Assembly (NCBI RefSeq): GCF_014359565.1
Contig: NZ_JACIZD010000020.1
Coordinates: 1-43,547, forward strand
DNA from: Immundisolibacter sp.
Lineage (GTDB): Bacteria; Pseudomonadota; Gammaproteobacteria; Immundisolibacterales; Immundisolibacteraceae
Length of the DNA stretch: 43,547 nt
Direction: 5' to 3'
The notes under the pieces: generated by a model
Told to the model about the DNA's origin: nothing
Seen by the model: the letters and a program-made list of their open reading frames with translations, nothing else
The model's database searches: none
Part shown: positions 1-43,547 of the stretch, one piece after another
Layout: every line of letters starts with the position of its first letter
Position numbering within the stretch: the first letter of the stretch is position 1
Translations under genes and position numbers: made by a program

Positions 1-75
1 ACTGCGGCCTCGCCGCCGTTCGATCATGATCACTGCGCGCTCTTCGCTGCTCAAATGGCTGTACGTCGTTCCCAT
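1..75 (-). CDS. IS30-family transposase, N-terminal 25 residues only
   Basis: The ATG at 75-73 opens a frame that reads to the window edge (25 codons). It begins MGTTYSHLSSEERAVIM, which fits the helix-turn-helix start of IS30-family DDE transposases (typically xTYxxLxxEERxxI). Those enzymes bind the terminal inverted repeats and cut and join the element. The catalytic DDE core would lie outside the window, so intactness cannot be judged. The identification rests on 25 residues and on the nearby terminal-repeat-like sequence. Confidence 0.6.
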   Translation of the reverse strand, partial: MGTTYSHLSSEERAVIMIERRRGRS

Positions 76-126
76 CGCAATACCTTACCTGCAGCAGGGT
101 GTTGCACTTGGAACTTGAGTCTAAGG
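1..126 (-). mobile_element. End of an IS30-family insertion sequence (truncated by window edge)
   Basis: The first 126 bases read, on the minus strand, as a short terminal stretch followed by the start of an IS30-type transposase. The likely terminal inverted repeat is about positions 100-126, with outer end CCTTAGACTCAAG on the minus strand; this resembles IS30-family ends as I remember them. The other end lies outside the window, so the repeat and any target duplication cannot be confirmed. The open reading frame at 127-336 runs straight into this end and stops at once, which supports an insertion boundary near 126. Confidence 0.6.
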
Positions 127-336
127 GGCCCCCGTATGCTGAATGAGCGTGACAGGATTTTCGGTAGGCGGAAACTTTGAAAAACACCTTGAGCGATGGG
201 GCTCACTCGATGAAATGAGTTCATAGAAGAGCGCGTCTGTCATCAGTACGTTGTGGGACAGGCAAGGCTCGCGGATACGATTGGAGCTCGATCCCTGAAG
301 GAAGCACTTGTCGATTACTATTGTCGGTCGCTGCAT
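121..336 (-). pseudogene. 5' fragment of a PIN-like nuclease-type gene cut by the IS30 element
   Basis: A 71-codon frame starts MQRPTIVIDKCFLQG and ends a few codons after reaching the IS30 end; the stop at 121-123 is inside the element. A hydrophobic strand followed by Asp (IVIDK, D9) and the downstream segment VLMTDALFYELISS resemble the first acidic strand and following helix of PIN-like RNase domains. CFSKFPPTENPV looks like a conserved family motif. About 70 residues is far short of a full domain, so I read this as the N-terminal part of an interrupted gene. No clear ribosome binding site precedes the ATG. The family call comes from pattern memory, not a search. Local base composition is much less GC-rich than the rest of the window. 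Confidence 0.45.
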
Positions 337-416
337 ATGATGGTTAACGTGCTGGCTCAGGGGTGCGAAGCCGGACAGCCGGCGTAGCGTCCCTCTGGAG
401 CGGCGGAAAAAAAATA

Positions 417-881
417 TCAGTAACCACAGTCATGTTTGGTCAACTCGAAGCGAACAATTTCAACTCCATCATTCCCTCTGTAGGAATAGACGTAGGTTCC
501 TCCGTATTGAAGCGAAGGTTTCATTTCCGTGCTTCCACAAACGCTCTTTCTGACCGCTGGTTGCAGCTTTGCGAGAAGCCAGTCACGTTCGATGTCACGC
601 GAAGAATATTGTTGAAATGAATAGAAGTATGTCAGTCGTGCGCCAGGTCCGGCGACGGATTTATCCCACCGCGTGTCTTGATCTACCATGACTGGCCCTC
701 GTGCGTTTGCTTGTTCGGCGGCTTTGGTAAAACCTTCCGACAGCTTTGCTTCGATTTGCTGCTGTGTCGGCTTTGACGATGAAAAAGCAGCTTTGCCAAC
801 TCCTTTGCCAATCTGGCCCCCTATACTTGCCGCGATAAGCACAACAATGAAGCCAAAAACTGTCAGTACCTTCTTCCGCAT
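417..881 (-). CDS. Hypothetical membrane-anchored protein, 154 aa
   Basis: I do not recognise this family. The ATG at 881 is preceded by GGGGGGA at good spacing, so it is probably translated. Residues 7-24 form one hydrophobic segment followed by a Gly-rich stretch (GGQIGKGVGK), consistent with a signal anchor or uncleaved signal peptide. The rest is soluble and would lie in the periplasm, with a tryptophan/tyrosine-rich middle and only two cysteines (C115 and C152 near the C-terminus) that could form a disulfide. The gene has lower G+C (around 45% in sampled stretches) than the window average and sits beside an IS end, so it is probably horizontally acquired. It stands alone on the minus strand. 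Confidence 0.6.
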   Translation of the reverse strand: MRKKVLTVFGFIVVLIAASIGGQIGKGVGKAAFSSSKPTQQQIEAKLSEGFTKAAEQANARGPVMVDQDTRWDKSVAGPGARLTYFYSFQQYSSRDIERDWLLAKLQPAVRKSVCGSTEMKPSLQYGGTYVYSYRGNDGVEIVRFELTKHDCGY

Positions 882-1010
882 ACTTCCCCCCTAATGTTGG
901 AAATGAGCGGCGACTGTAGGCGCGCGAAGCACGCCGGAAAGCGTCCACTCGGTTGACGGATTGGGCGTCACTGTGGTGCACCCGCAAGGGTTCATGCCAC
1001 AAGCGCACAG

Positions 1011-1037
1011 GATGGGTGATGCGCAGCGAAACCCATC
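1011..1037. repeat. Imperfect palindromic repeat (GATGGGT...ACCCATC)
   Basis: GATGGGT (1011-1017) and ACCCATC (1031-1037) form a 7-bp inverted repeat around the loop GATGCGCAGCGAA. Similar GATGGGTTxCGCxGCGC-type hairpins are dispersed between genes in many proteobacteria. A further degenerate copy (GATGGGTTACGGATCG) occurs near 1104. The repeat lies between the accessory gene at 417-881 and the end of the spoVR operon. Positions 882-1010 show nothing else I can support. Confidence 0.5.
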
Positions 1038-1135
1038 AATCCGCAAACAGGCACAGGCAGCCGGATTGCCCCGGGGCGGGTCGGTCGTATGCCCGGAGCC
1101 GGATGATGGGTTACGGATCGGCAGTTTCCACCTGT

Positions 1136-1152
1136 CCTGAGGCGCCCTCAGG
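1136..1152 (-). terminator. Hairpin over the spoVR stop codon, possible terminator
   Basis: CCTGAG (1136-1141) and CTCAGG (1147-1152) form a 6-bp GC-rich stem with a 5-base loop, overlapping the spoVR stop codon at 1148-1150. No T-run follows on the minus strand, so if it ends transcription of the prkA-yeaH-spoVR mRNA it does so weakly; it may instead protect the 3' end. Confidence 0.35.
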
Positions 1153-2581
1153 CAGCCACTTTCGGCTCGAAACCGTCCTCGTCATAAATCAGCTGCGCCG
1201 GCTTGTCCTGCAGCGTGGTTTCGATGATTACGCCGCGGCCCCACAGGCGGTGCAGGTAGGCCAGCGTCTTCTCGGCCTGGCCCAGTTCCAGTTCCCGCCC
1301 GTCGTAGGCGTGTGTCAGGTGCAGCTTGCGGGCGCCGTCGTAGTCGGCATCGTCGATGCGGATGACCGGGAAGGCTGCCATGCCGACCGTGCCGATCAGC
1401 GTGTCGCGAATCTGCCGCCAGCTGTCCTCGTCGGCCACGCGCTGCACGACGTATTCGTCGTCCTCCGGACCGAACTCGTACATGTCCATCTCGCGCATCA
1501 GTCGGCCGCTCAGGAATTGGCGCAGGAACGAGGCGTCGCGGTCTGCCTCGCGGATGCGCATCAGCGTGGCCATGCCGTCGGTGGGCCCGCCGTAGCGCTC
1601 GCGCTCCTCGGGCGTCGGGTTCTCGCAGCGGCGCAGGATGTCGTGCCACAGCTTGAAGCCCAGGTAATACGGGTTGATGCTGCCCGGGTGCGGGCGCACC
1701 ACCTGCGAGTGGTGGACCATGAATTCCATCTGCAGGTCGGCCGGCAGGTCCAGGCTGCTGACGATGCGGTGGTGCCAGAAGCTGGCCCAGCCCTCGTTCA
1801 TGATCTTGGTCTCGATCTGCGGGATGAAGTACTGCGCTTCCTCGTGGACGATGGTCAGCAGGTCCCGCTCCCAGTTGGCGAGGTAGGGATTGTGGTCGCG
1901 GATGAACAGCAGGATGTCCTCTTCCGGCTCCAGCGGCACGCGTCGCAGGTCCGGCTCGGGCAGCTCCGGCGCGCGGTGGATGTCGGGGTGCGGGTCGTGC
2001 GGGCCGTGCGTGGCCTCGATGGCCCGCTCGCGCTGTTCGGCGTGACCCAGCTTGCGCACGCCAAGGTTGCGCCGGCAGTTGAAGGACAGCGCATGGGCGG
2101 CATCCAGCACCGCCTCCACCTTGTCGATGCCGATGGCCGGGTCTTCCGCATAGCGGCGCACGCGATCGGCGCGCGCCTTGAAACGCGATTGCGTCAGCTC
2201 CGGGTGCGTGCCCTGGAAGGTGAAGTTGTTCTTGAAGAAATCGTTGTGGCCATAGACGTGGGCGATGGTCAGGATCTGCAGGCACAGCGAGTTGTTGCGC
2301 ATCAGGTACGCAATCGACTCGTTCGAGTTGATGACCATCTCGTAGGGCAGGCCGCTGACGCCGTGGTCGTAGGTGGTCTTGAGCTTCTCGAACGACTTGC
2401 CGTAGGACCAGTGCGGGTAGTGCGAGGGCATGCCGTGGTAGGCCATGTAGCCGAGCATCTGTTCCTCGTCGCAGATTTCGAACACCTGCGGGAAGCAGTC
2501 CAGGCCGAATTCGGCCACCTTTTCGCGGATGCGCTCGTCCCAGCCGATCAGGTCATCGACGTCCCAGCTACGCATGTTCAC
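1148..2581 (-). CDS. spoVR: SpoVR family protein (YcgB-like)
   Basis: At 477 aa this is close to the length of E. coli YcgB (about 510). The family shows in the N-terminal SYGKSFEKLK and GLPYEMVINSNESIAYL blocks and in the central HEEAQYFIPQIETKIMNEGW/SFWHH block. It is cytoplasmic with no signal peptide. SpoVR was named for spore cortex formation in Bacillus, but in non-sporulating proteobacteria it is linked to PrkA and YeaH; its biochemical activity is unknown. The ATG lies inside the end of yeaH (14-bp overlap), so it is translationally coupled as the third gene of the prkA operon. It probably shares the nitrogen or starvation control of that operon. Confidence 0.93.
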   Translation of the reverse strand: MNMRSWDVDDLIGWDERIREKVAEFGLDCFPQVFEICDEEQMLGYMAYHGMPSHYPHWSYGKSFEKLKTTYDHGVSGLPYEMVINSNESIAYLMRNNSLCLQILTIAHVYGHNDFFKNNFTFQGTHPELTQSRFKARADRVRRYAEDPAIGIDKVEAVLDAAHALSFNCRRNLGVRKLGHAEQRERAIEATHGPHDPHPDIHRAPELPEPDLRRVPLEPEEDILLFIRDHNPYLANWERDLLTIVHEEAQYFIPQIETKIMNEGWASFWHHRIVSSLDLPADLQMEFMVHHSQVVRPHPGSINPYYLGFKLWHDILRRCENPTPEERERYGGPTDGMATLMRIREADRDASFLRQFLSGRLMREMDMYEFGPEDDEYVVQRVADEDSWRQIRDTLIGTVGMAAFPVIRIDDADYDGARKLHLTHAYDGRELELGQAEKTLAYLHRLWGRGVIIETTLQDKPAQLIYDEDGFEPKVAA

Positions 2582-3785
2582 CTCCGGTGGCCTGTGCGGC
2601 CCGGTCCTTCTGCAGAAAGGCTTTCAGGCCGGGCCAGATGTCTTCCTTGCCGTGGATGGTCAGGGCGTGGAAGCAGTCGGACTTGATGCGCGAGAAGGTC
2701 TCCAGCATCGAGCTCTCGAAGATGCCGCGGCCGGGCGGCTTGATCTCGCCGTAGCCGAACAGGTTGGCCATCTCGCAGATGGCCTCGGCCGCCTGCACGG
2801 TCTTGTCGTTGTCGCCGGGGAAGTTGTCGCCGTCCGAGCAGTGGAAGGCGTAGATGTTCCACAGGCTCGGGTGGTAGCGCTCGCCCAGGATTTCGAGCCC
2901 CTTCTGGTAGGCGGACGAAATCACCGTGCCGCCGGACTCGCCCTTGTGGAAGAACTCCTCCTCGGTCACCTCGGCGGCGGTGGCGTGGTGGGCCACGAAC
3001 ACCAGCTCGACTTCCGCATAGCGGCTGCGCACGAACTGATACAGCAGGAAAAAGAACGACCGCGCCAGGTATTTCTTGGTGCTGTCCATCGACCCTGAGG
3101 TGTCCATCATGCACAGCACCACGGCGTTCGACTGCGGCCGGGTATCCGGCAGCAGGCGGCGGTAGATCATGTCCTCCTTGTGGAAGGGGAAGCGCTGCTC
3201 GACATCGCCGGCCACGGCTTCGCCGGTCGGCACGTCCGGCGCACCTGCACGCTGGGCGATCTGGCGCCGGATGCGCTGCATGGCGGTGCGTTTCTTGTCC
3301 AGGTGCACGCGGATGCCGGAATGCCGGAAGCCCTTGCGCTGAAAGGCGTGCTCGGACGGCAACTGGCGCAGCTTCTTGCGCTCCAGGTCCGGCAGGGACA
3401 GGTCCTCGAACATGATGTCGATCAGCTCTTCCAGGCTGATCTCGGTCTCGTAGTAGTCCTGACCGGCCTCGTTGCCGCCCTGGCCCTTGCCGGCGCCGGA
3501 CTGGTCGCCCTGGCCGACGCTCTGGCCGACTTCGGTGCCGCCCTCGCCGGTGCCGACGCCGGGCTGGTTCTGGCCATACACGAAGCGGTACTCGCGGATG
3601 CCGCGGATCGGCACCTTGACCATGCGGTCGCCGCTGCGGCCGATGATGGCCTCTTCGGCCACGATGTCGCCGATGTTGTCGCGGATCGCCTGGCGCACCT
3701 TCTGGCGGTGCCGGGCGCGATCGCCGGCGCTGCGGTCCGAGCGCAGCGCGTCGGCCGGGAATGATCGGAACTGGGAGCGCGTCAT
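2568..3785 (-). CDS. yeaH: UPF0229/DUF444 protein, YeaH-like, with a VWA-type metal site
   Basis: 405 aa. The N-terminal part (about 1-70) is basic, residues 75-110 are a low-complexity Gly/Gln linker, and the C-terminal half is a von Willebrand A-like fold with the metal-ion-dependent adhesion motif DTSGSM at 228-233. This is the DUF444 (YeaH) family, which travels with PrkA and SpoVR and is thought to act in the same stress pathway, perhaps as a scaffold or kinase partner; its exact role is unknown. The ATG has an AGGAGG site at ideal spacing. It is the second gene of the operon, about 100 bp after prkA and overlapping spoVR. Confidence 0.93.
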   Translation of the reverse strand: MTRSQFRSFPADALRSDRSAGDRARHRQKVRQAIRDNIGDIVAEEAIIGRSGDRMVKVPIRGIREYRFVYGQNQPGVGTGEGGTEVGQSVGQGDQSGAGKGQGGNEAGQDYYETEISLEELIDIMFEDLSLPDLERKKLRQLPSEHAFQRKGFRHSGIRVHLDKKRTAMQRIRRQIAQRAGAPDVPTGEAVAGDVEQRFPFHKEDMIYRRLLPDTRPQSNAVVLCMMDTSGSMDSTKKYLARSFFFLLYQFVRSRYAEVELVFVAHHATAAEVTEEEFFHKGESGGTVISSAYQKGLEILGERYHPSLWNIYAFHCSDGDNFPGDNDKTVQAAEAICEMANLFGYGEIKPPGRGIFESSMLETFSRIKSDCFHALTIHGKEDIWPGLKAFLQKDRAAQATGGEHA

Positions 3786-3836
3786 AGCCCCTCCTGCTGT
3801 GCATCGCCGCGTGGCACGGTGCGGCGCCGTTGCGAC

Positions 3837-3865
3837 GGGCTGGCGGCGGCCGGGGCCGCCAGCCC
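3837..3865 (-). other. Strong intercistronic hairpin between prkA and yeaH
   Basis: GGGCTGGCGGC (3837-3847) and its exact reverse complement (3855-3865) make an 11-bp perfect GC stem with a 7-base loop in the 100-bp gap between prkA and yeaH. No T-run follows on the minus strand, so an RNA-stabilising or processing element, or a partial attenuator lowering yeaH and spoVR relative to prkA, is more likely than a full terminator. Confidence 0.55.
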
Positions 3866-3886
3866 GTTCTCAAGCCTGCCTCGCGG

Positions 3887-5821
3887 TCAGTCCTTCCACA
3901 GGTTGTTGGCCGCGTACTTGAGCACCACCTCGGCCGAGTGCTCGTTGTAGCCCAACTCGATCATGCGCTGGATCAGGGTGTCGTACTTGTCCTTCTGCTC
4001 CTCGTCGCGGGTGCGCGACTTGGTGACGATGCGGCTCATGTCGCGCACCGAATGCAGCAGCTTCTTCTCCAGCGCGTCGCGCAGCGGCTCGTAGGCGCGG
4101 TAGCTGACCTTCTCGCCGCGCCGCGTGGCCGCCCACAGGTAGGACATGACTTCCTGCCGGAAGCCTTCGGCCGCCGAGCCGACGATGCCGATCTGCTCCT
4201 CGACCGACTTCAGGAAGCTCTCGTCCGGGCGCAGCTCCTCGCCGGTGTTGCGGTCCTTGACCTTGGACTTGTTCACGTAGGCCTCGGCGTGGTCCAGATA
4301 GTTCTGGAACAGGTCCTCGGCCTGCTGCTCGAACGAGAACACGAAGGCGCGTGTGACTTCCTTCTCCAGGATGTCCAGGTAGGCCTTGTGCAGGGTGTCC
4401 TGCAGGAATTCCAGGTACAGCTTCTTGGTGTCTTCGGCCAGGTCGGCGCGCTTGACCATGTCCACCAGCGCCTCGCGCACGCTGATCGGGTTGATGCCGA
4501 CTTCGGGGTTGTCGGCGAGCGCATTGTCGAGCGCCTTCATGATGAAGCGGGTCGAGATGCCGAACAGGCCCTCGCGGTGGGTGTCTTCCTGCAGGGACTT
4601 GGCCGACAGCTTCAGCGTGGTGCCTTTCTTGACCACTTCCTCGCCGTCGTACAGGCGCAGCTTGGTCATCAGGTCACACTTGGAGGTGGGCTCCAGGCGC
4701 GACAGGATGGCGAACATGCTGGCGATTTCCAGCGTGTGCGGCGCGATGTGGGCGCGGAACTGCGACTCGCGCAGCATCTTTTCGTAGATCTTGATCTCTT
4801 CCGACAGGCGCAGGTTGTACGGCACCTTCACCACCACGATGCGGTCCATGATCGCCTCGTTGGTGTGGTCGGCCTTGAACTTCTGCCACTCGGCCTCGTT
4901 CGAGTGGGCGATGATGGCGCAGTCCACGTACACCGTGCCGTGGCGGCCGGGCGCCGGCACGAACTTCTCCTGCGTGGCGGTGATCATGGTGTGCAGGTAT
5001 TCGGGCTCGTTTTTGAACACCTCGATGAACTCGACGATGCCGCGGTTGCCGACGTTGAAGGCGCCCGACAGGTCCAGCACCCGCGGGTCGGACTCCGAGT
5101 AACGGTCGAGCTTTGAGATGTCCACCGAGCCGATCAGGACCGATGTGTCCTGGTTGTTCGGGTCCACCGGCGGCACCACGCCGATGCCGCGCCGCCGGTG
5201 CCGGGAAAATGCCACCCGGGCCACAGGCACATCCTCGTAGCGGCCGCCGAATTCGGTTTCCAGGCGGTGCCGGCACAGCGGGCACAGCTCGCCCTCGATC
5301 GGCACGCCGAGCACGTCCGAGAAGCTGCGGCGCAGGTGTACCGGTATCAGGTGCAGGGGCTCCTCGGCGATCGGGCAGCCGTCGATGGCGTAGACCGGTT
5401 CGGTTTCCTCCAGCGCCCGTTGCAGCTTGGCGACCAGCGAGCTCTTGCCGGCGCCCACCGGGCCCATCAGGTACAGCACCTGCCGGCTTTCCTCGCCGCG
5501 CAGGGCCGCCGAGTGCAGGTAGCGGACGATCTGCGCGATCGACCGCTCGATACCAAAGAATTCCTTCTCGAAGTAGTGGTAGCGCTTGATGCGCTCGTCG
5601 CCGAACAGGTGGTTCAGGTGCGGATCGTCGGTCTCGCCAAGGTCCGCGGAGCCGGCCGCCGTGACCGCCTCGTACAGACGGGCATGGGCGAGTTTCGGGA
5701 TGGTCGGGTCTTGGCGTACCAGTTCCAGGTAATCCAGGAAATTGCCCTGCCAGCTGTGCTCCTGGCGTGCCTTGCGGTCTTCGTCGATCAGGTCAGCGAA
5801 GGATCCAGTACTCGTACCCAT
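3887..5821 (-). CDS. prkA: PrkA family serine protein kinase (YeaG-like)
   Basis: 644 aa, the same length as E. coli YeaG. An AAA+-like N-terminal domain carries Walker A GPVGAGKSS (120-128), followed by a CPLC segment and the C-terminal PrkA kinase region. PrkA/YeaG proteins are cytoplasmic Ser/Thr kinases, and YeaG helps E. coli survive sustained nitrogen starvation. I chose the ATG at 5821 over the upstream one at 5917 because GGAGGT lies six bases before it and MGTSTGSFADLI is the usual family start. It is the first gene of the prkA-yeaH-spoVR operon, with a sigma-54-type promoter about 184 bp upstream. Confidence 0.96.
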   Translation of the reverse strand: MGTSTGSFADLIDEDRKARQEHSWQGNFLDYLELVRQDPTIPKLAHARLYEAVTAAGSADLGETDDPHLNHLFGDERIKRYHYFEKEFFGIERSIAQIVRYLHSAALRGEESRQVLYLMGPVGAGKSSLVAKLQRALEETEPVYAIDGCPIAEEPLHLIPVHLRRSFSDVLGVPIEGELCPLCRHRLETEFGGRYEDVPVARVAFSRHRRRGIGVVPPVDPNNQDTSVLIGSVDISKLDRYSESDPRVLDLSGAFNVGNRGIVEFIEVFKNEPEYLHTMITATQEKFVPAPGRHGTVYVDCAIIAHSNEAEWQKFKADHTNEAIMDRIVVVKVPYNLRLSEEIKIYEKMLRESQFRAHIAPHTLEIASMFAILSRLEPTSKCDLMTKLRLYDGEEVVKKGTTLKLSAKSLQEDTHREGLFGISTRFIMKALDNALADNPEVGINPISVREALVDMVKRADLAEDTKKLYLEFLQDTLHKAYLDILEKEVTRAFVFSFEQQAEDLFQNYLDHAEAYVNKSKVKDRNTGEELRPDESFLKSVEEQIGIVGSAAEGFRQEVMSYLWAATRRGEKVSYRAYEPLRDALEKKLLHSVRDMSRIVTKSRTRDEEQKDKYDTLIQRMIELGYNEHSAEVVLKYAANNLWKD

Positions 5822-6004
5822 GTAACGACCTCCGTCGTGTGTCAATCCTGTTGCGTGCGTGCGGTTCCCTGTTCTTTGATTGCTTGTGTTATCGACCATC
5901 CGATGCCTGTCGGGCATTCCCAGACCCCGCCCGCGCAGCGGTCCGATGCGGCCGCAGGGGCAGGAACGATGTCAGGGTGGATGGCGCCTCCCGAAGTGAC
6001 TGTT

Positions 6005-6020
6005 ATCAAGACCCGTGCCA
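6005..6020 (-). promoter_or_regulatory. Sigma-54 (-24/-12) promoter for the prkA operon
   Basis: On the minus strand the sequence TGGCACGGGTCTTGAT matches the RpoN consensus TGGCACG-N4-TTGCW at every defined position except -12 (A for C). The GG and GA dinucleotides have the correct 10-bp spacing. It points towards prkA and predicts a start near 5994 and a leader of roughly 170 nt. In E. coli yeaG is a known RpoN/NtrC target, which agrees with this reading. No competing sigma-70 promoter stands out in 5822-6190. Confidence 0.65.
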
Positions 6021-6122
6021 AGTGCCCCGGCCAGTTTCGTCGCCCACGCCATGGGCGGGTTCCGCGCCGTGGATCACTGTGGTTCTTTGACCCGAAACGG
6101 CGCAACAAGTTGACGGCCGGTC

Positions 6123-6137
6123 GCACTGCGCTGGTGC
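6123..6137. promoter_or_regulatory. NtrC-like enhancer site (GCAC-N7-GTGC)
   Basis: GCAC (6123-6126), seven bases, then TGGTGCA from 6132 reproduce the dyad of NtrC sites such as those at glnAp2 (GCAC-N7-GTGC). Its centre is about 135 bp upstream of the start predicted from the sigma-54 promoter, a normal enhancer distance. Only one good copy is visible, whereas NtrC usually binds paired sites. The site also lies 57 bp upstream of nudF, but its distance to the sigma-54 element favours prkA. Confidence 0.5.
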
Positions 6138-6193
6138 ATGGACTCTTGTAACCTCATTCGGCTGCGCCGGCAAACCCCTGCCCCGCTGCTACC

Positions 6194-6874
6194 ATGACAG
6201 ACTCACCCCTGCCCAGTGTCCGATGCAAAGCAGCGCGCGTCCCGATGAGCCCGATTGAATTCGACCGCCAGCGCGATGTGGAAGTGCTGCAGCGGGAAAC
6301 GGTTTTTCAGGGTTACTTTCGCGTCGACCGTTATCGCTTGCGGCACCGCCTGTTCGGCGGCGGCTGGAGCCGGCCGTTCCAGCGCGAGCTGTTCGAGCGC
6401 GGCCACGCCGCCGCCGTGCTGCCCTACGACCCGCAGCGCGACAGCGTGTTGCTGATCGAACAGTTCCGCATCGGGCCCTACGCCCACGGTGGATCCCCGT
6501 GGCAGATCGAAATCGTCGCCGGCATCATCCACGAGGGCGAAACCCCGGCCGAGGTGGCGCGGCGCGAGGCAGTCGAGGAGGCCGGTTGCCAGCTCGGTCC
6601 CGACTTGCTGCCGATTGCCGCCTACTACATGAGCCCCGGTGCGGTCAGCGAGCATCTGACGCTGTACTGCGCGCTGACGGACCTGACAGGCGCCGGCGGT
6701 ATCCACGGCGTGGTCGACGAGGACGAGGACATCCGCGTGCATGTGGTGTCGTTCGCGCAGGCCCTGGATTGGCTGGCGGCCGGCCGCATCCAGAACAGCC
6801 CGGCGATCATCGCCCTGCAGTGGCTGGCCCTGAATCGGGCCCGTCTGCAAGCCACTGCGCCGCAAGCGGGCTGA
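6194..6874 (+). CDS. nudF: ADP-ribose pyrophosphatase, Nudix family
   Basis: 226 aa cytoplasmic hydrolase that splits ADP-ribose to AMP and ribose 5-phosphate. The Nudix box at 110-132 is complete: G, five residues, E at 116, then REAVEEAG. Flanking blocks FERGHAAAVLPYDP, VLLIEQFRIGPY and DEDEDIRVHVVS closely match E. coli NudF/YffH. The start is uncertain: the ATG at 6194 and the one at 6245 (M18) both lack a convincing ribosome binding site, and the E. coli N-terminus is of intermediate length. It is divergent from the prkA operon and is followed seven bases later by gph, so the two are probably cotranscribed. Confidence 0.93.
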   Translation: MTDSPLPSVRCKAARVPMSPIEFDRQRDVEVLQRETVFQGYFRVDRYRLRHRLFGGGWSRPFQRELFERGHAAAVLPYDPQRDSVLLIEQFRIGPYAHGGSPWQIEIVAGIIHEGETPAEVARREAVEEAGCQLGPDLLPIAAYYMSPGAVSEHLTLYCALTDLTGAGGIHGVVDEDEDIRVHVVSFAQALDWLAAGRIQNSPAIIALQWLALNRARLQATAPQAG

Positions 6875-6880
6875 GCCGGC

Positions 6881-7648
6881 ATGACGCGCGCCTGCGATGC
6901 CGCACGGGTGGTGGCGGCAAGGACGCCATCAGGCTGCGCCGTTGCACCATTTCAGGGCGCACTTTCGCTGGCGCCGCAGGCGATCCTGTTCGATCTGGAC
7001 GGCACCCTGGTCGACAGCGTGCCCGATCTGGCGCGTTGCGTGAACGCCGCGCTGGCCAGTGTCGGACACGCCGCGGCCGACCAGGACCGCGTGCGCGGCT
7101 GGGTCGGCGAGGGCGCGGCGCGTCTGCTGCACCGCGCGCTGACCGGCTCCCCCGAGGGCATTGCGCCGGCGGCACTGCACGGCCAGGCAATGGCCGTTTT
7201 CAACGCTCACTATGCCGCCGAACCCTGCCGCGACAGTCGGCTCTATCCGGGTGTCGCCACCACCCTGGCGGCACTGGCTGGCGCCGGCATCCGGCTCGGC
7301 TGCGTCACCAACAAGCCACATCGGTTCGTGCAGCCGCTGCTGGCGGCGCTTGGGCTTGGCGAGCGTTTTGCCAGCATCATCGGCGGCGACAGCACGGCCC
7401 GCCTCAAGCCTGACCCCTTGCCGGTCCTGGCGGCACTGTCCGGGTTGGGCGTGGCGGCCGACCGCTGCCTGCTGGTCGGGGACTCGCGCATCGACATGGC
7501 GGCGGGCCGGGCGGCTGGCGTTGCCACGGTGGCCGTGACCTACGGGTACGACCGCAGCTGCGATTTTGCGGCGGCCGGCGCGGTGGCCGTTCTCGACCGC
7601 CTGACCGACCTGCCTACGGTGTGGGGGCAGCCGGCCATCACCGGCTGA
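6881..7648 (+). CDS. gph: Phosphoglycolate phosphatase-like HAD hydrolase
   Basis: 255 aa HAD-superfamily enzyme. Motif I is FDLDGTLVDS (nucleophile D38), followed by an alpha-helical cap (VRGWVGEGAARLLHRAL), motif II/III region CVTNKP and motif IV LLVGDSRIDM. The cap and the GWVG/VTNKP signatures fit Gph, which removes 2-phosphoglycolate produced by DNA end repair or RuBisCO oxygenation. About 35 residues precede the HAD core, longer than usual, so translation may begin downstream at a GTG; no strong ribosome binding site decides. It lies six bases after nudF. Confidence 0.85.
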   Translation: MTRACDAARVVAARTPSGCAVAPFQGALSLAPQAILFDLDGTLVDSVPDLARCVNAALASVGHAAADQDRVRGWVGEGAARLLHRALTGSPEGIAPAALHGQAMAVFNAHYAAEPCRDSRLYPGVATTLAALAGAGIRLGCVTNKPHRFVQPLLAALGLGERFASIIGGDSTARLKPDPLPVLAALSGLGVAADRCLLVGDSRIDMAAGRAAGVATVAVTYGYDRSCDFAAAGAVAVLDRLTDLPTVWGQPAITG

Positions 7649-7743
7649 GCCGCCGCGATGCCGATGCGCTTGCCGGCGGGCTGAGTTAGTCTGCCGGCGC
7701 CGGCGCGGCCCCTTGCCGCAGCGTTTTCCTCCGGACTGCCGCC

Positions 7744-8892
7744 ATGCCCAAGCTCGCATCCGAAACGCCTTCCGATTCGCTTAAACCAAGCGCCGTTCTG
7801 GTCGTCAGCCAGCGCCCGCGGCCGGGCCTGGGGCGTATCCTGCCGTCCCTGGAAGCGCTGGGCCTGCCGGCGGTGGCGATGCTGGCCAGCCAGCTCGGCG
7901 ATGCGCTGCCGCCGCCGTTTCAGGCCGCGCCGCAGCAGGTGGTCGTCCTCGCCGTCGATGCCGAATCGGTCCGCGCCGCCTGGCGTGCCGGGGCCGGTCT
8001 GGTGGCCGGGCTGGGCAGTGGCAAGCACGGTGCGTCGCAGCTTGCTGCGGGCGCGGAATTGCTGCTCGAGGCACCATCCGAGATCGGCAGCGGCAGCCTG
8101 CTGAGCGCGTACGCCGACAAATTCCGCGCGCTGCCGGATGCCACTGCGATGCTCGCCGCGTTGGCCGGCCGGCCGCTGGCGTTGCTGTTCGATTTCGACG
8201 GTACGCTGGCGCCGGTGCCCGACCATCCGGCCGATGGCTGCCTGCCGCCTGCCATGCGTGAGCTGCTTGCACGCCTCGTGGCGCGCCATCCATTGGCCGT
8301 GGTCAGCGGGCGGGCGCTCGCTGATCTGGCCCCGCGCGTGGCCCTGCCGTCGGCCTACCTGGCCGGCAATCACGGTCTCGAACTGCGCGGTGCCGACTAC
8401 GACCCGCAGACGCTGCATCTGGCGGCCGACTGGCGGCCGCTTCTGGATGCCGTGCACGATCGCCTGTCGCCTCTGCTGGCGGGGTATCCGGGCGGCGTCA
8501 TCGAGCACAAGGGCGTGACTATCTCGGTGCATTACCGAGCGATTGCGCCGGGTGCTGCGGTGGGGCTGCGCCGCGACGTGGTGAGCGCGGTTGCGGCCTT
8601 CGACGGGCTCGTTCTCGAAGGCGGCCGGCAGGTGCTGGAAATTCGCCCCGCCATCGATCGCGACAAGGGCACGGCCGTCGAGTGGCTGCACGGGCGCATG
8701 CAGCGCCTGGTCGGACACTGCATGCCGATTTTCTTCGGTGACGATCTGGCCGATGAAGCCGCCTTTCGCGCCGCGCGCCGCGCCGGCGGCTACGGGGTGC
8801 TGATCGCCCGCAGCGGACGGCCGACGGCAGCAAGCTGCCGCCTGGACTCGCCCGAGGCCCTGCTGGCCGCCCTGGCGCCGCTGCTGGCCTGA
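7744..8892 (+). CDS. otsB: Trehalose-6-phosphate phosphatase with N-terminal degenerate HAD domain
   Basis: 382 aa. The C-terminal 250 residues are a trehalose-phosphatase: motif I FDFDGTLAPV (D150), VVSGR, the GNHGLE substrate block and the metal-binding GDDLADEAAF near 330. It would convert trehalose 6-phosphate to trehalose for osmoprotection. Residues 15-130 look like a second, inactive HAD-type domain lacking DxDGT but keeping a motif IV-like tail (AGAGLVAGL); a similar two-domain layout occurs in actinobacterial OtsB2. No otsA synthase gene lies nearby in the window. The 95-bp gap after gph could hold a promoter. Confidence 0.88.
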   Translation: MPKLASETPSDSLKPSAVLVVSQRPRPGLGRILPSLEALGLPAVAMLASQLGDALPPPFQAAPQQVVVLAVDAESVRAAWRAGAGLVAGLGSGKHGASQLAAGAELLLEAPSEIGSGSLLSAYADKFRALPDATAMLAALAGRPLALLFDFDGTLAPVPDHPADGCLPPAMRELLARLVARHPLAVVSGRALADLAPRVALPSAYLAGNHGLELRGADYDPQTLHLAADWRPLLDAVHDRLSPLLAGYPGGVIEHKGVTISVHYRAIAPGAAVGLRRDVVSAVAAFDGLVLEGGRQVLEIRPAIDRDKGTAVEWLHGRMQRLVGHCMPIFFGDDLADEAAFRAARRAGGYGVLIARSGRPTAASCRLDSPEALLAALAPLLA

Positions 8893-8895
8893 GCC

Positions 8896-9327
8896 TCAGT
8901 CCTCGTCGCGGCTGCGAAACTCGCCCTCGATGATGCGTACCTCGGTGCTGGAGGCGGCGCCGACCGGACCGGCCATGCGTGCCGCCAGCCTGCGCCGCAG
9001 CGGTGCGATCAGCAGGCACACACCGACCGCGTCGGTGATGAAGCCGGGCACTACCAGCAGCAGGCCGGCGAGCTGCGCCAGCACGCCTTCCAGCATCGGT
9101 CCGGCCGGTGATTGCCCGCCGGCCAGAGCCGACCGCAGCCGGGCCACGCTGGCGATGCCGTGGTAGCGCATGACCGCGCTGCCGGCGACGACGCCAAGGA
9201 TCAGCAACAGCAGCGTCGTGAGCGCGCCCAATCGCGCCGCCGCCAGCAGCACCAGGTAAAGCTCGGCCAGGGGGAGGCCGACGAAGATTGCGAAAAATGC
9301 AAAACGGCGCATTGCAGGCATCAGCAT
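8896..9327 (-). CDS. fxsA: FxsA family inner-membrane protein
   Basis: 143 aa with hydrophobic segments at about 8-28, 36-55 and 83-107, and the FxsA family pattern (GLPLAELYLVL near the start, AGxLLVVPGFITDAVGVCLLI in the middle). The charged C-terminus ends EGEFRSRDED. E. coli FxsA (suppressor of F exclusion of phage T7) is an inner-membrane protein that can sequester the F-plasmid PifA protein; its normal role is unknown. It is convergent with otsB, with only three bases between the stop codons. Confidence 0.9.
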   Translation of the reverse strand: MLMPAMRRFAFFAIFVGLPLAELYLVLLAAARLGALTTLLLLILGVVAGSAVMRYHGIASVARLRSALAGGQSPAGPMLEGVLAQLAGLLLVVPGFITDAVGVCLLIAPLRRRLAARMAGPVGAASSTEVRIIEGEFRSRDED

Positions 9328-9371
9328 GATTGAAAAAACCGGCGGCTATGATGCCCGCTGCCGGTGGGTTC

Positions 9372-9499
9372 ATGCTGCGGAAACCCTGGTACGACGCGAT
9401 TGACCTCCAGGGCGGCTACGTGCTGGCGCCGATGGCGGACGTCACGCAGGAACGGCGCGAGTGGCTGGCGGCAAGCTGCGGGAGCTGGGCATCGCCTGA
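9372..9499 (+). pseudogene. Possible small frameshifted gene, about 42 codons
   Basis: The ATG at 9372 opens MLRKPWYDAIDLQGGYVL, then APMADVTQERREWL. One reading-frame change near 9465 gives a sensible ending (GKLRELGIA, stop at 9497-9499) just before a strong hairpin. Without the change the frame runs on through the hairpin. A TATGAT box lies about 25 bases upstream. This fits a small gene with a one-base deletion, or a sequencing error, but no family is recognised. It is listed only because the 9328-9556 gap is otherwise empty. Confidence 0.2.
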
Positions 9500-9506
9500 A
9501 GACGAA

Positions 9507-9540
9507 CGACCGACAACGGGTTTGCGCCCATTGTCGGTCG
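9507..9540. terminator. Bidirectional hairpin terminator
   Basis: CGACCGACAACGGG (9507-9520) pairs with CCCATTGTCGGTCG (9527-9540) with one mismatch around a 6-base loop. It lies 17 bases after the stop of the glycine-zipper gene on the minus strand and just after the small possible ORF on the plus strand. No long T-tract follows on either side. Confidence 0.55.
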
Positions 9541-9556
9541 ATTCCGTGCCGGCCGC

Positions 9557-9886
9557 TCAGCAGTTGCCCTTCTTGGCCTGGCCCGGCGGGCAGAAGTGGC
9601 CGCGGTGGTGGTGGCCGTCGTCGCGGTACGGGTACTCGACGTAATGGCGACGGCCGTCGTAGTCATGGTCGCGGTCATTGTCGGTGGTGATGGCGGTGCC
9701 GGCTGCCGCGCCCACGGCGCCGCCGATGATGGCGCCGCTGCGGCCACCCACTTCGTTACCGACTGCTGCGCCCGCGGCGCCGCCCAGGCCACCGCCGATG
9801 GCGGCATCCAGCGTGTCACCGGCATGGACCGGGGCCGCCAGGGCCAGGGCGAACAGGGCGATGTAAGGGAACGGTTTTTTATTCAT
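9557..9886 (-). CDS. Secreted glycine-zipper protein with His-rich C-terminus
   Basis: 109 aa from the ATG at 9886, chosen because GGAG lies nine bases upstream and the protein then begins with a clean signal peptide (MNKKPFPYIALFALALAAPVHAG). Residues 24-65 are a glycine zipper of GGxxG repeats that would insert in or pack against a membrane. The tail is rich in Asp, Tyr and His (DDGHHHRGHFCPPGQ) and contains two Cys, which could bind metal. Proteins of this kind are common envelope components of unknown role. It is a single gene with a hairpin after the stop. Confidence 0.8.
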   Translation of the reverse strand: MNKKPFPYIALFALALAAPVHAGDTLDAAIGGGLGGAAGAAVGNEVGGRSGAIIGGAVGAAAGTAITTDNDRDHDYDGRRHYVEYPYRDDGHHHRGHFCPPGQAKKGNC

Positions 9887-10031
9887 GACGGTATGCTCCG
9901 GTTGGGTGTGGCAGTCGGACAAGCTTCTCGACCGCCGGTTCCCTTGGCTTCAGTACACGCCGTCCAGGGTGCGGCGCGGATGACAGTTTCGCCCTTGCAG
10001 CCTGAACCCAGGCTGAACGGCTCGTTGGCCT

Positions 10032-10748
10032 TCAGCGCGCCGCGGCCAGCGACGGATAGAAGCGCTGGTTCATGCGCTGGTAGTAGGCCATCAGGTTGGC
10101 GGTGCGCTGGATGCGCTCGCGCATCGGATTGTCGATGGGCGGCCCGACCAGGCTCATGATGAAGGCCTGCGCGGTGGCGTCCACGCTGGTCGGCGTGTCG
10201 CCCAGCAGGAAGGCCTTCTCGCCCAGCAGCACCGACAGGGCGTCCAGATCCGCAAAGCCGAAGCGGAAAATCTCGTCCCGGCTGTGCCGGCCAAGGCCCT
10301 GGCCGGTCAGGTTGCGGCGCAGGCTGCGGCGGACCAAAGGCGGGATCAGAACCCGCAGCGGCCACGGCAGGCCGCCGAACAGCGCCTGGCGCATGGCCTG
10401 ATAGCCGTTGTCCTCCATCCAGCGGCAGTGCAGCAGCACCCAGTAGGTGCTGTCGTGCAGCATGCGGTTGATGGCGTGGGCGCGGGCGCGCTGTTCGGCC
10501 GTCAGGCTGGCGTCGACGCGGTCGCCGTACTTGTCCTTCAGGTACTCGATGATCAGTTCCGAGTCGCCGATGGTCTGGCCGTCGTCGCGGATGAACGGAA
10601 TCTTGCCCTTGGGGCCCTTGCGGGCGTCGTTCTGGGTGATGGTCTCGAACGGCAGACCGGTCATTTTCAGATACAGCTCGAGCTTGATGCAGAACGGACT
10701 CGGGTTGGGCAGGCCCCAGGCGGGGGCGAACTCGTACAGCTCGATCAT
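10032..10748 (-). CDS. Glutathione S-transferase family protein (FAX/metaxin-like)
   Basis: 238 aa. The thioredoxin-fold N-terminus holds YEFAPAWGLPNPSPFCIKLE, followed by KIPFIRDDG and the glutathione-contact DSELIIEYL; the C-terminal all-alpha domain has the FLLGDTPTSVDA helix. The SPFC motif with a short insertion before it is typical of the failed-axon-connections/metaxin-like branch rather than classical detoxifying GSTs. The ATG at 10748 has GGAG five bases upstream and overlaps the stop of the CoA-transferase gene (ATGA). That coupling suggests a role with the acyl-CoA genes, though the substrate is unknown. Confidence 0.88.
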   Translation of the reverse strand: MIELYEFAPAWGLPNPSPFCIKLELYLKMTGLPFETITQNDARKGPKGKIPFIRDDGQTIGDSELIIEYLKDKYGDRVDASLTAEQRARAHAINRMLHDSTYWVLLHCRWMEDNGYQAMRQALFGGLPWPLRVLIPPLVRRSLRRNLTGQGLGRHSRDEIFRFGFADLDALSVLLGEKAFLLGDTPTSVDATAQAFIMSLVGPPIDNPMRERIQRTANLMAYYQRMNQRFYPSLAAAR

Positions 10749-11869
10749 GAAGGCTCCGTCGTGGGCAGGATCAGCACGCCAGCCGCGGCCAGCGCCGCGA
10801 CGGCGGCGGCATCGTAGCCGATAGCGGCCAGCACGGATGCGGTGTCGGCGCCGAGTGCCGGTGCCGGCTGCGCCGGTGCCGGCAACGCCGCGCCGTCGAT
10901 GCGCACCGGAAAGGCGGGAGCCGGCGCGGTCGGGCCCTGCTCGGCCAGCGCCTCGGCCACGCTGCGCACGCGCAGCATCGGCAGCCGGTGCGCGTTGGCG
11001 AGCGCCTCCCATTGGTCGGCGTCGCGGCTGGCGAACAGCGTTTTCAGTTCCGCCTGCAGCGCGTCGCCGTGCCGCTGGCGGCTGGCGAGGTCGGCGTACT
11101 GCGGTGCGCGCAGCGCGGCCCCGGCCGCGCCCAGCGCCGCTACGAAGCCGTCGAAGAAATGATCCTCCAGCAGGCCGGCGGCAATGAGCGCGCCGTCGCG
11201 GCAGGTGAAAAGATCGTTCGCCGGGTGCAGATGGGTCCGCGACTGGGCCGGCGCCAGCCCGCGGCAGGCCGCCAGACTCAGCGCCGCATCCGTCAGCGAG
11301 GCGTCGAGGTACGCGCCTTCGCCGGTGGCCGCCCGGCGCAGCAGGGCAGACACCACCGCCAGTGCCGCAAACAAGCCCCCGGCGGTGTCGGCCACCGGCA
11401 CGCCGGGCCGTTGCGGCGGTCCCTGCCAGTGCCCGGGCCGGGCCAGCGCGCCACCGGCGGCCAGATAGGTCAGGTCGTGGCCGGGCAGGGCGGCGCGCGG
11501 GCCGGTCTGGCCAAAGCCGGACAGGGAGCAGTAGATCAGGTCCGGCCGGGGCTGTTTCAGCGTGTCGTAATCGACGCCCAGCCGCGCCGCCACGCCGGGG
11601 CGAAAGCCCTCCAGCACCACGTCGAAGCCGGCCACCAGGCGCTGCACGAAGGCCCCTGCGCCGGGCGCCTTCAGGTCCACGCAGACGCTTTTCTTGCCAC
11701 GGTTGTTCATGGCGAACAGCTCGTCCGGCAAATGGCGGCCCGGATCGCCGCCCGGCGGTTCGAGCTTGACCACCTCGGCGCCCAGCGCCAGCAACTGCGC
11801 GCCGGCGAACGGCCCCGGCAGGAAGGGCGCCAGTTCCAGCACCCGCACGCCGACCAGCGGCGCGAACAT
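10745..11869 (-). CDS. CaiB/BaiF (class III) CoA-transferase or alpha-methylacyl-CoA racemase
   Basis: 374 aa. Family blocks in order: VRVLELAPFLPGPFAGAQLLALGAEVVKLEPPGGD, NRGKKSVCVDLK, LEGFRPGVAARLG, SGFGQTGPRAALPGHDLTYLAAGG and PVADTAGGLFAALA. The GHDLTYLA block is closer to alpha-methylacyl-CoA racemases (catalytic His in GHD, Asp in the later VADT) than to formyl-CoA transferase, so either activity is possible. The ATG at 11869 has GAGG nearby; a TTG sits just before it. It follows the acyl-CoA dehydrogenase by 16 bp and is coupled to the GST, suggesting catabolism of a branched or cyclic acyl-CoA. Confidence 0.88.
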   Translation of the reverse strand: MFAPLVGVRVLELAPFLPGPFAGAQLLALGAEVVKLEPPGGDPGRHLPDELFAMNNRGKKSVCVDLKAPGAGAFVQRLVAGFDVVLEGFRPGVAARLGVDYDTLKQPRPDLIYCSLSGFGQTGPRAALPGHDLTYLAAGGALARPGHWQGPPQRPGVPVADTAGGLFAALAVVSALLRRAATGEGAYLDASLTDAALSLAACRGLAPAQSRTHLHPANDLFTCRDGALIAAGLLEDHFFDGFVAALGAAGAALRAPQYADLASRQRHGDALQAELKTLFASRDADQWEALANAHRLPMLRVRSVAEALAEQGPTAPAPAFPVRIDGAALPAPAQPAPALGADTASVLAAIGYDAAAVAALAAAGVLILPTTEPS

Positions 11870-11885
11870 CAAATTGCCTCGGCCA

Positions 11886-13052
11886 TCAGTAGGACTTGGG
11901 CAGGCCCAGCACCCGCTCGGCCAGATAGCACAGCACCAGCTGCGGGCTGACCGGCGCCAGGCGGGTGATCATCACCTCGCGCAGGTAGCGCTCGACGTGG
12001 TACTCCTTGGCATAGCCGAAGCCGCCGTGGGTCATCACCGCCTGCGTGCAGGTCTTGAAGCCGGCCTCGGCGGCCAGGTACTTGGCGGCGTTGGCATGCG
12101 CGCCGCAGTCGGCGCCGCGGTCGTACTGGCTGGCGGCGTTCAGCATCACCAGGTTGGCGGCTTCGAGCTCGGCCCAGCATTCGGCCAGCGGATGCTGGAT
12201 GGCCTGGTTCTGGCCGATCGGGCGCCCGAACACGACCCGCTCCCTGGCGTACTCGGTGGCCTTGCGCAGCGCCACGCGGCCGATGCCGATGGCCTCGGCG
12301 GCGATCAGGATGCGCTCCGGATTCAGGCCGTGCAGCAGGTAACGAAAGCCCTGGCCTTCCTCGCCGATGCGGTCCTGCACGGGGATTTCCAGGCCGTCGA
12401 TGAACACCTGGTTCGAGTCCACGCACTTGCGGCCCATTTTCTCGATCTCGCGCACCTCCACCCGGGCGCGGTCCAGGTCGCAGTAGAACAGCGTCAGGCC
12501 GTCGATCGGCCGGGCGGTTTCCTCCAGCGGCGTGGTGCGGGCGATCAGCAGCATCTTGTGCGCGTGCTGGGCGTTGCTGGTCCACACCTTCTGGCCGTGC
12601 ACGACGTAGCAGTCGCCGTCGCGGCGGGCGAAGGTTTTAAGGTGCGTGGTGTCCAGGCCCGTGTTGGGCTCGGTCACGGCAAAGCAGGCGCGCTGCTCGC
12701 CGCGGATCAGCGGCGGCAAGAAGCGCTCGCGCTGCTCGGGCGTGCCGAATTTGACGATCACGTTCGGCCCGAACAGGTTCAGGTGAATGGCCGAGGCGCC
12801 CGACAGGCAGGCGCCCGACGCGGCGACGGTCTGCATCATCAGCGCCGCTTCGGTAATGCCAAGCCCCGCGCCGCCATAGGCCTCCGGCATGGCGATGCCC
12901 AGCCACCCGCCAGAGGCCATGGCGTTCACGAAATCCACCGGAAATTCGCCGTCGTGGTCCCGTTCGAACCAGTAGCGGTCATCGAAGGGCTCACACAGGC
13001 GCTCGATCTGCTCGCAGATGGCCTGCTGGTCGGCGGTCAGCTCGAAATCCAC
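11886..13052 (-). CDS. Acyl-CoA dehydrogenase family protein
   Basis: 388 aa flavoprotein with the usual three domains: helical N-terminus, beta-barrel (FAVTEPNTGLDTTHLKTFARRDGDCYVVHGQKVWTSNA, 124-161) and C-terminal helices with RVVFGRPIGQNQAIQHPLAE and MTHGGFGYAKEYHVERYLRE. At the position of the usual catalytic Glu (the YEGT motif of medium-chain enzymes) it reads APVS. A Glu is present in helix G (E246 in GLNPERILIA), the site used by isovaleryl- and long-chain dehydrogenases, so activity is plausible but the substrate differs. GTG start with GGAGGAG upstream. First gene of the dehydrogenase, CoA-transferase, GST set. Confidence 0.92.
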   Translation of the reverse strand: MDFELTADQQAICEQIERLCEPFDDRYWFERDHDGEFPVDFVNAMASGGWLGIAMPEAYGGAGLGITEAALMMQTVAASGACLSGASAIHLNLFGPNVIVKFGTPEQRERFLPPLIRGEQRACFAVTEPNTGLDTTHLKTFARRDGDCYVVHGQKVWTSNAQHAHKMLLIARTTPLEETARPIDGLTLFYCDLDRARVEVREIEKMGRKCVDSNQVFIDGLEIPVQDRIGEEGQGFRYLLHGLNPERILIAAEAIGIGRVALRKATEYARERVVFGRPIGQNQAIQHPLAECWAELEAANLVMLNAASQYDRGADCGAHANAAKYLAAEAGFKTCTQAVMTHGGFGYAKEYHVERYLREVMITRLAPVSPQLVLCYLAERVLGLPKSY

Positions 13053-13076
13053 GTCACTCCTCCGGACTGAATTCTT

Positions 13077-13730
13077 TTATTGACGTTCGAGACTGGCCGG
13101 CGGGTCGGCAGCGGGCGCGCGCGGTCGCCGGCCGAACAGGCGCAGGATGCCGCCGCCGATCTTGCGCAAGGCCCGAAAAATCTTGGGCAACAACCAGGCG
13201 ACCAGTACCAGGAAGGCCACCAGCAGGCTGATGAACAGCCAGGGTTGATTCAGCGCCGCCCACAGGCCGCCGAATACGGCGACATCCTCCGCCACCGACG
13301 CGGTCCAGTTCGAGAACGGCTCCGGTGAGGTATTGATCAGCAGGCGCGTACCGGCCTTGGTGACGTGACTCGTTGCGGCCATGCCACCGCCCAGGATGCC
13401 GGCGGCGATTTCGAGCGCCGGCGTGACCTCGCCCACGGCGCCGGCCGCCAGCAGCGCCCCGGCCGGGATGCGAATGAAGGTGTGCAGCGCGTCCCAGCCG
13501 CTGTCGACGCCCGGCGTCTTGTCGGCGAAGAATTCCACCCCGTACATCAGGCCGGCGGCGCCGATCACCAGCGGACTGGCCAGCACCTGCAGGTCGGGCG
13601 GCAGGGCCAGGTCGCCGGTGGCCCCGGCGATGCCCAGCACCAGCAGGGCGGCGTACAGGTTGATGCCGCTGGCCCAGCCGACGCCCAGCGTCAGCGCGAT
13701 GGTGCGTACAAGTTCGTGATAGCTGTCCAA
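13077..13730 (-). CDS. DUF4126 membrane protein
   Basis: 217 aa, with hydrophobic segments at roughly 8-35, 50-66, 90-120 and 158-185, and a basic, proline-rich tail. The N-terminal ALTLGVGWASGINLYAALLVLG and the GWDALHTFIRIPAGALLAAG block are typical of DUF4126 membrane proteins, whose function is unknown. The start is TTG at 13730 with GAGG six bases upstream; no in-frame ATG fits better. It ends 24 bp before the acyl-CoA dehydrogenase start, so it may be the leader gene of that transcript. Confidence 0.82.
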   Translation of the reverse strand: MDSYHELVRTIALTLGVGWASGINLYAALLVLGIAGATGDLALPPDLQVLASPLVIGAAGLMYGVEFFADKTPGVDSGWDALHTFIRIPAGALLAAGAVGEVTPALEIAAGILGGGMAATSHVTKAGTRLLINTSPEPFSNWTASVAEDVAVFGGLWAALNQPWLFISLLVAFLVLVAWLLPKIFRALRKIGGGILRLFGRRPRAPAADPPASLERQ

Positions 13731-13846
13731 GGCGGCCTCACCGGCAGGCTGCGACGGGGCCGGCAGTATCGCATGGCGGCCCCTGGCCGCCTGGCGCCGG
13801 GAACGGGTCGTGACCGGAATGTCGCAGCCGGTCCGTGCCGATCAGC

Positions 13847-14347
13847 TCACAACATCAACGGGGTGTCGGGCAATTCGTTCTCGCCCGCGCGGCCGGTGGC
13901 AGGGAAGTGCCGCGTCAGATGCCTGCTGACCGCGTCGATGCCCTGGATCGCGCCTGCCGCGTAATCGCCCCGCCTGAAGGCGCTTTCCATCATGCGGCAG
14001 ACGGCTTCCCACTGTTCGGTTCCCACCCGCGCGTGAATGCCGCGGTCGGCGATGATCTCCACATCCCGGTCGGCCAGCAGCAGGTAGATCAGGACGCCGT
14101 TGTTGTGCTGCGTGTCCCAGATGCGCAGGTGGGAGAACAGTTCGAGCGCACGTTCCCTGGCAGACTGGCCGCGAAACAGCGGTCCGGTGTCCAGGGCTGC
14201 CTCGACCACAAAGCGCAGCTGCCCTGCGTGCCGCTTTTCGCTGGCCTCGATCGCCTGTTCGATGGCCGCCAGCGCCGCTTTTGGAAAGGTCCGCGCAAGC
14301 TGCCGACGGGTCGTGAGCAGGTGCCTGACGATGCGTTTCAAGTCCAT
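13847..14347 (-). CDS. TPM domain protein, soluble partner
   Basis: 166 aa. It carries a TPM (TLP18.3/Psb32/MOLO-1) domain: helical start (LARTFPKAALAAIEQAIEASEKRH), then GQLRFVVEAALD, ALELFSHLRIWDTQHNNGVLIYLLLADRDVEIIADRGIHARVG and a helical end. Neither a signal peptide nor a membrane segment is apparent, unlike the preceding gene product. Bacterial TPM proteins have been proposed to be phosphatases or envelope assembly factors. The ATG at 14347 lies two bases after the stop of the upstream TPM gene, so it is translated from the same mRNA. The C-terminus ends PDTPLML. Confidence 0.85.
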   Translation of the reverse strand: MDLKRIVRHLLTTRRQLARTFPKAALAAIEQAIEASEKRHAGQLRFVVEAALDTGPLFRGQSARERALELFSHLRIWDTQHNNGVLIYLLLADRDVEIIADRGIHARVGTEQWEAVCRMMESAFRRGDYAAGAIQGIDAVSRHLTRHFPATGRAGENELPDTPLML

Positions 14348-14349
14348 GC

Positions 14350-15195
14350 CTACCACCGCCCCGAGGCGCCGCCGCCACCGAAGCTGCCGCCGCCGCCGCC
14401 AAAGCCGCCACCTCCAAACCCGCCGCGACCGCCCAGCCCCCCCGGATACCCGCCAAAACCGCCGCGTCCGCCGCCGCCGAGCAAGGTAAACAAAAAGGCC
14501 ACAACCCCGGCGATCAGGGCCACGATGAGGGTCCCGATCAGCAGCCATGCGACGACCGCGATGATGGCACCGCCGACCGCTGCGCCCGGGAGCCGTCCGA
14601 GCACCGCCCGAAGCACGCCGCCAACGGCGACGACCAGAAACAGGATGATTGGCAGCTGGCTAAACAACGCGTCGCTGGAGCCTGCCGGCCGCGCCGTCGG
14701 GGGTGGCAGGGCTTCGCCGTCGATGACGCGAATCATCCGGTCGACGCCGGCACGGATGCCGCCGTAAAAATCGCCTTGCCGGAAATAGGGCGTGATGACT
14801 TCGCTGACGATGCGTTTGCTGGTGGCGTCGTTCAAGGCGCCTTCCAGGCCGTAACCGACTTCGATGCGCAGCGTGCGGTCTTCCTTGGCCACAATCAGCA
14901 GGGCGCCGTCATCAACCTTCTGGCGTCCGAGCTTCCATTGTTCGACCACGCGCAGGGAATACTGCTCGATCGTTTCCGGCGCTGTGGTGGGCACCATCAG
15001 GACGGCGATCTGGCTGCCCTTGAGCGCCTCGAAGGCGCGTAATGTTTGTTCGAGCGCGGATTTCTGCTCGGGTGTCAGGGTCCCCGTCTGGTCGGTGACG
15101 CGCGCCGTCAGCGGCGGGACGGCCACCTCGGCGTGGCCCGCCCACGGGCTGCACAGCGCCCAGGCCAGGATCAGGATTCGGGATGCCGTCAGCAC
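14350..15195 (-). CDS. TPM domain membrane protein (YgcG-like)
   Basis: 281 aa. Signal peptide (about 1-22), a periplasmic TPM domain (VTDQTGTLTPEQKSALEQ through RIEVGYGLEGALNDATSKRI, YFRQGDFYGGIRAGVDRMI), two or three hydrophobic segments at 175-245, and a C-terminal tail almost wholly of Gly with Phe, Arg and Ser. This is the standard layout of YgcG-type proteins. Paired with LemA and a second TPM protein, it is presumably part of a cell-envelope assembly whose function is not established. It starts 22 bp after lemA. Confidence 0.9.
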   Translation of the reverse strand: MLTASRILILAWALCSPWAGHAEVAVPPLTARVTDQTGTLTPEQKSALEQTLRAFEALKGSQIAVLMVPTTAPETIEQYSLRVVEQWKLGRQKVDDGALLIVAKEDRTLRIEVGYGLEGALNDATSKRIVSEVITPYFRQGDFYGGIRAGVDRMIRVIDGEALPPPTARPAGSSDALFSQLPIILFLVVAVGGVLRAVLGRLPGAAVGGAIIAVVAWLLIGTLIVALIAGVVAFLFTLLGGGGRGGFGGYPGGLGGRGGFGGGGFGGGGGSFGGGGASGRW

Positions 15196-15217
15196 CGGGC
15201 GTCGCGGCGGCGGGCAG

Positions 15218-15823
15218 TCAGGGCCTGGCCGGTGCCGGGCTGAAGTCGACCTTCGGTGGCGCCGAAATCTCCTGCTCGTTCTGGACCGTGAAATTGGGCT
15301 TCACGCGGTAGCCGAACAGCATCGCCGTCAGGTTGGACGGGAACGAGCGCACCGTGACGTTGTAGTCCTGCACGGCCTTGATGTAGCGGTTGCGGGCCAC
15401 GGTGATGCGGTTTTCGGTGCCTTCCAGCTGCGCCTGCAGATCGCGGAAATTGGCGTCGGATTTCAGCTGCGGGTAGTTCTCGGACACCACCAGCAGGCGC
15501 GACAGGGCACTGCTCAGTTGCCCCTGCGCGGCCTGGAATTTCGCGAAAGCTTCCGGGTCGTTGAGCAGTTCCGGCGTGGCCTGAATCGAGCCGACCGAGG
15601 CGCGGGCCTGCGTCACCTGCGTCAGGACCTCCTTCTCCTGCGCGGCGAAGCCTTTGACCGTGTTGACCAGATTGGGCACCAGATCGGCGCGGCGCTGGTA
15701 CTGGTTCAGCACCTCCGACCAGGCCGCCTTGACCTGCTCGTCAGCGGTCTGGAACTTGTTGTAGCCGCAGCCGCTCAGGGCCAGAGCCAGCAGTGTGGCC
15801 AGCAGCAGTCTTGCCTGTCGCAT
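15218..15823 (-). CDS. lemA: LemA family lipoprotein
   Basis: 201 aa. The signal peptide ends in the lipobox LALSGC (lipid-modified C19). It is followed by the long helical LemA bundle, with family blocks YNKFQTADEQVKAAWSEVLNQYQRRADLVPNLVNTVKG, VTQARASVG, VVSENYPQLKSDANFRDLQAQLEGTENRI and YNVTVRSFPSNLTAMLFGY. LemA proteins are membrane-anchored and nearly always neighbour TPM genes, as here; no biochemical function is known. First gene of the lemA-TPM-TPM operon. Confidence 0.95.
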   Translation of the reverse strand: MRQARLLLATLLALALSGCGYNKFQTADEQVKAAWSEVLNQYQRRADLVPNLVNTVKGFAAQEKEVLTQVTQARASVGSIQATPELLNDPEAFAKFQAAQGQLSSALSRLLVVSENYPQLKSDANFRDLQAQLEGTENRITVARNRYIKAVQDYNVTVRSFPSNLTAMLFGYRVKPNFTVQNEQEISAPPKVDFSPAPARP

Positions 15824-15861
15824 CTACGGTGTCCTTGCGATGGGTGCGTGTGGTTGGCCGC

Positions 15862-16449
15862 TCAGCCGACCAGATCCGCCGCCAGCGCCGCGCGCGTGGC
15901 GGCCGGTAACGGGTCGATGCTGACCGTCATGTTCGGGTGATCGATGCCGGCGGCCAGGTCCGCGCCCGCATGCAGCGCCCCGATCATGGCCGGCGTGAAC
16001 TCGAAGCGCACGAAGTGCACGGCGGAGGTCTTGTCGTCGTTCTCGCGCTCCATGTCCTCGTCGGCGATGGCGTACACCGGTTCGTGGCCGGCCACGCGCA
16101 GCCAGACGCGGTCCTCGACGCCGATCAGGCGGGCCAGGGCGACGCGCCGCTCGGCCTCGTCGTCGTACTCGATCATGAAGGTGGCCTTCAGGTTGTGGCC
16201 GTCCGGGATCAGCGGGTTGTAGGCGTCCAGCTCGTCCTGGATGCCGCGCGCCTCGAACACGCGCTCGATGCGCAGCATTTCCTGGATCTGGTACTGGACG
16301 GTCAGGCGATCCTCGAAGGCCAGCGTGGCGTGCGGGCCGAGCTGGATCTGGCGGTTTTTCTTGTGCTCCAGCACGCGGGCACGCATCGCCGGGCGTTGCT
16401 CGGCGTACTGCTCCAGCGACAGCAGGTCGGCGCGGGTGAGTTTTTGCAT
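15862..16449 (-). CDS. DUF3501 family protein
   Basis: 195 aa cytoplasmic protein without Cys. The blocks KLTRADLLSLEQYAEQRPAMRARVLEHKKNRQIQLGPHATLAFEDRLTVQYQIQEMLRIERVF and LIPDGHNLKATFMIEYDDEAERR are those of DUF3501. The family has no known activity but is repeatedly found next to rubrerythrin and a heterodisulfide-reductase-like Fe-S protein, as here, which suggests a role in peroxide reduction. The ATG lies three bases after the Fe-S gene stop, so the two are cotranslated. It ends the peroxide operon. Confidence 0.88.
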   Translation of the reverse strand: MQKLTRADLLSLEQYAEQRPAMRARVLEHKKNRQIQLGPHATLAFEDRLTVQYQIQEMLRIERVFEARGIQDELDAYNPLIPDGHNLKATFMIEYDDEAERRVALARLIGVEDRVWLRVAGHEPVYAIADEDMERENDDKTSAVHFVRFEFTPAMIGALHAGADLAAGIDHPNMTVSIDPLPAATRAALAADLVG

Positions 16450-16452
16450 GGC

Positions 16453-17811
16453 TCAGACTCCGTAGGCCAGGCGCAGCAACTGCAGCGGGTGCTCGGACGG
16501 CTTGCCGTTGCCGACGCCGTGCTCGATGTGCTTGCAGGCGATCGGGCAGTCGCTGGCGTAGTGGATGGGGTCGATCTCGCGCACGCGGTCGAACACCGGC
16601 GTGCCGATCTTCATCGACAGCGGATGGGTTTCCACCTTCACGCCGTAGGTGCCGTCGTGCCCGGCGCAGCGCTCGATGGCCACCACCTCGGTGTCCGGGA
16701 TCAGCTGGAACACCTCGCGTGTTTTCAGACCGATGTTCTGCACCCGCAGGTGGCAGGGTGGGTGGTAGGCGATCTTGCCCAGCGACTGCTTGAAGTCGGT
16801 CTTGAGCAGGCCGTCCTTGTGGCGGGCGATCAGGTACTCGAACGGATCGAAAATGCGCGCCGCGACCTTCTGCACGTCGGCATCGTCCGGGAACATCAGG
16901 CGCAGCTCCTGCTTGAACATCAGCACGCAGGACGGCACCGGCGCCACGATGTCGTAGCCCTGGTCCACGTAGGCGGCCAGCGCCGGCAGGTTGTGTTTTT
17001 TCAGCTCGTTGACCGAGTCCATGTCGCCCAGTTCCAGCTTGGGCATGCCGCAGCAGCGGCTGTTGTCGGCCAGTGTCACCGGCAGGCCGTTGTGGCGGTA
17101 GATGGCCGCCAGATCGTCGCCCAGCTCCGGCATCTGGTTATGGCCGTAGCAGGTGCCGAACAGCAGCACCTTGCCGGTGGTGTTGGCGCCGGCCTGCGGC
17201 GTCAGCGGCGCGTTGACCGCCGCCTGATCCTTGAAGTGACGCTTCAGCGGCTTGCTCGCGAACGGCGGCAGCACGGCATCGGCGTGGATGCCCATGACCT
17301 TTTCCATCACCTGGCGGGCCGGCTTGTTGCGGTTCACGGCATTGACGGTTTCGGTGACCACCGGAATGCCGGCCAGCTTGCCGGTCAGGTCGGTGGAGGT
17401 CAGGAAGCGGTCGCGAAACGACGCGCCCTTGGTTTTGAACTTCACCGCCTTGGCGCGCAGCATCAGGTGCGGGAAGTCCACGTTCCACTCGTGCGGCGGC
17501 ACGTACGGGCACTTGGTCATGTAGCACAGGTCGCACAGGTAACACTGGTCGACCACCTTGATGTAGTCATCCTTGGCCACGCCGTCCACTTCCATGGTGG
17601 AGGACTCGTCCACCAGATCGAACAGGGTCGGGAAGGCCTGGCACAGGCTCACGCAGCGGCGGCAGCCGTGGCAGATGTCGAACACACGCTCCAGCTCCTT
17701 CTCCAGCGCCTGTGCGTCGTAGTACTCGGCGGTCTGCCATTCAATGGCGTGCCGGGTCGGGGCTTCCAGGCTGCCTTCGCGGGGCGGCGTACGGGACGGG
17801 GAATCAGCCAT
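16453..17811 (-). CDS. Heterodisulfide-reductase/GlpC-like Fe-S oxidoreductase of the rubrerythrin operon
   Basis: 452 aa. Two ferredoxin-type motifs sit near the N-terminus: C47-C50-C53-C57 (CHGCRRCVSLC) and C90-C93-C96-C101 (CYLCDLCYMTKCP, with four rather than three residues before the last Cys). Two CCG-type domains follow, with GTCYGHNQMPE, SRCCGMPKLELGD, VPSCVLMFK and CAGHDGTYGV. Such proteins pass electrons between a carrier and a partner enzyme. Downstream of rubrerythrin and in the absence of a rubredoxin gene, it is a good candidate for its electron donor (inference). The start at 17811 was chosen because AGGAG lies eight bases upstream. Confidence 0.9.
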   Translation of the reverse strand: MADSPSRTPPREGSLEAPTRHAIEWQTAEYYDAQALEKELERVFDICHGCRRCVSLCQAFPTLFDLVDESSTMEVDGVAKDDYIKVVDQCYLCDLCYMTKCPYVPPHEWNVDFPHLMLRAKAVKFKTKGASFRDRFLTSTDLTGKLAGIPVVTETVNAVNRNKPARQVMEKVMGIHADAVLPPFASKPLKRHFKDQAAVNAPLTPQAGANTTGKVLLFGTCYGHNQMPELGDDLAAIYRHNGLPVTLADNSRCCGMPKLELGDMDSVNELKKHNLPALAAYVDQGYDIVAPVPSCVLMFKQELRLMFPDDADVQKVAARIFDPFEYLIARHKDGLLKTDFKQSLGKIAYHPPCHLRVQNIGLKTREVFQLIPDTEVVAIERCAGHDGTYGVKVETHPLSMKIGTPVFDRVREIDPIHYASDCPIACKHIEHGVGNGKPSEHPLQLLRLAYGV

Positions 17812-17890
17812 GATCGGGGCTCCTGCGTGAACGGACCGGCGTTGAGACACTGATTACGGCGATGGCTCGGCACCTGGGCCGGCCAGCAAC

Positions 17891-17954
17891 GGGGCCTTGC
17901 GCCCCGCGACAAACGTTCCGAAAAGCGAGGCGGGGACCGTCGCCGGCCCCCGCC
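17891..17954 (-). other. Two GC-rich hairpins between rubrerythrin and the Fe-S gene
   Basis: GGCGGGG (17929-17935) pairs with CCCCGCC (17948-17954), and GGGGC (17891-17895) pairs with GCCCC (17901-17905). Both lie in the 155-bp gap after the rubrerythrin stop on the minus strand and neither is followed by T residues. They could reduce read-through or stabilise the abundant rubrerythrin message relative to downstream genes. Confidence 0.45.
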
Positions 17955-17966
17955 ACCGCCGGGGCA

Positions 17967-18389
17967 TCAGCTGCCCAGGGTGTCCAGGGCCTTCTGGAAG
18001 CGGTTGGCGTGCGAACGCTCCGCCTTGGCCAGGGTCTCGAACCAGTCGGCGATCTCGGAGAAGCCTTCCTCGCGCGCTGCCTTGGCCATGCCCGGGTACA
18101 TGTCGCTGTACTCGTGGGTCTCGCCGGCGATGGCCGCCTTCAGGTTCTCGGCGGTAGCGCCGATCGGCAGGCCGGTGGCCGGGTCGCCGACGGCTTCCAG
18201 GTACTCCAGGTGGCCGTGGGCGTGACCGGTCTCACCTTCGGCGGTGGAGCGGAACACTGCCGAGACGTCGTTGTAGCCTTCCACGTCGGCCTTGTTGGCG
18301 AAATACAGATAACGCCGGTTGGCCTGCGATTCGCCGGCAAATGCGGCCTTGAGGTTGCCCTCGGTCTTGCTGCCTTTCAAAGTAGCCAT
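17967..18389 (-). CDS. rbr: Rubrerythrin (diiron domain only)
   Basis: 140 aa four-helix ferritin-like protein that reduces hydrogen peroxide at a diiron site. Iron ligands are visible in [32 protein letters not shown] and [11 protein letters not shown] (two ExxH motifs). It contains no Cys, so the usual C-terminal rubredoxin domain is absent and electrons must come from a separate donor, presumably the Fe-S protein encoded next. AGGAGG precedes the ATG. It is preceded by an OxyR-like palindrome, directly downstream of oxyR in the same direction. Confidence 0.95.
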
Positions 18390-18506
18390 GTCATGACCTC
18401 CTGCAGTTGATTGACACCGTTCGGTTGCCGCCGGAGTGGCGGAACTTCACGGCTACGCATGGTAGTCGGGCAAGGTGGGGGATGGAAGTTGATTTTTCCA
18501 ATGCCG

Positions 18507-18527
18507 CCGATAGCCAATGTCTATCGG
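18507..18527. promoter_or_regulatory. OxyR-type operator upstream of rubrerythrin
   Basis: CCGATAG-N7-CTATCGG is a perfect 7-bp-arm inverted repeat containing the ATAG-N7-CTAT core of OxyR sites. It lies in the 157-bp gap between the oxyR stop and the rubrerythrin ATG. Its near edge is 118 bases upstream of that ATG, a reasonable place to activate a promoter there. A second adjacent half-site pair, as in the extended E. coli motif, is not obvious. Confidence 0.6.
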
Positions 18528-18546
18528 TGCCCGGCCCGCAGCGATT

Positions 18547-19464
18547 CTAGCCGAAAGCCGATGACGAACCGGTGGCGGACGGGGCGCAGTCGCTGATGGC
18601 CTGCGCCAGGATCTCGATTGCCCGTGGGCGAAAGAAGCCGGTCCGCGAGGCCAGCGCCACCTGCCGGTACGGCGCCGTGCCGCGAAACGGCCGCACCGCC
18701 AGCAGCGCCCGTTCGCGCGGCGACTCGCCGAGCGCCCCCACCGGCAGCACGCTGATGCCGGCGCCGCTGGCCACCATGTAGCGGATGGTTTCCAGCGAGC
18801 TGCCCTCCAGGCGCTGGCCACCCTTGTGCATCAGCGCCGGGCACAGGGCCAGCACCTGGTCGCGAAAGCAGTGCCGCGGTCCGAGCAGCAGCACGTTCTC
18901 GTCCCCCAGCTGGGCCGGCCCGATGCTGGCCTGGCTGGTCCAAGGGTGGCCGGGCGGCATCGCCACCACGAACTCCTCGCGGTAGCAGGGCAGCACCTCG
19001 ATGTCAGGCGCCCGGTACGGCAGCGACAGCACCACGGCGTCCAGCTCGCCGCGCTGCAGGCGGGTGCCCAGATCGTCCGTGTAGTTCTCCTCGATCACCA
19101 GCGGCATGCGCGGCGCCAGGCGCCCGAGCAGCGGAATCAGCCGCGGCAGCAGATACGGACCGATCGAGAAGATCACCCCCAGCCGGAACGGCCCGGCCAG
19201 CGGATCCGTGGCAGTGGCGGCCAGGGCGCGAATGGTCTCGACATCGGCCAGCACGCGCCGCGCCTGGTCGGCAATCTGCTGGCCGATGGGCGTCGGCTGG
19301 ATGTGTCCGGGCAGGCGCTCGAACAGCGGCACGCCGAGTTCTTCTTCCAGCTTCCTGATGGCGATGGACAGGCTCGGCTGGCTCACGAAACAGTGTGCCG
19401 CGGCGCGGCCGAAATGCCGCTCGCGGGCCACCGCCACCAGATAGCGCAGTTCGTTCAGGGTCAT
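18547..19464 (-). CDS. oxyR: Hydrogen peroxide-sensing transcriptional regulator OxyR
   Basis: 305 aa LysR-type regulator, the same length as E. coli OxyR. The N-terminal helix-turn-helix reads MTLNELRYLVAVARERHFGRAA and CFVSQPSLSIAIRKLEEELG. The effector domain has the redox pair C199 and C208 in the segment RHCFRDQVLALC, which forms a disulfide on peroxide exposure and activates transcription. The start at 19464 gives the canonical N-terminus; upstream in-frame ATGs belong to the antisense of the neighbouring gene. It is divergent from the crotonase-like gene and upstream of rubrerythrin. Confidence 0.96.
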   Translation of the reverse strand: MTLNELRYLVAVARERHFGRAAAHCFVSQPSLSIAIRKLEEELGVPLFERLPGHIQPTPIGQQIADQARRVLADVETIRALAATATDPLAGPFRLGVIFSIGPYLLPRLIPLLGRLAPRMPLVIEENYTDDLGTRLQRGELDAVVLSLPYRAPDIEVLPCYREEFVVAMPPGHPWTSQASIGPAQLGDENVLLLGPRHCFRDQVLALCPALMHKGGQRLEGSSLETIRYMVASGAGISVLPVGALGESPRERALLAVRPFRGTAPYRQVALASRTGFFRPRAIEILAQAISDCAPSATGSSSAFG

Positions 19465-19476
19465 GGCCGACTCGGC

Positions 19477-19506
19477 TTGGGTGGGCAGGTGCGGATGCGG
19501 TATTGT
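19477..19506 (+). promoter_or_regulatory. Possible sigma-70 promoter for the ECHDC3-like gene
   Basis: TTGGGT (19477-19482), an 18-base spacer and TATTGT (19501-19506) form a moderate -35/-10 pair in the 83-bp gap between oxyR and the divergent crotonase gene. Transcription would start near 19513, about 35 bases before the ATG at 19548. OxyR commonly represses itself from such divergent gaps, but no ATAG-N7-CTAT dyad is seen here. Confidence 0.3.
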
Positions 19507-19547
19507 GCCGGCCCGCGCCGTTTGCCGATCCAGCGAGGTCCGCCGCC

Positions 19548-20348
19548 ATGAACCACCCCGATCCGGCCACCGGCCCGGTGCTGCTCGCCGATCGCGATCC
19601 CGGCGGCGTGGTGCGCCTGACCCTGAACCGCCCGGCGCAGCGCAACGCCCTGTCCGCGGACCTGCTGCGGGCACTCAAGTCCGCGCTGACGGAACTGGCA
19701 GCCGACCCCGCCGTGCGCGTACTGCTGCTGACCGGCGCCGGTCCGGCCTTCTGCGCCGGGCACGATCTGAAGGAACTGCGCGCCCTGCCCGACGAGGCGG
19801 CGGCCGGCGCCCTGTTTGGCCTGTGTGGCGAGGTGATGCTGGCGCTGCGGCGCTTTCCGCATCCGGTGATCGCACAGGTGCATGGCGTGGCCACGGCTGC
19901 CGGCTGCCAGCTGGTGGCCAGCTGCGACCTGGCCATTGCCTCGGACCACGCCCGCTTTGCCACGCCGGGCGTCAACATCGGTCTTTTCTGCAGCACCCCG
20001 GCCGTGGCGCTGACCCGCACCGTGGCCTACAAGCACGCCATGGAGATGCTGTTCACCGGCGACCTGATCGATGCCGCCACCGCCCAGCGCATCGGGCTGG
20101 TCAACCGGGTGGTGCCGACCGGCGAGCTGGACGCCGCAACCGGCGCCCTGGCGGCGCAGATCGCCAGCCGCCCGCCGGCCGTGCTGAGCCTGGGCAAGGC
20201 CGCCGTGCAGGCGCAAATCGGCCTCAACGAGGCGGCGGCCTACGCCGACATGAGCGCCACCATGGCCAAAAACCTGCTGATGGCAGAAGCCGCCGAAGGT
20301 ATCGACGCATTCCTCGCCAAGCGGCCACCGAACTGGCCTGCCGCCTGA
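19548..20348 (+). CDS. Enoyl-CoA hydratase/isomerase family protein, ECHDC3-like
   Basis: 266 aa crotonase-fold protein. Oxyanion-hole blocks are present (RPAQRNALS, FCAGHDLKEL). The segment around GVATAAGCQLVASCDLAIAS and ATPGVNIGLFCSTPAVAL matches the ECHDC3 branch. Both catalytic Glu positions of enoyl-CoA hydratase are replaced: GCEL becomes GCQL and the PE of QPE becomes PG, as in ECHDC3 proteins. Ordinary hydration of crotonyl-CoA is therefore unlikely; another acyl-CoA reaction or a binding role is possible. GAGG precedes the ATG. It is divergent from oxyR, with no partner genes downstream. Confidence 0.9.
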   Translation: MNHPDPATGPVLLADRDPGGVVRLTLNRPAQRNALSADLLRALKSALTELAADPAVRVLLLTGAGPAFCAGHDLKELRALPDEAAAGALFGLCGEVMLALRRFPHPVIAQVHGVATAAGCQLVASCDLAIASDHARFATPGVNIGLFCSTPAVALTRTVAYKHAMEMLFTGDLIDAATAQRIGLVNRVVPTGELDAATGALAAQIASRPPAVLSLGKAAVQAQIGLNEAAAYADMSATMAKNLLMAEAAEGIDAFLAKRPPNWPAA

Positions 20349-20387
20349 TCGCACGCCGCGGCGCTGGCCACGCCGGCCGATCCCCGT

Positions 20388-20442
20388 TGTAGGAGCCCGG
20401 CTCTGCCGGGCGATCGCGCAGCGCAGCTGCTCACCCACAGAA
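20388..20442. repeat. REP-type palindromic element downstream of the REP-associated transposase
   Basis: TGTAGGA is followed by GCCCGGC-TCT-GCCGGGC (20395-20411), then GATCGCGCAGCGCAGCTGC. This matches the unit at 21088-21140 almost base for base. It lies just downstream of the RAYT pseudogene stop, as expected for a REP element mobilised by that transposase. Confidence 0.7.
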
Positions 20443-20452
20443 CGATCATCAC

Positions 20453-20904
20453 CTACAACCACACGGCATCCCAATGAAGATATTCCCCGATATCCCGCAC
20501 CAGCCCCGCGCGCAGCGGATTGGCCACGATATAGCGGGCGACCGCACGCACGTCATCCTGCCGGCGCAAGGCCCGATCATGAAAGCGCGCTGCCACGCGC
20601 CGCCGCCCAGCGCCACCGACACGGTCACCTTGTACAGGCGAACTGCTTCCGAAACCGTGCCGCCGTGATTCAGCTGCGCCTGCCAGTGCACGTGATCAGG
20701 CATGACCACGAAGGCCAGGGTCGTCACATGGGCAGCGACCTGCGGCGAGTGGAAGGCGCGGACCGCCTGACGGGCGACCGTCCATTCGGCAAACCGGGGC
20801 GCCCTGTACACCGTAACCACCGTGAGGAGGTACACCTGTCCCGATAACGACCAGCGGCCTTTGCGCAGATCCCGGCCGTGTGGAGACGTGCTGATGCGGT
20901 CCAT
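20453..20904 (-). pseudogene. REP-associated tyrosine transposase (RAYT), frameshifted
   Basis: The frame from the ATG at 20904 (another lies at 20955) encodes a Y1/HUH transposase: GQVYLLTVVTVYRAPRF, then LAFVVMPDHVHW with the HVH metal motif. Near 20590 the sense continues in a different frame (FHDRALRRQDDVRAVARYIVANPLRAGLV through EYLHWDAVWL, stop at 20453-20455). The ARYIVANPLRAGLV helix is a RAYT hallmark, so one frameshift splits the gene and the enzyme is probably dead. RAYTs are single-copy, domesticated relatives of IS200/IS605 transposases that move REP elements. REP-type repeats flank it on both sides. Confidence 0.8.
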
Positions 20905-21052
20905 GCCTGATCTGGGCGCCAGCGCAGCGAGCGATGCAGAAAAGCCGCGCGGCATTTTTATCTGCGGTGGGCGATCATCGCCGCATTCTTAGCTGCCGGA
21001 AACGAATTGTCGCGCGCGGCGGATGGCGAGACGACAAGCAATATCATCCCCC

Positions 21053-21140
21053 TGTAGAGCCAGGCTCCGCCGGGCGATCAATCGCCATGTAGGAACCCGG
21101 CTCCGCCGGGCGATCGCGCAGCGAAGCTGCGCTCCTACAC
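21053..21140. repeat. Two tandem REP-type elements (BIME-like) upstream of the RAYT gene
   Basis: The first unit (21053-21080) is TGTAGAGCCAGGCTCCGCC then GGGCGATCA. The second (21088-21140) is fuller: TGTAGGA, CCGGCTCCGCCGG, GCGCAGC-GAA-GCTGCGC, TCCTACA, so two small hairpins sit inside an outer 7-bp TGTAGGA/TCCTACA stem. The core matches copies at 20388-20442 and 28983-29033. Positions 20956-21052 and 21141-21222 show nothing else beyond the leader of the sulfotransferase gene. Confidence 0.75.
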
Positions 21141-21222
21141 AACAATCGCCGCGCCGAAGGAGGCCGACCACCCCGCTTCCTGCTGGCCCCCGATTCCGCG
21201 CCCGACCCAAGGACTTCACCGA

Positions 21223-22134
21223 ATGAGCACCACCCCACCCCTGACGCGCCCGCGTTCGGTCCCGCAAATGCTCGAGCGCGTGCAGCACATGATCACGCCG
21301 CAGAGCATGAGCCGCGCACTGGCCTTCCAGCCGCGGCCCAGCGACGTGTTCATCGCCACCTTTCCCAAGAGCGGCACCACCTGGCTGCAGCAGATCGTGC
21401 ACGGCCTGCGCACCGGCGGCGACATGGACTTCGACGAGATCACGCAGGTCGTGCCGTGGCTGGAGACCGCGCTCGATCTGGGCCTCGACATCGACGGCCC
21501 GCAGCGCGCCCAGCCGCGGGCCTACAAGAGCCACCTGCCGTGGCCGATGATTCCCAAGGGTGGCCGGTACCTGGTCGCCGTGCGCGATCCGGGCGACGTG
21601 CTGGTGTCGCAGTTCCACTTCTGGAACGGCTGGTTCTTCGAGGCCGGCAGCGTCACCGTCGAGGACATCGCCCGCGACCTGTTCCTGAACCAGACCCTGC
21701 CGTTCAACTACTACCGCCACCTGCAATCCTGGTGGCCGCAACGGCGGGAACCGCACACCCTGATGCTGTGCTACGAGTCCATGCTGGCCGATCCGCAGGC
21801 CGCCGTGCGGCGCATCGCGGACTTCATCGGCGTGCCGCTGGACGCGGCGCTGCTGCAGCGGGTGCTGGACCAGTCGAGCGTCGAGTTCATGCGCGCCCAC
21901 GCCCGCCAGTTCGACGACCACCTGCTGCGCGAGGCCCGCGACGCGGCCTGCGGCCTGCCGCCGGGAGACACCGGCGGCAGCAAGGTTCGCGCCGGTCGCG
22001 CCGGCGCCAACGTGACTGAACTGGGCGACGCCGTGCGGGCCGCACTGGACGCCGCCTGGCAGCAGCACATTGCCGGCCCGCTGGGCATTGCCGATTACGC
22101 CGCGCTGCGACGGACCCTGGAGGCGGGCGCCTGA
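21223..22134 (+). CDS. Sulfotransferase (type 1 family)
   Basis: 303 aa cytosolic sulfotransferase fold. The PAPS 5'-phosphosulfate loop is PKSGTTW (48-54), the 3'-phosphate-binding region is VRDPGDVLVSQFHFWN, and the C-terminal KVRAGRAGANVTEL resembles the family's RKGxxGDWK cofactor loop. It would transfer sulfate from PAPS to an alcohol or amine; the acceptor is unknown. AAGGA lies nine bases before the ATG. It stands alone between two blocks of intergenic repeats, which suggests a gene gained or exchanged at this site. No PAPS synthesis genes are nearby. Confidence 0.9.
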   Translation: MSTTPPLTRPRSVPQMLERVQHMITPQSMSRALAFQPRPSDVFIATFPKSGTTWLQQIVHGLRTGGDMDFDEITQVVPWLETALDLGLDIDGPQRAQPRAYKSHLPWPMIPKGGRYLVAVRDPGDVLVSQFHFWNGWFFEAGSVTVEDIARDLFLNQTLPFNYYRHLQSWWPQRREPHTLMLCYESMLADPQAAVRRIADFIGVPLDAALLQRVLDQSSVEFMRAHARQFDDHLLREARDAACGLPPGDTGGSKVRAGRAGANVTELGDAVRAALDAAWQQHIAGPLGIADYAALRRTLEAGA

Positions 22135-22154
22135 ATCGCCGATGCGCTCCTGAT

Positions 22155-22168
22155 CGGGGCGCGCCCCG
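22155..22168 (+). terminator. GC palindrome after the sulfotransferase gene
   Basis: CGGGGCGCGCCCCG is a perfect 14-bp palindrome 20 bases after the sulfotransferase stop. It could fold as a short GC-rich hairpin and act as a weak terminator; no T-tract follows. Confidence 0.35.
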
Positions 22169-22197
22169 CCGATGGGCGCCTATTTCCAGCAGCAAGC

Positions 22198-22396
22198 GTA
22201 GCCTGGATGCAGCACAGCGAAATCCGGGATTCTTGGTCTCGTAGCCCGCCGTAGGAGGGGTTAGCCCATCGTGGGAGCGGCGCCCCCGCCGCGAAGCCTG
22301 CGCTGCCGCGTTCGGCCCGGGGGCGGGCCTCCTACAAGCAGGATTCGCTGGACGGGTGAGGCCCATGGGAGCGGCGCCTTCACCGAGAAGCCGGCG
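22198..22396. repeat. Cluster of intergenic palindromic repeats
   Basis: Three repeat types are stacked. At 22198-22232 lies a GCCTGGATGCAGCACAGCG/AATCCGGGATTC unit common in GC-rich gammaproteobacteria. A BIME-like block is bounded by GTAGGAGG (22251-22258) and CCTCCTAC (22328-22335) and contains GGGAGCGGCGCCCCCGCCGCGA. A further GGGAGCGGCGCCTTCACCGAG copy lies at about 22367-22388. No gene is visible between the sulfotransferase and the tRNAs; in E. coli a tRNA-Leu follows tRNA-Cys, but none is found here. Confidence 0.6.
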
Positions 22397-22407
22397 GACA
22401 AGGCGAT

Positions 22408-22481
22408 TGGAGGCTAGGGCCGGAATCGAACCGACGTACGCGGCTTTGCAGGCCGCTGCATGACCACTCTGCCACCTAGCC
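22408..22481 (-). tRNA. cysT: tRNA-Cys (GCA)
   Basis: 74 nt including an encoded CCA. The acceptor stem GGCTAGG pairs with CCTAGCC; the discriminator base is U, as expected for tRNA-Cys. The anticodon loop CTGCAAA gives anticodon GCA, and the T-loop is GTTCGATTC. It lies directly downstream of tRNA-Gly, matching the E. coli pgsA-glyW-cysT order, so it is probably cut from the same transcript. Confidence 0.96.
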
Positions 22482-22529
22482 GGGGCCAGAAACGACTGGC
22501 CGCGCACGGGGCGCGGCCAGGAAAAGACT

Positions 22530-22605
<76 letters not shown>

Positions 22606-22647
22606 CCGAATGGGAACGCGGATTGTCGGCGCCCGGGCGGCGCGCTG

Positions 22648-23213
22648 TCAAGCCTTTCGGAGGCTGGGCCAGGCGGCTTTCAGGTACATGACCATGGACC
22701 ACAGCGTCAGCGCTGCCGCGACATAGAAGCACACCACGCCCAGCTCGTAGACGGGCAGTCCGTATAGTTTGTGTTCGTACAGCAGCAGGCTGATGGCGAT
22801 CATCTGCAGGGTGGTCTTGGTCTTGCCGATGCTGGACACGGCGACCTGGGCCCGCTCGCCGATCTCGGCCATCCATTCGCGCAGCGCCGAGACGGTAATC
22901 TCGCGTCCGACGATGACGATGGCCGGCACGGCCATGTAGCTGTGCGGGTGGCCCTGCACCAGCAGCACCAGCGCCGCGGCGACGATCAGCTTGTCGGCCA
23001 CCGGGTCCAGGAACCGCCCGAACGGCGAGGTCTGGCCCAGACGCCGGGCGAGGTAGCCGTCCAGCCAGTCGGTCAGCGAGCTGACCAGGAACAGCCCTGC
23101 GGCGGCCGGCCGGCCCCAGGCAGTCGGCAGGTTGTAGCAGACCACCACCAGCGGGATGGCTCCGATGCGCGCCAGGGTGAGCACATTGGGCAGGTTCAGC
23201 AGGCGCCGGCTCA

Positions 23214-23214
<1 letters not shown>
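22648..23214 (-). CDS. pgsA: CDP-diacylglycerol--glycerol-3-phosphate 3-phosphatidyltransferase
   Basis: 188 aa inner-membrane enzyme that makes phosphatidylglycerol phosphate from CDP-diacylglycerol and glycerol 3-phosphate. The CDP-alcohol phosphatidyltransferase signature D-x2-DG-x2-AR-x8-G-x3-D-x3-D is complete at 49-74 (from DWLDGYLARR to FLDPVADK). Several membrane helices are evident. The ATG overlaps the uvrC stop (TGATG), so the two are coupled; the tRNA-Gly and tRNA-Cys genes follow. Its product supplies the phosphatidylglycerol that the MprF-like enzyme encoded later in this window would modify. Confidence 0.96.
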
Positions 23215-25033
<1,819 letters not shown>

Positions 25034-25037
<4 letters not shown>

Positions 25038-25681
25038 GTTGTTGGGTCGATCAGGTCGCGGGCGCTGGCCAGCGCGGCGGTGAACATCGCCTCGTCGATG
25101 CGGCCGGTCTGCACGTTGTAGCGGCTGGTGTGGTAGCTGTCGACCAGCCAGCGGCCGTCCGGCAGCGGATGGCGGGTGTTGTGGGCAAACCTGAACCGGC
25201 TGGGCTTTTCACCGAGTGCCCGCAGCACCGCCTGGTGGGCGATATGGCCCAGCGCCAGCACCACGCCGCCCGGCGGCACCCGCGCCAGCTCGGCGCGCAA
25301 GAAGGCGTTGCAGGTGCTGATTTCTTCCGGCAGCGGCTTGTTGGCCGGCGGCAGGCATTTGACGGCATTGGCGATGCGGCAGTCGAACAGCTGCAGGCCG
25401 TCGCCCGCGGCCAGCGATTCCGGCGCGCTGGCGAAGCCGAGTGCATGCAGGCCGCGGTACAGCAGCAGGCCGGCGTAATCGCCGGTGAACGGCCGCCCGG
25501 TGCGGTTGGCGCCGTGCATGCCAGGGGCCAGGCCGACGATCAGCAGCCGCCCGCCGGGCGGACCGAAACCCGGCACCGGCGCGGCGAAGTAGTCGGCCCG
25601 CTCGGTGCGCACGCCGTCCAGGAATTCGGCCAGACGCGGACAGCGCCGACAGGCGGGATCGTGCAGCGCGGTGGCGGTCAT
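25034..25681 (-). CDS. Uracil-DNA glycosylase, family 5 (UDGb type)
   Basis: 215 aa. It contains GLAPGMHGANRTGRPFTGD (50-68), the active-site block of family 5 enzymes, and a late SYHTSRYNVQTGR block in place of the usual HPSPLN. Four Cys (C11, C14 and two in the segment DCRIANAVKC to STCNAF) fit the Fe-S cluster of families 4 and 5. These enzymes remove uracil, and often hypoxanthine and other damaged bases, from DNA. Its stop overlaps the uvrC start (ATGA), joining base and nucleotide excision repair in one operon. Confidence 0.9.
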
Positions 25682-25757
25682 TGGGTTCGACGGGCTGGCC
25701 GGTGTGCGGACAGTTTGCCAGACGCCACGGATGGGCGGATTTGCGCCCGTGCCGGCC

Positions 25758-26627
25758 TTATTCGATGTTCTGAATCTGCTCGCGCATCTGCTCGATCAGC
25801 ACTTTCAGGCCGACAGCCGCCTGGGTGATCTCCATGTCGATGGCCTTGGAGCCGACGGTATTGGCCTCGCGGCCGAGTTCCTGCATCAGAAAGTCCAGCC
25901 GCCGGCCGACGGCGCCGCCTTTTTGCAGGCAGCTGCGGATTTCCTTGACGTGAATACCGATGCGGTCCAGTTCCTCGGCGATGTCGCCTTTCTGGGCCGC
26001 CAGCACCAGTTCCTGTTCCAGGCGGGACGGTTCAACGGGTACGCCCAGTGCGGCGATGCGCTCGCGCAGCTTGTCGCGCCAGGCCTCGCGGATGGCGGGG
26101 ATGCGCTCGCCGATTTTCGTGGCCAGTTCCAGCACGCCGGCGGCGCGTTCCTCGATCAGCTCGGCCAGGCGCTCGCCTTCGCGGCGGCGGGTGGCCTTCA
26201 GTTCGCCAAAGGCGGCTTGCAGGGCGTGCATGGCTTCGTTTTCCAGCGTTTCCTGGTCGGCGCCGTCGGCGGACTTGACCACTCCCGGCCAGCGCAGCAG
26301 GTCGAGCGGGTTCAGCGATTCAGTGTGCGCACCCAGGTGATCGCGCACCCGCATGGCGGCGCTGATCACGGCCTGCAGCGCCGGTTCGTTCAGCTCCAGG
26401 CTGGCGGCCTCGACGGGCGGCACGTAGCGCAGGCCGATGTCCACCTTGCCGCGGTTCAGTTCCCGATTGGCCAGGTCACGCACGCGCGCTTCCAGGCCGC
26501 GCAGGCTGTCCGGCAGGCGCAGCGACAGCTCCAGGTAACGGTGGTTAACGCTGCGCAGTTCCCAGGTGAATTCGCCCAGCGGCCCGCTGCGGCTGCTGCG
26601 GGCAAAGGCGGTCATGCTGGAAATCAT
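25758..26627 (-). CDS. yicC: YicC family endoribonuclease-like protein
   Basis: 289 aa. The start at 26627 gives the standard MISSMTAFARS opening; the upstream in-frame ATG adds an unlikely proline-rich leader. Family blocks include WELRSVNHRYLELSLRLPDSLRGLE, NRGKVDIGLR, the coiled middle KATRRREGERLAELIEERA and the C-terminal GRRLDFLMQELGREANTVGSKA. E. coli YicC is an endoribonuclease that promotes decay of the small RNA RyhB with PNPase. It is divergent from rph, as in many gammaproteobacteria. Confidence 0.94.
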   Translation of the reverse strand: MISSMTAFARSSRSGPLGEFTWELRSVNHRYLELSLRLPDSLRGLEARVRDLANRELNRGKVDIGLRYVPPVEAASLELNEPALQAVISAAMRVRDHLGAHTESLNPLDLLRWPGVVKSADGADQETLENEAMHALQAAFGELKATRRREGERLAELIEERAAGVLELATKIGERIPAIREAWRDKLRERIAALGVPVEPSRLEQELVLAAQKGDIAEELDRIGIHVKEIRSCLQKGGAVGRRLDFLMQELGREANTVGSKAIDMEITQAAVGLKVLIEQMREQIQNIE

Positions 26628-26808
26628 GGGCGGTTCCGGGTTCGGGCGGGGCGGCCAAGTGTAGCGGACGGGCCGCATGGCTCTGCGGCTGGCCCGCGGG
26701 CTGCCGGGCTACAATGGCCGCCCTTTTGGCCGTCCATGCCGCAAGCCGCGGCGCTCGCCGGCGGTCAGTCGATCTTGTGCCTTTCCATCTCTTTTTCAAG
26801 GACACGCC

Positions 26809-27525
26809 ATGCGCCCGAGCGGCCGTCGGCCGGACCAGTTGCGTCCGGTCACCATCACCCGTCAGTTCAGCAAGTACGCCGAAGGTTCGGTGCTGGTCAG
26901 TTTCGGCGACACGCGGGTGATCTGCACCGCCAGCGTCGACGAGCGCGTGCCGGGCTTCAAGCGCGGCAGCGGCAGCGGCTGGGTGACGGCCGAGTACGGC
27001 ATGCTGCCGCGCGCCACCCATTCGCGTAATCAGCGCGAGGCCGCCAATGGTCGCCAGGGCGGCCGCACGCTGGAGATCCAGCGCCTGATCGGCCGCGCCC
27101 TGCGTGCGGTGGTGGACCTGTCGGCGCTGGGTGAGCGCACCATCACGCTGGATTGCGACGTGATCCAGGCCGACGGCGGCACGCGCACGGCGGCCATCAC
27201 CGGCGCCTACGTGGCGCTGGTGGATGCGGTGGCCAGCCTGCGCAAGCGCCGGGCCATCACGCGCGATCCGATTCACGGCGCGGTGGCGGCGGTGTCGGTG
27301 GGCATCTTCGCCGGGCAGACGGTTCTGGACCTGGACTACGCCGAGGATTCCACCGCCGAGACCGACATGAACCTGGTCATCAACGACGCCGGCGCCTTCG
27401 TGGAAATCCAGGGCACGGCCGAGGGCCACGCCTTCCGCGCCGACGAGCTGGCGCAGCTGATCGCGCTCGGTCAGCAGGGCGTGGCCGAGCTGATCGCCCT
27501 GCAGCGGGCGGCCTTGGCCGGCTGA
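26809..27525 (+). CDS. rph: Ribonuclease PH
   Basis: 238 aa, full length. The phosphorolytic 3'-5' exoribonuclease trims tRNA 3' ends. It shows [15 protein letters not shown], the phosphate-binding region [38 protein letters not shown] and [20 protein letters not shown]. The ATG at 26809 has AAGGA eight bases upstream. It is coupled to rdgB by a TGATG overlap. Confidence 0.97.
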
Positions 27526-28121
27526 TGCGCCTGGTGCTGGCCAGCGGCAACCGCGGCAAGCTCGCCGAGCTGCGCGGGTTGCTCGGCGACCTGCCGCTCG
27601 ACCTGCAGGCACTGGGCGATTTCACCGCCGATGCGGCCGAGGAAACGGCGCCCAGCTTCGTCGAGAACGCCATCCTGAAGGCCCGCCTTGCCGCCGCCGC
27701 GTGCGGCCTGCCGGCGCTGGCCGACGATTCCGGGCTGGAGGTGGACGCGCTGGCCGGCGCACCGGGCGTGCACTCGGCCCGCTACGCCGGGCCGGCGGCG
27801 GACGATGCGGCCAATCGGGCCAGGCTGTTGCAGCAGCTCGCCGATGTACCGGCGGATCGGCGCACGGCGCGTTTTCGCTGCGTGCTGGTCTACCTGCGCC
27901 ACGCGCAGGACCCATGGCCGCAGATTTTCAGCGGCACCTGGGAAGGCCGGATCGCGCTGACCGAGGCCGGCCAGCACGGTTTCGGTTACGACCCGCTGTT
28001 CTGGCTGCCCGAGCACGGCTGCACGGCGGCGCAGCTGGACCCGGCCGACAAGGCGCGCCTGAGCCACCGCGCCCAGGCGGCGCAGGCGCTGCGGGCGTTC
28101 CTGCAGGCGCAGCTGGCCTGA
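27525..28121 (+). CDS. rdgB: RdgB/HAM1 non-canonical purine NTP pyrophosphatase
   Basis: 198 aa. It hydrolyses ITP, dITP and XTP to keep deaminated purines out of nucleic acids. The signature is complete: VLASGNRGKLAEL at the start, SFVENAILKARLAA, ALADDSGLEVDAL with the catalytic acidic pair, GVHSARYAG, FGYDPLFW and the C-terminal KARLSHRAQA. It overlaps the rph stop by one base. Confidence 0.97.
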   Translation: MRLVLASGNRGKLAELRGLLGDLPLDLQALGDFTADAAEETAPSFVENAILKARLAAAACGLPALADDSGLEVDALAGAPGVHSARYAGPAADDAANRARLLQQLADVPADRRTARFRCVLVYLRHAQDPWPQIFSGTWEGRIALTEAGQHGFGYDPLFWLPEHGCTAAQLDPADKARLSHRAQAAQALRAFLQAQLA

Positions 28122-28140
28122 GGTCGGTCGGCGCTGCGCT

Positions 28141-28941
28141 TCAGCCGCGCTGCACGAATTCCAGTGCGAACTTGCTGCCCAGGTACGCCAGCGCCAGCAG
28201 GGCAAAGCCGGCCAGGGTCCAGCGCACGGCGGTGCGGCCGCGCCAGCCGGCGCGGCGCCGGCCGATCAGCAGGGTGCCGATCACCAGCCAGGCGCCGATC
28301 GAAAGCGCCGTTTTTTCAAGCAGATGCGGCGCAAAGATGTCGCCCAGGAACAGCACCCCGGACAGCAGCGCCAGCGTCAGCGCGGCAAATCCGAGTCCCA
28401 ACAACTGGAACAGCAGCCGTTCCATGTCGCCCAGCGGCGGCAGTGCGCGCAGCACGCCGCCGGGCGCGTGCTGGCGCAGACGCGAATCCTGGTACGCCAT
28501 GACCAGCGCCTGCAGGGCCGCCAGCGCCAACAGGGCATAGGCGCTCAGCGACAGCGTGACGTGCAGCGCCAGCGGCAGCATGTCGACCGCCGGCAGCGGC
28601 GTCGAATGGTCCGGCAGCAGCATCAGCAGCACCGACAGTCCCGCCAGCGGCGCCAGCACGACGCCCAGGTTGTCCACCGAACGCAGGATGGAGATGCCCA
28701 CGAACAGCAGCATCACCGCCGCCGCCAGCAAGGACACCGCATTGCCGAAACCCAGCGCCAGCGCTGGCCCGTCGGCGATCGTCGTGCGCAGCAGCCCCAA
28801 GTGCAGCAGGCCCAGCAGCGCTGCCGCGGCCCGCAACGCGAGGCGCGTGCCACTGGCCGGCCGGCGCAGCTGCAGGACGTAGCCGGCGCCAAGGCCCAGG
28901 TAGGCCGCGGCGAGCAGGATGGACAGGGCGTTGAATGACAT
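28141..28941 (-). CDS. ypjD: YpjD/CcsA-like inner-membrane protein
   Basis: 266 aa with about eight hydrophobic helices. The length and the GFGNAVSLLAAAVML, LLPDHSTPLP, LHVTLSLSAYALLALAALQAL and SIGAWLVIGTLL blocks match E. coli YpjD, a relative of CcsA/CcmC cytochrome c assembly proteins. The tryptophan-rich haem-handling WxWD motif of true CcsA is absent, so cytochrome c assembly is not assured. Conserved His occur in LPDHST and LHVTLS. It is convergent with rdgB (19-bp gap); a REP element lies upstream of its start. Confidence 0.85.
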   Translation of the reverse strand: MSFNALSILLAAAYLGLGAGYVLQLRRPASGTRLALRAAAALLGLLHLGLLRTTIADGPALALGFGNAVSLLAAAVMLLFVGISILRSVDNLGVVLAPLAGLSVLLMLLPDHSTPLPAVDMLPLALHVTLSLSAYALLALAALQALVMAYQDSRLRQHAPGGVLRALPPLGDMERLLFQLLGLGFAALTLALLSGVLFLGDIFAPHLLEKTALSIGAWLVIGTLLIGRRRAGWRGRTAVRWTLAGFALLALAYLGSKFALEFVQRG

Positions 28942-28982
28942 GCGACGCGGCTGGCAACGGTGGGCGAGCCATTCTACTGGAG

Positions 28983-29033
28983 GCCCGGCCGGGCCTCGTG
29001 GCGATGATCGCCCGGCATAACCGGGCCTCTACA
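28983..29033 (-). repeat. REP-type element, reverse orientation
   Basis: On the minus strand it reads TGTAGAGGCCCGGTTATGCC then GGGCGATCATCGCC. The stem GCCCGG/CCGGGC (29010-29015, 29021-29026) and the TGTAGAG and GGGCGATC ends match the unit at 21053-21080. It lies between ypjD and the HAD gene, nearly 8 kb from the RAYT gene, so the family is dispersed. Confidence 0.6.
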
Positions 29034-29076
29034 GCCAGCGATTCTGGCAGCGCGTCCCGGCCCTCCGGTTGCCGCC

Positions 29077-29796
29077 TCAGGCGGCGTGGGTCAACCGATG
29101 TTCCCGGCGCGGCGTGCCGGACAGGTGCAGCAGGTCGGCGCTGTGCAGCAGCAGCCTGTCGTCGCCGAGGTCGGCGGCGGCCAGACTGGCCAGCACCGCC
29201 GGGTTGCTGTCGATCATGGCGATGACGCGTTCGCCACGCTGCTCGGCCTGCGCGATCGCCGACAGCTTGCTCGCGCCGACATCGTCCCGCCAGCCGTGCG
29301 GCGTGAACCAGGCCAGTTCGTCGACGAACCGCAGGCGGCTGTCCGATGCCAGGTCGTTCAGGCAGCGCAGCGTGTCCTGGCGCAGAAACTCCGGACGCGC
29401 GGAGTTGATGCCGACCACCGTGCGCGGCTGCTCGTTCAGCCAGGCGGCCAGGCCCAGCAGGCCGCGGTAGGGCGCATGGGCGAGGCGGGCAATCTCGCCG
29501 CAGCGGCGCTTGTGCTGGAACCAGGCGAGCACTTGCGGCTGTTCGTCGGCCGGCACCTGGCAGTGTTCCAGGATGGCTTCGATGCCGCGTCCGAACGGAT
29601 CGAGCGTGCCCGGATCAAGAGCACTGAAGTGGGAGCTGGCATGGTTGGCGTCGTAGGCACGCAGCAGGCCGGCGAGCGCCAGGCGCATGTCCAGGAACGT
29701 GTCGTCGACGTCGAACAGCACCAGCAGGCGTTGGTTTGGAAAGCGCTGCAGGCTGCGCTCGTGGTGGCTCAGCAGCGCGCGGGTCCAGTCGCGCAT
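29077..29796 (-). CDS. HAD-superfamily phosphatase of unknown substrate
   Basis: 239 aa. Motif I is LFDVDDTFLDMR (D29, D31), an unusual DxDDT form. Downstream are GINSARPEFLRQDTL as motif II and VIAMIDSNPAVLASLAAADLG in place of motif IV, with the GDD acids partly replaced by DSN. The central region (GRGIEAILEHCQVPADEQPQ) is probably the cap. GAGG lies eight bases before the chosen ATG at 29796. I cannot name a substrate. It is divergent from maf. Confidence 0.75.
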   Translation of the reverse strand: MRDWTRALLSHHERSLQRFPNQRLLVLFDVDDTFLDMRLALAGLLRAYDANHASSHFSALDPGTLDPFGRGIEAILEHCQVPADEQPQVLAWFQHKRRCGEIARLAHAPYRGLLGLAAWLNEQPRTVVGINSARPEFLRQDTLRCLNDLASDSRLRFVDELAWFTPHGWRDDVGASKLSAIAQAEQRGERVIAMIDSNPAVLASLAAADLGDDRLLLHSADLLHLSGTPRREHRLTHAA

Positions 29797-29888
29797 GGTC
29801 GGTATCCTCGTTCGGCTTGGGGTGTGGGCGCATGCTGGAGGGCGCCGGTTAAACTTTGATGACCCCAACCGATTTGGCAGCAACCTTC

Positions 29889-30464
29889 ATGCCGCAGCTG
29901 GTACTTGCCTCGACCTCACCCCGCCGCCGTGAACTGCTGGCCCAGCTTGGCGTGAATTTCGAGGTGCTGGCCGTGGCGGTCGACGAGCAGCCCTTGCCAG
30001 GAGAACTGGCAACCGACCATGTGTGCCGACTGGCGCTGGCCAAGGCGCGCGCGGCTGCAGCGCAGCTTGGCCCGCAGGTCTGCGTGCTGGGCGCCGACAC
30101 GGTGGTGGTGCTGGACGGGGAGATTTTCGGCAAGCCGGTGGATCGGGGCGATGCGGCCGCCATGCTGCGCCGCCTGTCCGGGCGCACGCATACGGTGCTC
30201 AGCGCCGTGGCGCGCGTGCAGGGCGGTGCCCACGTCGTGCGCCTGAGCGAGAGCGAAGTGACGTTTCGCACCCTGTCGCCGGCCGAGATTGCGGCTTACT
30301 GCGACACCGGCGAGCCGCTCGACAAGGCTGGCGCCTACGCCATCCAGGGCCGGGCGGCGGCGTTCATCCGGCATCTTGAGGGCAGCTATTCGGGCGTCAT
30401 GGGGCTGCCGCTGTTCGAGACCGCCGATCTGCTGGCCGGCGCCGGGGTGCTGGTCGGGGACTGA
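29889..30464 (+). CDS. maf: Maf family nucleotide pyrophosphatase
   Basis: 191 aa from the ATG at 29889, which gives the usual [21 protein letters not shown] opening. A TTG/ATG pair at 29856-29861 would add ten residues and lies about 15 bases after GGAGGG, so a longer form is possible. Conserved blocks: [48 protein letters not shown] and [13 protein letters not shown]. Maf proteins hydrolyse non-canonical or canonical NTPs (dTTP, UTP, modified pyrimidines) and are linked to cell-division arrest. Confidence 0.94.
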
Positions 30465-30506
30465 GGGCGCCGTGCGTCGATGCCATGCCGGATCACCCGG
30501 CTGCCA

Positions 30507-31169
30507 TCAGCCGCCGGTGGGGCTCAGGATGATCTCCACGCGGCGGTTCTGCTGGCGACCGTCGGCGGTTTCATTGGACGCGATGGGTTGGGTTTCGCCA
30601 TAACCAAGGGTGGTCATGCGGCTGCTGGCCACGCCGCGGCTGGCCAGATAGCTGGCGACGGCCTGGGCACGGCGCTCGGAAAGCTGCTGGTTGTAGCTGT
30701 CCGAGCCGGTGCTGTCGGTATGGCCGTTGATCTGCACCCGGGTGTCCTGGTATTCGGCGATGGTGGCGGCCACCTGATCCAGGGTGCTGTGGAAGGCGGG
30801 CGTGATCTGGGCGCTGTCGGTGGCGAAGGTGACGTGCCCCGGCATGTTCAGGATCACGTTATCGCCCTGGCGTGACACCTCCACGCCCGTGCCGGCCGTT
30901 TGCTGGCGCAGTTTTTCTTCCTGGTTCTGCATGTACTTGCCGACCCCGGCGCCGATGGCGGCACCCGCTGCCGCGCCGATACCGGCACGCTGGCCGCGGT
31001 CACCGCCGCTCACGCCGCCGAGCACCGCACCCGCGGCCGCGCCGATGGCGGCGCCCTTGCCGGTCTTGGTCATCTCGCGCTGGCCGGTTTCGGGGTTGGT
31101 GGCGCAGCCGGCGACCAGCAGGGCGACCAGCCCCGCGGCGGCCGGACCATGAAAGCGTGTCCTGAACAT
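30507..31169 (-). CDS. yiaD: OmpA-like lipoprotein (YiaD type)
   Basis: 220 aa. The signal peptide ends at lipobox LLVAGC (C22). Residues 38-80 are a glycine-zipper (GAAIGAAAGAVLGG and AGIGAAAGAAIGAGVG), and the C-terminal 110 residues are an OmpA peptidoglycan-binding domain (VTFATDSAQITP, INGHTDSTGSDSYNQQLSERRAQAVASYL, and the late QNRRVEI). It would tether the outer membrane to the cell wall. It is convergent with maf across 42 bp containing only a 5-bp-arm hairpin. The next gene upstream on the same strand is the histidine-rich membrane protein, 93 bp away. Confidence 0.93.
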   Translation of the reverse strand: MFRTRFHGPAAAGLVALLVAGCATNPETGQREMTKTGKGAAIGAAAGAVLGGVSGGDRGQRAGIGAAAGAAIGAGVGKYMQNQEEKLRQQTAGTGVEVSRQGDNVILNMPGHVTFATDSAQITPAFHSTLDQVAATIAEYQDTRVQINGHTDSTGSDSYNQQLSERRAQAVASYLASRGVASSRMTTLGYGETQPIASNETADGRQQNRRVEIILSPTGG

Positions 31170-31262
31170 GAATATCTCCGCGGTAGCGAGTCACCATTGA
31201 CCGAGCAGTTGGACCGCGGCCGATCGCGCTTGTTGTTGTGTGCCGGCCGTGTGGCCGCGAGT

Positions 31263-31757
31263 TCACGGGCCGGGCCGATGCTGACCCGCGCGTTCCTCGA
31301 CAAGCCGCCCGCGGCGTGCACCGATGATGTGGGCCAGCACCAGCACTGGCAGCGCCAGTCCAAGAACCCAGTGGCTGACCGACACCCACGGGCGCGCCGT
31401 TTCGTCGGCCACGTAGTACAGCGCCCAGCCGCCAAGAGCCAGCACTGCGCAGGCGGCGAGCAGCACGAGCCCGCTGGGCCGCCGACGGCGAGGTCGCCAG
31501 GCAGGCCACACGTGCATCGGCAGCAGGGCGCCAAGACCCAACAGCGCCGGCAGGGCCAGCAGGCCGTGCAGGCGCATCAGCCAGGCTTCCAGCGGATGGT
31601 GTTCGGGGCCGAACGGACCCTCCACGCGCAGCCAGGTGTGCAGCACCAGCCAGGCGGCGCCGGTGAGCAGCAGCAGCAGGCAAAGGCCGTACACCGCGCG
31701 CCGGCCGAGCGGCCCGAGGCGCGGACCCAGCAGCGTGTAGCGTGGGCCGGGTTTCAT
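31263..31757 (-). CDS. Four-helix histidine-rich membrane protein, possible b-type cytochrome
   Basis: 164 aa with four hydrophobic helices at about 22-40, 59-82, 95-116 and 126-146 and short basic loops. Histidines lie in or at the ends of helices (H40, H64, H82, H129, H143); the 14-residue spacing of H129 and H143 on one helix resembles two-haem ligand patterns. No named family is recognised. It overlaps the apbE stop, forming the last gene of the FMN-binding/ApbE operon, so a membrane electron carrier feeding the flavoprotein is the simplest inference. An uncharacterised DUF protein without haem is the alternative. Confidence 0.6.
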   Translation of the reverse strand: MKPGPRYTLLGPRLGPLGRRAVYGLCLLLLLTGAAWLVLHTWLRVEGPFGPEHHPLEAWLMRLHGLLALPALLGLGALLPMHVWPAWRPRRRRPSGLVLLAACAVLALGGWALYYVADETARPWVSVSHWVLGLALPVLVLAHIIGARRGRLVEERAGQHRPGP

Positions 31758-32617
31758 GCGGCGGGCAGCAGCAGGGCCTGCGCCTGCAGGCGGCGCAGGA
31801 CGGGTTCGCAGGCGGCCGGATCGATGGCCACCGGCTTGGTCAGCGCGTCGGCGCGCAGGCAGGAACGGGCCAGCACGGTCACGCTGCCGGTCGCCGCCCA
31901 GGCGCGCCCGCGGCGCGGGTCGACCAGCGGCGAGCGCCAGGCCTGTCCGTGCCGGCGGCGGGTGTCCGCCACGCAGCTGGTCGCCACGGCGCCCTGCAAC
32001 AGCGGCGGCAGCAGCCGCAGCCGGGCCGGATCGGCCGGATCGCGCACGCCGATCCGGCGCGGCTCGTGGCCATAAAAACGCAGGTCACCGCCAGCGTTGA
32101 CACAGGCCTGCGGCACGCCGGCCCGGCGCAGGCTGGCGATGGCCTGATCCACCGCATAGCCCTTGGCGATGCCGCCCAGATCGATCAGCAGCGGGCGGGC
32201 GAAGCGCACCGTGCCGTCGGTGCCAAGGCGGATGTCGCGCCAGTCGCCGGTCGTTTCCGGGCTGTTCGACAATCCGGGCAGATACCCCCAGCGCACCAGT
32301 GTCGGCGCGATGGTCACGTCGAAGCGGCCATTCGTGAGCGCGCTCAGCCGGCAGGCTGCGCGCAGCACACGCCGCAGGTGCCCGCTCACCGGCACCGGGC
32401 CGGCATGCGCCGCGCGGTTCAGGCGCGACAGCTCGCTGTCCGGTTCGTGAAAGCTCATCCGGCTGTGTACCCGCGCCACGGCCCGAAAGGCGCGGTCGAT
32501 GGCCCGCGCAAGCTGCGCCGGCGGCAGGCCGGTCGCCTCGATGCCGACCAGCGTGCCCAGCCACGGCTGCGCCCGGCGCATCGTGCCGGTCAGCGGCCGG
32601 GCGAGCGGAGCATTCAC
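31754..32617 (-). CDS. apbE: FAD:protein FMN transferase (ApbE family)
   Basis: 287 aa. It attaches FMN covalently to a Thr of partner proteins. Key blocks: RVHSRMSFHEPDSELSRLN, LTNGRFDVTIAP, DLGGIAKGYAVDQA (146-157), VNAGGDLRFYG (173-183) and the metal-binding ADALTKPVA (256-264). The GTG start at 32617 overlaps the stop of the FMN-binding gene (GTGA). No lipoprotein signal is seen; the N-terminus lacks a hydrophobic segment, so either the true start differs or this ApbE acts before export. The substrate is almost certainly the preceding gene product, which has the SGAT motif. Confidence 0.9.
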   Translation of the reverse strand: MNAPLARPLTGTMRRAQPWLGTLVGIEATGLPPAQLARAIDRAFRAVARVHSRMSFHEPDSELSRLNRAAHAGPVPVSGHLRRVLRAACRLSALTNGRFDVTIAPTLVRWGYLPGLSNSPETTGDWRDIRLGTDGTVRFARPLLIDLGGIAKGYAVDQAIASLRRAGVPQACVNAGGDLRFYGHEPRRIGVRDPADPARLRLLPPLLQGAVATSCVADTRRRHGQAWRSPLVDPRRGRAWAATGSVTVLARSCLRADALTKPVAIDPAACEPVLRRLQAQALLLPAA

Positions 32618-33162
32618 GGCGCAGCCCCGAGCAGCGCGCGGTGGGTGGCCAGCAGGCGCCGCACGCCGTCGGTCAGGTGGCGGCAGGACAGCGTGGCGCC
32701 GCTGATGTTCTGGATGTCGCGCCCGAGCTTGACCGCATCGCTCGCGTCCTTGCCCAGGAACTGCGCCCGCCAGCGCGGCTGGCGCACCTGGTCGCCGTGC
32801 GTCTCGCGGTAATCGAGGATTTCCACGCCCGCCACCTGGCCGTCGGCCGTGACCGCCAGCGCGTAGGTGATGAACTCGTGCTTGCCGTAGACCTGATCCA
32901 CGAACAGGTGCCCAAGCAGCCTGTCCGCTGCAATGGCGCGCCACACCTTGGGCTTTCGGTTGACGACGCGGGTTCCGCTGGCCTGTTCGATGGCGCGCAC
33001 CTGTTCGGCGGTGAGTTCGACCGCTTCCGGGGCGTAGTCGGTCGCGGTCGGGAACAGCAGCCGCTGTGCCTGTTCGATGCTCAGGTATTGCGTGGCCTGC
33101 GCCGCCAGTGGCGTGACCAGCAGCGGGACGGCGAGCCACGGGGAGGGCAGCGGGCGGGACAT
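32614..33162 (-). CDS. FMN-binding domain protein, predicted ApbE substrate
   Basis: 182 aa. Signal peptide at about 1-23 (WLAVPLLVTPLAAQA). The FMN_bind domain occupies the C-terminal half: YALAVTADGQVAGVEILDYRETHGDQV, WRAQFLGKDASDAVKLGRDIQ then NISGATLSCRHLTDGV. The flavinylation motif D-x4-SGAT is present, with T157 the expected attachment site. The protein would carry FMN in the periplasm. It is the first gene of a three-gene operon with apbE and a His-rich membrane protein, and a Fur-like palindrome lies 21 bases upstream of its start. No good ribosome binding site is seen. Confidence 0.85.
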   Translation of the reverse strand: MSRPLPSPWLAVPLLVTPLAAQATQYLSIEQAQRLLFPTATDYAPEAVELTAEQVRAIEQASGTRVVNRKPKVWRAIAADRLLGHLFVDQVYGKHEFITYALAVTADGQVAGVEILDYRETHGDQVRQPRWRAQFLGKDASDAVKLGRDIQNISGATLSCRHLTDGVRRLLATHRALLGAAP

Positions 33163-33182
33163 GGCGGCTATGCTGCCCTTGA

Positions 33183-33197
33183 TGCGAATGATTCGCA
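33183..33197. promoter_or_regulatory. Fur-box-like palindrome
   Basis: TGCGAAT-G-ATTCGCA is a perfect 7-1-7 inverted repeat matching the Fur consensus TGATAATnATTATCA at 10 of 14 positions. It lies 21-35 bases before the FMN-binding gene start on the minus strand, where it would overlap the promoter region: a TTGACG lies about 26 bases further upstream on that strand. It also lies upstream of the divergent ccmG gene, at a greater distance. Confidence 0.5.
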
Positions 33198-33340
33198 ATG
33201 TTTGAGGCTTGATACGCGTCAAGCCCGGCCCGAAAGCACCGCTGCGGCGACCTGTGTTCGCGGCAAACCCGGACCGGCCGGCATAATTGCGCCCCGGCCG
33301 GCTCATGTCCCGCTCCTGTCGACAGATCAACCATCGCTTC

Positions 33341-33865
33341 ATGAAACTCTGGCGTCTGCTTCTCCTGCCCGCGCTGGCACTGCTGCTGGGCGCGCTGGCG
33401 CTCGGCCTGCGGCACGATCCGAAGCAGATTCCCTCGCCGCTGGTCGGCAAGCCGCTGCCGGCCATCGCGGGCGAGACACTGGACGGGCAGCCGGTCGATC
33501 TGGCCAAGGCCGGGCAGGGCAGGCCGCTGCTGATCAACGTGTGGGCCTCGTGGTGCGAGTCCTGCGCCGTGGAGCATCCGGTGGTGGTGGCGGCGGCACG
33601 GCAGTTCGGTGACCGGGTCGCCTTCATCGGCCTCAATTACCGGGACAAGCGCGAGCTGGGTGAGGCCTGGCTGGCGCAGCGCGGCAACGCCTACCGCTGG
33701 TCGTTCTTCGATCCCGAGGGCCGCGCCGGCATCGAACTTGGCGTGTACGGCGTCCCGGAGACCTTTTTCGTGGCGGCCGACGGCACGCTGCTGGCCAAGC
33801 ACGTCGGGCCGCTCGACGCGGACAGCCTGCGCGGCTACCTCAAGACGCTGTTCGGGGTGAGCTGA
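33341..33865 (+). CDS. ccmG: CcmG/DsbE thiol:disulfide interchange protein
   Basis: 174 aa periplasmic thioredoxin-fold protein held by an N-terminal helix (residues 5-24). The active site WASWCESC lies after PLLINV, with the cis-proline region VYGVPETFFV. It keeps apocytochrome c or CcmH cysteines reduced for haem attachment. I chose the ATG at 33341 because MKLWRLLLLPALALLLG is the usual family start; an ATG at 33305 is possible. CATAAT at 33282 could be its -10 box. First gene of ccmG-ccmH-ccmI. Confidence 0.93.
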   Translation: MKLWRLLLLPALALLLGALALGLRHDPKQIPSPLVGKPLPAIAGETLDGQPVDLAKAGQGRPLLINVWASWCESCAVEHPVVVAAARQFGDRVAFIGLNYRDKRELGEAWLAQRGNAYRWSFFDPEGRAGIELGVYGVPETFFVAADGTLLAKHVGPLDADSLRGYLKTLFGVS

Positions 33866-34251
33866 TGCGCGGACTTCTGATGGCGCTGCTGCTGCTGGCG
33901 CCGCTGGCGCGGGCCGAGGTGGTCAGCGAAGACCCGCAGCAGCGGCAGGTGCTCGAGATCGCCCAGCAACTGCGCTGCGCAGTGTGCCAGAACCAGTCGG
34001 TGGCGGAGTCGAATGCCGAGCTGGCGCAGGACATGCGCCGGCTCATCGCCGAGCAGCTTGCCGCCGGGCGCAGCGAGGCCGAGGTCATCGATTACTTCCG
34101 CGCCCGCTACGGCGATTTCGTCCTCATGCGCCCGCCGCGGCAGGGTTCGGGCGCTCCGCTGTGGTGGGCGCCGTGGGCGATCCTGGCGGCGGCCGGCGGC
34201 GGGGCCTTCATCTACCTGCGCAAGCGCCTGCGCGCTCAGGAGCGTTCGTGA
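33865..34251 (+). CDS. ccmH: Cytochrome c maturation protein CcmH (short form)
   Basis: 128 aa. Signal peptide MRGLLMALLLLAPLARA, then the conserved LRCAVCQNQSVAESNAELAQDMR with the redox CxxC, and one membrane helix at about 100-118. CcmH reduces apocytochrome c haem-binding cysteines in concert with CcmG and CcmF. This is the short form; the TPR part found fused in E. coli CcmH is encoded separately by the next gene. ATG overlaps the ccmG stop (TGATG) and its stop overlaps the ccmI GTG. Confidence 0.96.
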   Translation: MRGLLMALLLLAPLARAEVVSEDPQQRQVLEIAQQLRCAVCQNQSVAESNAELAQDMRRLIAEQLAAGRSEAEVIDYFRARYGDFVLMRPPRQGSGAPLWWAPWAILAAAGGGAFIYLRKRLRAQERS

Positions 34252-35300
34252 CAGCACTCGTTCTGACCGGCTTGGCGGTGCTGGCCGCGGTGGCCTGGCT
34301 GGTGCTGCGCCTGCCGTCGCCGGCAAGTGCCCCTGACACCCTGGCGACACGGCGCGCGCAGTTGCAGGCGAGCCTGGACGAGCTGGCCCGCGCCCGCTCC
34401 GACGGCGTGCTGGATGAGGCGAGCTTTGCCGACGAACAGCGTCGCCTGCAGGCGGACATGGCAGCCCTGGCGCAGCCGGCGCCGGCGCCGTCCGCATCAC
34501 GGCCCGACCGCACGCTGTGGCCGTTCGCGCTGGCGGTATTCATCCTGCTGCCGGCCGCGGCCGTGGGGTTGTATGGCTATTTGCAGGGTCCGTTCTGGCA
34601 GCAGATGGATGCCATGCGCGACGCGCCGAATGCCGCCGCGCCGGTCGATCCGGCGGCCATGGTGGCGCGGCTCGAGGCGCGTCTGGCCAAGGACGGCAGT
34701 GATCCCGAAGGCTGGCGGCGCCTGGGCCGCTCCTACGTCGTGCTCGGCCGCCCGGCCGACGCGCGGCGTGCCTACGACCGCGCGGCGCAGCTGGCGCCGG
34801 ACGACCTGACGCTGCTGGAGGGCTACGCGGACGCCGCCGAGCCCGGTGTGGCCCCGCCGCCCGGCATCGCGGCCATGATCGCCAGCGTCGAGCAGGGCAT
34901 CCTGGCCACGCCGGACGATCCGCGTGCCTGGGTGCGCGCCGGCTTTGCGCGCAGCATGCAGGGCGACCGCACCGGCGCCCGCGACGCCTACGCCCGTGCC
35001 CACGAACTGGACCCGCAGCGCCCGGAAGTGTTGGCCGCGTATGCTGCCAGCGAGTACGCCCTGAACCCGCAGCAACCCAGCGCGCGGGCGGTGGAACTGT
35101 ACGAGCGCCTGCTGAAGATCAATCCCGACAACGGCTCCGCGCTGTGGGTGCTCGGCCAGGCCGCGCAGCGTGCCGGCCAGCCGGCGCAGGCGCGCGACTA
35201 TTGGCAGCGCCTGCTGGGGCTGCTGCCGGCCGATTCGCCGATGCGGGCGCAGGTGCAGCGGGCGATCGATACGGTAGCGGGAGGCGCTGGGGCGCCGTAG
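34248..35300 (+). CDS. ccmI: Cytochrome c maturation protein CcmI (TPR apocytochrome chaperone)
   Basis: 350 aa. Two membrane helices (about 3-20 and 90-112) bracket a small cytoplasmic domain (RRAQLQASLDELARARSDGVLDEASFADEQRRLQADMAAL), followed by a periplasmic TPR region from about 135 on (WRRLGRSYVVLGRPADARRAYDRA, WVRAGFARSMQGDRTGARDAYARA and ALWVLGQAAQRAGQPAQARDYWQRLL). It binds the C-terminal helix of apocytochrome c. GTG start with AGGAG five bases upstream, overlapping ccmH by four bases. The stop is six bases from the convergent acvB stop. Confidence 0.93.
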   Translation: MTALVLTGLAVLAAVAWLVLRLPSPASAPDTLATRRAQLQASLDELARARSDGVLDEASFADEQRRLQADMAALAQPAPAPSASRPDRTLWPFALAVFILLPAAAVGLYGYLQGPFWQQMDAMRDAPNAAAPVDPAAMVARLEARLAKDGSDPEGWRRLGRSYVVLGRPADARRAYDRAAQLAPDDLTLLEGYADAAEPGVAPPPGIAAMIASVEQGILATPDDPRAWVRAGFARSMQGDRTGARDAYARAHELDPQRPEVLAAYAASEYALNPQQPSARAVELYERLLKINPDNGSALWVLGQAAQRAGQPAQARDYWQRLLGLLPADSPMRAQVQRAIDTVAGGAGAP

Positions 35301-35306
35301 CGCTGC

Positions 35307-36719
35307 CTAGGGCTTGCCGGCGGCCAGGTGTGCCCGGATGGCGTCGGCGATGAGGTCGTAGCGACGATCGAAATGGTGATCACCGGGGCGCTCGAGGCGC
35401 GTAATGGCGCCGGCACCGGGCGCTGTGCAGAGGCTTTCGGTCTTCTCCTTGGCGCCGTAGACGCACAGCACCTTGGCTGGCGGGATGCGCTGCAGTTCCG
35501 GCAGGGTGGGCGCGGCCCCGGCATTGGCGCGGCCAAGCCAACCGGAGATCGACACCTCGAAATCGGCGCTGCGCCCGGGTGCCAGCAACGCCAGCGTGCC
35601 GACGCGCTGCTGCCAATCGGCCGGCAGGCGGTTGTAGGCGAACGGCAGGATGTCGGCGCCGAAGGAGTAGCCGATCAGCACCACGCGGCGGCTGCCCCAG
35701 GCGCTGCGGTAGTGATCCAGGATGCGGATCAGGTCGTCGGCGGTCCGTTGCGGATCCCGGTGACGCCAGAAATAGCGCACCGAGTCGACGCCGACCACGG
35801 CCATGCCCTGGCGCGCCAGCAAATCGCCGAGGGTCTTGTCGATGTCGCGCCAGCCGCCGTCGCCGGAATAAATGACGGCCAGGGAGTCGGTTGCTTGCTT
35901 GGCCGGCAGTTCCACCAGCGGCAGGTCGCCGACCGACGCGGTTTGCCGATCGGTGGCGGTTTCGAGGGCGTCCAGGGTGTCGGTGACGACGCGCGCGAGC
36001 GGCCGGTCGGGCAGTCTTTGCACCTGAGCCGGGGCTTTTGACGCCACCGCGGCCAGCAGGGCGGAGTCCGCCGTGCCGCCCACCACACGCCAGGGGACGG
36101 CGACCGGCAGCGCCAGCAGGCCGACCGTGCCGGCACGGTCCGGCCGGCCGGACACCCTGCACAGCGGCTTGCGTAGCGCCAGGCGCGGCGGCGGCATGTC
36201 AGTGACGGCGCCGGCGAAGGTCAGCGGCGGCGCCAGCGCGGCCAGTGCGTACACCCAGCCCGCGCCGGCGCCGTGGCCGACCAGCAGCGGTGGGTCCAGA
36301 TCCGCCAGGTCGAAACGCCGGCCGAGGTAATCGGCATGCCAGTTGACGATGCCGGCCAGGTCCAGGCAGCGCTCGTGTCGATCGAGCACGTTGGCCGCGA
36401 AGCGGTCGACGTCGATGCGCGCCACCAGCGCGCCGTGCGCTGCCAGGGCCGGCACGGCGGCGTCGAGCTGCGCATCGCCGGCGCGGCCGAACACGAAGGC
36501 CAGGCGTGCCACCGGCCCTGCGGGCTGCTGAATCCGGTAGGTGCCCCAGTCGTCGCTGCTCAGCTCGACCGGCGCCGGCAGCTTGGCGCAGCAGGCGGCC
36601 TGGCTCAGCAGCACGGCGATCAGGGCCGGGCAGCGCAACAGCGCCTTCAGGCGCCACGGTTGCCGGGGCCGCGGCGCGGCGTGCGCGCAGCGTGGTGGGT
36701 GCGCGTCAGACAAGGGCAT
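35307..36719 (-). CDS. acvB: AcvB/VirJ-like periplasmic lysyl-phosphatidylglycerol hydrolase
   Basis: 470 aa, exported by an N-terminal signal (hydrophobic 31-43). It has two tandem alpha/beta-hydrolase halves. In the first the nucleophile elbow is degenerate (GHGAG, 148-152). In the second, VirJ, half it is intact (GYSFGAD, S352) with a late His in DHHFD. Agrobacterium AcvB hydrolyses lysyl-phosphatidylglycerol, removing what the MprF/LpiA synthase adds. The gene directly follows an MprF-like gene (nine-base gap), exactly the lpiA-acvB arrangement, which strongly supports that role. Confidence 0.9.
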   Translation of the reverse strand: MPLSDAHPPRCAHAAPRPRQPWRLKALLRCPALIAVLLSQAACCAKLPAPVELSSDDWGTYRIQQPAGPVARLAFVFGRAGDAQLDAAVPALAAHGALVARIDVDRFAANVLDRHERCLDLAGIVNWHADYLGRRFDLADLDPPLLVGHGAGAGWVYALAALAPPLTFAGAVTDMPPPRLALRKPLCRVSGRPDRAGTVGLLALPVAVPWRVVGGTADSALLAAVASKAPAQVQRLPDRPLARVVTDTLDALETATDRQTASVGDLPLVELPAKQATDSLAVIYSGDGGWRDIDKTLGDLLARQGMAVVGVDSVRYFWRHRDPQRTADDLIRILDHYRSAWGSRRVVLIGYSFGADILPFAYNRLPADWQQRVGTLALLAPGRSADFEVSISGWLGRANAGAAPTLPELQRIPPAKVLCVYGAKEKTESLCTAPGAGAITRLERPGDHHFDRRYDLIADAIRAHLAAGKP

Positions 36720-36728
36720 GGCTGCGTC

Positions 36729-39386
36729 TCAGGCGCTGGTGAACACGCGCCGGTAGCCGCCGGCGATCAGTGCCGCGATGTCCAGCAGCAGGAAGTGCGG
36801 CGACATTTGGTACGGGTAGGCCAGGTAGGCGCCGCGCCAGACCGGCTGGAATTTTTCCTTGTAGCTGCGCAGGCCCTTGTAGTTGTAGAAGCGGTTGCCG
36901 TACTCGTAGGCGAGGCGCGCCAGGCGCTCGCTGGGACGGGCGTATTTGGTCTCGCCGACGCCGGCCAGCGGCGCCATGCCGAGGTTGAACCAGGCGTAGC
37001 CGGCGTCGCGGGCGTATTCCAGCAGGCGCACGAACAGAAAATCCATGCAGCCGGGCGGTGCACCGACGCCGTGGCGCATCAGGTCGATGCTCAGCTCCTG
37101 GTTTTGGCGGTAATCCGGCATCAGGCTGGCGAAGGCGACGATGTGCTCGCCGCGGCGTACCACGGCGATCGGCGCCTGGCTCAGGTACTGGCGGTCGAAG
37201 CGGCCGAGCGAGAAGCCCTTTTCGGCGGTTTTCGTGCCCAGCCACTGGTCCGAGACGGCGCGCAATTCGGCCCAGGTGGCCTCCGGCAGCGGGTGGTCCA
37301 GCATGGCAAAGTCCAGCCCTTCGCGCTGGGCGCGGTTGACGGCCCCGCGCAGGTCGTCACGCTTCTTGCCGCGCAGGGAGAAATCGGCGACCGGTACCAG
37401 CGCCTGCTCACCGAGCTTGAACAGCCCGAAGCCGTGGTCGTGGTACAGGTGCAGGTTCGCTTCGCTGACCTCGTAGAACACCGGTACGCAGCCGTAGCGG
37501 TCGGCAAACTGCCGAAACGCCAGGATGGCGCCCTCCAGGGCAGCCGGCGCGCCGGCCGGGTCGCCGAGCGCCACCAGGCGGTTGCGGATGCTGCCGAAGG
37601 CAATCAGGGCGTCGCGGGCCGGGGTGTGGAACAGATATTTGTCGCCGAGCAGGGTCAGATGGGCAAATTCGTGTCCGCCGTGGGTGCTGTAGAAGGTTTT
37701 TGCTTCGGCCAGGGCGGCGGCGTCGGGCAGCACCAGGCGCGGCCGCGGCATGGCAAAGGCCAGCCAGCCGAGCATGCCGGCGCCGGTCACCAGGACCGCC
37801 AGCAAGCTGCGCGCGAAGCGCGGTGTGTGCTCGCCGGGTGAGAACTTCAGCAGGCTGGCAGCCCACGCCTCGCTGCCATAGAGCGCCGCCCCCAACCAGG
37901 CGTATCCGACCAGGGCCGCCAGCAAGGCCAGCAGCCACAGCAGGTTGCGCCGGCTCAGCAGCGGGTAGGCGAGCCGCTCGAAGTGTTCGCGGCGCGTATA
38001 CAACACGGCGGCGAGCACCAGCAGGTAGCTGGCCTCCTCGTAGTCGAGGCCCTTGGCCAGGCTCAGCAGCGCGCCGGCCAGCAGCATGAACAGCGTCAGC
38101 TGATAGGCGCGGCGCACCTGCCCGGCGATGCCCCGCGACAGACCCAGCAGCACCACCCCCGCCACTACCGACAGCAGATGCGAGCCCTCCATAACGGTCG
38201 ACGGCAGGTAGCTGTGCAACACGGCGCTGCGCTCGGCCAGCGTGGGATACGCCGCCGACACCAACAGCACCAGTCCAGCCAGGAAGGTGAGATAGCCGAG
38301 CAGGCGCACACCGACAGCGCCGACCAGCTCCACCGGCAGGCGCAGCACGCCGAGCAACGGATACGCCTCGGCCCGGCGCAGCATGCGCACGAACAGGTTC
38401 TCGTCGGGCACGAACAGGCGCGCGCCAAGCACCAGGCCCAGCAGCGCCGGCACCAGGTAATAGCTCAGGCGAAACAGCAGGATGCCGGCCAGCACGCCTT
38501 CCGGTGGATAGTCCAGGCCGCGCAGGATCACCAGCAGCGTGCCGTCGAGCACGCCAAGGCCGCCCGGCACCTGGCTGGCGATGCCGGCGGTGGCGGCCAG
38601 CGCGAAGGCCAGCAGCAGTTGTTCGGGTTCCGGCTGCACTCCGGCCAGGGCCAGCGCCACGCCCAGCACCGCCAGCGCCAGCGCCCATTCGCCGAACGAG
38701 GCCAGCGTCAGCTGCAGGCGCAGGCCGACGGTCAGCGGCGGCAGCTCGTGAAAAAAGCGCCGGTGCAGGGCGCCGCTGCCGGTGAGCAGGAAAAACGCCG
38801 GCACGTAGGCGGCAAAGCCGGCCAGCAGCAGCTGCGGCACGCCGCGCGGCAGCGGCAAGGCAATCGCAAGCTGCGGCGACACCACCAGCGCCGCCGCGCA
38901 CAGCAGGCCAAGGCCCAGCGGTACCGCCAGCAGCTGCAGGCCGGCATAGACCGCGATGGTGCGCCCGGCCACCCCCTCGCGCGACAGGGCCAGGTAGCGG
39001 ATGCCGCTGCCGGTCATGCCCGACAGGCCGACCAGGTTGGCCAGCGTGCAGGCCGGCCAGGCATAGCTGAGCACCCGCCGAATCGGCAGCCGGATGTTCA
39101 GCCAGCGGTTCAGCAACAGGTCGTAGCCGCACATGGCGAGCACCGGCACCAGCGCCAGCAGTTGCAGACCGAGCAGGTCAAGATTGCTCAGCTTGCGCGT
39201 AATGGCATGCAGGGCGTGCAGGTCGAGCCCGCGCAGGTCGCGCCAGCCCAGGTACCCGACCAGCGCCAGCACCAGCGGTGGCCAGATCCCGCGCAGCATG
39301 CGCAGCGAGCGCCGCAGGGTGGTGGGTGCCGGCTCGACGGTCGAGGCCGCTGGCGCGTCGTGGCTACACGGCTTGGGCGAGTTCAC
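36729..39386 (-). CDS. mprF: MprF/LpiA-like aminoacyl-phosphatidylglycerol synthase and flippase
   Basis: 885 aa inner-membrane protein. An N-terminal flippase-like domain (LSGMTGSGIRYLALSREGV, ASQVPGGLGVLDG, FRLSYYLVPALLGL) and further helices cover roughly 1-550. The C-terminal cytoplasmic DUF2156 transferase domain follows (GHEFAHLTLLGDKYLFH, VALGDPAGAP, FYEVSEANLHLYHDHGFGLFKLGE, LRGAVNRAQREGLDF and FNLGMAPLAGVG). It moves an amino acid, usually Lys or Ala, from tRNA to phosphatidylglycerol, reducing envelope negative charge and aiding acid and cationic-peptide tolerance. GTG start without a clear ribosome binding site. Followed by acvB. Confidence 0.94.
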   Translation of the reverse strand: MNSPKPCSHDAPAASTVEPAPTTLRRSLRMLRGIWPPLVLALVGYLGWRDLRGLDLHALHAITRKLSNLDLLGLQLLALVPVLAMCGYDLLLNRWLNIRLPIRRVLSYAWPACTLANLVGLSGMTGSGIRYLALSREGVAGRTIAVYAGLQLLAVPLGLGLLCAAALVVSPQLAIALPLPRGVPQLLLAGFAAYVPAFFLLTGSGALHRRFFHELPPLTVGLRLQLTLASFGEWALALAVLGVALALAGVQPEPEQLLLAFALAATAGIASQVPGGLGVLDGTLLVILRGLDYPPEGVLAGILLFRLSYYLVPALLGLVLGARLFVPDENLFVRMLRRAEAYPLLGVLRLPVELVGAVGVRLLGYLTFLAGLVLLVSAAYPTLAERSAVLHSYLPSTVMEGSHLLSVVAGVVLLGLSRGIAGQVRRAYQLTLFMLLAGALLSLAKGLDYEEASYLLVLAAVLYTRREHFERLAYPLLSRRNLLWLLALLAALVGYAWLGAALYGSEAWAASLLKFSPGEHTPRFARSLLAVLVTGAGMLGWLAFAMPRPRLVLPDAAALAEAKTFYSTHGGHEFAHLTLLGDKYLFHTPARDALIAFGSIRNRLVALGDPAGAPAALEGAILAFRQFADRYGCVPVFYEVSEANLHLYHDHGFGLFKLGEQALVPVADFSLRGKKRDDLRGAVNRAQREGLDFAMLDHPLPEATWAELRAVSDQWLGTKTAEKGFSLGRFDRQYLSQAPIAVVRRGEHIVAFASLMPDYRQNQELSIDLMRHGVGAPPGCMDFLFVRLLEYARDAGYAWFNLGMAPLAGVGETKYARPSERLARLAYEYGNRFYNYKGLRSYKEKFQPVWRGAYLAYPYQMSPHFLLLDIAALIAGGYRRVFTSA

Positions 39387-39435
39387 GCGGGCGTCTGGCC
39401 GTGGTTGGCAGTGGAAAGGGATTCGGCGTCATGGG

Positions 39436-39663
39436 TCACGCCCAGGCGTTCCGGGTGTACGGACGCGGTGGGTTCTCCGGCGACGTGGCCGGGATCAGGA
39501 TTTCCACCCGGTGCGCGGCGACCACGCCGAAGATGACCACCAGCCCCGCGCGTCGGTGTTGCCGTACGCCGACCGCAGCGGCACCGATGAAGCGCAATGC
39601 CTCGTAGTGAAACAGTACGCAACCGACGATCAGCAACAGCGACGTGGTGCAGGCGTACAGCAT
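39436..39663 (-). pseudogene. Truncated N-terminal remnant of a membrane (ion-channel-like) protein
   Basis: 75 codons. MLYACTTSLLLIVGCVLFHYEALRF, then RAGLVVIFGVVAAHRVEI, resembles the first two helices of a family of small bacterial potassium-channel-like proteins (HYEALR then a short loop and AHxxEI). After about 58 residues the sequence becomes proline-rich and ends abruptly, without the expected pore loop and second half. The ATG lies two bases after the SMP-30 gene stop, so it was translationally coupled. A deletion near the mprF promoter probably removed the rest. The family is assigned from memory and uncertain. Confidence 0.4.
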
Positions 39664-39665
39664 GG

Positions 39666-40547
39666 CTACGGCTTGGACAGGTGCAGCACCCGGTTGGCGC
39701 GCGATTCGGCCAGATACAGGCTGCCGTCGGGCAGCAGGACGATGCCCTGTGGCTGGCGCAGGCGCCGCGCAATGGTGCGCTGCTTGCCGTCCGCGATGCG
39801 CACCAGCTTGCCGCTACGGATGCGGCTGATAACCGCCCACAGGCTGCCGTCGGCGCCGCAGGCGAGCTGGTCGATGCCGCGCAGGTTCTCTGCCAGCACT
39901 TCAAGACCGGCCGGTCCGTGGGCCAGGATGCGGCCGGTACCGCTCTCGGCAATGCCGATGCGCCCGTCCGGCAGGTTGCACAGGCCTTTGGGGCTGCTCA
40001 GGCCGTCCACCAACACCGCCGGTTCGGCGCCCTCGCGCAGCACCCACAGCCGGCCGGCCGATACGCTTTGCGCCACCACCACACTGCCGTCGGGGCGCCG
40101 CAGCAAAGCTTCCGGCTTGTCCATGCGCGCCAGCACGCGCAGCCGCGCCGTGGTCGTGTTGTAGGCCATCACGCGGCCATCCGGATCGGTTTCGCTGACC
40201 AGCACGCTGTCGTCCAGAGCCAGCAGGCCGTCCGGTTCGCCGAAGTCGCCGAACACGGTTTTCGGGCCGTCCGGGGTCAGTTCCACCAGCAGGCCGGGGA
40301 TGGTTTCGAGCGCCACGTAGCGCAATCGTCCGTCGGACCCCAGGGCCAGGCTGTCGGGTCGGGACAGGCGGATTTTGTCGGTGATTTTCCAGCCGTCACG
40401 CAGCTGCAGCGGCCAGCGGGCGCCGTAATACACGCCGCCCACCAGGGCCAGGATCAGCGCAGCGGTAGCCAGCCGGCCGACGCGTCGCATGCGGTTGCGG
40501 CGTTGTCGGTCCGCAGCCGAACGTCGATTGACACCTTTCGAAATCAT
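39666..40547 (-). CDS. SMP-30/gluconolactonase-like beta-propeller protein, membrane-anchored
   Basis: 293 aa from the ATG at 40547. A basic N-terminus (MISKGVNRRSAADRQRRNRMRR) and one helix (about 26-41) anchor it with the propeller outside. The rest is a run of SGL/NHL-like blades: SRPDSLALGSDGRLRYVALE, FGEPDGLLALDDSVLVSET, MDKPEALLRRPDGSVVVAQS, LSSPKGLCNLPDGRIGIAES and LRQPQGIVLLPDGSLYLAES. Such propellers are lactonases or ligand-binding scaffolds; no substrate can be inferred. The start could be 57 bases later (M at 40490). It is 68 bp downstream of the LtaS-like gene and just upstream of the membrane remnant. Confidence 0.8.
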   Translation of the reverse strand: MISKGVNRRSAADRQRRNRMRRVGRLATAALILALVGGVYYGARWPLQLRDGWKITDKIRLSRPDSLALGSDGRLRYVALETIPGLLVELTPDGPKTVFGDFGEPDGLLALDDSVLVSETDPDGRVMAYNTTTARLRVLARMDKPEALLRRPDGSVVVAQSVSAGRLWVLREGAEPAVLVDGLSSPKGLCNLPDGRIGIAESGTGRILAHGPAGLEVLAENLRGIDQLACGADGSLWAVISRIRSGKLVRIADGKQRTIARRLRQPQGIVLLPDGSLYLAESRANRVLHLSKP

Positions 40548-40615
40548 GGGGTGGTATGCCTTGCGGTCTGGAACGGACGCGGGATGGTAGGGGCACAGCT
40601 CACCGCTGGCACCCT

Positions 40616-42592
40616 TTACGGGTGGACTGCAAGCCGCGGCGCCGGATTGCCGGGCGCTCCGGGCCACAGGCCAAGGTGCTGGCGATATATCCGCGCGGCG
40701 CCCTGGTAGAGCGCCAGGGCCGGGTCGAGCAGCCGGCTGTCGGCCGCCAGCGGACGGGCCGTGCGGGCGTCGGCCGGTTCCAGCACGCTGGCCTTGTTGC
40801 CCGGCGACAGCACCACCAGTCGCTGGTGGTCCAGCAGGCCCAGGTGCTGGTAGTTGCTCAGCAGGGCCCGTTCGTCGGCGTCGGTCATGCGCAGGATGTC
40901 CTTGCCGAAAAAGCGGCTGTCGTAGTTCCAGTGCAGCAGGCCGAGCAGGGTCGGGGCGACGTCGATCTGCCCGACCAGGCGTTCGATGCGCTGCGGCTGC
41001 ACATGCGCCGGCGAGTACACGAACAGCGGGATGCGGTAGCGATCCAGGGGCAGGGCGGTGCGCCCGTCGCTGCCGGCGCAGTGATCGGCGACGATCACGA
41101 ACAGCGTGTCGTTGAACCAGGGCTTCTGACGGGCTTTTTCCAGCAGGTCGCCGATGGCCCAGTCGGTGTATTTGACGGCTCCGGCACGGCCGGTTTTGGA
41201 CGGGATGTCGATGCGGCCGTCCGGGTAGCTGTACGGCCGGTGGTTAGAGGTGGTCATCACCAGCTGGAAGAACGGCTGGCCACGGGCGAAGTCGCCGTCC
41301 GCCTCGCGCATGGCCCGGTCGTACAGGCTCTCGTCGGCCACGCCCCAAATATTGGCGAAGGCGATTTCCGGGGACGTCATGGCGGCCCGGTCGACGATGC
41401 GAAAGCCGTTCTTGCCGAAAAAGTCGTTCATGTTGTCGAAATAGCCAAAGCCACCGTACAGGAAGGTGCTGTCGTAGCCGTGGGCGGCAAACAGCTGCCC
41501 CAGCGAGAACAGGCCCCCGTTGTCCGGGCGTTTGACGATCGACTCCCCCGGCGTGGGCGGCACCGACAGGGTGAGCGATTCCAGGCCGCGTACGGTGCGC
41601 GTGCCGGTGGCGTACAGATTGCTCAGCCACAGGCTCTGTGCGGCCAGGCGGTCCAGGTTGGGTGTCAGGCCGGTGGTGTCGGCGTCGGTTGTGCCGTATG
41701 CGCCCAGATACTTGGCCGACAGGCTCTCGACCACGATCAGCATCACGTTCAGGTTCCGTTCGGGGCCGCGGTCGGTGTTGTCGACGTGGCGGGCCAGGTC
41801 ATAGCCGGCCGGCGTCAGGAAGGTCTGGTTCGGTTGCTGCACCTGACGTCGCAACTGCGCGGCAACGGCCGCGTCGTCGTGCTGGATGTAGAACTGCGCG
41901 TAGCTCAGTTCGGCATCGCGAAAGGCGTGAAAGAACTGGTACGGGCCGTTTTCGGAAAGCTCGTTCAGGTATTGATTGTCGAAAGCCTGTCCCGGGCGCT
42001 GATCGAGCGCCAGGAAAGCCACTGCCGGCAGCAGCAACAGCCCGCCGCCGACGAGCAGGCGCGCCTTGAGCGGGCTGTCGGCATCCAGCGTGCGCCTGAT
42101 CGGCCGGCGCAGCGCCCACAGCAGGGCCAGCGCCAGCAGCCCGAGGCCGCCCAGCAGCCAGCCGACCGGATACGACTCGCGGATGTTGCCCAGCACCTCG
42201 TCGCTGTAGACCAGATAGTCGACGGCGATGAAGTTGAAGCGGGCCCCGAACTCACCCCAGAACACCCACTCGGCGGCCAGCACGAACAGCAGGCCGTACA
42301 GCAGCGCGTAACAAAGCCCGTACGCCAGCGGCCGATGCCAGCGGCTGCGAAACAGCCGCTGCGGTGCCAGCATCAGATACAGCACCAGTGGCACCGCCGC
42401 ATAGGCCAGGAAGGCCAGGTCGTACAGCGCGCCGGTGCCATACAGGCGCAGCAGCGTGCCGGGGCCAAGCTCGACATCACTCCAGGCGGTCAGCAGCAGG
42501 GCGGTGCGCAGCAGCGCAAAGCAGGCCAGCGCGGCCAGGCCCAGCGGCAGCAACAGGCGGAAGCGGCCGCTGGATCGGTCAGTCGAGGGCAT
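40616..42592 (-). CDS. LtaS-like phosphoglycerol/phosphoethanolamine transferase (sulfatase fold)
   Basis: 658 aa. Five N-terminal membrane helices (about 13-35, 55-75, 88-108, 143-160, 178-197) precede a periplasmic alkaline-phosphatase-superfamily domain. Metal and nucleophile residues are visible: VVESLSAKYLG (E289), YATGTRTVRGLESL with T333 aligning with the LtaS nucleophile, MTTSNHRPY, and FVIVADHCAG. In Gram-negatives such enzymes add phosphoglycerol from phosphatidylglycerol to periplasmic glucans or other glycans (OpgB-like). It heads a short minus-strand run with the SMP-30-like gene and lies near the phosphatidylglycerol-modifying mprF-acvB pair. Confidence 0.92.
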   Translation of the reverse strand: MPSTDRSSGRFRLLLPLGLAALACFALLRTALLLTAWSDVELGPGTLLRLYGTGALYDLAFLAYAAVPLVLYLMLAPQRLFRSRWHRPLAYGLCYALLYGLLFVLAAEWVFWGEFGARFNFIAVDYLVYSDEVLGNIRESYPVGWLLGGLGLLALALLWALRRPIRRTLDADSPLKARLLVGGGLLLLPAVAFLALDQRPGQAFDNQYLNELSENGPYQFFHAFRDAELSYAQFYIQHDDAAVAAQLRRQVQQPNQTFLTPAGYDLARHVDNTDRGPERNLNVMLIVVESLSAKYLGAYGTTDADTTGLTPNLDRLAAQSLWLSNLYATGTRTVRGLESLTLSVPPTPGESIVKRPDNGGLFSLGQLFAAHGYDSTFLYGGFGYFDNMNDFFGKNGFRIVDRAAMTSPEIAFANIWGVADESLYDRAMREADGDFARGQPFFQLVMTTSNHRPYSYPDGRIDIPSKTGRAGAVKYTDWAIGDLLEKARQKPWFNDTLFVIVADHCAGSDGRTALPLDRYRIPLFVYSPAHVQPQRIERLVGQIDVAPTLLGLLHWNYDSRFFGKDILRMTDADERALLSNYQHLGLLDHQRLVVLSPGNKASVLEPADARTARPLAADSRLLDPALALYQGAARIYRQHLGLWPGAPGNPAPRLAVHP

Positions 42593-43101
42593 CGCGATTT
42601 TCCGTGTGGACAGGCGCCGGGGTGGCGTGGGGTCGCGGCAAAACGACCGGCAAAACCGGCAGAGCCCGCGCCCCAGGCGCCGCTACTGCGACAGCGGGCT
42701 GCGTGTCGAGTTCGGCCGGACAAAAAGTGGCCGCTGTGGTGACGATGCCGATTGTCATGTCGGTCCCGCCAGGGCGCCGAGCCCCGGCCAGGTGCGCCGC
42801 TGCAGACGGTGCGGTGACGGGACCAGCAGTCCACAGACCGGCCGGGTACGGCATTCGGCGCGGTTGATGGAGGGCTGCTTGCAGCGCCGCTTTACAGGAC
42901 GGCAGGGAGTCTGCGGTGATGCCCGTGAAGGCTGCGTGAGCGGCACGTGAGTTTTGCGTCAAGACGGCGCCGGGGCCGCGCAACACGGCCTCAGGTCGGG
43001 CAGGTGCCCCCGGGCCGCCTGTGGCGTGCCCGCAGCGCAGGGACGCGGCGCAGGCGCTGAGAAATCCTGGAGGGATTTATTCAGATACTGTCTTCCTCCG
43101 A
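42593..43101. other. Intergenic region without a supportable gene
   Basis: About 500 bases between the LtaS-like gene and the IS110 remnant. Short frames exist on both strands, but none has a ribosome binding site or a recognisable protein. One loose inverted repeat, AGCCCGC (42663-42669) with GCGGGCT (42694-42700), and the short direct repeat ACCGGCAAAACCGGC near 42645 are present. The promoter of the LtaS-like gene should lie here, but no clear -35/-10 pair stands out. Confidence 0.5.
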
Positions 43102-43547
43102 TCATGGCAAGCCGATGGCTGGGTCGAAGGGACGCCCGGATTTGAGAACGCCCAATTCAGGTGTACGAGCTTGCGCATGGCGGCGACCATGACTTGCTTG
43201 GGACGTTTGCCCCTGGCGGCAAGACGCTCACAAAAGGCGCGTAGCACCGGGTTGTGCCGCTTGGCGGCCTTGTGGCGTTGGTCCGGGTCGTGGTCGATAT
43301 GATCCCGGATCGCATCACGCAGGCGCGCGATCTCGTCCTCCAGGGCCTTGAGGACGTTGGCCAACGAGCGCAAGGCCTCGTCTTGCACCTGCTGCGCGCG
43401 CGCCAGGGGCTTGTCGTAGGGCCCGGTGGCCTCCAGACACACCCCGGTCTGCATCCAATCCACCCCCTGCGCCCGACCCCAGGCAAGCAGCGCCGCGAAG
43501 CCTTCGGCATCGTTCGGGAACACCTTGCTCTTGCCCCGCCCGTCGGG
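43102..43547 (-). pseudogene. IS110-family transposase, internally deleted and frameshifted
   Basis: Read from the window edge on the minus strand it begins PDGRGKSKVFPNDAEGFAAL then a GVCLEATGPY block, which is the N-terminal RuvC-like region of IS110 transposases. It jumps from GPYDK to an ARAQQVQDEALRSLANVLKALEDEIARLRDAIRDHIDHDP coiled segment and then straight to the C-terminal HNPVLRAFCERLAARGKRPKQVMVAAMRKLVHL. Most of the DEDD core and the Tnp_20 serine domain are missing. Near 43150 the frame shifts; the normal ending LGVLKSGRPFDPAIGLP and its stop (43102-43104) are in another frame. The element is inactive. Confidence 0.8.

Follow-up and report, generated by a model that had tools for sequence, protein, structure and literature searches.

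What does a block of three overlapping genes, encoding an FMN-binding protein, an FMN transferase and a small membrane protein, do for the cell, and does it serve iron? The question arises from a locus in a stretch of 43,547 nucleotides from Immundisolibacter sp., the whole of which is called the window here. The features of the locus are as follows.

32614..33162, minus strand: FMN_bind gene, 182 aa; PF04205, E 2.4e-10
31754..32617, minus strand: apbE gene (FAD:protein FMN transferase), 287 aa, GTG start; PF02424, E 3.2e-47
31263..31757, minus strand: membrane-protein gene, 164 aa; four helices, four conserved His, predicted two-haem cytochrome b-like protein
33183..33197: Fur-box-like palindrome TGCGAATGATTCGCA, 21-35 nt upstream of the FMN_bind ATG
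33209..33222: FNR/Anr-box-like site TTGATACGCGTCAA, matching at 9/10 positions and adjoining the Fur-like site
33341-35300, plus strand: ccmG (DsbE-like), ccmH and ccmI, for cytochrome c maturation; divergent, beginning 144 bases from the Fur-like site
30507-31169, minus strand: OmpA-like protein with a glycine zipper; same strand, 94 bases downstream, outside the conserved module

Conservation and spread of the three-gene module

Both junctions within the block, FMN_bind/apbE and apbE/membrane-protein gene, are 4-nt overlaps. The FMN_bind protein scores 41.4 bits against PF04205 (curated cut-off 22) and ApbE 161.7 bits against PF02424 (cut-off 25.6). The original prediction of these two proteins and of a four-helix membrane protein, encoded by overlapping genes, is borne out by Pfam for the first two and by the four helices of an AlphaFold model for the third. 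ApbE, the FMN_bind protein, a Fur-family protein and FeoB are each encoded once in the 3.09 Mb genome, the first two by the block.

When the class was searched with the membrane protein, a species of the same genus proved to have a copy with 95% identity, and more distant relatives were found too, most of them with the order FMN_bind-ApbE-membrane protein. Named genomes were also scanned with an FMN_bind alignment, and the best 80 of 214 loci were used, a choice by which the resulting rate may favour near relatives; these loci come from Beta-, Gamma- and Alphaproteobacteria, Verrucomicrobia and others. Of the best 80 of 214, 76 extend 1.6 kb or more downstream, and 71 of these 76 hold all three genes; conservation of the layout in related genomes had been named beforehand as a check. 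The reverse test, a phylum-wide scan of 398 genomes with the membrane-protein profile, avoids the bias towards near relatives. It gave 15 matches in 14 of the 398 genomes, with FMN_bind beside all 15; both FMN_bind and ApbE occur at 13 places, one being the window's own, and FMN_bind at the remaining two. As a conserved module, the block recurs in several phyla of two-membraned bacteria.

Some relatives of the membrane protein occur in other settings. One (L122 in genome G086, the same site as L007 and L024) is accompanied by a diverged convergent FMN_bind gene and another (L126, G713) by a diverged FMN_bind gene on the same strand, in both cases with no ApbE nearby. A close relative in G120 (L004/L026) has neither FMN_bind nor ApbE detected within 10 kb, and a neighbouring gene resembles by eye one for ergothioneine synthesis (EgtB-like). 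Two loci, L029 and L037, carry a tandem pair of FMN_bind genes ahead of apbE.

Most relatives have a fourth member. A DUF6662 gene lies directly upstream in 69 of the 77 loci with enough flank (from the best 80 of 214), and it heads the operon in L031:5098-5997 and most other scanned loci. The model of one DUF6662 member is a 12-strand barrel (pLDDT 91.6) resembling FapF and the COG4313 channel, so DUF6662 is predicted to be an outer-membrane barrel. It is absent beside the operon in the window's genus, and a search elsewhere in the window genome found none, an absence weakly supported since the same search gave none in control genomes either. In some plasmid-borne relatives its place is taken by a different hypothetical or porin-like gene. 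The literature searched yielded no mention of DUF6662.

The FMN-binding protein, ApbE and the membrane protein

The FMN_bind protein carries the flavinylation motif NISGATLS, in which T157 is the candidate residue for covalent FMN. SGAT or TGAT is present in 89/89 homologues examined. A Sec-type signal is predicted (AQA/TQYLS), and the N-termini of the relatives are likewise Sec-signal-like, with an A-x-A end followed by YLSxEQAQ. Together with the PF04205 match, these features agree with the exported, SGAT-bearing FMN-binding protein that had been proposed.

ApbE has the motifs GGIAKG, NAGGD and ADALTK; across 79 loci, NAGGD is kept in 76/79 and an ADALTK-like motif in 71/79. In the same 79 loci the PxLGT core of ApbE starts 7-62 nt (once 127) past the FMN_bind stop, too short a stretch for an export signal in 79/79, and the available N-terminal peptide has no hydrophobic stretch such as FMN_bind has. 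Characterised ApbEs are mostly exported lipoproteins; an exception in Klebsiella is cytoplasmic and serves a soluble fumarate reductase (PMC12052999). The signal peptide or lipobox that is usual, although not universal, for a periplasmic ApbE is not seen in the window ApbE. Since ApbE carries no export signal, the simple picture of flavinylation by a periplasmic ApbE does not follow. The pairing of a signal-less ApbE with an apparently exported substrate was unexpected. One explanation is that FMN is attached before the substrate is exported; another is an unrecognised export route for ApbE. It would be going rather far, and we consider it improbable, to see here a distinct and widespread class of flavin-linked iron reductase, with an unnamed four-His cytochrome, a cytoplasmic ApbE and flavin attached before Sec export.

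The third gene is labelled 'hypothetical protein' in RefSeq, and plasmid copies under that label match the membrane-protein profile. The Pfam profile search gave matches below cut-off only, the best being to cytochrome b561 PF01292 (22.3 versus 30.1 bits), and the original prediction had not placed the protein in a recognised family. Few of its residues are fixed, and four histidines are among them: H64 and H82 in helix 2 (79/79 each among aligned homologues), and H129 and H143 in helix 4 (78/78 each). A MAFFT alignment of 71 sequences finds three of the four invariant and H143 kept in at least 90%. H40, where helix 1 ends, is a further candidate, conserved in 56/78. Loss of these histidines among homologues had been set beforehand as a test that could go against the prediction; the four proved nearly invariant.

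The AlphaFold2 model of the membrane protein has a mean pLDDT of 91.8, with helices at 16-41, 55-87, 93-116 and 122-159. The loop charges fit a topology with the N- and C-termini inside. With both ends inside, the periplasmic side would be the nearer one for H64 and H129, the cytoplasmic side for H82 and H143. We infer the pairs H64-H129 and H82-H143, the spacing being 18 residues in helix 2 and 14 in helix 4. Structural alignment matched the model to cytochrome b6, the cytochrome b of hydrogenase-1, superoxide oxidase and FdnI at Z of about 10-11, in a list that also contains designed bundles and voltage sensors, and helical bundles reach Z 10-12 by chance. Foldseek with the model gave no match below 0.001; its top rows were FAT helical bundles, which are taken as chance. 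When PDB sequences were searched with the profile of the membrane protein, FdnI alone appeared, at E 0.3. The fixed histidines carry more weight than the fold, and the protein is predicted to be two-haem cytochrome b-like.

Putative Fur and FNR sites and iron-related neighbours

The original prediction placed a Fur-like box, a perfect 7-1-7 palindrome, just before the first start codon. The palindrome TGCGAAT-N-ATTCGCA at 33183-33197 is there, and the sister species has kept it. Palindromy as such was rejected as evidence: the window holds six perfect 7-1-7 palindromes, with 6.6 expected. Also discarded was a strict-consensus Fur site, as no site in the window lies within three mismatches. The palindrome itself differs from the Fur consensus TGATAATNATTATCA at 4/14 positions (10/14 match), which counts against the prediction, as does the intergenic region that both it and the FNR-like box share with the divergent ccmG; either site could serve ccmG for that reason. 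In favour of the prediction, TGNRAATNATTYNCA is found once in the 3.09 Mb genome, where about 0.03 is expected from base composition, and relatives lend support. Ahead of the operons of relatives, the Duganella type among them, stand sites that combine a TGCGAAT half with a canonical one (TGCGAAT/ATTATCA or TGCGAAT/ATTCTCA), for instance TGATAATGATTCGCA and TGCGAATCATTATCA. These hybrid sites are the best argument for reading TGCGAATGATTCGCA as a Fur site, and FeoB neighbours in relatives point the same way.

At L005, L006, L008 and L009 there is no Fur-like site just before FMN_bind. Most relatives' operons begin with DUF6662, and the region upstream of the first gene was therefore scanned instead. 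Fur-like sites (at least 14/19) lie upstream of 11/85 operons compared with 1.7% of tiled windows, and FNR-like sites of 10/87 compared with 1.4%; the loci are related, so both enrichments are overstated and their binomial values too optimistic. The FNR-like box TTGATACGCGTCAA is alone of its kind in the window, where 0.14 would be expected, matches at 9/10 positions in the sister species as well, and is accompanied in the genome by two FNR-type regulators with CxxCx5C. Ahead of feoA in the genome's feo locus is a near-consensus Fur site, TGATAATCGTTATCA. By the same criteria none of the genome's six TonB-receptor genes has one, which leaves the feo site as the sole basis for a Fur motif of this genome. 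A sigma-70 promoter scan returned none.

Fur control of the operon is a suggestive reading. On another one, the site is no target of Fur, or else acts on ccmG, and iron does not regulate the operon; this reading has some substance, though we do not favour it, and is compatible with other explanations of the operon. It draws on the four mismatched positions, the region common to ccmG and the TonB receptors lacking a site of such form, and has to be set against a site unique in the genome, 21 nt from the start codon, whose TGCGAAT half is paired with a canonical half in relatives.

Iron also appears among the neighbours. FeoB lies within about 6 kb in 19/80 loci (best 80 of 214), upstream in some and downstream in others, mostly in Thiobacillus-like relatives; the FeoB of the window genome is on another contig. 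Bacterioferritin is near 16/80 loci (best 80 of 214), and a porin O/P-like gene was seen in 25 of all loci examined.

A proposed electron path and its relation to known systems

We propose that the products of the operon form a small chain that carries electrons across the inner membrane. In it, the 164-aa protein would hold two b-type haems, one at H64/H129 near the periplasmic face and the other at H82/H143 near the cytoplasmic face. Electrons from membrane quinol would pass through it to FMN joined covalently by ApbE to T157 of the FMN_bind protein. The reduced flavin protein would then reduce ferric iron in the periplasm, yielding ferrous iron for FeoB. In most relatives, iron or its chelate would probably enter through the DUF6662 barrel of the same operon. 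Low iron, through Fur, and low oxygen, through an FNR-type regulator, probably raise expression. The same logic governs feo in enterobacteria, where Fur and FNR-type control respond to scarce iron and scarce oxygen.

The whole explanation, from quinol through haem and covalent flavin to ferric iron that feeds Feo, is given a probability of roughly 0.5. In its support are the module in 71/76 loci (from the best 80 of 214) and 13/15 loci, the nearly invariant histidines, the resemblance to cytochrome b folds and the loop charges. A path from quinol through two haems into covalent flavin suggests itself naturally, and we hold it with considerable confidence; the module probably carries electrons from the cell membrane to a protein tagged with flavin outside it, an unnamed small haem protein being the link. 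Making iron soluble for uptake is most likely what the transfer serves, a role graded moderate and put at even or slightly better. Also in favour of the whole explanation are FeoB (19/80) and bacterioferritin (16/80) near the best 80 of 214 loci, the enrichment of Fur-like and FNR-like sites and, at the genome level, the single Fur, the single FeoB, the feoA site and the two FNR-type regulators. Against it, FeoB is in reach at only about a quarter of the best 80 of 214 loci.

Electrons taking the same route through haems and covalent flavin may alternatively reach an acceptor other than assimilated iron, through a different reductase of the periplasm or outer membrane, be it a peroxidase, a multicopper or other copper enzyme, or a respiratory step, which we treat as a possible but less expected outcome. 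Flavinylated proteins are described as serving many acceptors (PMC8238504). Some relatives have cytochrome c peroxidase upstream, or a multicopper oxidase and a ferritin-like gene downstream; the window operon is divergent from ccmGHI, and the FNR-like enrichment is much like the Fur-like one. Nevertheless, Fur-like sites recur upstream, and no recurrent reductase gene adjoins the module among the identified neighbours, the recurring ones being the outer-membrane barrel, porin, FeoB and bacterioferritin. A chain run in reverse, with the periplasmic flavin or haem taking electrons from superoxide or another donor and handing them to quinone as CybB does, would fit the presence of CybB (5oc0) among the fold matches at Z 10.4 and of PF01292 as the closest sequence family. 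We judge it very unlikely, as FMN_bind is beside the membrane protein in 15/15 loci found by the latter. The CybB of E. coli is a superoxide oxidase that functions with neither a flavin protein nor ApbE.

The proposed chain from quinol to covalent flavin and ferric iron has partial counterparts among described systems. According to predictions, about half of bacteria carry out extracytosolic flavinylation (PMC8238504). Knowledge of the membrane proteins feeding such systems is only partial, and our study adds a recurring unnamed one (14/398 genomes of the phylum-wide sample). This protein offers a clear His signature, and the three-gene layout is simple for heterologous work. DUF6662 is a candidate outer-membrane partner, and the site at which ApbE acts is a concrete puzzle. 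The combination had been suspected to be undescribed, and no description was found in the literature searched; the cluster may be listed without a label in the supplements of PMC8238504.

Several known systems share parts of the design. In the DUF4405 and FezC systems, for which haem b was shown, FezC being linked to iron and the ferrosome (PMC11334425), a His-bearing membrane protein is likewise encoded beside apbE (DUF4405). However, DUF4405 (PF14358) has six helices and pairs with Flavodoxin_4, whereas the window protein has four, pairs with FMN_bind and gives no DUF4405 match at E up to 1; weak DUF4405 similarity is seen in 21/71 of its relatives. The PepSY-like and MsrQ-like systems, as described in PMC8238504, resemble our proposal in passing electrons from a haem membrane protein to an ApbE-flavinylated extracytosolic protein, and PepSY-like clusters are Fur-repressed in two species and in some cases linked to iron transport (PMC8238504). 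Here the flavin acceptor is FMN_bind instead, and PepSY (PF03929, PF16357), DUF2271 and MsrQ-type domains have no match in the three window proteins at E up to 1. Simple membership in the PepSY-like, MsrQ-like or DUF4405 systems is not supported by these profile tests.

PF01292, which includes CybB, has four helices, as the model of the window protein does, and aligns over helices 3-4, with two His 14 residues apart. The window protein differs in that its helix 1 His is not invariant, its two other fixed His are both in helix 2, it sits beside FMN_bind, and its 22.3 bits fall below the cut-off of 30.1. RnfG and NqrC have an FMN_bind domain with an SGAT-type site, as here, yet the window FMN_bind protein is far below both cut-offs; as it is the only one of its genome, the genome has no NqrC or RnfG. 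In the P19/FTR1 clusters (PMC8238504), an FMN_bind protein similarly occurs within an iron-uptake gene cluster. The module described here differs from them in having no P19 or FTR1 among the identified neighbours, in bringing its own cytochrome candidate, and in residing in two-membraned hosts with a gene for an outer-membrane barrel.
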